A stretch of DNA of 36,202 nt from Myxococcota bacterium (GCA_022072125.1 JAJVIH010000048.1:1-36202); one strand, 5' to 3'. Positions 1 to 36,202 are shown, numbered from the stretch's first letter. Notes: generated from the sequence alone by a model not told the origin. Translations and numbers: made by a program.

Positions 1-754
1 GGAAATGCTTGTAAATGGCCACCGCGCGGCGGATCAGCCCCCAACGCATGCCGAGAATCGGATGATCCACGAACGCATCGCGCCCGAAAAGCGAGGCGCG
101 CGTGTCGTCGCGCTCGTACGAATCGTCATTCGCGAGAAAGAGATCGGACCACGCGCATTTTCCCACCGCGAGCGCGCGGTACAGCGGCTTGCGGAAATGC
201 GAGAAGACGCGCTCATCCTCGCTCAACAATTCCTGATACGGATCGTGTTCGACCAGCCATTCCGGCAGCAACGGCCACTCACGGATGACGCGCATCGGCA
301 GAATATCCTCGCCCGGCAGCGGCGACGGCGGACGCAGCGCGTGCGTATGCGGATGGCCATCCTCCCACACCGTGACCAGATCGCGGCGGTCGTAACCGCA
401 GAAACGCTCCGTTTTTTTCCGCCGCGGATTTTCCGCATCGCCGTGAACGCCAGTCTCCGCGCGGTCCCGCGCTTCATCTTTACCGCTGGTGATGCGAAGC
501 GACGCGGCCGTTTCGTGATCGCGGTGAGGATCGCGATGCGCCTCCGGAAGAATCTGGTGATGAGTGGACGCTTGGAACTTGCGGAGATCGAATTGCTCCA
601 TTGACAGAACGTCATCATGACGTTTCGTCAACAGGACGGCGGAGAAAATCCCAGCACGCAGCCAGGCGTTGAATCGTCCGCCCGCCGCCGCGAGCGCCGC
701 CGCGAAGGCGGCGACCAACACGCCCGGGACGGATATCGTGAATTTGTCAATCAT
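1..754 (-). CDS. Partial hypothetical protein with N-terminal membrane segment, cut by window edge
   Basis: I do not recognise this protein. The reading frame starts at the ATG at 754, behind a strong ribosome site (AAAGGAG, 7 bases upstream), and runs about 251 codons without a stop to the window edge, so the C-terminus is missing. The first 45 residues hold one or two hydrophobic, Ala-rich stretches (roughly residues 8-25 and 31-43), suggesting a signal anchor. Residues 60-110 are rich in His, Asp, Glu and Arg and look like a hydrophilic linker. The part after about residue 115 has normal globular composition (Trp, Tyr, Phe, mixed charges). A 199-codon open frame on the other strand (5-604) lacks a comparable ribosome site and is judged a shadow. 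No function is proposed. Confidence 0.6.
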   Translation of the reverse strand, partial: MIDKFTISVPGVLVAAFAAALAAAGGRFNAWLRAGIFSAVLLTKRHDDVLSMEQFDLRKFQASTHHQILPEAHRDPHRDHETAASLRITSGKDEARDRAETGVHGDAENPRRKKTERFCGYDRRDLVTVWEDGHPHTHALRPPSPLPGEDILPMRVIREWPLLPEWLVEHDPYQELLSEDERVFSHFRKPLYRALAVGKCAWSDLFLANDDSYERDDTRASLFGRDAFVDHPILGMRWGLIRRAVAIYKHF

Positions 755-1081
755 GTGATTCTCCTTTCAGAGGGCTCCTTTCGCCGGGGCGGGATCACGA
801 TCTTCCACTTTCCCCATGCTCGTTTTTGAACGGCGGAGCGAGACCGTGATGGCGCTCGCCTCCCCATGCTCATCCCTGATTATGGTGATTTTCATGGGCA
901 TCCGGACAAAAATCGGCTTTCCGCTGATTTCATGCGGACTTGCACGCGACCAAAACCCGCGCCGTGTCGCCTTTTGTCACCTTTCAAGGTGACACGCGCG
1001 GGGAGCCAAAACCGCTCATCCGCGTGGATGCTTCGCCAGCACGTCCGCTGGAAGCAGCGGGATTGGGGTTCGCGGAAAAAT
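755..1081. other. Intergenic region between the partial gene and the B12 lipoprotein gene
   Basis: This stretch is a 3' flank for the lipoprotein gene and a 5' flank for the partial gene; both are read on the minus strand. It contains the stem-loop region at 957-1001, listed separately. It also carries an 11-base direct repeat (TCCCCATGCTC) near 811 and 861. I see no convincing coding frame or clear promoter pair. Confidence 0.5.
957..1001 (-). terminator. Nested stem-loops, candidate terminator after the btuB-lipoprotein operon
   Basis: Read on the minus strand, GTCACCTT and AAGGTGAC (976-993) form a perfect 8-base inverted repeat. The same left arm can instead pair with a second, one-mismatch copy of the right arm (AAGGCGACAC). 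That larger stem is extended by outer CCGCGC and GCGCGG arms and followed by GTTTTGG. It lies about 80 bases past the lipoprotein stop codon. The T-run is short, so the terminator call is tentative. Confidence 0.4.
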
Positions 1082-2260
1082 TCAGGGAATCGCCAACAAT
1101 TCAAATGGCGGGAGACCGGTTGACCGCGCCGCGCCGCGCTCCTCGTCGCCGGGGATGGAAAACACGCGAATCCCCGGACGGGCGGGGGTGCGGTCGCAAA
1201 CCAGCAATTCCCCGCGATCGGGAAGAATCAGCAGGCCCGCCAGATCAAAACTTCCGGTGCGGATCAATTCCCGCACCAGGCGCCGCTCCCGCAGGCTGAA
1301 GTGAGCCAGGGAAGTCTTGTAATCCGGCGTGCTGACCACCACGTACAAATCATCGCCCAGCAAATCCCAGGCGTTGATATCGCCGCCCAAGGTCTGTTCA
1401 TCAATCAACACCACCGCCTTGCCGCTGGCGTCCATTTGCGCGAGTCCGCCATCCAGCGCGCCGAAATTACCGGGGAACGAGAGAGCAAACGATTTTCCGT
1501 CCGGCGACAGTTTCATGGGGCTGATGGGGCTGCGGAAAGGCAACACCCAGCCCTGCGCGCCGGGAACGGCGGGATCCAGATCCGCCACCTCGCCGGTTTC
1601 CGGATCGAGTGCGATGATCAGGGAATCGTGGTTGGCGCGGAAGCGGTCCTTCTGGTCCAGCCGCTGCAGGGTGACGTACACCCGGTTGTTCCACAGCAGC
1701 ATCTGATCCATCTCCGGAACGCCGTCCGGATCGGCGAAGGCGGATAGATCAATCTCCCGGATCGGCGCGCCGGTGGCGGGGTTCATCACCAGCAGCGAGG
1801 GGGATTGATGGCGGGTCACGAAGGCCTTGCCGGGGGAGAGGATCAGCACGTCGCGCGGGTTGGTTCCGTTGCCCACGCCGTGCTGGGCGGCGGTGGCGAA
1901 GCGATTGCGCGGGTCCAGAAACTGCAGGTTGTCCTGGCGCAGGCGGTTGACCACCACCACCTGCCGCAACAAGGGCGACCAGCGCGCCACCGCATCGGAA
2001 TGAATGCTCCCGAGGTCTTTCATCACCGCGCCGCCGGCCGGGTCCAGCACCGCGAAGGAGCCGGTGGCGTAATCGGTGGTGACCACGAAAACGCCAGGCC
2101 CCGCGCCTTCCACGATTCCTCCGCCGTCCGGTCCCGAGCCCGGGCCGGTGAAAGGCCCCGCCTGCTCTCCGCCGCATGACAGCAGGAAAAATCCGATCGC
2201 GCAGGCGCCCGCGGCGGGCAGGAAAAACGATCCGCGGATGATGGAACGGGCGGTATTCAT
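1082..2260 (-). CDS. Beta-propeller-like lipoprotein co-transcribed with BtuB-type receptor (BtuG-like candidate)
   Basis: A 392-residue exported lipoprotein. Residues 1-28 are a signal peptide ending in the lipobox LLSC (Cys29). The rest has repeated motifs of about 45-50 residues, with a Val/Leu-rich strand, then 'DP.TG' or 'LSPDGK' turns, as in YncE/surface-layer-type beta-propellers. The start at 2260 is chosen because GAGG lies 8 bases upstream and the signal peptide begins there; an upstream extension of the frame lacks these and overlaps the receptor gene. It begins 7 bases after the receptor stop codon, and the stop overlaps its ribosome site, so it shares the cobalamin-riboswitch transcript. 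In Bacteroides, BtuG is a surface beta-propeller lipoprotein that binds B12 and is partnered with BtuB. The same role is inferred here from context and architecture, not from sequence identity. Confidence 0.75.
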   Translation of the reverse strand: MNTARSIIRGSFFLPAAGACAIGFFLLSCGGEQAGPFTGPGSGPDGGGIVEGAGPGVFVVTTDYATGSFAVLDPAGGAVMKDLGSIHSDAVARWSPLLRQVVVVNRLRQDNLQFLDPRNRFATAAQHGVGNGTNPRDVLILSPGKAFVTRHQSPSLLVMNPATGAPIREIDLSAFADPDGVPEMDQMLLWNNRVYVTLQRLDQKDRFRANHDSLIIALDPETGEVADLDPAVPGAQGWVLPFRSPISPMKLSPDGKSFALSFPGNFGALDGGLAQMDASGKAVVLIDEQTLGGDINAWDLLGDDLYVVVSTPDYKTSLAHFSLRERRLVRELIRTGSFDLAGLLILPDRGELLVCDRTPARPGIRVFSIPGDEERGAARSTGLPPFELLAIP

Positions 2261-2267
2261 GGCATCC

Positions 2268-4301
2268 TCAAAATGCATCGGCATGGAGAAACAGCGAGAC
2301 CATGAAGATGCGTCCCGGCAGGGGGAAGCCGTCGAAATCGGCGACCCGGTTGGCGGTGAAGTTCTGCGCCTCGAAGGTGATCCGGGCATGGCGGGTTCCC
2401 GGCTGCACGGAGACCAGCGCGCCATGGGTCACCCGCGCCTCGTTGAAGCGGCGGTTGGCGGGATCGAGAAAGGTCAGGCCGGTGTAGCGGAACTCATATT
2501 GCAGGCGGGTCCACGGCAGCAGCACGCGCGGCCGCAGGAAGGTTTCGTCCATGGGGCGGCGCGGCAGAATCATGCCGAAGCGGGCGGCGTCCGCGCTCAA
2601 ATCCTGCGGCAGTTGGCGGGTGTGGTTGCCAGCGAACTGGAAGTGGCGCGTCAGGTTCAGGCTGGCCTGTAATTCCCATCCGGGAATCGCCGCGCCGCCG
2701 ATATTCACCGCGCGGGAATTGCGCTGGCTGAACTGCACGTACTGGATCAGGTTGCTGGCGATGGTGCGGAATGCGGCCGCCTCGGCGTACACGCGGAAGC
2801 CCGGGCCCAGGCGCCGTCCCGAATCGTATCCCACGCCGATATCCTGGTTGAGGCCGATCTCGGGCCGCAGGGCGGGATTTCCGCCGATATATCCGCGGTC
2901 GCCAAACAACTCGAACATGGAGGGGAAGCGCGCGTATTGACCCAGGTTGGCGCGGGCGAAAAATCCATGCGGGAAATTGACCCGCGCCCCCGCCGATGGA
3001 CTCAGGAAATTGCGCGCCGCGCTCGACCGCGCCACGGGCTCCGCGGCGAGGGGAATTTCGCCGCTGAAACGATCGAAGACGGCGTCCCAGCGCAGGGCGG
3101 GGGTGAAGACCACGCCGCCGTTGAAGAAGGCCAGTTGCTGCCACGCCGCCGCGGACAGGCGGTGGCGGCTGCTCGAAGGATGCCCTTTCTCCGGCGGTTG
3201 CAGGTTGCGCGGCTGGTAAATCTCCATGCGCCAGTCGAGCATGCCATGACAGGAGATCCCCCGGGCGAGGTCCGCATGGGCGCGGCTGGTCAGGCCCGCG
3301 GCGTGGGTCAGGTTGTTGTTGACAAGGCCGCCCAGCGCGATTTCTCCGCGGGCGTCGTTCAGGCGTTCGTCCAGCAGGCCGTGGTGCGCCGCCAGTTCGA
3401 GGGTGAAATCATCACTGGCCAGGGGCCGGAAACGGGCGGCGGCCTGGGTAGTTGCGCGCAGCGTGGAAAAATCCGCCTCGCGGGCCTGGTTGCTGGACAC
3501 GCCGGGCAGGCCCTGACGCCGCGTGAAAAAATCGCTGGTCAGATCCAGTTCCAGCAGGCGGGTGGGGCGGGCGGATACGCGGCCGGTCGCGGAGAAAGCG
3601 TTGTTGTGGTTGTTCTCGCGCCGGGTCACGGCGTCATCGGCGGTGTTGAAGGGCGTGCCGTTGTCATCCAGAAATGAATAATCGCCTGCCGAGCCTTCGT
3701 GGCCGAGAAACAGGCCGTAATTCCAGGCGGGGAAATGCTGGGTGCGCGCTCCGCTGATCCGGCGGGTGAAGAAGCTTCCGCCGCTCAGCAGCAATTCGGA
3801 GTATGAACCCGCATCCGCCGATCGGGTCACCAGATTGATGGCGCCCGCAAGCCCCGGTTCGGCCAGGCCCGGCGGCGTGAATCCGCGGTAGACCTCGATG
3901 CGCTCCAGGGCTTCCACGGGGATATCGGCGAGGTTGACGGCGCCGCCGCTGGCCCGGTTCAGCGGCGCGCCATTGAGGTATACCCGCACCTGGTCGGCGT
4001 TGGACCCGCGGATGGACACCGTGCTGAAGGCTCCAGGCCCGCCCAGCGACTGGATGCTGGTTCCGGCGCTTTCCTCCACAAACTGGGCGGCGGAGCGCGC
4101 CTCGCCGCGGCGCTCGTTGATATCAATGATCGTGACGTTGGCGGATGGAAAATCCGGATTGGCGAATCCGCGGTCGAGCGCGGAGCGCACCCGGATGGGC
4201 GTGGCGGCGGCGCCGGGACTGGCGGCGCCGGCGTCATCCGCGCGGGCCAGCGCGGGAAGCAGCAGCAGGCATGCGCCCGCAATGCAAAAACAATGGGTCA
4301 T
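2268..4301 (-). CDS. btuB: TonB-dependent outer-membrane receptor, BtuB type (cobalamin)
   Basis: A 677-residue outer-membrane receptor. A signal peptide (about residues 1-21, ending ALARA) is followed by a short TonB-box-like stretch (TPIRVR). The plug domain (about 50-160) has the family pattern 'STVSIRGSNADQVRVYLNG' and the motif 'GAINLVTR'. A long beta-barrel follows, ending in the C-terminal Phe typical of outer-membrane barrels. The length is slightly above that of E. coli BtuB. The substrate is assigned from the cobalamin riboswitch immediately upstream. The start codon sits inside a hairpin that can hide it (4295-4317), and GGAG is 5 bases upstream. Import through it needs TonB-ExbBD, which is not in this window. 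Downstream is the co-transcribed lipoprotein. Confidence 0.88.
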   Translation of the reverse strand: MTHCFCIAGACLLLLPALARADDAGAASPGAAATPIRVRSALDRGFANPDFPSANVTIIDINERRGEARSAAQFVEESAGTSIQSLGGPGAFSTVSIRGSNADQVRVYLNGAPLNRASGGAVNLADIPVEALERIEVYRGFTPPGLAEPGLAGAINLVTRSADAGSYSELLLSGGSFFTRRISGARTQHFPAWNYGLFLGHEGSAGDYSFLDDNGTPFNTADDAVTRRENNHNNAFSATGRVSARPTRLLELDLTSDFFTRRQGLPGVSSNQAREADFSTLRATTQAAARFRPLASDDFTLELAAHHGLLDERLNDARGEIALGGLVNNNLTHAAGLTSRAHADLARGISCHGMLDWRMEIYQPRNLQPPEKGHPSSSRHRLSAAAWQQLAFFNGGVVFTPALRWDAVFDRFSGEIPLAAEPVARSSAARNFLSPSAGARVNFPHGFFARANLGQYARFPSMFELFGDRGYIGGNPALRPEIGLNQDIGVGYDSGRRLGPGFRVYAEAAAFRTIASNLIQYVQFSQRNSRAVNIGGAAIPGWELQASLNLTRHFQFAGNHTRQLPQDLSADAARFGMILPRRPMDETFLRPRVLLPWTRLQYEFRYTGLTFLDPANRRFNEARVTHGALVSVQPGTRHARITFEAQNFTANRVADFDGFPLPGRIFMVSLFLHADAF

Positions 4302-4317
4302 GGATTCTCCATGACCC
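4295..4317 (-). promoter_or_regulatory. Start-codon sequestering hairpin (riboswitch expression platform)
   Basis: On the minus strand, GGGTCATGG (4317-4309) and CCATGACCC (4303-4295) are a perfect 9-base inverted repeat with loop AGAAT. The btuB start codon (4301-4299) lies inside the 3' arm. The ribosome site GGAG (4310-4307) is split between stem and loop. Folding would block translation initiation. The 5' arm overlaps TCCGGGT (4320-4314), which can instead pair with ACCCGGA (4423-4417) at the riboswitch P1 3' strand. Confidence 0.75.
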
Positions 4318-4416
4318 GGACTCCAACCTGGCGAAGCCGCCGTGAATCACGCGGGCGAAGCACGATGCGCGCTCCGCCGGCCAGCACCTTTCGCTCGAAG
4401 AGCCGGGCCTCTCATG

Positions 4417-4600
4417 TCCGGGTTGGGTATCCTGGCTCACGGGTTTCGCGCCGCATGGCGCCGCGCTGTTCCGGCCTTCCCAGGCGAACGCCCAGTGGCC
4501 ATGGCGGAAACAGCTTCCCGTTCACAGTGGCGGGACCGCGCCGGATTTTCACCGGACTTCCCCAGGGCGGCAAAGCGCCGCCCCATCACCCGAACGATGG
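4417..4600 (-). ncRNA. Cobalamin riboswitch upstream of btuB
   Basis: The minus strand has the conserved cobalamin-riboswitch core. It contains GGGGAAGTCCGGTGAAAATC followed by the CGGTCCCGCCACTGT element (about 4564-4523), and the B12-box-like GTGAGCCAGGATACC (4440-4426). P1 can form between CGGGT (4592-4588) and ACCCG (4423-4419). A GGGCGGC/GCCGCCC stem-loop lies near the 5' side. The aptamer ends about 120 bases before the btuB start. Together with the start-codon hairpin this predicts translational repression by adenosylcobalamin. The core motifs are diagnostic; exact ends are approximate. Confidence 0.93.
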
Positions 4601-4604
4601 CGCG

Positions 4605-4634
4605 AGTGTGGGCCTTTCGCCCGTGCGATGTCAA
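4605..4634 (-). promoter_or_regulatory. Putative promoter of the riboswitch-btuB transcript
   Basis: A consensus -35 (TTGACA, 4634-4629) is followed after 18 bases by a weak -10 (CACACT, 4610-4605). The predicted start of transcription, near 4598, falls just before the 5' strand of riboswitch P1 at 4592, which supports the placement. Confidence 0.4.
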
Positions 4635-4641
4635 CCGGCGG

Positions 4642-4670
4642 AAATATAAAATCCGGGAACGGGAACCCGG
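4642..4670 (-). terminator. Putative rho-independent terminator after the glycosyltransferase gene
   Basis: On the minus strand a CCGGG/CCCGG stem with an 8-base loop (4670-4653) is followed by ATTTTATATTT. It sits 55 bases past the glycosyltransferase stop and before the btuB promoter. The stem is short, so confidence is moderate. Confidence 0.42.
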
Positions 4671-4724
4671 TGAAATCCGAAGCCGCATTTCCGCCGCTTT
4701 CATGCTCGACCGGGCGCGCTGGAA

Positions 4725-6101
4725 TCACTGTCCCGGGAGGCGGCGGATATCCCGCCAAACCTCCGCCAGCGGCAGCGGCGGCGCGCCGGCCAGCCAGGCG
4801 CCGTACAACTCCCGGTACCGGGCCGCGATGGCGCCGATGGAATAATGTTCCTCGATGCGGCGGCGGGCGTTTTCGCCGGATTTCCCACGGCGCGGCGGAT
4901 CGTACGCCCAGCCGGCGATCGCCTCCGCGAGTTCACGCGGGTCCCGGGGCCGCACCAGCCAGCCGCATTCACCCAGCACGGCTGGCGTTCCCCCCACCGC
5001 CGTGGCGATGCACGGCAAACCGCTGGCCATGGCCTCCAGCAAGGCGTTGGATACGCCTTCGTTCCAGGAGGGCAGAACAAATCCGCCGGCGGCGGCCAGG
5101 AATCCGGGGATATCGCTGATCTCCCCCAGAAAACGGACGCCGCCGCCAACGCCTGAATTGCGCGCCCGCTCCTCCAGTTCCGGACGTTGCGGGCCATCGC
5201 CCGCCAGCAACAACAGCGGCGCGGCGTCGTGGCGCATCCGGCGGACGGCCATCGCCCATGCATCCACCAGATCGCCAACGCCCTTTTCCCGGGTCAGACG
5301 CCCCACATACGCCAGCACGAGATGGTGATCGCCCAGTCCCAGGGCCCGGCGGGCCTGAACGCGCTCCGCGGGCGAGGGCGGATGGAACACCGTGGCGTCC
5401 ACGCCGTTGGGCAGGTCCAGTATCCCGCGGGCGCCGAAACCGGCCAGCATCCCGTGCAGGTCATCGTTGATGGCCACGCAGGCGTGGGCCCAGGCGGCGC
5501 CCTGCCGGGCGAAGCCGTCTTCAAACACCGCCGGCGCGCCGAAAGCCGCGCGATCCGCGCCGGAAGCCGCCTTGAGCAGGGTTCCAACTCCCAATAGGCG
5601 GCCCGCCAGAATGGCCGCGCTGGAAAACGGCGACAGCGCATGGGCATGGATGGCGGTGACGCCCCGGCCATCGCCGCCCAGGAAGCGCAGCCAGGCGCTG
5701 ACGTGCAGCAGCGGATTCACGGGCTCCGCGGGCCAGCCGGGCAAGGCCAGCAGCGGCAATCCCTCGAACCGGGATGGAATCTCCACGCCCGGGCGCTGGT
5801 TGGTGACGAGCAGAATCTCCGCGCCGCCGCGCCGCAATTCCCGGGACAGGACCACGGCCTGGCGTTCGTAACCGCCGGTGCGGGGGAAGTCCGGAACCAC
5901 CATGGCCGCCACGGGATGCGATGGCGGCGGGGATTGCGCCCGTTCCTCGCGCGCCCGCCGGATCAACAGCGGCCACGAGGCCCGCGCCAGCGCCTCCGGC
6001 ATGGCGCGGTTGATCGCGCGATGCCAGAGCGGACGCAGGCGGCCCTGACGGTCCAGGTTCCGGCCCAGTTCGCGGATCAGGCGCAGGGGGGAACGGTTCA
6101 A
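4725..6101 (-). CDS. Glycosyltransferase family 4 (GT-B fold)
   Basis: A 458-residue cytoplasmic or peripheral glycosyltransferase that probably moves a sugar from a nucleotide-sugar donor to a glycan or lipid acceptor. The N-terminal half has the acceptor-side motif 'VPDFPRTGGYERQAVVLSRE' (about residue 70). The C-terminal half has the donor-side signature: 'LAYVGRLTREKGVGDLV', 'LLLAGDGPQRPELE', and the EX7E-type motif 'EGVSNALLEAMASGLP' followed by 'VGGTPAVL'. The start appears to be a TTG at 6101 with GAGGTG 8 bases upstream; a nearby ATG at 6108 is in the wrong frame. It is preceded by a strong hairpin separating it from the DsbA gene and followed by a likely terminator, so it may be monocistronic. 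Substrate unknown. Confidence 0.88.
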   Translation of the reverse strand: MNRSPLRLIRELGRNLDRQGRLRPLWHRAINRAMPEALARASWPLLIRRAREERAQSPPPSHPVAAMVVPDFPRTGGYERQAVVLSRELRRGGAEILLVTNQRPGVEIPSRFEGLPLLALPGWPAEPVNPLLHVSAWLRFLGGDGRGVTAIHAHALSPFSSAAILAGRLLGVGTLLKAASGADRAAFGAPAVFEDGFARQGAAWAHACVAINDDLHGMLAGFGARGILDLPNGVDATVFHPPSPAERVQARRALGLGDHHLVLAYVGRLTREKGVGDLVDAWAMAVRRMRHDAAPLLLLAGDGPQRPELEERARNSGVGGGVRFLGEISDIPGFLAAAGGFVLPSWNEGVSNALLEAMASGLPCIATAVGGTPAVLGECGWLVRPRDPRELAEAIAGWAYDPPRRGKSGENARRRIEEHYSIGAIAARYRELYGAWLAGAPPLPLAEVWRDIRRLPGQ

Positions 6102-6119
6102 CGGGCATTCACCTCAAAT

Positions 6120-6149
6120 GGCAAAGCCCCGGACAGCCGGGGCTTTGCC
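6120..6149 (-). terminator. Strong 13-bp stem-loop between dsbA-like gene and glycosyltransferase gene
   Basis: A perfect 13-base inverted repeat, GGCAAAGCCCCGG and CCGGGGCTTTGCC, with a 4-base loop. It lies about 20 bases after the stop codon of the four-domain DsbA gene. On the minus strand it is followed by ATTTG, a poor T-run, so it may terminate weakly or act as an attenuator or RNA-end stabiliser. The glycosyltransferase ribosome site lies directly beyond it. Confidence 0.65.
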
Positions 6150-6169
6150 GCGATTGGATCGCCGCGCCC

Positions 6170-8857
6170 TCAGTTCTTGAGAGCCTTGTCAATGACGGTC
6201 TTGAAGTTGTCGAAGGGCACCGCGCCGACAATGCGCTCTCCGTTGACGAAGAAGGTCGGGGTGCCGTCGGCGCCCACGGTTCCCGCCATGGCGGTGTCCT
6301 TGTCCACGAACTCGGCGAGTTTGGGATCGGCGATGTCCTTGCTGAACTTGCCCAAGTCAAGCCCGAGTTCCTGGGCGTAGCGTTTCAGATCGTCGTCGCT
6401 GAGTGCCCGCTGGTTGTCGAACAGCTTGTCGTGGTACTCCCAGAACTTGCCCTGGCGGTGGGCGGCCATGGCCGCGATGGCGGCGGGCTTGGCGCGATCA
6501 TGGAAGCCCAGCGGCAGGTGCTTGAAGATCATCCGCACCTTGCCCGCGTAGGCTTTCTTGATCTCGTTCATGGTGTTCTTGCCGCGGTTGCAGAAGGGGC
6601 ACTGGAAGTCGGAGAAGACCACCAGCGTGACCTTGGCGTTCGCGGGGCCCAGCGCGGGCGAACCCTCGAACTGGTTGGGCTTGAACTCCACTTTCGCCGC
6701 GGGAGGATCATCCCCGCCGCCAGCCGGCGCGGCGGCGGCGGCGCTCTTCTTGTTCTCATCGCAGGCGCGCTTGTAGAGGTCTTTCGCCCCGCCCGCCTTG
6801 ATGAGTTTGTCGGCCAGTTCGAGTTGCTTGTCGATCTCCGCCTTGAACGACTCAAACGGACGCGCGCCGGAAACCTTGACGCCGTTGATGAAGAACGCCG
6901 GGGTGCCGGTGGCGCCGACAGTGCCCGCGTATTCCTTGTCCTGGGAGACCGCGGCGGCGAAGGTCTTCTTGTCGAGATCGCCCTGGAAACGGCCCATGTT
7001 CAGGCCCAGTTCCTTCGCCAGTTCAATGTATTTGTCGCGGCTGAGCTGGGCGCTGTTCTCGAAGAGTTTGTCGTGGTACTGCCAGAACTTGCCCTGGGCG
7101 TGCGCCGCCATGGCCGCTTCGGCGGCGGGCGCCGCGTTCGGGTGGAAATCCAGCGGCAGGTGGCGGAAGGCGATCCGCACCTTGTCGCCGTAGGTCTCCT
7201 GAATCTTCTTCAGGGTGGGCACCACGCGCGAGCAGAAGGGGCACTGGAAGTCGCTGAATTCGACAATCGTCACCAGCGCGTTCGCGGGGCCCTTGGTGGG
7301 GGTATGGGCCGGGACATCCGGGCAACCCACTTCCACCGCCGGGGCGCGCGGACGTTCGGGGTCGGGGGCCTTCTTGTTGGCTTCCAGACGCTCCTTCAGG
7401 GCGACATCGAAGGATTTGCCGGCGTCGCGGAGCTTCTTCATTTCCGCGAGTTCGGCGTCCACCGCCGCCTTGAAGCTGGTGAACGGCTGGGCGCCGGACA
7501 CATGCTTGCCATTCACAAAGCTGGCCGGCGTGCCCGAAGCGCCGACGCGGCCCGCCATCTTTTCATCGGCGTCCACGTAGTCCTTGAGCATGGAGGAAGA
7601 CAGATCGGCGTTGAACTTGTCCATGTTCAAGCCCAGTTCCTGGGCGTAACGCTTGAGGTCGTCGTCGCCCAGGGCGCGCTGGTTGGCGAAGAGTTTGTCA
7701 TGGTACTCCCAGAACTTGCCCTGCAGGCCGGCGGCGTGGGCGGCGATGGCGGCGGGCTTGGCGCGGTCATGAAATCCCAGGGGCAGATTGCGCCACACCA
7801 CCTTCACGTCCTTCGGGTACTCGTTCAGGACCTGGGTCAGCGTCGGTTCGACCCGGCTGCAGAAGGGGCATTGGAAGTCGCTGAACAACTGGATCACGAT
7901 GCTGGCGTCCCGCGCTCCCTTCCACGGCGCGTCGCCGACATATTCCAGTCCGGCGCTTTCAGGCGGCGGAGTCATGCGTCCGCCCTGACCGCCGCTGGAC
8001 TTGAAGGAATTGTCCACCACGGACGGAGCGGAAGGCTGAGAGGGCTGGGGGGCGGCCGCTTCCTTTTTGCCGGAATCCCCGGACGGCGTGTTGAACTGGC
8101 CATTGCGGATGATGCGGTCGTACAGGGCGGTTTTGGCCAGGCCCTTGTTGTCCTTCAGGATTTTCTCCGCCTTGGCGATCTGCGCCTGCACGCGGGTCTT
8201 GAATTCCTCATAGGGCTGGGCGCCGCTCATCTTGACGCCATTGATGAAGAAGGTGGGGGTCGAATTGACGCCCAAGGCCTCCGCTTCCTTCTTGTCGTCC
8301 TCGATCCAGCTCTTCCACTTCGAGCTGTCGAGATCGGCCTTGAATTTTTCGACGTTCAGGCCCAGTTCGCCGGCGTAGCGGATCAGATCATCCTTGCCGA
8401 TGGCTTTCTGGTTGGCGAACAGCTTGTCGTGATATTCCCAGAATTTTCCCTGGGCGTGCGCCGCCAGCGAGGCCTCGCCAGCCAGTTGCGCGTGTGGATG
8501 AAAGCTCAGGGGAAAATGTTTGAAGGCCACCCGGATTTTTCCGGAAAATTCCCGCTCCAATTGCTGGAGGGTGGGCGAGACCCGGCTGCAGAAGGGACAC
8601 TCAAACTCGCTGAACTCGACGATGGTCACCAGGGCGTCGGAGGGGCCTTTGACCGGGGCCCGGCCCAGCGCCGCGCGGAAGACATCCGGATCGGCGGCCG
8701 CCGCCTCTTCAATACGGGATGGAGATGCGGACGAGGGTGCGTTTTCGACCTTGATTTGGCTGGCGCGTCCAATGAAGAAGCTGACGCCAATGGCCACCAG
8801 GATCGCAAACCCCCATACGAGGGACTTGCCGCTGTCTTGATTCGAAGGAGCTGACAT
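6170..8857 (-). CDS. Membrane-anchored protein with four tandem DsbA-like thioredoxin domains
   Basis: An 895-residue protein with one N-terminal membrane anchor (about residues 12-31) and four DsbA-family domains facing the periplasm. Each has a CPFC redox centre (Cys87/90, 330/333, 539/542, 753/756), the segment 'GKFW.YHDKLF', and a cis-Pro motif ([36 protein letters not shown]). Linkers rich in Ala, Pro, Ser and Gly separate them (about 260-300, 495-520 and 700-725). Two extra cysteines (512 and 699) lie in linker regions. Single-domain relatives are about 200-280 residues. The likely role is disulfide formation or isomerisation in exported proteins. The ATG at 8857 is preferred over an in-frame GTG at 8866 because AGGTGG is correctly spaced before it. 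No DsbB partner is visible. Confidence 0.93.
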
Positions 8858-8907
8858 GGGAACCACCTGAGAGGACGTTGTGTAACCCGTTGGATGATGG
8901 GCAATAC

Positions 8908-8992
8908 TGGTGCCGAAGGCCGGACTCGAACCGGCACGGGTTTCCCCACACGCCCCTCAAACGTGCGTGTCTACCAATTCCACCACTTCGGC
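8908..8992 (-). tRNA. leuU: tRNA-Leu (anticodon GAG)
   Basis: Read on the minus strand, the acceptor stem is GCCGAAG/CTTCGGC. The D-arm is GTGGAATTGGTAGAC and the anticodon loop is TTGAGGG (anticodon GAG). A long class II variable arm follows, then T-arm GCCGG TTCGAGT CCGGC and an encoded CCA end (8910-8908). The long variable arm and GAG anticodon identify it as leucine. It lies directly downstream of secG, as leuU does in E. coli. Its own promoter is likely at 9053-9080. Confidence 0.95.
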
Positions 8993-9052
8993 GACCTGGT
9001 CCGCTGCATGGCGCTGGCGTTTTGTGAACGCCTCCGCCAGCAACGGGAGGTG

Positions 9053-9080
9053 AACATACGCATTCCGGAACAGTTTTCAA
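9053..9080 (-). promoter_or_regulatory. Putative promoter for tRNA-Leu
   Basis: TTGAAA (9080-9075), a 16-base spacer and TATGTT (9058-9053), about 60 bases before the tRNA 5' end. The -10 and spacing match the putative secG promoter. Confidence 0.4.
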
Positions 9081-9082
9081 GT

Positions 9083-9105
9083 CCCCCTTCAGACACATCA
9101 GGGGG
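9083..9105 (-). terminator. Possible weak terminator hairpin at the end of secG
   Basis: A CCCCCT/AGGGGG stem (6 bases, 11-base loop) overlaps the secG stop codon and is followed on the minus strand by ACTTGAAAAC. There is no real T-run; read-through into the tRNA is possible. Confidence 0.3.
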
Positions 9106-9475
9106 ATGAAGACCCGCCGCCAGTACCCGCGGCGCCCGGTGAGGTTCCGGTCGCCGGCGCCTCGCCCTGGACGGGCGCGGCCTCCTTGGGCGCTTCGGCG
9201 GCCGATTCCTTCTCCTTGGCTTCGGCGGCTTTCTTGAGGGAATCCTCTTCCAGGGTTCCGGAAGAATTGATTTTGGTCAGCGCCATGGAGGAGATGAAAA
9301 ACAGGGCCGCCAGCACCACGGTCGCCTTGCCCAGCACCGGCACGGCGCCGCGCGGGCCAAAAACCGTGGAGCCGCCCAAGGCGCCCAGGCCGCCATCCTT
9401 GCCGGGCTGAAGCAGCACCACGACCACAATCAGCAGGGCGACAATCACATGAAACGCGGTGAAGAGGGTTTCCAT
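9098..9475 (-). CDS. secG: Preprotein translocase subunit SecG
   Basis: A 125-residue inner-membrane protein of the SecYEG channel. It has two hydrophobic helices (about residues 5-22 and 52-70) joined by the conserved SecG loop '[16 protein letters not shown]', followed by '[15 protein letters not shown]'. The C-terminal 50 residues are a low-complexity, Ala/Glu/Lys then Gly/Ser-rich tail, as is common in SecG. The start at 9475 (METLF...) is chosen because AAGGATCAGG lies just upstream and the family N-terminus starts there; an upstream in-frame extension has no such support. tRNA-Leu(GAG) follows in the same direction. Confidence 0.93.
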
Positions 9476-9508
9476 TGAAACCTGATCCTTGCAAAAAACA
9501 GGGCGCGA

Positions 9509-9536
9509 AACATACCCCGAATCCACTTCGAGTCAA
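9509..9536 (-). promoter_or_regulatory. Putative secG promoter
   Basis: TTGACT (9536-9531), a 16-base spacer and TATGTT (9514-9509), about 35 bases before the secG start codon. Confidence 0.45.
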
Positions 9537-9606
9537 GTCTCGCGCCCGGATGCGGTCTTCCGGGGCGGCGCGGCGGACGCCGTTCGCCCTGTGAACCGGC
9601 CCGTGA

Positions 9607-10044
9607 TTACTGCTGGAGCTTCTGCACGTAGGCGACCACGTTGCGGATCTGCGTATCCGACAACACGCCTCCCCACGCCGCCATGACGGAGGATTTGCCC
9701 ACCGACGCGCCGCCTTCCTTGACCACCTTGAAGATATGGTCGGCGGTCATCGCCTTGCCTTCCGGCGAGTTGAACACGCGCGGCTTCGGATTCAGCGCGG
9801 CGGCGCCCGGTCCGTCTCCAGCGCCAGTCGCGCCGTGGCAGGTCATGCAATATTGCTCGTAGACCTTTTTGCCGGCCTCCGGATTGGCGGCGGCAGGGGC
9901 CGCGGCGGGCGCCTCCGCGGCGGCGGGAGCAGCGGCCGGAGCTGGAGCAGCAGCGGGCGCCTGGGGCGCGGGCTCGGATTTGGAGCAGGCTGCCGCCAGA
10001 ATAACGGCCATGGCGGAGAGAACAATACTCAACGAACGGCTCAT
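9607..10044 (-). CDS. Lipid-anchored mono-haem cytochrome c with Ala/Pro linker
   Basis: A 145-residue electron carrier. The signal peptide ends in a lipobox (LAAAC, Cys20). An almost pure Ala/Pro/Glu linker (about residues 24-55) then spaces the haem domain from the membrane. The haem site is CMTCH (Cys66, Cys69, His70), and Met121 in '[10 protein letters not shown]' is the probable distal ligand. The pattern '[12 protein letters not shown]' and the C-terminal helix '[12 protein letters not shown]' fit class I cytochrome c. The start is fixed by AGGAGGAG a few bases upstream; an in-frame extension to about 10980 is a shadow. The partner oxidase or reductase is not in the window. Confidence 0.93.
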
Positions 10045-10362
10045 GAAAACTCCTCCTGTTTGGCGCGGGTTCAACGCCGCGCGAATCATAGTGCCGCGCG
10101 ATATTTCCCACAAGCGCGTTAACTCACGGACGGGCGTGTTTTCCGGCCCTCCCGGTGGAAATTTTCCCCATTCCGGCGCCTTTTCCGCGCTCGCCCCGGA
10201 TATCCGGCCCTTTTGTACCGGTTTGAAACCCAGCGGCGGTTCGCGCGGCGAACGCGCCCCGTGGGCCGCGAAACCGCGCCGCCATTCCGGAAATCCCACT
10301 CCCCGCAACCCATCCCGGCCGGATGCTTGCCTTCCGGACGCCGCTGACGCAGGTTTCCCGCC
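10045..10362. other. Divergent intergenic region between cytochrome c and the unknown + strand gene
   Basis: It holds the cytochrome c promoter (10085-10113). It also contains a 12-base perfect palindrome (CCGGATATCCGG, about 10197) and a small stem GTTCGC/GCGAAC (about 10237). I see no clear promoter for the + strand gene and no extra gene. Confidence 0.5.
10085..10113 (-). promoter_or_regulatory. Putative promoter of the cytochrome c gene
   Basis: TTGTGG (10113-10108), a 17-base spacer and TATGAT (10090-10085, five of six consensus bases), about 40 bases before the start codon. Confidence 0.45.
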
Positions 10363-11322
10363 ATGCGTGCGCTGGAAAAGCTCCAGGGTGATCTCCATTA
10401 CCAGATGGATGAACTGAATCTGCTGTCGCTTGGGCATGGCCCCATGCGGCTCATCCGCTGGGTGGATTACCGTCCGGAACAACGGCTGGCGGGCGCTCCC
10501 CTGCTTCCCATGGAGGAATTCGGCGGAGAGCGCGAAATCCGGTGGATCGAGATCAGCGCCAGCGGCGTACGGCGTCTGGATCTGCCCCCCGCCGATGAAC
10601 ATTCGCCGCGCTCCCTGATTGCGGGCCTGCCCCTTGAAGGCCCGGTGCATCATCCCATGAACGGCGGGCTTTCCATGAACGCGCCAGGCCGGGGGGATCC
10701 CCATCTGCAAATCAATGGAACCGTGGTGGGACGCACGCGCTGGATCGCGGCCGGCAAATGGTTGTCCGCCTTCACCTTTCATGGCGGAGGACGTTTTTCC
10801 CTGGGAACCGGAAGCGAGGTTCCCGCCGCGCTCCCTTGCGCCATCCTGCCGCAGCGTTTCCGGGGCGGCAGCGTGCCGCTCGACGTGCATGGCGGATTGA
10901 GCAGCCGCTGGCATTGGGACTGGGTGGCCTGGGAAAACGAACAAGGCAACGTGCAATCGGCGGCGGTGTTCGCCCTGCAACCCTGGTGGCGATCCCTGCG
11001 GGTGTTGAGAACCTCGCTGGTGATCCCCGGAGTGGGCGCTTTTTCAGGCGGTCCGGAGAGCGGCGCGTTTGAATACGCCCGCGCCGGACGGTTCTGGCAA
11101 TCCAGCCTGTGGCGAAGCGGCTTCCACCTGGCCTACCGCGCCACGCCGGCGGGAGAATTTCCAACCGGCGAGGGATCGGCGCTCATCGCCACCGACGTGG
11201 AGGTGGAGATCCGTTCAATGGATGGGCCGCCGCGGCGATATTCCGGACGCGGCTTCAGCCGCATTGGCGCGGGTTGCCGCCGCTGGCTCATGCGGCTGCC
11301 CGCGGCTCAAACGCGGCGGTAA
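10363..11322 (+). CDS. Uncharacterised Trp-rich protein, possibly lipocalin-like
   Basis: A 319-residue protein I cannot assign firmly. It has no signal peptide and no membrane helix. It is unusually rich in Trp, Gly and Arg, with alternating hydrophobic stretches suggesting beta-strands. A segment near residue 185 ([14 protein letters not shown]) resembles the 'H.WDW..L...DG' signature of AttH/CrtC and DUF2804-type lipocalin-like enzymes. That similarity was noticed by eye only. The ribosome site before the ATG at 10363 is weak (GCAGG about 10 bases upstream), so the start is uncertain. It runs convergent with lexA, and the two genes overlap by 16 bases at their 3' ends with no room for a terminator. 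Confidence 0.65.
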
Positions 11323-11972
11323 ATCCCCACGACCGTTCCCAGAATCTGGGTGTCGCGGAACTGATCGCGGGAGACGTAAATTGGTTTCATGGCGCTGTTG
11401 GCCGGCTGGAAGCGGACCCGGTCGCGTTCCGGATAAAACCGCTTGACCGTCGCTTCGCCCTCGATCATCGCCACCACGATTTCGCCGGGTTCGGCCTGGG
11501 GCTGCTTTTTCACGAACACGTAGTCGCCATCGAAGATGCCGTCCTCGATCATGGAGTTGCCCGCCACGCGCAGGGCGAAAACCTTCTTGTTGGGGCCCAG
11601 GAAGAATGAATCCACCCGCACGGTGTCGGAGATATTTTCCTCCGCCAGGATGGGCGCGCCCGCCGCCACCTTGCCCAGCACCGGCACATCCACCATCGCG
11701 TCGCCGCGCCGGATTTTGCCCTTGACCATCATGTCCTTCGGCACGATGGCGCGGGACTTCAGCTCTTCGCGCGCGAGGTAGCCTTTGCGCGTCAACGCCT
11801 TGAGATGATCATTGACGCCGTTGGTCGAACGGATGCCCATGTAATTGCCGATTTCGCGGATGGTCGGCGGGTATCCATGCTTTTCAATGGATGACCGGAT
11901 GAAATCCAGCACCTTGCGCTGGCGTTCGGTCAGTTCTGCCCCTTCCAGATCACGCGGCCCTGATTTGCTCAT
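11307..11972 (-). CDS. lexA: LexA SOS repressor / self-cleaving protease
   Basis: A 221-residue transcriptional repressor of DNA-damage genes. The N-terminal winged helix (about 12-75) contains '[12 protein letters not shown]' and the recognition-helix region '[25 protein letters not shown]'. The autocleavage bond is Ala104-Gly105 in 'VAAGAP'. The catalytic dyad is Ser140 ('GNSMIEDGI') and Lys177 ('EATVKRFY'). Length and all catalytic residues are normal for the family. The ribosome site GGAGG lies before the ATG at 11972. Upstream, paired operator half-sites overlap the promoter, indicating self-regulation. The 3' end overlaps the convergent + strand gene. Confidence 0.97.
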
Positions 11973-11990
11973 GGCGAAACCTCCATCTGT

Positions 11991-12025
11991 CCTTGTGTAT
12001 AGCTGAACAAGGGTTTCACCTGCAA
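11991..12025 (-). promoter_or_regulatory. lexA promoter with overlapping candidate SOS operator
   Basis: TTGCAG (12025-12020), an 18-base spacer and TATACA (12001-11996). An inverted repeat CCTTGT-N10-ACAAGG (12012-11991) overlaps the -10. The 17 bases at 12018-12002 match 14 positions of the Myxococcus-type LexA box (CTRHAMRYBYGTTCAGS), including the full GTTCAG core. The true operator cannot be decided from one site. Confidence 0.55.
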
Positions 12026-12155
12026 GCGCGTCACCCGCGAATTCATCTCAATCATGTCAATTCTGCGGGAGACGGGGGCTTTCCACGGTGTGAACACGCC
12101 CCACCCGCCGGCGCGCGCCCACCGCACGGGGCCGCTCTCCACCGGCCGGATGGAT

Positions 12156-14591
12156 TCACGTCAGGGTGACCGGGTCCACGTCGGCGATCAGGCGCACTCC
12201 GGATGGAAAACCCTTTTCGCCACTGGCGGAGAGGCCCGCGCGCGCGGCGTCCCGCACCGCCCTGGAAGACTCTCCCTTGATCAACACGTGGTAACGGTAA
12301 CGCCCCTTCAACCGCAACATGGACGCGGGGGTGGGCGGCAACACTTCGAGTTTGCCGGAGGCGAAAGCGCCGGCCCGTTGATGGGCCAGGCGGGCGGCGT
12401 CGAGAGCGCGTTCCTCCAGCACCGCCGTGGCCTCCAGCAGGGCGAGGCGCGTCCACGGGGGATAATGGGGTTCTTCCCGGCTCTCCAGTTCGATTTTGTA
12501 AAACGATTCGTAGTCGGCGCGGCGTCCGGTCTCCACCGCGTAGAAATCCGGGTTCAGGGTCTGCACCACCACGCGCCCGGGTTTTTCTCCGCGGCCCGCC
12601 CGGCCCGAGACCTGCGTCAGCAACTGGAACAGGCGCTCGGCGTTGCGGAAATCCGGCGAACTGAGGCCGATATCCGCCGCCAGCACGCCCACCAGCGTGA
12701 CATGGGGAAAGTCATGGCCCTTGGCGACCATCTGGGTTCCGGTGAGGATATCCAGTTCGCGCCGCTCAAAACGTTGGAGCAGTTCGCCCAGGCTGCCCTT
12801 GCGGCGGGTGGAGTCCCGGTCCAGGCGGCCGACGCGCGCCGAGGGAAACAGGTCCTTGAGCAGTTCGTCCACGCGCTGGGTGCCATGGCCCAACAGGCCG
12901 ATGCGCGCGCTGCCGCAGGCGGGACAACGCATGGGCAGGCCTGTTTCGTATCCGCAGTAGTGGCATTTCATCAGACCGGTTTCGCGGTGCCAGACAAGGC
13001 CCACCGAACAGCGCGGGCACTGGTGGCGGTAGCCGCACGTGCGTTCGCGGCACATCACCTGCGGCGCATATCCGCGGCGGTTGATGAAGAGGATGCTCTG
13101 CCCGCCCTGCCGCAGGTTTTCCTCCAGCGCGTCGCGCAGCCGCCGCCCGATGGGTGAATCGTTGTCATCCGGCTCCGCGCGCATGTCCACCACTTCCACC
13201 TCCGGCAAACGCCCGCCGCCCGTGCGTCCGGGCATGCACAGCCGCGTCAGCTTGCCCAGATCGCAGTTGCGCCGGGTTTCAATGGAGGGCGTGGCGCTGC
13301 CCAGCACCACCACGGCGCCGGACTGCGAGCCGCGCACCAGCGCCAGATCGCGCGCGTGATAGCGGAAATGATCTTCCTGCTTGTACGAAGACTCATGCTC
13401 CTCATCCACGATGATGAGCCCCAGCCCGCGCACCGGCGCGAAGATGGCGGATCGCGCCCCCGCCACCACCTGCGCGCGCGCGGTGCGGGCGCGCTCCCAT
13501 TCGTCGTAACGCTCGCCCTCCGCCAGGCTGGAGTGCAAAACCGCCACCTGATCGCCGAACCTTCCGCGCAACAGCGCCGTGAGCCGGGGCGTCAGGGCGA
13601 TCTCAGGAACCAGAAACAGCACGCCGTTTCCCCGCGCCAGGGCGGCTTCCGCCGCGCGCAGATACACCTCGGTTTTTCCCGATCCGGTGACTCCCTGCAG
13701 CAGGAAGCCCTGGTATTTTCCCGCCGCCAGCGCCTGTGTGACGGCGTCCAGCGCCTGTTGCTGGTGAGGGGTGAGCACGCGGCCCTGCTCCGCGGGAATG
13801 GCGGCGGCGTATTCCGGCGCGCGGAACTGGCGCAACTCCGCGAACCGCACCAGACCGCATTTCTCCAGGCCCTTCAGGGCCGTGCGCGCGGCGGCGGCGC
13901 CACCCGTGATCGCGCTGACCGGAACGGGCGGGACATGCTGCTCCACAAGCTGTTTCCACAGGCGGAACTGCGCGGGCTTTTTCGCCAGCAGGGCGGCGGC
14001 CCGTTCGTCCGCCGGGCTCCATTCCGCGTGCATGACATGCAATTCCCCCGCGCCGCCTTCCGGCGCGGCGGCGAAGCGGTTGACCAGACCGCGCTGGTGC
14101 AGGCGCAGAACCACGCCATCCACGTCCACGTCCTTGATCTTGCGCCGCAGCCCCGCCACGGAGGCCGATTTATTCTCCGGAATCGCCGACAACACCGCCT
14201 GTTCGCTGTCGCGGCGCCCGCCCAACAGCCTGGCGGCGCGGCCTGCGTCCGTGAGTTCGACGTGGATGCGCGATTCCCGGGCCATGCCCGGCGGCAGGGC
14301 GGTTTCCAGCACGTCGCCCAGGGGCCACAGGTAGTATTGCGCCGCCCACTGGAGGAAATTCATCATGTCCGGGGCAAAGGCGGGCTCATCGTCCAGCAGG
14401 CGGGTCAACTCGCGCACGCCGCGAATCACCGGTGATCGTGCGCTCAGTTCGACCACCACCCCGGTCAGCTTGCGCGCGCCGAACGGGACTTCGGCGCGCA
14501 TGCCCGCCTTGATCCGCGCGCGCAAGGGCGCCGGGACGAGGTAGGTGAACGGGGCGGCGTGCGGTCCGGGGATGGCGACCTGTGCGTACAT
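12156..14591 (-). CDS. priA: Primosomal protein N' (PriA replication-restart helicase)
   Basis: An 811-residue 3'-5' DNA helicase that restarts stalled replication forks. The N-terminal 3'-end-binding domain begins 'VAIPGPHAAPFTYLVP' and includes 'VPFGARKLTGVVV'. The helicase core has Walker A GVTGSGKT (about 300-307), motif II DEEH (396-399), 'GSATPS' and 'GTQMVAKGHDFPHVTLVGVL'. The zinc-binding insertion carries eight cysteines (514, 519, 525, 528, 543, 546, 556, 559). Length is within the usual range. The ribosome site before the ATG at 14591 is weak. It lies upstream of lexA in the same direction with about 180 bases between them, and downstream of lptB with a gap of similar size. A DNA-repair pairing with lexA is plausible but not shown. 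Confidence 0.96.
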   Translation of the reverse strand: MYAQVAIPGPHAAPFTYLVPAPLRARIKAGMRAEVPFGARKLTGVVVELSARSPVIRGVRELTRLLDDEPAFAPDMMNFLQWAAQYYLWPLGDVLETALPPGMARESRIHVELTDAGRAARLLGGRRDSEQAVLSAIPENKSASVAGLRRKIKDVDVDGVVLRLHQRGLVNRFAAAPEGGAGELHVMHAEWSPADERAAALLAKKPAQFRLWKQLVEQHVPPVPVSAITGGAAAARTALKGLEKCGLVRFAELRQFRAPEYAAAIPAEQGRVLTPHQQQALDAVTQALAAGKYQGFLLQGVTGSGKTEVYLRAAEAALARGNGVLFLVPEIALTPRLTALLRGRFGDQVAVLHSSLAEGERYDEWERARTARAQVVAGARSAIFAPVRGLGLIIVDEEHESSYKQEDHFRYHARDLALVRGSQSGAVVVLGSATPSIETRRNCDLGKLTRLCMPGRTGGGRLPEVEVVDMRAEPDDNDSPIGRRLRDALEENLRQGGQSILFINRRGYAPQVMCRERTCGYRHQCPRCSVGLVWHRETGLMKCHYCGYETGLPMRCPACGSARIGLLGHGTQRVDELLKDLFPSARVGRLDRDSTRRKGSLGELLQRFERRELDILTGTQMVAKGHDFPHVTLVGVLAADIGLSSPDFRNAERLFQLLTQVSGRAGRGEKPGRVVVQTLNPDFYAVETGRRADYESFYKIELESREEPHYPPWTRLALLEATAVLEERALDAARLAHQRAGAFASGKLEVLPPTPASMLRLKGRYRYHVLIKGESSRAVRDAARAGLSASGEKGFPSGVRLIADVDPVTLT

Positions 14592-14774
14592 CAGGCGCTG
14601 TGGATATCACGCGCCGCCCCGCGGGAAAACCGCGATGGAGTCCGCCGTTGGGCCCGGCTCCAGTTTCACGGGCCCGCGCGGCTCTTCACCCCCGGCGCGC
14701 GGCGCGGAAAGGGAGGTCACGAAATAACGGGGCGAGGCCGTACGGCCGGGCAATCCATTCAACATGAACGGCGG

Positions 14775-15512
14775 CTACCCCGCCCGATCGCCAAGATAGC
14801 GGGAGCGCGCGATGGGGCTCCGGCGAATCTCTTCCGGCGATCCTTCCGCCGCCGCCACGCCATCCGCCAGCAGCACCAGATAATCGCACAGGCGCAGGAG
14901 TTCCAGCGCGGAATGATCCGTGATCACCACCGCGGCCCCTTTGTCCGCCAGATTCCTCAACAGGCGCGCCAGATCATCCACCGCCAGCGGATCAATGGCG
15001 GCGAAGGGCTCGTCGAGCATGATCACCGAAGGCCGGCCCAGAAACAGGCGCGCCAGTTCCACGCGCCGGCGTTCCCCGCCAGACAACAGGGCGGATTTCC
15101 GGTCCGCGAGGGCGGACAGGCCAAATTCATCGAGCGCGGCGGCGATGCGCGCCGCCCTCTCCGCACGCGGGATTTTCAGCAGTTCCGCGGCGGCCTCCAG
15201 GTTGCCGCGCACGCTCAGGCCGCGGAACACGCTGGGCTCCTGCGGCAGGTAGCCAAGCCCGCGGCGCGCGCGTTCCGGCAGCCCCATGCGCGTCACATCC
15301 TCGCCGCCCATCAGGACCACGCCGGAATCCGCTCTCATCAGCCCCGCCGCGATGCGGAAACAGGTGGTTTTCCCCGCGCCGTTGGGGCCGAGAATGCCGG
15401 TGATTCGTCCGCGCCGCGCGGAAAAACCGGCGCCGCGCAGGACGGGCCTGCCGCCCAGCTTCACATGCAAATCCCGCGCGGCCAGGATGTCCGGATGATC
15501 AGGGCTGGCCAA
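14775..15512 (-). CDS. lptB: LPS export ABC transporter ATP-binding protein LptB
   Basis: A cytoplasmic ATPase of about 245 residues that powers LPS extraction from the inner membrane through LptFG, which are not in this window. It shows Walker A 'GPNGAGKTT', the family phrase 'RARRGLGYLPQEPSVFRGLSV', signature 'LSGGERRRVE', Walker B 'VIMLDEPFAAIDP' and H-loop 'ITDHSA'. The start is probably the TTG at 15512, with GGGGGA correctly spaced; an in-frame TTG at 15530 would add six residues but lacks a ribosome site. Either start lies inside the end of the upstream LptC-LptA gene, so the two are translationally coupled. Conserved lptA/C-lptB order supports the assignment. Confidence 0.93.
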   Translation of the reverse strand: MASPDHPDILAARDLHVKLGGRPVLRGAGFSARRGRITGILGPNGAGKTTCFRIAAGLMRADSGVVLMGGEDVTRMGLPERARRGLGYLPQEPSVFRGLSVRGNLEAAAELLKIPRAERAARIAAALDEFGLSALADRKSALLSGGERRRVELARLFLGRPSVIMLDEPFAAIDPLAVDDLARLLRNLADKGAAVVITDHSALELLRLCDYLVLLADGVAAAEGSPEEIRRSPIARSRYLGDRAG

Positions 15513-16836
15513 AGGCGTCCCCCGATTCAATATGCGCGCGCGCTTTCTCCACGCGCACGTCGCCGGTGCTCCGGTTCCAGCGGATCGCCTCGCCGCGAAT
15601 CACGCTCCCGCCATCCCGCAGTTCGGGCCGTCCGGTCAGCACGATTTCCTGGCCGCTGCGTTCGTAGATCAATTCACCGGATTGGGCGCGGATCCGGCCG
15701 CGCCGGATGCGCACGTTGTCCTTTCCATGGAGCTGGCTCGCCTGGTTCTGATCATCCAGCGTCACCTCCATCCTGTCGCATTCGATGGTGGTGTCGCGTT
15801 CGGTGAGTTGCGCGCCGCCGGTGAATTCGCCGGTCTTCGTCGCGGCGGACCAGACCAGATCCGCCGCCCTGGCCTGCACGGCGCCGCCCGCCGCTCCGCG
15901 CTGGGCGTGAATCACCGGGCGCGAGACCGTGAACCGTGAAGCAGGCTGATCCCACGCGATCCGCTCCCCCCGGATGTCCACGCCTTGGCCCGTCACTACC
16001 GGGTCCCCTTCCAGGGTCATCAGGGACGCGCGCGGATTCCACCCGATGCGGTTGGCGGTTCCATTCCAATCGCCGCTGGCGATGCTGGCCGATCCCTCGC
16101 AAGCCGCCGAGGAGATTCTCTCCTCCCAGCGCCCGCCGCCGCCGGGAAGCGCCGTGGCGCTCAGGCGCTCGCAGCGGATCACCCCGTGATCGCTGGTCAC
16201 CACGACGCCGCCAGACAATTCGACCCGGGCGCCGCCGTTGCGGAACAACAATTCCCTGCCCTCAAAACGGATGCCGCCGCGCGCGCCGGTGACGGGACCG
16301 CCGAGTTGTCCCTCCTTGCCGCCGGGATGAAACACTCCCGCCTGGGCGTGAAGCGTGAATCCCTGTGAATCCTGGCGGAGGCGCAGATTTCCTCTCATTT
16401 CCATCCGGCCGGCGGCCCGATCCCACACGCCTTCATCCGCCCGCAGCGCCATGCCATCCGCGCCCGAAATTCCGGGAGCGGTCAGTTGAATGGCGCCTGT
16501 TCCATCCAGCGGCGCGTCCATTGTGCTGGCGGACAGGAAGAGCCCCCGCTCTCCGCCCTCCGCGCGCGCATGGACGCGGAACAGGCGGACCCGGGTCCAT
16601 TCACGGTTGGCGTCCGCGCGTTCCGCCGTGAGGGCGACGGCCTCGCCATCCGCGGGAATCATGTTCATGCGCACGCCGGTCATGCGCAGTTCAGGACCGG
16701 GTTCCGGCGGAGCAGCGGGCGACAGGGCGGGGGCTGGAGTTTCCGGCGCGCCGCAGGCGAACAACAGCACAACCGCCGGCAGACAGGACGGCAGGCGCGG
16801 GACGGGGCGCGGTTCAGGGCTGCTTCCAGTCTTCAT
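15499..16836 (-). CDS. LptC-LptA fusion lipoprotein (LPS transport bridge)
   Basis: A 445-residue protein that appears to join LptC and LptA, the parts that carry LPS across the periplasm. The N-terminus has a signal-like stretch with lipobox LFAC (about residue 28). Residues about 50-230 show the LptC pattern of repeated strands ('AERADANREWTRVRLFRVHA'). The second half, especially after about 320, shows the OstA/LptA pattern: 'LTERDTTIECDRMEVTLDD', 'LIYERSGQEIVLTGRPELRD', 'GGSVIRGEAIRWNRSTGDVRVE'. LptC and LptA are normally separate proteins of about 190 residues each. The ATG at 16836 overlaps the end of the FHA gene and has AGGA 8 bases upstream. lptB follows with overlap. The fusion reading is by pattern recognition; the exact domain boundary is unclear. 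Confidence 0.8.
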   Translation of the reverse strand: MKTGSSPEPRPVPRLPSCLPAVVLLFACGAPETPAPALSPAAPPEPGPELRMTGVRMNMIPADGEAVALTAERADANREWTRVRLFRVHARAEGGERGLFLSASTMDAPLDGTGAIQLTAPGISGADGMALRADEGVWDRAAGRMEMRGNLRLRQDSQGFTLHAQAGVFHPGGKEGQLGGPVTGARGGIRFEGRELLFRNGGARVELSGGVVVTSDHGVIRCERLSATALPGGGGRWEERISSAACEGSASIASGDWNGTANRIGWNPRASLMTLEGDPVVTGQGVDIRGERIAWDQPASRFTVSRPVIHAQRGAAGGAVQARAADLVWSAATKTGEFTGGAQLTERDTTIECDRMEVTLDDQNQASQLHGKDNVRIRRGRIRAQSGELIYERSGQEIVLTGRPELRDGGSVIRGEAIRWNRSTGDVRVEKARAHIESGDAFGQP

Positions 16837-17584
16837 CGCTGATTTCCTGGAAGGAGGCCAGGACCGGGCCGAACTTCAGCCGGGCCCCTGGTTTGAGCGG
16901 ACGGACCTCGCCCAGCGCCATCTCCTCGTCATTGAGGCGCACGCCGCGCCTGGGGTCCAGATTCACGATGCACAATTTCCCCCCGTCATTCACGATGGCC
17001 GCGTGATGTTCGCCCATCCACGGCTCGGGAATGCGGATGACCGCCGATTCCGCGCTGCCAATCACCGCTTCCTGGCGGACGATGACATAGCTGTGAACGC
17101 CAGCCAGGTTGTGCATGCGATCCAGCCTGACCGCCAGCAACGGGCCGCTCGCAGCCGCCTGCTCCGCCCCTGACTCTCCGGCGGCCAGGGCGACCTGACG
17201 GAACTCGTGGTACCGCAGTTCCAGCGACCGCGCCGCGTTGATGACATCCTTGTCCCTCAGCACCCTGGGCTGCCCGGGCTGAAGGGCTTCCTCGTTCACG
17301 CTGGTGCCGCGCGTGGACTGCAGGTCCTCGATGGAGGTTTCGCGTTCGCCCGCCAGCAAGCGGAAGTGCGAGCGGCTGATGCGCGTGGTGAGGCGATCAT
17401 TGTTCTCCTCGCCCAGCGGAAGAATCTTGAGCCGCAGGTTGCTGCGATCGCGTTCGCCAGTGGCGGGATTGTCATGGAACTCGGCGCGGCCCGCGCGGAT
17501 GGCGAATGTGGAATAAATGAAAAACCGGCGCGCTGGACTGAAGCCCGCGAAGCTGAGCAGAAAGGGGTCCGGCAACCAGTTCAT
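16814..17584 (-). CDS. Tandem FHA-domain protein in the envelope gene cluster
   Basis: A 256-residue protein with two forkhead-associated domains, which in this family bind phosphothreonine peptides. The first is canonical: 'TTRISRSHFRLL' (Ser70-Arg-Ser-His73) and 'IEDLQSTRGTSVNEE' (about 85-99). The second is looser: 'AVIGSAESAVIRIPEPWMGEHHAAIV' (about 173-198) and 'NLDPRRGVRLNDEE' (about 208-221); it keeps the His and Asn positions but lacks the usual Arg after Gly. There is no membrane helix. It starts 45 bases after the transglutaminase gene (AGGA upstream) and overlaps the LptC-LptA gene by 23 bases, placing it firmly in the envelope operon. No Ser/Thr kinase is in the window, so its phosphorylated partner is unknown. 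Confidence 0.83.
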   Translation of the reverse strand: MNWLPDPFLLSFAGFSPARRFFIYSTFAIRAGRAEFHDNPATGERDRSNLRLKILPLGEENNDRLTTRISRSHFRLLAGERETSIEDLQSTRGTSVNEEALQPGQPRVLRDKDVINAARSLELRYHEFRQVALAAGESGAEQAAASGPLLAVRLDRMHNLAGVHSYVIVRQEAVIGSAESAVIRIPEPWMGEHHAAIVNDGGKLCIVNLDPRRGVRLNDEEMALGEVRPLKPGARLKFGPVLASFQEISDEDWKQP

Positions 17585-17629
17585 GGCCCGTTCCTACATC
17601 GGCGGGGTGCGCGGAGCAATCCGGACAAC

Positions 17630-19774
17630 TCACTGGGGACGGCGCGCAAACCGCGCCAGCGCCGTCTCGGCCCGTTCAAACTCCGCCCGCGTGGGCGGAC
17701 GCCTGGAGAAGCGCGCCGCCTGGTATACATTGGTGATGATCGCCGCGTCGTTGAGCGCGTGCGGGGGAAGCGAAGCGCGCTCCATGGCCCTGAGCACGGA
17801 TTCCACGGTGTCGCCGGGCTGGCGTTCGACGCCCTTGCGCGCGAGTTGATCCAGAAACCGTTCATAGAGCCGCACGCCGCGCGCCTGAGCCGCGCCGCGC
17901 GGCTGCTGGCGGTCAGGCCCCGATACATGCCAGCGCCAGATCAGGAAGAGCGCGGCCGCCATCAACAACGCCGGGGCCAGGATGACGCCCCATTTGCGCG
18001 CCTCCTGTTTGAGGTCGCGTTTTCCGGAGAAGGGACCATTCGCCGCCGGAGGCTCGCCGCCGCCGGAGAAGGCCATTTTCAGGCTCTTGAAAATGCTGAA
18101 CTGGGTTCCGAGATCGAATTCCAGCACCCAGCGGTTCCAGGTGTTGCGCACCGCGTCGAAGATATTGCCCATGGCGCCTCCCCACATCAGCGCCGAACTG
18201 GGGGTGGGCTCGAAGCGGATCCATCCCTCTCCCGGAAAAAACACTTCGGCCCAGGAGTGGGCGTATCCCTTGCGCACGGCGTAATACTGGCCCAGTTCGT
18301 TCCAGTCGGCCCCGAGAAAACCATTCACGTTCCGCGCGGGCACCCCCGCCAAGCGCGCGAGCATCACGAAGGCGGTCGAGAAATACACGCAGTGCCCCGC
18401 CTTGCGGTTGAAGAGGAAGAACTCCAGATCGGACTCGTCGCCGTTGGTTCCCAGATCGGTGGTGTATTTGAACCGCGTGGAAAGGTGCTGCTCGATCGCC
18501 CTGGCCTTGTCGTACGCGGTCTCCTTGCCCGCCGTGATCTGGTCCGCCAGTTCCGCCATGCGCGGCGAGAATGCGGGGGTTTGCAGGTACATGCGGTAGA
18601 TGTAACGGGGGTAACGTTCGCCCGCCGCCCTCAGCACGTCCGGGTCCGGTTCGCTGAGGTCCGAATAGACGGTGTAGGCGCGGCTGGCGCCGTCCAGCAG
18701 CCCGTACAGGATATCCCCATCCGCTTTTTTCTGGGGAAAATGCATGCGCGCGGTTTTGCTCATCTGCGAAGTATTCACGGCCATGATGCGGTCCGCGCCG
18801 AACAGCAGGCGGGTGTCCATGGGCTCCTGATAAATGCGGATCTCCGTGAGTTTCGCGCCGCGCAGGTCCTTGCGGCGCTCCAGCGGATATACCCCGTTCG
18901 CGTTCATGAACAGGGCCAGCAGCCTTTCGTCGGTGGAATGCCAGCGCCTGCCGTCGAAATGATCGAACGACTGGCCGCGCCAGTAGATATTGTTGAGCGA
19001 ACTGCCGCGCATGCCCTCGATTTCCGCGCGCATCACCACCGCCGGATCGTTGCGGATCAGTCCGAACGCGCCAATCTCGACCTGATCGCTGAAACCCGTG
19101 GTGGATTGTCCCGCGCGCACCTTGGGCTGGAAAAGCCCCATGCCCACGCGCGGAATGGCGATGAACAGCAGCAGCGTCACGGCGAACACCGCTCCGGCCA
19201 GCGTCATCACGCCGGCCAGCCAGCGCCACGAAAGCACGCCTGCTCCGTCAATCAGCGCCGCCATCTGTTCGAAAGCCGGCTCCTGTTCAAAACGCCGCCG
19301 CCAGTCTTCCCCCGCTTCGTTCTGCAGATGCAGCAGCACCAGCGTGACAATGGATGACGGCACGAAGATCAGGAAACACGGGGCGTACAACACGCTGCTG
19401 ACCAGCGCCGATCCCGCCAGCAGGGCGAGCAGGCTGAACAGCAGCAATTGTTTGCTGTCCTTGGGTTTCCAGCGGTTGAAAAGCTTGTTGAGGGTGATGA
19501 AGAACAGCAGGCCGGTGAGGTTCAGGAAAAATTCGCCTTCGAGAATGAAATTGTCCACGATCACCCACAACAGCAGGATGAAGGTGGCCATGTTCCACAC
19601 GCGCGCCGAGGTCTCCGCGTAACGCCTGGGCGTCTCCACGAACCACGAGACGGCCAGCAGCGCCATGAACGGCCAGGTCATCCACTCCGGCAAATCGCTG
19701 GAAATGAACAGCGTGGCGTGCCCGGCGGCGATGGCCAGGTAGAGCGAAGCCTTGAGCGCAAGGGCCGATTTCAC
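17630..19774 (-). CDS. TgpA-like membrane transglutaminase (DUF3488 + transglutaminase core)
   Basis: A 714-residue inner-membrane protein. The N-terminal part (about 1-210) contains several hydrophobic helices of the DUF3488 type. A periplasmic transglutaminase-like domain follows, with the probable triad Cys462 ('RKAGHCVYFSTA'), His506 ('YAHSWAEVF') and Glu522 in 'RFEPTP'. One more membrane helix lies near 597-615, then a cytoplasmic DUF4129-like tail ending in a helical segment rich in Arg and Ala. Pseudomonas TgpA is an essential protein of this architecture with an unresolved envelope role. The start is a GTG at 19774 overlapping the DUF58 stop (GTGA), with GGAGG upstream, showing coupling. 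The usual MoxR AAA+ ATPase partner is absent here. Confidence 0.92.
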   Translation of the reverse strand: MKSALALKASLYLAIAAGHATLFISSDLPEWMTWPFMALLAVSWFVETPRRYAETSARVWNMATFILLLWVIVDNFILEGEFFLNLTGLLFFITLNKLFNRWKPKDSKQLLLFSLLALLAGSALVSSVLYAPCFLIFVPSSIVTLVLLHLQNEAGEDWRRRFEQEPAFEQMAALIDGAGVLSWRWLAGVMTLAGAVFAVTLLLFIAIPRVGMGLFQPKVRAGQSTTGFSDQVEIGAFGLIRNDPAVVMRAEIEGMRGSSLNNIYWRGQSFDHFDGRRWHSTDERLLALFMNANGVYPLERRKDLRGAKLTEIRIYQEPMDTRLLFGADRIMAVNTSQMSKTARMHFPQKKADGDILYGLLDGASRAYTVYSDLSEPDPDVLRAAGERYPRYIYRMYLQTPAFSPRMAELADQITAGKETAYDKARAIEQHLSTRFKYTTDLGTNGDESDLEFFLFNRKAGHCVYFSTAFVMLARLAGVPARNVNGFLGADWNELGQYYAVRKGYAHSWAEVFFPGEGWIRFEPTPSSALMWGGAMGNIFDAVRNTWNRWVLEFDLGTQFSIFKSLKMAFSGGGEPPAANGPFSGKRDLKQEARKWGVILAPALLMAAALFLIWRWHVSGPDRQQPRGAAQARGVRLYERFLDQLARKGVERQPGDTVESVLRAMERASLPPHALNDAAIITNVYQAARFSRRPPTRAEFERAETALARFARRPQ

Positions 19775-21030
19775 GCCGCCTCCCGCCAGGCCTGGGTCAT
19801 CATCACCCGCGCGCCGCCTTTGGCGTCCACGCGGATTTCACATTCAAAGGCGGGGCCGCCGCGGAACGCCGAGGCCGCCGATGGACTGATCAGGACCAGG
19901 CTTCCCGCGCGATCCTCCGGCGGAAAACGCCACGCCAGCCCGGCGGGCCGTTGCGTGTACACATCCAGACGCGCCAGGCAGTTCATCAAATGGGTCAGAT
20001 GGGCCTCTCCGGCGGCGGGGTCAACCACCAGCCCAAGCGCGCACAACCCCGTCTCGTAATTGTTGCCGATGGCCCATGAGGCGATCGAAGCCGCCAGCGC
20101 GATCGCCTCCTCGGCGCTGTCCAGATCGGACGGCCCGGTGACGCCCGTGCATTCATTGTTCACGCAAATGGTCAGGCGCCTGCGCTGTTCCCGTTCAAAC
20201 TCCCGGGTCATCAGCTTGCGGCGGCGCGCGAATGATTTCCAGTGGATGGCGCGCGCGTCGTCCCCGGGGCGGAAGGGGCGGAGGCTGTGAAACTCCAGGC
20301 CGGCCCCGGGCTCGGCGGTGCTGACTTCCCCTTGCCGTCCCAGCCAGCGCTGGAATTGTTCCGGAGCCGCCCGTTTGGCCGGCCAGACCAGCGCCTCGCC
20401 CGGCGCTTCGAGATATCGGGCCTTGCGGAAGAAGGCGAAGGGGAATCGCGTGGATATGCTGACCGCCGCGAAGCGCGCGGGACCGCGCCGGGGGAAGACA
20501 TGCTTGTAGGCGATGGTCCGCGTCTCCCCCGCCGGGACATGCAGCAGAAACCGTTTCATGCCATGGCGAAGCAGGTCCTCGGCGCGGGTCCAGCGCAGGA
20601 TTTCCAGAATCCAGCCGGTGATTCCGCGGCGCATGCGTTCCGGATCCTTTTCGTTGAAGACATCCTCGGCCTCGATGGCGAAGGTGGGAATCACGCGCTT
20701 GCCGCTGGTGATGGCGATGCGGATCAGCGTTTCCTCTCCAGCGAAAATCCGGGGGGGGATTTCCCGCTTCACGGCGAGGCGCCGGATCATCTGCTCCGAC
20801 AGGATGCCGGACAACACGATGGTCGAAAGCATCAGGCCCAGCATCAGGTACAGCAGGTTGTTGCCCGTGTTGACCGCCGCGAATCCCACCACCAGCGTGA
20901 TGATGGTGAAGTTGCGTCCCTCGGCCGTGAAACGGAGGGTGCGCGGGGGCTGCAGCAACCGCAGGATGCGGTCCAGCAGGGTCTGTCCGGCGGGGGCCAG
21001 GGGGGCGGATAAAAATGAGGACTGGTTCAT
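19771..21030 (-). CDS. DUF58 domain protein (von Willebrand-like fold family)
   Basis: A 419-residue protein with two N-terminal membrane helices (about 38-75, 'FTIITLVVGFAAVNTG' and 'LLYLMLGLMLSTIVL'). The DUF58 hallmark 'LEFHSLRPFRPGDDARAIHWKSFARR' is followed by 'LMTREFE' (about 245-280). DUF58 proteins usually sit between a MoxR ATPase and a TgpA-like transglutaminase and are thought to adapt the two. Here the transglutaminase follows with a GTGA overlap, while the gene before is a HAD phosphatase overlapping by ATGA. Molecular function is unknown for the family. Confidence 0.93.
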   Translation of the reverse strand: MNQSSFLSAPLAPAGQTLLDRILRLLQPPRTLRFTAEGRNFTIITLVVGFAAVNTGNNLLYLMLGLMLSTIVLSGILSEQMIRRLAVKREIPPRIFAGEETLIRIAITSGKRVIPTFAIEAEDVFNEKDPERMRRGITGWILEILRWTRAEDLLRHGMKRFLLHVPAGETRTIAYKHVFPRRGPARFAAVSISTRFPFAFFRKARYLEAPGEALVWPAKRAAPEQFQRWLGRQGEVSTAEPGAGLEFHSLRPFRPGDDARAIHWKSFARRRKLMTREFEREQRRRLTICVNNECTGVTGPSDLDSAEEAIALAASIASWAIGNNYETGLCALGLVVDPAAGEAHLTHLMNCLARLDVYTQRPAGLAWRFPPEDRAGSLVLISPSAASAFRGGPAFECEIRVDAKGGARVMMTQAWREAA

Positions 21031-21863
21031 TCCAGGCGGAAATCCGGAACGGAAGGGATGCCTTCCTTCACCGGCGGAGCATCCGGCCGGTGTTTGGTGG
21101 CCAGAAAAATCACCCGCGCATCCGGATACGCTGCTTTCATGGCGTTCACGTTGCCGGGTTCGTTGTCAAAGCTGGCGAGAACCTTGCCAAGCCGGCGCAG
21201 CGCGGGAAATACCGTGTTTTTGAACGCTTCGTCCTCCATCGCCGCATCGGGTTTGAGGATGAGCATGGTGTTGTTGGCGCCCACGGGAAAACCCGCGATC
21301 TGCAGGGCCTGCACGGTGGGCTGCAACATCCGCGGGGCGTCACGGCCCGACAGATAAACGACGAGCGCTCCCGCCCGGTGCAGCCGGTGAACATAATCCA
21401 CGGCCCCGGGAAGCGTGCGATCATGGACCGCCCAGGCCCCCATGAAGCGCGGCTTCCAGAAGGACTTGATCTTTTCCAACTCCCTGGCTTCCGTCACGCC
21501 CACTTTCGCCACGCTCGCCTCCACGCCATATTCGATATGCTCCGGACGCAGGCCGCGCAACGCCCTGCCGGTGGGGCTGTCCGCCACGCCGGCCTGGGCG
21601 GCGTACTCGCGCAAAATGCCGAGGGTGCGCTCGCGGTTGTCAAACAGGGTGTCGTCCAGATCAAAGATGACGATGGGCGTGGGGCCGTTTTCCGCGGCGG
21701 CCTGTTTCACCTCTTCGATTACAGAGCCCAGAAGCTGGGAGGGGATGACCTGGGCCTTGCCTTCGACCGCCTTTTTCACCGTGGTTTTGGCGTCAACCGG
21801 TGCTGGCGGCGCGGACAACAGGGCGAAACCGGCGATCAGAATCGGAAACAGGATGGACTTCAT
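21027..21863 (-). CDS. HAD-superfamily acid phosphatase, exported
   Basis: A 278-residue protein with a signal peptide (residues 1-25, cleavage after 'PVDA'). The HAD motif I is 'IFDLDDTLFDN' (Asp68, Asp70); the motif II region is 'VVYLSGRD', and an acidic late motif is 'ASFDNEPGNVNAM'. This places it with DDDD or class-B-like non-specific acid phosphatases acting in the periplasm; the substrate is unknown. The start at 21863 has GGAAGAG upstream and begins the signal peptide. The same frame stays open to 23105, but that part is antisense to the amidohydrolase and is a shadow. It is probably the first gene of the series running down to lptB, and it is divergent from the amidohydrolase with 45 bases between. 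Confidence 0.87.
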   Translation of the reverse strand: MKSILFPILIAGFALLSAPPAPVDAKTTVKKAVEGKAQVIPSQLLGSVIEEVKQAAAENGPTPIVIFDLDDTLFDNRERTLGILREYAAQAGVADSPTGRALRGLRPEHIEYGVEASVAKVGVTEARELEKIKSFWKPRFMGAWAVHDRTLPGAVDYVHRLHRAGALVVYLSGRDAPRMLQPTVQALQIAGFPVGANNTMLILKPDAAMEDEAFKNTVFPALRRLGKVLASFDNEPGNVNAMKAAYPDARVIFLATKHRPDAPPVKEGIPSVPDFRLE

Positions 21864-21908
21864 CAAGCTCTTCCTTGAAAAGTTCCGGGCGGCTGATACT
21901 GATACTGC

Positions 21909-23291
21909 ATGACCACTCCAGACCAACGCAAGCAACCCAAGACCACCGTGGACCTCGTGGTGGACGGGGCCACCATTGTCACCATGGACCCGCAAAACCG
22001 CGTCATCACCCATGGCGCGATGGCGGTGGATCACGGCGGCATTCTCGCGATCGGACCACGCGACAGCATCCTGGACTCGTACACGGGCAAGGACTGGCTG
22101 AGCCTGGACGGCGATATCGTCATGCCCGGCCTGATCAATTGCCATACCCATATCCCCATGGCGGTGATGCGCGGCGTCGCCGACGACATGGCGCTGGGCA
22201 AATGGCTGTTCGAGTACGTCTTCCCGGCGGAAAACTCCCTGACGCTGGATCGCTTCCAGACCGGCGCCGAAATCTCGCTGGCTGAAATGATCGCCTCGGG
22301 CACGACCTGCTTCGCCGACATGTACTATTTCCAGCATGAACTGGCGCATGTGGTTGCGCGCGCCGGGGTGCGCGCGGTGCTGGCGGCCAGCTACAAGGAC
22401 CTGCCCTCGCCGGATTTTCCCAGCGCGGACGCGGCGCTGGAAGGGGCCCGGCGGTTCATCATGGATTTTCACGGCCATGAACTGATCACCCCCGCCCTGG
22501 GGCCGCATTCCACCTACACGCTCGCCAGTGAGCCCTTGCGCAAAACCGCCGCGCTGGCGGAGGAAACCGGCGCGCTGGTGCTGGTTCACGCCTCCGAAAC
22601 CAGCGGCGAAGTCAAAATGGCGATGGAGAAACACGGCGCCTCGCCCATCGAGGTGTTGCGCCGCACGGGCCTGCTGACGCCCCAATCGGTGCTCGCCCAC
22701 TGCGTGAAGGTGACGCAGGCGGAGATGGAAACCATCGCCGCCGCCGGCGCGTCGGTGGCCCATTGCCCGGACAGCAACATGAAGCTGGCCTCGGGCATCG
22801 CGCCGGTCACCGCGATGAAACGGGCCGGCGTGCGCGTGGTGATTGGCACCGACGGCCCGGTCTCCAACAATGATCAGGACATGTTCGCGGAACTGCGATC
22901 CGCCGCGCTGGTGGCCAAAGCGGCCGATGAAGACCCCGAGGCGCTGCCCGCCATGGACGTGCTGCGCATGGCCACCATCGAAGCCGCGCGCGCCCTGCAC
23001 ATGGACAGCCGCACCGGCTCGCTCGAACCGGGAAAACGCGCGGACTTCATCGTGGTGGATATTCACCGCCCGCATCTGCAGCCATTCACCAACGTGTTTT
23101 CGCACCTGGCCTACAGCGCGCGCGGCTCCGATGTCAGCTTCACCTTCGTCAACGGCCGCCGTCTCTACGAAAGAGGCGAATTCCGCACCATTGACTGGGA
23201 GCGCCTGGAGGCCCGCGCCAAAACCGCCTGGGCGGACCTGAAAAAGGCCATTCCCGTGCCGTGGGAAAAACCACCGGCTACTCCGGCGTGA
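21909..23291 (+). CDS. Amidohydrolase of the SAH/MTA deaminase (MtaD/TrzN) family
   Basis: A 460-residue cytosolic metal-dependent deaminase. The TIM-barrel metal and catalytic residues are visible: His79 and His81 ('GLINCHTHIPM'), His227 ('LVHASETSGE', with Glu230), His264 ('LAHCVKV') and Asp315 ('GTDGPVSNN'). The C-terminal 'GSLEPGKRADFIVVD' is typical of the amidohydrolase superfamily. Close family members turn S-adenosylhomocysteine or 5'-methylthioadenosine into their inosyl forms; chlorohydrolases such as AtzA/TrzN share the fold, so the substrate is inferred. No strong ribosome site is visible at 21909. Its 3' end overlaps the convergent adenosyltransferase gene by 14 bases. Confidence 0.85.
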   Translation: MTTPDQRKQPKTTVDLVVDGATIVTMDPQNRVITHGAMAVDHGGILAIGPRDSILDSYTGKDWLSLDGDIVMPGLINCHTHIPMAVMRGVADDMALGKWLFEYVFPAENSLTLDRFQTGAEISLAEMIASGTTCFADMYYFQHELAHVVARAGVRAVLAASYKDLPSPDFPSADAALEGARRFIMDFHGHELITPALGPHSTYTLASEPLRKTAALAEETGALVLVHASETSGEVKMAMEKHGASPIEVLRRTGLLTPQSVLAHCVKVTQAEMETIAAAGASVAHCPDSNMKLASGIAPVTAMKRAGVRVVIGTDGPVSNNDQDMFAELRSAALVAKAADEDPEALPAMDVLRMATIEAARALHMDSRTGSLEPGKRADFIVVDIHRPHLQPFTNVFSHLAYSARGSDVSFTFVNGRRLYERGEFRTIDWERLEARAKTAWADLKKAIPVPWEKPPATPA

Positions 23292-23877
23292 CCCGCGACG
23301 GGTCCCAGAGAAATTCCCGTTCGCCGCCCGTCAGGGCGGCCCAGCGTCCCCACACAAAACAGGCGTCGCTCAGGCGGTTGACGTAGCGCATCATCACCGG
23401 TTCGATCTCGCCCGCGCGCAGCATGGCGGCCATCTGGCGCTCGGCGCGCCGGCAGACCGTGCGGGCCTGGTGCAAAAACGCCTCGGGCCAGTCGCCGCCC
23501 GGCAGCACGAAGCTCTTGAGGTGGGGCAGGCGCTCGTTCATCTCGTCCATCTCGCGCTCAAGCCGGTCCACCATTTCCTGGGTGACGCGGGGTTGTTGCG
23601 GATGCAGGTCGGCGGGCAGGGTGGCCAGTTCGCTTCCCAGATTGAACAATTCATGGGAAATGCGCGTCAGAATGTCCTCGAGTTTTTTCAGTTCAGGAAA
23701 CTGCGCGGCCTTTTTGCTCACGGCCGTGCGCGCGAGACCCATGACGCTGTTGAGTTCGTCAATGGTCCCATACGCCTCGATGCGCGGATGATCCTTCGGG
23801 GTCTCCTGCCCGCCCACCAGCCGCGTGGTTCCCTGATCGCCCGTTCGCGTATAAACCCGTGTAATCCGGATGGCCAT
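23278..23877 (-). CDS. Cob(I)alamin adenosyltransferase, PduO type
   Basis: A 199-residue enzyme that transfers the adenosyl group of ATP to cob(I)alamin, making coenzyme B12. The N-terminal ATP-binding signature is 'YTRTGDQGTTRLVGG' (residues 9-23). The helical core includes 'EAYGTIDELNSVMGLA' and the late motif 'FVLPGGDWPEAFLHQARTVCRRAER', both characteristic of PduO-type enzymes. Length is normal. The start at 23877 has GGAGCAGGA upstream. It lies 73 bases after btuD in the same direction, with a probable promoter of its own in between, and completes the import-then-adenosylate pathway. It is convergent with, and overlaps, the amidohydrolase. Confidence 0.95.
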   Translation of the reverse strand: MAIRITRVYTRTGDQGTTRLVGGQETPKDHPRIEAYGTIDELNSVMGLARTAVSKKAAQFPELKKLEDILTRISHELFNLGSELATLPADLHPQQPRVTQEMVDRLEREMDEMNERLPHLKSFVLPGGDWPEAFLHQARTVCRRAERQMAAMLRAGEIEPVMMRYVNRLSDACFVWGRWAALTGGEREFLWDPSRVTPE

Positions 23878-23909
23878 TCCTGCTCCAAGACCGCTGCATC
23901 AGGCTTTTG

Positions 23910-23938
23910 ATTGTAAGCAATCCGCCTTGCGCCAACAA
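23910..23938 (-). promoter_or_regulatory. Putative promoter of the adenosyltransferase gene
   Basis: TTGTTG (23938-23933), a 17-base spacer and TACAAT (23915-23910, five of six consensus bases), 33 bases before the start codon. No riboswitch motif is present here. Confidence 0.45.
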
Positions 23939-23950
23939 CTTCCCTGAATC

Positions 23951-24763
23951 TCACGCCAGGGCGGCAGGTTCAAGCGGAGTCACGAACAGGGGATTTCCGT
24001 CCATGCCCTCCAGCATGCGCACTTCGCACCCAAACGCCTCGCGCAGGTTTCCGGCTGTCAACGTTTCCGCGGTGGTTCCCGCCGCCGCCGCCCTGCCCCG
24101 CGACAGCAAAACCACGTGCCGCGCCACGCGCGCCGCCAGGTTGAGATCATGCATGACCGCCACGATGGTTTTGGATTCGTCCCGCGACAGACTCCGGATC
24201 AGCATCCACAACTCCGCCTGCTGGCGGATGTCCAGATAAACCGATGGTTCGTCGAGCAACAGCACCGGCGTCTGTTGCGCCAACACCATGGCGATATAAA
24301 CACGCTGCCTCTCGCCGCCGGAGAGGCTGCGCAAGGGCCGGTCTTTCCACGAAAACACGCGGGTCTGCCGCATGCACCGCTCCATGATGGATTGATCCCC
24401 CGCACCCGGCCATGCGAGAGGCCCCAGGAACGGCGTGCGGCCGAGCGCGACAAATTCGTGAACCGTCAGGTTCTGATCCACCTGCTGCTCCTGGGGCAGC
24501 CAGGCCATCAGGGCGCTGCGCTCGCGCGGGGCCATGCCGCTGACGGATTGTCCGCCCACCAGGATATCTCCATCCGCCAGTTCGACGAGACCGGCGACGG
24601 CCCGCAAAAGCGTGCTTTTTCCAGCGCCGTTGGGGCCGATGATCGCGGTGATCCGGCCCGGGGGCGCCATGAACGACACCCGGTCCAGCACGGCGGCGCC
24701 GTCGAACCGGACCGACAAATCCTTCACCGCGATGGCGTGACGGACGGGTTCTTCCGCGCTCAT
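23951..24763 (-). CDS. btuD: Vitamin B12 ABC transporter ATP-binding protein BtuD
   Basis: A 270-residue ATPase of the FecCD/BtuCD importer class. It has Walker A 'GPNGAGKST', Q-loop 'LPQEQQV', signature 'LSGGERQRVYIAM', Walker B 'VLLLDEPSVYLD' and H-loop 'VMHDLNLAAR'. The start at 24763 overlaps the btuC stop (ATGA), so the two are translationally coupled. Siderophore importers share this architecture; B12 is preferred because of the BtuF-like protein and the adenosyltransferase next door. The open frame extends upstream to 25819 in shadow of btuC and is not real there. Confidence 0.92.
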   Translation of the reverse strand: MSAEEPVRHAIAVKDLSVRFDGAAVLDRVSFMAPPGRITAIIGPNGAGKSTLLRAVAGLVELADGDILVGGQSVSGMAPRERSALMAWLPQEQQVDQNLTVHEFVALGRTPFLGPLAWPGAGDQSIMERCMRQTRVFSWKDRPLRSLSGGERQRVYIAMVLAQQTPVLLLDEPSVYLDIRQQAELWMLIRSLSRDESKTIVAVMHDLNLAARVARHVVLLSRGRAAAAGTTAETLTAGNLREAFGCEVRMLEGMDGNPLFVTPLEPAALA

Positions 24764-25764
24764 GACAGGGTGTCTCTCCGCATCAGCAGGAAGAGGAAAA
24801 GCGGCGCGCCGCACAATGAGGTCAGCACGCCCACCGGAATTTCCATCGGGGCCAACAGGATGCGCGCCAGGGTGTCCATGAAGAGCAGAAACGCCGCCCC
24901 GCCGAGAAACGCCGCGGGCAGCAGGCGGCCGTGGTGACGTCCCGCCGCCAGGCGCAGGGTATGCGGGACCAGCAACCCCACGAAGCTGATCAACCCGCCC
25001 AGCGCCACCGCGGCGCCAGACATCATCGCCGCCAGCAGCACCGCCCGCGACATCAGCCTTCCGGTGGAGACGCCCAGCGCCCGCGCGGTCTCCACCCCCG
25101 CCGCCAGGCTGTTCAACTCCCGCGACAGCAACAGCGCCCCGGCGAATCCGCCGCAGACGATCAGCAAACCAATCAGGGTCTCCGCCCAGGTGGAAATCCA
25201 CATGCCGCCGGTCAGGAACATGGTGGTGTCGCGCAGGCGGAACGGATCGAGCAGGTACGCCATGAAGGATATGGACGCGCTGCAAAGCGCGGTGACCACC
25301 ATGCCGGCCAGCAGCAGCGAGACCACATCCATCCGGCCCTTGAGCCTTGCAACGGCGATGGCGATCAACACGGCGGCGAGCGCTCCGGCGAAGGCTGCGA
25401 TGGGGGTCAACAGGGCCGCCAGCGCCGAGTCCGGCAGGGTCAGGCGAATGGCCACTACCGCCACGCTGGCCCCCGCGGAGGTGCCCATCAGAAAGGGATC
25501 GGCCAGCACATTGCGGGTGACCCCCTGCAGCAGCACCCCCGCGCACGCGAGACCGGCGCCCACCGCGATACAGGCGATCAAACGCGGCAAGCGGACCTCC
25601 CGCACCACGGTCACCAGGGTTTCCGGTCCATCGCCAAACAGCGCGCGCAGGGAATCCACCGGGCCATGAATGGAAGAACCCGCCGCGAGGCCGAAAACGA
25701 ACGCCGCCGCCAGCAGCATCAGCAGCGTCAGCATCAGCGCGCGCGTGGAAACGCCCGTTCTCAT
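24760..25764 (-). CDS. btuC: Vitamin B12 ABC transporter permease BtuC
   Basis: A 334-residue inner-membrane permease with about nine to ten hydrophobic helices. FecCD-family signatures are 'VREVRLPRLIACIAVGAGLACAG', 'LQGVTRNVLADPFLMGTSAGAS' and 'GLISFVGLLVPHTLRL'. Two copies assemble with two BtuD subunits, and BtuF delivers substrate from the periplasm. It overlaps btuF upstream and btuD downstream by ATGA junctions, forming one coupled unit btuF-btuC-btuD. Confidence 0.93.
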   Translation of the reverse strand: MRTGVSTRALMLTLLMLLAAAFVFGLAAGSSIHGPVDSLRALFGDGPETLVTVVREVRLPRLIACIAVGAGLACAGVLLQGVTRNVLADPFLMGTSAGASVAVVAIRLTLPDSALAALLTPIAAFAGALAAVLIAIAVARLKGRMDVVSLLLAGMVVTALCSASISFMAYLLDPFRLRDTTMFLTGGMWISTWAETLIGLLIVCGGFAGALLLSRELNSLAAGVETARALGVSTGRLMSRAVLLAAMMSGAAVALGGLISFVGLLVPHTLRLAAGRHHGRLLPAAFLGGAAFLLFMDTLARILLAPMEIPVGVLTSLCGAPLFLFLLMRRDTLS

Positions 25765-26744
25765 TTTTCTCCGGCGAAACGCTCCGGATGGATGGCGCGG
25801 GCCAGCGCTTCCAGCCCATCCAACATCCGCGGGCCTGGCCGCGTCACCAGTGCGGTGGGAACCGTCACCACCCTTCCGGTTTTCATGGCGCGGAGTTTGT
25901 CCCAGCCGGTGCGGCGCTTCACCAGTTCAATGCTCTGCGGATTGTTCACGCTCTCCGAATCCGCCAGCACGATGATGTCCGGGTCCCGTTCAAAAATCGC
26001 CTCGAAGGTCACATCCATCCAGGGCCGCCGGACATCCGCGAAAATATTGACGGCATGGGCGGAGACCAGCAAATCATGGGGGAAAGCTCCAGGCCCCACG
26101 GTCCACGGCAAACCCTTCATGCCCGGATCCATTTCATAGAAAACACGCGGACGGGGGGCGTCTCGCAGCCTCTCGCGGAGGGCCGCCAGCCGCGCCCGCA
26201 TGGACGCGGCGATGTCCGCTCCGCGCCCGGCCTGCCCGCAGGCCGTTCCCATCCACTCGATGGACCGGATAACCTCCTCCAGCGTGGCGGGATTCAGCGT
26301 CGCCACCCGGAGCCCATGCCCGCGCAGGCTGTTGATCAGCGCCGGTTCGCCGAAGGAAAACACCACCAGGTCGGTTTCCGCCTCGATGATGGGTCCCACC
26401 GGCGGCCGGAAACCTTCCGTCGCCGGAATGGCCGCGGCCTCCGGCGGATAATCGCTGTATTTGTCGCGCAGCACGATTTTCCCGCCGCATCCGGTCGCGA
26501 ATGCAATCTCCACGTTGGAGGCGCCGAAGACGGCCATCCGCCGCGCGGGGGATGTGAGCAACAGGGTTCCTCCGGTTCCGTCCGGCAGGGAGATGGCCGC
26601 CGGGCTCGCCGCCGGTTCCCCTCCAGGAGGGCTGGCGGACGGCGGAACGGGCGGGCCCGAAGGCGCGCATCCGGCCAGCGCGAGCGGCAGGAAACAACAC
26701 AGCACGAAGATGGGCCGGGGAAATTTCATCCGGAAGCAATCCAT
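25761..26744 (-). CDS. btuF: Vitamin B12-binding lipoprotein BtuF
   Basis: A 327-residue substrate-binding protein. Its signal peptide ends in lipobox LAGC, so unlike E. coli BtuF it is membrane-anchored. A Pro/Ser/Gly-rich linker (about 30-50) precedes the binding domain. The BtuF-type phrase 'LRDKYSDYPPEA' and the helix-helix 'ADIAASMRARLAAL' region support a class III periplasmic binder; the C-terminal lobe has 'GWDKLRAMKTGRVV'. The start is placed at 26744 (GGCGGG upstream); an ATG at 26729 would also leave a full signal peptide. The 68-base gap to the aldo/keto reductase gene holds no riboswitch. Confidence 0.9.
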   Translation of the reverse strand: MDCFRMKFPRPIFVLCCFLPLALAGCAPSGPPVPPSASPPGGEPAASPAAISLPDGTGGTLLLTSPARRMAVFGASNVEIAFATGCGGKIVLRDKYSDYPPEAAAIPATEGFRPPVGPIIEAETDLVVFSFGEPALINSLRGHGLRVATLNPATLEEVIRSIEWMGTACGQAGRGADIAASMRARLAALRERLRDAPRPRVFYEMDPGMKGLPWTVGPGAFPHDLLVSAHAVNIFADVRRPWMDVTFEAIFERDPDIIVLADSESVNNPQSIELVKRRTGWDKLRAMKTGRVVTVPTALVTRPGPRMLDGLEALARAIHPERFAGEK

Positions 26745-26812
26745 GAAAACCCGCCGGGTTGCGATCCGGAGGGCGGCGATCTGATTGTTACCCCGATCCA
26801 GCCGGTGCGGTT

Positions 26813-27847
26813 TCAGGAAATCTTGCGGTGGTCGTGAATCACCGTTTTGCCATTCACCAATTCCTGCACGTAGGGCCATGACAGGAAATCATGGGGAAAG
26901 CCCAGGGTGATTGCGCTGGCCTTGTTCAGCCGTTCGAGGTGTTCAGGCGAAAGCATGAAGGAAAGGCAGGCCAGGTTATCCTCGATCTGCTTGCCGGTGC
27001 GGGCGCCGGCAATTGGGATCACCACGCCGGGCTGCTGCCGCACCCAGTTGAGGGCCACCTGGGATGCGCTTTTTCCCAGTTCCGCCGCCACCGCCGCGAC
27101 TTCATCCGCAATCGCGAAGTTGCGATCATTCAGCCGGAAGTTGTTGAAATCCTTGCGTTTGGAATCAGGGACTTCCTGGCCGCGCCTGTATTTGCCGGTC
27201 AGCAGGCCGCCGCCGACGGCGCCCCAGGGCGTGACGGCGATATCCAGCGCCCGCGCCATCGGCAACAGGTCGCGTTCCGGCGTGCGCTCGATCAGGCTGT
27301 ATTCGATTTGCAGCCCCACGAAGCGGGTCCAGCCGCGCAACTCGGCGAGGGTGTTGGCCTGTGACACCACCCAGGCCGGCGTATCCGACACGCCGATATA
27401 ATGAACCTTGCCCGCGCGCACGACATCATCCAGGCCGCGCATGACTTCTTCCACGGGGGTGATCTTGTCCCAGGCATGCACCCACAACAGATCGATATAG
27501 TCCGTGTTCATGCGGCGCAGGCTGGCCTCCACGCAGCGCATCAGGTTTTTGCGGTGGTTTCCGGAGGCGTTGGGGTCGGCGGGGTTGGTGGACAATGTGT
27601 ACTTGGTGGCGATGACATACCGGTTGCGCTCGCCCGCCACGAATTTGCCCACCATCTCCTCGCTGGCGCCGTTCTGGTAGTTGATGGCGGTGTCAATGAA
27701 GTTGCCGCCCTGGTCCACGAAGGTCTTGAAAACCCGGTGGCTTTCTTCCACGCCTTCGCCGAATCCCCACGCCTCGCCAAAGGTCATGGTTCCCAGACAG
27801 AGTTCCGACACACGCAGGCCGCTGCGGCCCAGCAAACGGTAGTTCAT
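26813..27847 (-). CDS. Aldo/keto reductase
   Basis: A 344-residue NAD(P)H-dependent oxidoreductase with a TIM-barrel fold. The catalytic tetrad is Asp52, Tyr57, Lys82 and His124 ('GNFIDTAINY', 'IATKYTL', 'DLLWVHAWD'). The cofactor end has 'VALNWVRQQPGVVIPIAGARTGKQIEDNL'. It resembles the YajO/YghZ-like AKR groups; the natural substrate is not predictable. AAGGAG lies just before the ATG at 27847. It lies upstream of btuF in the same direction, separated by 68 bases; no functional link to B12 is evident. Confidence 0.92.
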   Translation of the reverse strand: MNYRLLGRSGLRVSELCLGTMTFGEAWGFGEGVEESHRVFKTFVDQGGNFIDTAINYQNGASEEMVGKFVAGERNRYVIATKYTLSTNPADPNASGNHRKNLMRCVEASLRRMNTDYIDLLWVHAWDKITPVEEVMRGLDDVVRAGKVHYIGVSDTPAWVVSQANTLAELRGWTRFVGLQIEYSLIERTPERDLLPMARALDIAVTPWGAVGGGLLTGKYRRGQEVPDSKRKDFNNFRLNDRNFAIADEVAAVAAELGKSASQVALNWVRQQPGVVIPIAGARTGKQIEDNLACLSFMLSPEHLERLNKASAITLGFPHDFLSWPYVQELVNGKTVIHDHRKIS

Positions 27848-27890
27848 CGTCCGCTCCTTGTTGCAGGGGGTTTATACTGGACCGATAGCA

Positions 27891-27908
27891 GAGCCCCCGC
27901 AAGGGCTC
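27891..27908. repeat. Small inverted repeat upstream of the aldo/keto reductase
   Basis: GAGCCC and GGGCTC form a perfect 6-base stem with a 6-base loop in the 273-base gap between the glycosidase and reductase genes. It has no T-run. It could be a weak transcription end for the glycosidase or an operator. Confidence 0.3.
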
Positions 27909-28120
27909 AACTGGCGCGCAACCGGATCCTGGCGCGGCCGCTCTCATCCCGCGTCCGGGGGTCTTCTCCCGGTCTTGCGGCGCGGGGGCCGCCGGACCAA
28001 TCCGGATCATCGTTGCAGCCCTGCCCGCCCAACTGCGAAACGGCGTTTTCCTGCTATTACGCCAGCGGGGAAAGAACGAACCCGCGGCGCCAGAATGAGG
28101 TTCGATCAGGATGAGGAAAA

Positions 28121-29740
28121 CTACTCCGCCGGAAATTTCCCCTGTAGTTCCTTCGATATCCCGCCGGTTCCCGCGATGGAGCCGTAAACCGCCACATTCC
28201 GCCGCGGCGTCCGTTTTTTCGATTTGTCATCCTTGTCCACGGCGTACATGCCCATGCGGATATTCATGCCGTGGTTCCATTCGTAGTTGTCCATCAGGGT
28301 CCAGTAGAAATAGCCGCGCACGTCGGCGCCCTCCTGAATCGCGCGGTTCACCCAGGTCAGGTGCTGGACCAGGTATTTGGGACCTTCGTCTTCCGTGTCG
28401 TTGGTGATGGCCGCGCCGTTCTCCGTGATGATCACCGGCAGTTTGTATTCGTTCCGCACAAACTCGATCATTTCCTTGATGCCCTTCGGATATACCGGAT
28501 TGTATTTGATTTGCAGCGGGTTGAATGTGGTGAGCGGCGACAGCGCGGGCAGGGTGGCGTCCTTGGTTCCGGTCACCACGAGCTGGAAGTAGTAGTTGAC
28601 GCCGATATAGTCCATGCGGTTTTTCAGATCGGCCCGCTGGACCGCATTGCCATCCAGTTTGTCGTCGTATTCGCCCAGCGCCACCGCGTTCAGGAAGAAC
28701 CTGTTCCACAGGTAAAAGACGTTGTCCGATCCGCGCTTGTCGAGGCGGCTGTTGGCGTCCGCGGGCATGGTGGGGGTGATGGGATACACCACGCCGACGA
28801 ACGACGCCTCGCCGTCGCCGTCCGCGTCCACGGAATCGTTGGCCTTGATGGCGTCGTACATGCGGGCGTGGGCGTCAATCAGCGCTTTCGCGATGGTCTT
28901 CGACTCCTCGAACTTCAGCATGACCGCGGGCGGATGGGCGCGTTCGGCGTTGGGCTGCAAATACCCGAACAGGAAAACCTGAAAGGGCTCGTTGAGGGTC
29001 GCCCACATGTCAATTTCGCCGCCGAACTCCTTCGCGCAGAACCCGGCGTATTTGGCGATTTCCCGCACCGCGCGCTCGCGATCCACCCAGCCCTTGTTTT
29101 TGCATTTGGACAGATCCTTCAGACAATCCACCGGATCGTGCAGCCAGAGCGGCAGGGTGTAGTGGTTGAGGGTGACCAGCGGCTGCATGCCCCGGTCCTT
29201 CAACGACTTGAGAATCTTGTGATAGGTTTCGATGGCGTCCTTGCTGGCGATGGCTTTCAGGTTGTCGAAGCCCTCCACGCCGTCGGTCGCCGTGGGAAAG
29301 ATGCGGCTCCATTCGATGCTGAAACGCAGGGCGTTGTTCTTCAGTTCCGATTTCGCCCGTTCGATGTCCTGATCATACAGCTCCCAGAAACCGGGGCCCG
29401 TCTCCGCCGGGTCCTGGTTCGCCAGATGGGCGTTGGAATTGGCCCGTTGCTCCGGCGCGGTGGTGAAGACATACCAGTCGGAGTTTTTGTCCACGCATTT
29501 CTCCGCGGGCAGGGTGGGGCATCCCATGTCCACCTGAAAACCGGCGATCGCCGTACCCCAGAGAAAACTTTTGGGGAACTGGAGCGCGCCGGTTCCCGTG
29601 GCGGGGCTGGCGTCGCCCGCCGCTCCATCGGCGGGGCCGCCGCTATCGTTTCCGCCGCCCGCGTCCTGGTTGGAATTGGAATCCGAACAGGCGGCCAAAA
29701 CAGCAACCAACAACCACAGGGGAATATTCAGGCGTCGCAT
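28121..29740 (-). CDS. Exported lipoprotein glycoside hydrolase family 1 (beta-glucosidase type)
   Basis: A 539-residue retaining beta-glycosidase. The acid/base is Glu251 in TLNEP and the nucleophile is Glu440 in ITENG; both GH1 motifs are intact, as are 'LRFSIEWSRI' and the C-terminal 'GYFYWTLMDNYEW'. Unlike most GH1 enzymes it begins with a lipoprotein signal (LAAC, Cys18) and a 30-residue Asp/Gly/Ser/Ala linker. It also has close cysteine pairs (Cys74/Cys82 and Cys206/Cys213) that could form disulfides, fitting an extracytoplasmic location. A 'DADGDGEA' loop near residue 305 resembles a calcium site. The start at 29740 has GGAG upstream and opens the signal peptide; a longer frame to 29944 is a shadow. 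Substrate unknown. Confidence 0.92.
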   Translation of the reverse strand: MRRLNIPLWLLVAVLAACSDSNSNQDAGGGNDSGGPADGAAGDASPATGTGALQFPKSFLWGTAIAGFQVDMGCPTLPAEKCVDKNSDWYVFTTAPEQRANSNAHLANQDPAETGPGFWELYDQDIERAKSELKNNALRFSIEWSRIFPTATDGVEGFDNLKAIASKDAIETYHKILKSLKDRGMQPLVTLNHYTLPLWLHDPVDCLKDLSKCKNKGWVDRERAVREIAKYAGFCAKEFGGEIDMWATLNEPFQVFLFGYLQPNAERAHPPAVMLKFEESKTIAKALIDAHARMYDAIKANDSVDADGDGEASFVGVVYPITPTMPADANSRLDKRGSDNVFYLWNRFFLNAVALGEYDDKLDGNAVQRADLKNRMDYIGVNYYFQLVVTGTKDATLPALSPLTTFNPLQIKYNPVYPKGIKEMIEFVRNEYKLPVIITENGAAITNDTEDEGPKYLVQHLTWVNRAIQEGADVRGYFYWTLMDNYEWNHGMNIRMGMYAVDKDDKSKKRTPRRNVAVYGSIAGTGGISKELQGKFPAE

Positions 29741-30151
29741 GGGCCTTGCTCCATTCAACAGGGATGGTGATGATCGGCCTGCGGCCCGCTGGCGTCCAGC
29801 GCGATCCGCTCCTTCCGGAACTACTAACAACCCGCCCCCGGAAACGCCAGCGCCCGCGCCGGGGAGGGGCTTCCGGTTCAATGGATGGCGGGCGCCGGCG
29901 CTCCGCTTCCACGGAATTGGGCGGGTGCGGATGGCCATCATCAAACGCGAAAATCAGCCGCCTGGCGGCTTGGCCGCCAGGAACGGCGTTGAAATACACA
30001 CGCTCTCCGGAAGCCAACCGGTCCGCCGTGCGGAAGCAAATGGAACGGGAAGCGCATCATTTCCCATGGCTGACCCCGATGAAATCCGGCCCTCGGTGTG
30101 ATCCGCGCCATATCGTTTTCCCGGCGGACGTGGCGAAATCAGGAACATCCG

Positions 30152-30192
30152 GCTGGCGGGTTTTGCCAGCGCGCCGGGAATCCCCATACAAT
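30152..30192 (+). promoter_or_regulatory. Promoter of the FHA-GGDEF-NtrC operon with overlapping inverted repeat
   Basis: TTGCCA (30163-30168), an 18-base spacer and TACAAT (30187-30192), each five of six consensus bases. An inverted repeat GCTGGC-N7-GCCAGC (30152-30170) covers the -35 and is a candidate operator. Predicted transcription start is near 30199. A sigma54 promoter is not seen. Confidence 0.6.
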
Positions 30193-30209
30193 GAAAAAAG
30201 AAGGGTTCC

Positions 30210-30227
30210 TTGCGCCGCCGCAAGGGG
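30210..30227 (+). promoter_or_regulatory. Leader hairpin just before the ribosome site of the FHA gene
   Basis: CCTTGCG-CCGC-CGCAAGG forms a perfect 7-base stem. The ribosome site GGGGGG begins at the end of its 3' arm, 10 bases before the ATG at 30237. It could modulate translation or stabilise the RNA 5' end. Confidence 0.4.
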
Positions 30228-30236
30228 GGTAAGCAA

Positions 30237-31007
30237 ATGCCACGCATCATCATCCTGCATGGCCGTGAAACGGTCGCTGATCTTTACTTCGCTCCGGAAA
30301 AGGACCTGATCACCATCGGGCGCCACGACTTCGCCGACATCCGCATTGACGACGCGGATATCTCGCGCCGCCACGCCGTGCTGCAAAAGGAAGGCAAGTC
30401 CTACATCATCAAGGACGTGGCCGCGAAAAACGGGCTGCATTTCAAGAACCAGCGGATCAAGGAAAAATCCCTGCTGCTGGGCGACGAGATTGATCTGGGC
30501 TCGTATACCTTGGTGTTCCGCGGCGAGCAGATCGAAAAACACGCGGTCAAGGATGAATACGGCTTCGTCGTGGACGAGGCCCCGGTGCGCAAGGCGGTCA
30601 AGGATCGTGTGAATGTGCGGGCGAAAACCTCCCGCGCGGCGGACCGGAATTCCTCCACCAAAACCGTGACGGATGATCAGCGGCAGGCCATTCAAAACAC
30701 CCTGCGGCAGAAGCGGCAGGCGCACCTGGAAGTGCTGGAAAACGGCGTGGTGAAATCGAAAATCTACCTGCAGAACAACTGCTTCGTCTTCGGCAAGGGC
30801 GAGGACGCCAATTTTCAGGTGGGCGGGCTGTTTTCGCCCAAGGTGGCGGCCACCATTGAATACGGCCTGGATGGCTTCACCCTGCGCGGATCCCCCAAAA
30901 CCGTGGTGGTCAACGGCGTCAATCTCGACCGCAAGCTCTTGCAGGAAGGCGATTTGCTCAAGATTCTTGGCCGGGAGTTCCGTTTCCATGATAGGGTCGA
31001 GGCGTAG
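30237..31007 (+). CDS. Tandem FHA-domain signalling protein
   Basis: A 256-residue cytoplasmic protein. The first FHA domain is canonical: 'ITIGRHDFADIRIDDADISRRHAVL' (Gly28-Arg29, Ser43, His46) and 'IIKDVAAKNGLHFKNQRI' (Asn65), so it should bind phosphothreonine. A basic linker follows (about 105-160, 'KAVKDRVNVRAKTSRAADR'). The second, degenerate FHA-like fold (about 165-250, 'CFVFGKGEDANFQVGG', 'TVVVNGVNLDRKLLQEGD') lacks the Arg/Ser/His set. The ATG at 30237 is chosen over an in-frame TTG at 30210 because GGGGGGT sits in front of it and the TTG falls in the leader hairpin. First gene of the operon; the diguanylate cyclase begins 32 bases after its stop. Confidence 0.87.
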   Translation: MPRIIILHGRETVADLYFAPEKDLITIGRHDFADIRIDDADISRRHAVLQKEGKSYIIKDVAAKNGLHFKNQRIKEKSLLLGDEIDLGSYTLVFRGEQIEKHAVKDEYGFVVDEAPVRKAVKDRVNVRAKTSRAADRNSSTKTVTDDQRQAIQNTLRQKRQAHLEVLENGVVKSKIYLQNNCFVFGKGEDANFQVGGLFSPKVAATIEYGLDGFTLRGSPKTVVVNGVNLDRKLLQEGDLLKILGREFRFHDRVEA

Positions 31008-31039
31008 GAGGCGTTGCTCCGCCCCCATGTGACCTGCTT

Positions 31040-32056
31040 ATGGAAAAGGTGCTGCTGATACTTGACGGCGCGGAACTGCGGCGGCGAATCGCGGATATCC
31101 TCCAGTCCAACCATTTCGAGCCGGTTTTCGGTGAGGACCGCGCCGCCACCCTGAAGCTGGCGGCGGACAATCCGGTCAGCGTCGCCTTGGTGGATTACGG
31201 CGAACAGGAAGGCCGGGGCCTCGACATGCTGGTCAAGCTGGCCACCCAGGAAGCCACCTGGAACGTGCCGGTCATCGCCATCCCCGATGATTATTCGGGC
31301 AAGGTGGTCGGCGAGGTCATCGAAGGCGGCGGCATGGACTGCATCCGCCACGACGCCGACGCGGTGGAGGTCATCGCCCGGGTGAAGGCCGCGCTGCGCG
31401 TCCGCCGCCACGCCAAGCGGCTGGAAATCGCCCTGGATGAACTCCGCGACAAGAACGAGCAACTGGCGGCGCTGGCGGTCACCGACGGCCTGACCTTGCT
31501 CAACAACCACAGCCATTTCATCGGCATTCTCAACCAGGAACTGGCGCGCGCGCGCCGCTTCGGACAGCCGCTGTCGCTGGTGTTGTGCGACCTCGACAAT
31601 TTCAAGCGGGTCAACGACACGCTGGGCCACCGCTGCGGCGATCAGGTGCTCAGGGAAACCGCCAGCCGCATGCGCGAATCCGCCCGTTCGATTGACATCC
31701 TGGGGCGTTATGGCGGCGAGGAGTTCGCGCTGATCCTGCCTGGCACGGACCGGGAAGGCGCGCTGGTGGTTTGCGAGCGTTTCCGCGCCAGCGTGGCCGA
31801 TCTGCCCTTCACCCTCGACAACAACGGCGAGGCGCTGGAGTACGCCATGACGGTCAGCGTTGGTCTGGCGACCGTGCCCAGCAACGGGCCGCTGAACAGC
31901 GCCTCGCTGATCGAGGCGGCGGACAGGGCCATGTACCGCGCCAAGCGCGGCGGGAAAAACCGCGTGTGCGTCTACGACAGCGAGCAGGACGGCCACGTCG
32001 GCAACCGTTCGGCCATCACGCCCATGATCAAACAGCGCCAGGAGCCATCCCGCTGA
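31040..32056 (+). CDS. Diguanylate cyclase with degenerate receiver domain (REC-GGDEF)
   Basis: A 338-residue enzyme making cyclic di-GMP from GTP. The GGDEF domain (about 145-315) has an intact active site GGEEF (225-229), the 'CDLDNFKRVNDTLGH' metal region and an inhibitory I-site RSID (216-219). The N-terminal receiver-like domain (1-120) keeps Asp52 but lacks the paired N-terminal acids, the conserved Thr/Ser ('VIAIPDD') and the conserved Lys ('CIRHDADA'), so it is probably not switched by ordinary phosphorylation. A coiled linker (about 120-145) joins the parts. No good ribosome site precedes the ATG at 31040; coupling to the FHA gene is possible. Confidence 0.93.
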   Translation: MEKVLLILDGAELRRRIADILQSNHFEPVFGEDRAATLKLAADNPVSVALVDYGEQEGRGLDMLVKLATQEATWNVPVIAIPDDYSGKVVGEVIEGGGMDCIRHDADAVEVIARVKAALRVRRHAKRLEIALDELRDKNEQLAALAVTDGLTLLNNHSHFIGILNQELARARRFGQPLSLVLCDLDNFKRVNDTLGHRCGDQVLRETASRMRESARSIDILGRYGGEEFALILPGTDREGALVVCERFRASVADLPFTLDNNGEALEYAMTVSVGLATVPSNGPLNSASLIEAADRAMYRAKRGGKNRVCVYDSEQDGHVGNRSAITPMIKQRQEPSR

Positions 32057-32153
32057 CCGGATGTGATGGAGCCATCGCGCCGGCCGCTTCACGGCTTGCG
32101 CGGACGCGCCGGGCTGGTAAAACCCCCTATCGCCGCCCGCGAGGCCAGCCAGC

Positions 32154-33470
32154 ATGAAAGCCTATATTTATCCGTCCGGCGTCATCATCTCGCCCTTCCA
32201 GGAAGGGGCGGCGGAGTCCTTCATCGCCGGGGAAACCCTCCGCGAGTACATGGACAACACCCTGGCGCGCCTGGGCTTCGAGGTGCGTCGCGTCGCTTCG
32301 CCCGCGGAAATTCCGGCGGAAAAATGCCTGATCCTGCCCGACCACGTATTCGCATCTGAAAAGGCGCTCAGGGATTTTCTCAAACAGCGCCAGCGCGACA
32401 TGGTGGAGGAGCCCTCCTGCCTCGCCCTGCCCAAAAACGCCAGCAGCGACTTCACCATGCCGCTGCAGGACAACCGGCGCCAGCCCATCGAAAGCACCGA
32501 CGCCTACGTCTACGATGTCTTTTTCTCCACCGGATCGGTGAGCCTGGCCGGCCTGGACGCCGCCGCCGCCGCCGCCAAGCTGCGCGAAGCCTCGCGCCCC
32601 GTGCTGACGCCCATGAAGGAGCGCACGATCGAGGCGCGCCTGCCCACCCTGCGCAAGGAAACCCAGACGATGATGTTCCCCATCACTTCGTCGCTGGTCT
32701 GCCATGTCTGCAACTGGACGCATATCCTGTGGCTCAACCAGCTTGCGTGGGGACGCTGCTGGATGGAACTGTTGCGCCGCAAACCCGCCTGGACGCTGGG
32801 CCGCATCGGACGCGGCCTCGCCGCCATGGCGCTGCGCACCGGATGGGACCTCGCGTTCCGCTTCCGCTTCCAGCCCGCGGCCAGCAGTTTCCTGCATCAA
32901 CTCAACCGCACCGGGCGCGGCTGCGTCATCCACCCCACCGCCTGGCTGGAGGGCTGCATCATCGGCGACAACGTGCGCATCGGCGCGGGCGCGGTGGTCC
33001 GCAACTGCATCATCGGCGACAACTCCATCGTGGGAGACACGGCGTTGATGCTCAACTCGGTGCTGGGCCGCGAGACATACGTCACCGACAATTCCGTGCT
33101 GGTATGGTGCGTCATTTATCCGGGGGCCACGGTGGGCAATATGAAGTTGCAGGTCAGCGTGGTGGGGCGCAACAGCTACCTGCACGGCTTCGCGGGATTC
33201 ATTGACGCGCGCTTCATCGGCGGCGTCCAGGTCTCGCACAACGGCGGCATGGCGGACACCGGCCGCTCGTTCATGGGCAGCGTGGTCGGCCATGACTGCG
33301 TGATGAACGCCAAGGTGCTGATCCAGCCGGGGCGGGAAATCCCCAACGGCGTGTGGATGGTGATGAGCCCCGAGGAAGCGATCTTTGACGTGCCCCGCGA
33401 TCTGCCGCCGCGCACCCCGCTGGTGCGCCAGGGAGGATCACTGGCGGTTTTCCGGCCTGAAAAGGGATGA
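32154..33470 (+). CDS. Left-handed beta-helix (hexapeptide-repeat) protein of unknown substrate
   Basis: A 438-residue protein. The C-terminal part (about 258-410) is a hexapeptide-repeat helix: 'VIHPTAWLEGCIIGDNVRIG', 'AVVRNCIIGDNSIVGDTALM', then 'VLIQPGREIPNGVWMV'. This is the pattern of sugar-nucleotide acyl- or nucleotidyltransferase tails such as GlmU. The N-terminal 150 residues vaguely resemble a sugar-nucleotidyltransferase domain ('KCLILPDHVFASEKALRDFL') but show no Gly-rich GXGTR(M) nucleotide motif, so catalysis there is doubtful. A hydrophobic, Trp-rich middle (about 180-245) may contact membrane. GAGG is 9 bases before the ATG. It overlaps the next gene by ATGA, so it is coupled to the NtrC-type regulator. 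Role unknown. Confidence 0.75.
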   Translation: MKAYIYPSGVIISPFQEGAAESFIAGETLREYMDNTLARLGFEVRRVASPAEIPAEKCLILPDHVFASEKALRDFLKQRQRDMVEEPSCLALPKNASSDFTMPLQDNRRQPIESTDAYVYDVFFSTGSVSLAGLDAAAAAAKLREASRPVLTPMKERTIEARLPTLRKETQTMMFPITSSLVCHVCNWTHILWLNQLAWGRCWMELLRRKPAWTLGRIGRGLAAMALRTGWDLAFRFRFQPAASSFLHQLNRTGRGCVIHPTAWLEGCIIGDNVRIGAGAVVRNCIIGDNSIVGDTALMLNSVLGRETYVTDNSVLVWCVIYPGATVGNMKLQVSVVGRNSYLHGFAGFIDARFIGGVQVSHNGGMADTGRSFMGSVVGHDCVMNAKVLIQPGREIPNGVWMVMSPEEAIFDVPRDLPPRTPLVRQGGSLAVFRPEKG

Positions 33471-34930
33471 ACCAGACCAGCATTCTCCTGGTGGATGACG
33501 ACATCATCCTCATCGAAGGAATGACCCGGCAACTGGTCCGCGAGGGCTATCAGGTGCGCAACGCCCAGACCCTCGCCGGAGCGGCGGCGCAACTCGCCGC
33601 CCAGCCGCCGGACATCGCCATTCTCGATTACTACCTGCCGGACGGCGTGGGCATGGACCTGCTGCACCTGATCCGCAAGGATTTCCCCACCACCGACGCC
33701 ATCTTCATGACCGCCCAGGACAAGGTGCAACTGGCGGTCGAGGCGCTCAAGGCCGGCGCCCGCGATTTCCTCACCAAGCCCACGGAGATCGAGCACCTGC
33801 TGCGCATCATCCGGCGCATCGAGGAAGAGCGCGCCCTGCAGATTGAAAACCGCGTGCTGCGGATGCGCATCGGCGCCAACCCGGCCGCCCAGCGCCTCAT
33901 CGGCAAATCCCCGGTCATCCAGCAGGTGCGCGATCTGGTGACGCGCGCGGCGCAGTCCCGCTCCACCGTGCTGATCACCGGCGAGTCCGGAACCGGAAAG
34001 GAACTGGTGTCGCGCGTGCTGCACGAACTCAGCCCCAGCCCATCTTCGCCCTACGTGCCGGTCGAATGTTCGTCCATCAACCCCAACCTGTTTGAATCGG
34101 AGTTGTTCGGACATGTGAAAGGCTCGTTCACCGGCGCTGATCGCAACCGGGATGGATTGTTCAGGCTGGCGGGCGAGGGAACCCTGTTTCTCGACGAAGT
34201 GGCGGAGATACCGCCCGCCGTGCAGGCCAAGATGCTGCGCGCCCTGCAGGAGCGCGAATACAGGCCGGTGGGCGGATCCGAGTACTACCGCCTCAAGGCG
34301 CGCATTGTCGCCGCCACCAACGTGGACCTCCAGCAGGCCATGCGCGACGGACGCTTCCGCGAGGACCTGTTCTACCGCCTGAATGTCATCCGCATTTCAT
34401 TGCCGCCGCTGCGGGTGCGCCCCATGGACATCATTCCGCTGGCGGAGCACCTCATCGTGCGGCTCAACGAACAGCATCCCGGCCGCAAGGTGCATGGCCT
34501 GACGCCCGCCGCCGCGCAGATCCTGGAGGCCTACAAATGGCCCGGCAACGTGCGTGAACTGGATAACTGCCTGGAGCACTGCTTCGCCATCGGCCGGGAC
34601 GAATGGATTGATGCGAATGATCTTCCGGAGATGATCCGGCAGGCGGCCGCCGGGGAACAACGCCCGCCGCTGGAAGTCCCGCTCCCCGCCCCGCGCACCG
34701 CGCCGGGGGACTTCCCCGCCCCGCCGCAATTCTCCGAGGATCAGCCGCGCACCATGGCGGAATATGAACGCCTGGCCATCAAACAGACGCTGGCGGAACT
34801 GCATGGCAGCATTCCGGAGGCCGCCGAGCGTCTGCAGGTGGGAAAATCCACGCTCTACCGCAAGATCAAGGAATACGGCCTGGAGGAATTCGCCGGCCGC
34901 GGGCGTTTTTCCGACGAGGAGACCCCGTGA
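33467..34930 (+). CDS. NtrC-family sigma54-dependent response regulator
   Basis: A 487-residue activator. The receiver domain is complete: Asp10-12, phosphoacceptor Asp54, Thr82 and Lys104. The AAA+ domain has Walker A GESGTGKE (172-179), the sigma54-contact loop as GSFTGA (219-224, canonical GAFTGA), Walker B 'GTLFLDEV' and 'RFREDLFYRLNVI'. After a Pro-rich linker (about 395-430) a Fis-type helix-turn-helix (about 440-470, 'IPEAAERLQVGKSTLYRKIKEYG') binds DNA. It starts by ATGA overlap with the beta-helix gene and ends by GTGA overlap with the von Willebrand gene. No cognate histidine kinase is in the window, and no sigma54-type promoter was found upstream of the operon. Confidence 0.95.
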   Translation: MNQTSILLVDDDIILIEGMTRQLVREGYQVRNAQTLAGAAAQLAAQPPDIAILDYYLPDGVGMDLLHLIRKDFPTTDAIFMTAQDKVQLAVEALKAGARDFLTKPTEIEHLLRIIRRIEEERALQIENRVLRMRIGANPAAQRLIGKSPVIQQVRDLVTRAAQSRSTVLITGESGTGKELVSRVLHELSPSPSSPYVPVECSSINPNLFESELFGHVKGSFTGADRNRDGLFRLAGEGTLFLDEVAEIPPAVQAKMLRALQEREYRPVGGSEYYRLKARIVAATNVDLQQAMRDGRFREDLFYRLNVIRISLPPLRVRPMDIIPLAEHLIVRLNEQHPGRKVHGLTPAAAQILEAYKWPGNVRELDNCLEHCFAIGRDEWIDANDLPEMIRQAAAGEQRPPLEVPLPAPRTAPGDFPAPPQFSEDQPRTMAEYERLAIKQTLAELHGSIPEAAERLQVGKSTLYRKIKEYGLEEFAGRGRFSDEETP

Positions 34931-36009
34931 AACTGGCCAATCCGGAACTGCTCGCCGCTGGAATGGCGCTGCTGCTGGTGTTGGTCCTGCATGCGCGCGC
35001 CCGCCGCCGCCGCGCCCGGACCATGGCGATCCTGGGAGACCCCGGCCTGATCTCACGGCTGGTCAGTGGAGAATCCGCCCCGTACCGCGTATCCATGCTG
35101 GTCTTTCTGCTGCTGGGACTCGGCCTGTCCGTGCTGGCGCTGGCGCGTCCGCAGTTTGGCGGGCGCGTCGAGAAAATCAGGAAGAAGGGCGTGGATATCG
35201 TCATCGCGCTGGACACCTCCAAATCCATGCTCGCGGCGGATGTGGAGCCCAGCCGTCTGGAGCGGGCCAAGCGCGAACTGTCGCTGGCCATGAACCGTTT
35301 TCAGGAATTGGGGCACCGGGCCGGACTGGTGGTCTTCGCCGGCGACGCCTTCGTGCAATGTCCCATCACCAGCGATTTTGAAATCCTGCGGCTCTTCCTC
35401 GATTCCGCGGATGCGATGACGGTCGGGCGCGGCGGCACCAATCTGGCGCGCGCGCTGGACGAGGCCCGCGGCCTGCTCAACCGCGACTGGAGCGACGGCC
35501 CCGCCAACAACAAGGAAGAGCAGGAAGCGCCCAGGCCCAAACCCAGCGGGAAACGATCCAGGGCGGTGTTGTTGCTGAGCGACGGCGAGAGCCACGAAGG
35601 CAATATCCATTCCATCGTGTCCGATCTGGTGAATGATCAGATTCGCGTCTTCGCCATTGGGATTGGCAGCACGGTGGGCGAACCGATTCCAGTCAACCCG
35701 GAAGCGGAACGCCCGGAATACCGCACGGACTCGTCCGGACAGGTCATCATGTCCCGGCTCAACGAAGAGCCGCTGCGGATTCTGGCGCAAGAGACTGGCG
35801 GGGTCTACGTGCAGGCGGACAGCGCGACCCTGGGCTTGGGCCGTATCATCGAGGAAATCCACCGCATGGAGGGGACGGAGTACCATTCGCGGGTGGTGTC
35901 GCGGCCACGCGACCTGTATCAGTGGCTGCTGTGGCCCGCTTTCGCCTGCCTGGCGTTCGCCCTGCTGATCAACCACCGCCGCGAAGCGGCGCCGCAAACC
36001 GCCGTTTGA
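34927..36009 (+). CDS. BatA-like von Willebrand factor A membrane protein
   Basis: A 360-residue protein of the BatA/BatB (aerotolerance-operon) type. Short N-terminal (about 7-22) and second (about 55-74) hydrophobic helices are followed by a periplasm-facing or cytoplasmic vWA domain and a C-terminal helix (about 335-350). The metal-ion (MIDAS) motif is intact: 'ALDTSKSM' (about 97), a Thr in 'GRGGTNLARAL', and 'LLSDGESHEG'. The start is a GTG at 34927 overlapping the regulator's stop, with GAGGAG upstream. BatA usually neighbours MoxR, DUF58, BatB and TPR genes; none lies beside it here. Last gene of the operon, followed by a terminator. Confidence 0.9.
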   Translation: MKLANPELLAAGMALLLVLVLHARARRRRARTMAILGDPGLISRLVSGESAPYRVSMLVFLLLGLGLSVLALARPQFGGRVEKIRKKGVDIVIALDTSKSMLAADVEPSRLERAKRELSLAMNRFQELGHRAGLVVFAGDAFVQCPITSDFEILRLFLDSADAMTVGRGGTNLARALDEARGLLNRDWSDGPANNKEEQEAPRPKPSGKRSRAVLLLSDGESHEGNIHSIVSDLVNDQIRVFAIGIGSTVGEPIPVNPEAERPEYRTDSSGQVIMSRLNEEPLRILAQETGGVYVQADSATLGLGRIIEEIHRMEGTEYHSRVVSRPRDLYQWLLWPAFACLAFALLINHRREAAPQTAV

Positions 36010-36080
36010 TAAGTCCATCCGCGAAGACCGCCGTGCTCGCATGACGATTCTGGCGCTTCGCGCCGCCGACCCCGGTTCAT

Positions 36081-36110
36081 CCCCGCGTGATTCCACGCGG
36101 GGATTTTTTT
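36081..36110 (+). terminator. Rho-independent terminator of the signalling operon
   Basis: A perfect 9-base stem (CCCCGCGTG/CACGCGGGG, 36081-36102) with a 4-base loop is followed by seven T (36104-36110). It lies 72 bases after the von Willebrand gene and defines the operon's end. The remaining 92 bases to the window edge show no gene. Confidence 0.93.
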
Positions 36111-36202
36111 GAGTGGCGCATCCGCACACGCCGCTGTGCTTACCCGCTCGACGGCGCGCATCCCCGTGAAGGGACGATTCTTCCCGCGTTCATCCCCCTC
36201 GG

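Follow-up and report, generated by a model that had tools for sequence, protein, structure and literature searches.

A riboswitch-led BtuB-family receptor and a BtuG-like propeller lipoprotein as a predicted vitamin B12 uptake module in Myxococcota

Whether vitamin B12 capture of the BtuG type occurs beyond the Bacteroidetes is the question raised by a short operon from a member of the Myxococcota. BtuG (BtuG2, BT1954, and BtuG3, BT2095, in Bacteroides thetaiotaomicron) is a seven-bladed propeller lipoprotein encoded next to btuB in operons under a cobalamin riboswitch, and the Bacteroides BtuBG complexes, which work by a pedal-bin mechanism, show the same pairing at the operon level. Based on BlastP searches (1e-10) of 313 gut genomes, BtuG was called exclusive to Bacteroidetes, and no homologue of it is present in E. 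coli (PMC6143338). The window analysed here, meaning the whole 36,202-nucleotide stretch, is one entire contig of a 3.97-Mb genome that is 96% complete, and its host, which the initial annotation had called a "proteobacterial-type genome", belongs to the Myxococcota.

On the minus strand, the transcript runs from a cobalamin riboswitch through the open reading frame of a BtuB-family receptor and, after 7 bases, into a 392-residue lipobox open reading frame (Table 1). This layout agrees with the initial annotation, which had proposed a riboswitch-led transcript carrying btuB and, 7 bases downstream, a lipobox protein. The riboswitch, which falls just beyond the interval 1082-4301 covered by that annotation, scores 85.3 bits where the RF00174 gathering score is 31.5, and the downstream protein opens with a signal peptide and the lipobox FFLLSC29, whose cysteine is invariant across an 18-member Myxococcota alignment (A1). 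The genome contains just one cobalamin riboswitch in addition to the operon's own, so its presence at this operon is not a matter of chance.

Table 1. Features of the window related to vitamin B12 uptake, with the evidence for each assignment
Feature	Position	Strand	Evidence
Cobalamin (B12) riboswitch aptamer core, transcript head	4563-4425	minus	Rfam RF00174, 85.3 bits, E 7e-20
BtuB-family TonB-dependent outer-membrane receptor, 677 aa	4301-2268	minus	Pfam plug and barrel; family profile
BtuG-like propeller lipoprotein, 392 aa	2260-1082	minus	Translation; AlphaFold2; PDB profile and fold searches
Signal peptide and lipobox FFLLSC|GG, ending at predicted lipidated Cys29	2260-2174	minus	Sequence
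Beta-propeller domain of seven blades (residues 55-391); the C-terminal strand completes blade 1	2098-1088	minus	AlphaFold2 DSSP strands, high pLDDT
BtuF-like corrinoid ABC substrate-binding protein	26879-25761	minus	NCBIfam BtuF NF002894 E 6.5e-19, TIGR04281 2e-29, both below cut-off
BtuC-like ABC permease	25764-24760	minus	Best NCBIfam BtuC 1.5e-60, below equivalog cut-off; PF01032 E 1e-79
BtuD-like ABC ATPase, start approximate	24775-23951	minus	Top NCBIfam family: corrinoid ABC transporter ATPase, 9e-71 (under cut-off)
PduO-type cob(I)yrinic acid a,c-diamide adenosyltransferase	23877-23278	minus	TIGR00636 176.6 bits, cut-off 108.45

The receptor carries the TonB plug (Pfam E 2e-14) and barrel (E 9e-21), and BtuB structures head the matches of its family profile. 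A profile built from 24 partner receptors (A6) best matched B. thetaiotaomicron BtuB1 among PDB chains (8blw_A, 162 bits), followed by an unnamed TonB receptor (9gbc_A, 145 bits), BtuB2 (133), E. coli BtuB of the same receptor family (132) and BtuB3 (130). The receptor reaches 78 of the 600 bits set as the NCBIfam equivalog cut-off TIGR01779; this match and one to MxcH were discarded, as both are far under cut-off and lie mostly in the plug domain. The protein is thus a TonB receptor nearest to BtuB that follows a cobalamin riboswitch in a genome with BtuFCD-like genes.

Used as a lone query, the 392-residue protein matched no Pfam or NCBIfam family and no PDB sequence at a meaningful E-value, and a contig scan of genomes with this single sequence returned no relative, so that its link to BtuG depends on family profiles. 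A profile of relatives (A2) did find further members, and the resulting profile of 76 propellers (A3) was searched against 177,635 distinct PDB sequences. BtuG2- and BtuG3-type chains, including the BtuG3/BtuB3G3 structures 8okv, 8p97 and 8p98, filled the top nine places (E 2.1e-13 to 4.6e-11), with hydrazine synthase (9e-5) and YncE (1.5e-4) next, some six orders of magnitude behind; hhalign gave a probability of 97-98% between the propeller family and BtuG. AlphaFold2, supplied with the A3 alignment, predicted a seven-bladed propeller closed by the C-terminal strand, with a pLDDT of about 97 over residues 61-390 and at least 90 for 322 residues. When this model was compared with 350,542 PDB chains using Foldseek, the 13 top-ranked chains were all BtuG (TM by target 0.68-0.75; E 2e-15 to 1e-13) and other propellers followed. 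The comparison with BtuG had been suggested by the initial annotation, which left open whether the protein is a homologue or convergent; homology is favoured, with sequence profile, modelled fold and gene context in agreement although the distance is large. Identity to BtuG is 17-18%, and BtuG members are themselves far apart, as BtuG3 finds BtuG1 by phmmer at just 7e-8. The DUF5074 family (PF16819) has no match in the window's genome.

To follow the family beyond this genome, we ran a profile scan with one genome per species, which yielded 80 propeller loci with named sources, picked by propeller motif or sequence alone with btuB playing no part in the selection. Within Myxococcota, homologues occurred in 23 of 58 genomes, the window's own included. 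By record title, the 80 loci belong to Eisenbacteria, Krumholzibacteriota, Latescibacterota, Gemmatimonadota, Handelsmanbacteria, Fermentibacteria, Binatia/Binatota, Tectomicrobia, Acidobacteria, Bdellovibrio, Gammaproteobacteria and Deltaproteobacteria/Myxococcota, with the caution that titles of metagenome-assembled genomes may mislead: the "Bdellovibrio" locus (L101) matches G006, a genome placed in the window's phylum. In a tree of 76 propellers, the window protein groups with members from Myxococcota and Binatota, in a position that lacks starred support.

A BtuB-type receptor is encoded directly upstream on the same strand at 75 of the 80 loci. Among the exceptions, two begin at a contig end (L108, L126), one places the propeller first, behind the riboswitch (L112), and one has divergent receptor and propeller genes, with a separate cobalamin riboswitch for each of them (L058). 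At the last (L127:5682-8817), a cobalamin riboswitch stands just ahead of the propeller, which is followed by a BtuH-like gene with no btuB nearby; its gene content suggests a stand-alone capture operon. Cobalamin riboswitches were also consistently present, and were found at 62 of the 63 loci having DNA upstream of the receptor (sole exception, L122). A quick motif search detected 45 of these directly upstream, and 17 of the other 18 were positive by Rfam, run on the locus itself or the same contig. Since the quick motif is insensitive and prone to false matches (50% sensitivity on known cases, 2 false matches per 200 kb of shuffled sequence), Rfam was applied to all motif-missed loci and to a sample of the others; in one Rfam batch, 13 of 13 loci were positive. 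In Myxococcota, where genomes hold about 1.4 cobalamin riboswitches each, 22 of 29 propeller places (a count that leaves out contig-end cases) lie within 5 kb of one on the same strand. The propeller usually lies downstream of btuB, a gene-level pairing to be set beside the Bacteroides complexes, and at many loci its start overlaps the btuB stop by four bases (ATGA type), implying coupled translation. The search for btuB-propeller neighbours under B12 riboswitches that the initial annotation had called for therefore revealed a near-universal linkage across some ten phyla.

Variants of this architecture were also seen. Two loci (L078:1117-7011 and L116:1210-7026) carry two propeller paralogues, in the order riboswitch, propeller, BtuH-like gene, btuB and propeller. 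Propellers at L111, L113, L114, L118, L119, L123 and L125 have long extra N-terminal regions, for total lengths of about 505-747 residues; Pfam searches with three of these seven gave no match.

Sequence conservation within the propeller family is confined largely to one face. Of the 45 most conserved propeller positions, 26 fall among the 91 positions of the BC and DA loops and 2 among the 65 of the AB and CD loops (Fisher p 3e-5). The B12-contact residues of BtuG2 (W194, Y239, W272, Y316 and Y335; PMC10404256) also fall in BC/DA loops by sequence position, and the conserved residues of the window family thus gather on the same face as the BtuG2 ligand loops. The contact aromatics themselves are not kept: in a residue-level alignment that is approximate at such distance, W194, W272, Y316 and Y335 correspond to Q199, D294, A341 and A360, Y239 is unaligned, and conservation around the BtuG2 contact positions is not above average (p 0.33). 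The family has instead its own conserved set (R106, D110, N134-P135, D137, D179-G180, Q199 and an aromatic at 266), with most of the invariant polar residues in the first four blades, those that make BtuG2's hydrogen bonds. If the BC/DA face is the B12 face, it would bind with a residue set unlike that of BtuG2. Both the replaced aromatics and the distinct conserved set would also suit a BtuG homologue whose ligand is chiefly a different corrinoid or cobamide precursor, or one that has lost ligand binding and only shapes the receptor. We regard this as unlikely, given the strong conservation on one face only, the riboswitch control and the fact that BtuG2 itself takes several corrinoids (PMC10404256).

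A lid over the receptor would sit outside the cell, and the propeller family offers several indications on this point. By a simple sequence pattern, 31 of the 80 members have a lipobox without a tail, 35 lack a lipobox and end in a tail of about 105 residues, 2 have both and 12 neither, the last group including truncated reading frames and true lipoproteins missed by the pattern, such as L076. In 32 of the 37 members that bear the tail, it matches TIGR04183, the type A sorting domain of the T9SS, at E <= 0.001. Sorting domains of this kind at the C-terminus serve surface or extracellular delivery by the T9SS, of which SprA is the pore. SprA scored above cut-off in all 16 tail-type genomes tested and in none of 13 genomes without the tail, the window's among them. 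The anchor type switches at least three times on the propeller tree, and two Eisenbacteria propellers that carry a lipobox but lack the tail (L056:3694-4815 and L059:5860-6996) are nested among T9SS-tail relatives, an anchor swap inside one lineage. That the propeller is kept while its anchor is swapped is as expected if it must sit outside the cell, and the concordance of tails and SprA in sister lineages indirectly supports a surface location for the family. In some Binatota-type members (L078, L098, L103, L116), dockerin-like repeats (D.N.DGRI..AD) take the place of a plain lipobox, either beside the propeller or as the last part of the BtuH-like protein, and represent a possible third anchoring mode.

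The window's own lipoprotein would by extension also be surface-exposed. No sequence signal that would mark exposed lipoproteins in Myxococcota is known to us. The Bacteroidetes-type export signal (MKWD-like) is absent after Cys29, where the sequence reads C-GGEQAGPFTG; this signal has been described as exclusive to Bacteroidetes (PMC6143338). A lipobox followed by glycine, in a phylum where exposure is not readable from sequence, leaves room for a periplasm-facing helper, held in the inner leaflet of the outer membrane, that takes B12 from BtuB ahead of BtuF. Such a role is quite improbable, considering that sister lineages exchange the lipobox for a T9SS sorting domain only in SprA-bearing genomes, that the lipobox-bearing Eisenbacteria proteins nest inside tail-type relatives, and that BtuG, the nearest structure, is surface-exposed (PMC6143338).

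Other propeller-receptor pairs provide a further comparison. YncE of E. coli is likewise a seven-bladed propeller, encoded beside the TonB receptor YncD (PqqU), and the initial annotation had described the repeats of the window protein as YncE-like; seven propeller blades were indeed modelled, but no library match confirmed the likeness to YncE. A YncD/YncE-like pair, in which the receptor would take pyrroloquinoline quinone or some other ligand and the propeller would be periplasmic and YncE-like, is strongly disfavoured and has only a very slight chance of being correct, as the receptor profile prefers BtuB (162-130 bits) to the pyrroloquinoline quinone transporter YncD (104 bits), the propeller profile BtuG (1e-13) to YncE (1.5e-4), and Foldseek BtuG (ranks 1-13) to YncE (rank 29), with a cobalamin riboswitch nearly always in place. 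In the xenosiderophore pair XusB/XusA of Bacteroides, a surface propeller lipoprotein feeds a TonB receptor (PMC13142918), but its ligand is a siderophore and its propeller belongs to the DUF4374 family, found at Foldseek rank 17 and below. The siderophore reading, like that of YncD/YncE, was rejected on profile scores.

The pair in the window very probably forms a vitamin B12 uptake module of the BtuB-BtuG type, with the propeller as the predicted B12-capturing lid. We infer B12 binding, lid contact with BtuB and outward orientation in this organism. At low cellular cobalamin, the riboswitch would let the transcript be expressed; the receptor would enter the outer membrane with the propeller lipoprotein anchored beside it. 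The propeller would bind corrinoids through its BC/DA-loop face and, as a lid over BtuB, pass B12 on for TonB-driven import, and the BtuFCD-adenosyltransferase operon of the same window would complete the route in a genome that has eight matches to B12-binding domains. The propeller is most likely homologous to BtuG and similar to it in function, while departing from it in two features, the export signal and the named pocket aromatics.

A second component of the Bacteroides system may also be represented. The other cobalamin riboswitch of the genome (G000:C1:80601-80734) heads two lipoprotein genes (G000:C1:80601-82660, equivalent to L128:6602-8661), the first of which (L128:6773-7897) matches no Pfam family. 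Relatives of the second (L128:7897-8661) precede btuB in the same operon at L098, L103, L116, L078, L074, L094, L096, L073, L076 and L080. The profile of this family had BtuH2 of B. thetaiotaomicron (7biz; PMC8941943) as its sole PDB match below E 1, at a weak E of 0.12 and over an SLG..GG.I...FD.....NAF stretch. An AlphaFold2 model of one member placed the BtuG1-BtuH fusion first (8blw_B, E 7.6e-5, TM 0.49) and 7biz third and fourth, with poor superposition. Taken together, weak as these scores are, the second lipoprotein is probably BtuH-like.

The occurrence of BtuB-propeller pairs in some ten phyla besides Myxococcota suggests that surface B12 capture is widespread and not a speciality of the gut. 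Surface scavenging of B12 outside the gut was already suspected, since DUF4465, another family of B12 binders, spans eight clades (PMC13398666). A full-text literature search, with most subscription papers outside its scope, returned no report of a BtuG-type distribution beyond Bacteroidetes. On balance we favour the view that the BtuG lid and the BtuH-like binder are an old, multi-phylum capture kit, with interchangeable lipid and T9SS anchors and a B12 face chemically unlike that of Bacteroides BtuG. A homologous module in Myxococcota and in many uncultured lineages of soil, sediment and groundwater would take BtuG-type capture beyond the gut and would test how capture at the cell surface operates when the Bacteroidetes export signal is absent. 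Many new propellers, as candidate B12 binders, would also become available for use as reagents, a role for which BtuG has a precedent in the quenching of corrinoid exchange (PMC13374852).

Elsewhere in the window, positions 6170-8866 of the minus strand contain an 898-residue open reading frame that appears to consist of four DsbA/thioredoxin-like repeats in tandem, which would make its product an unusual disulfide protein with several domains.
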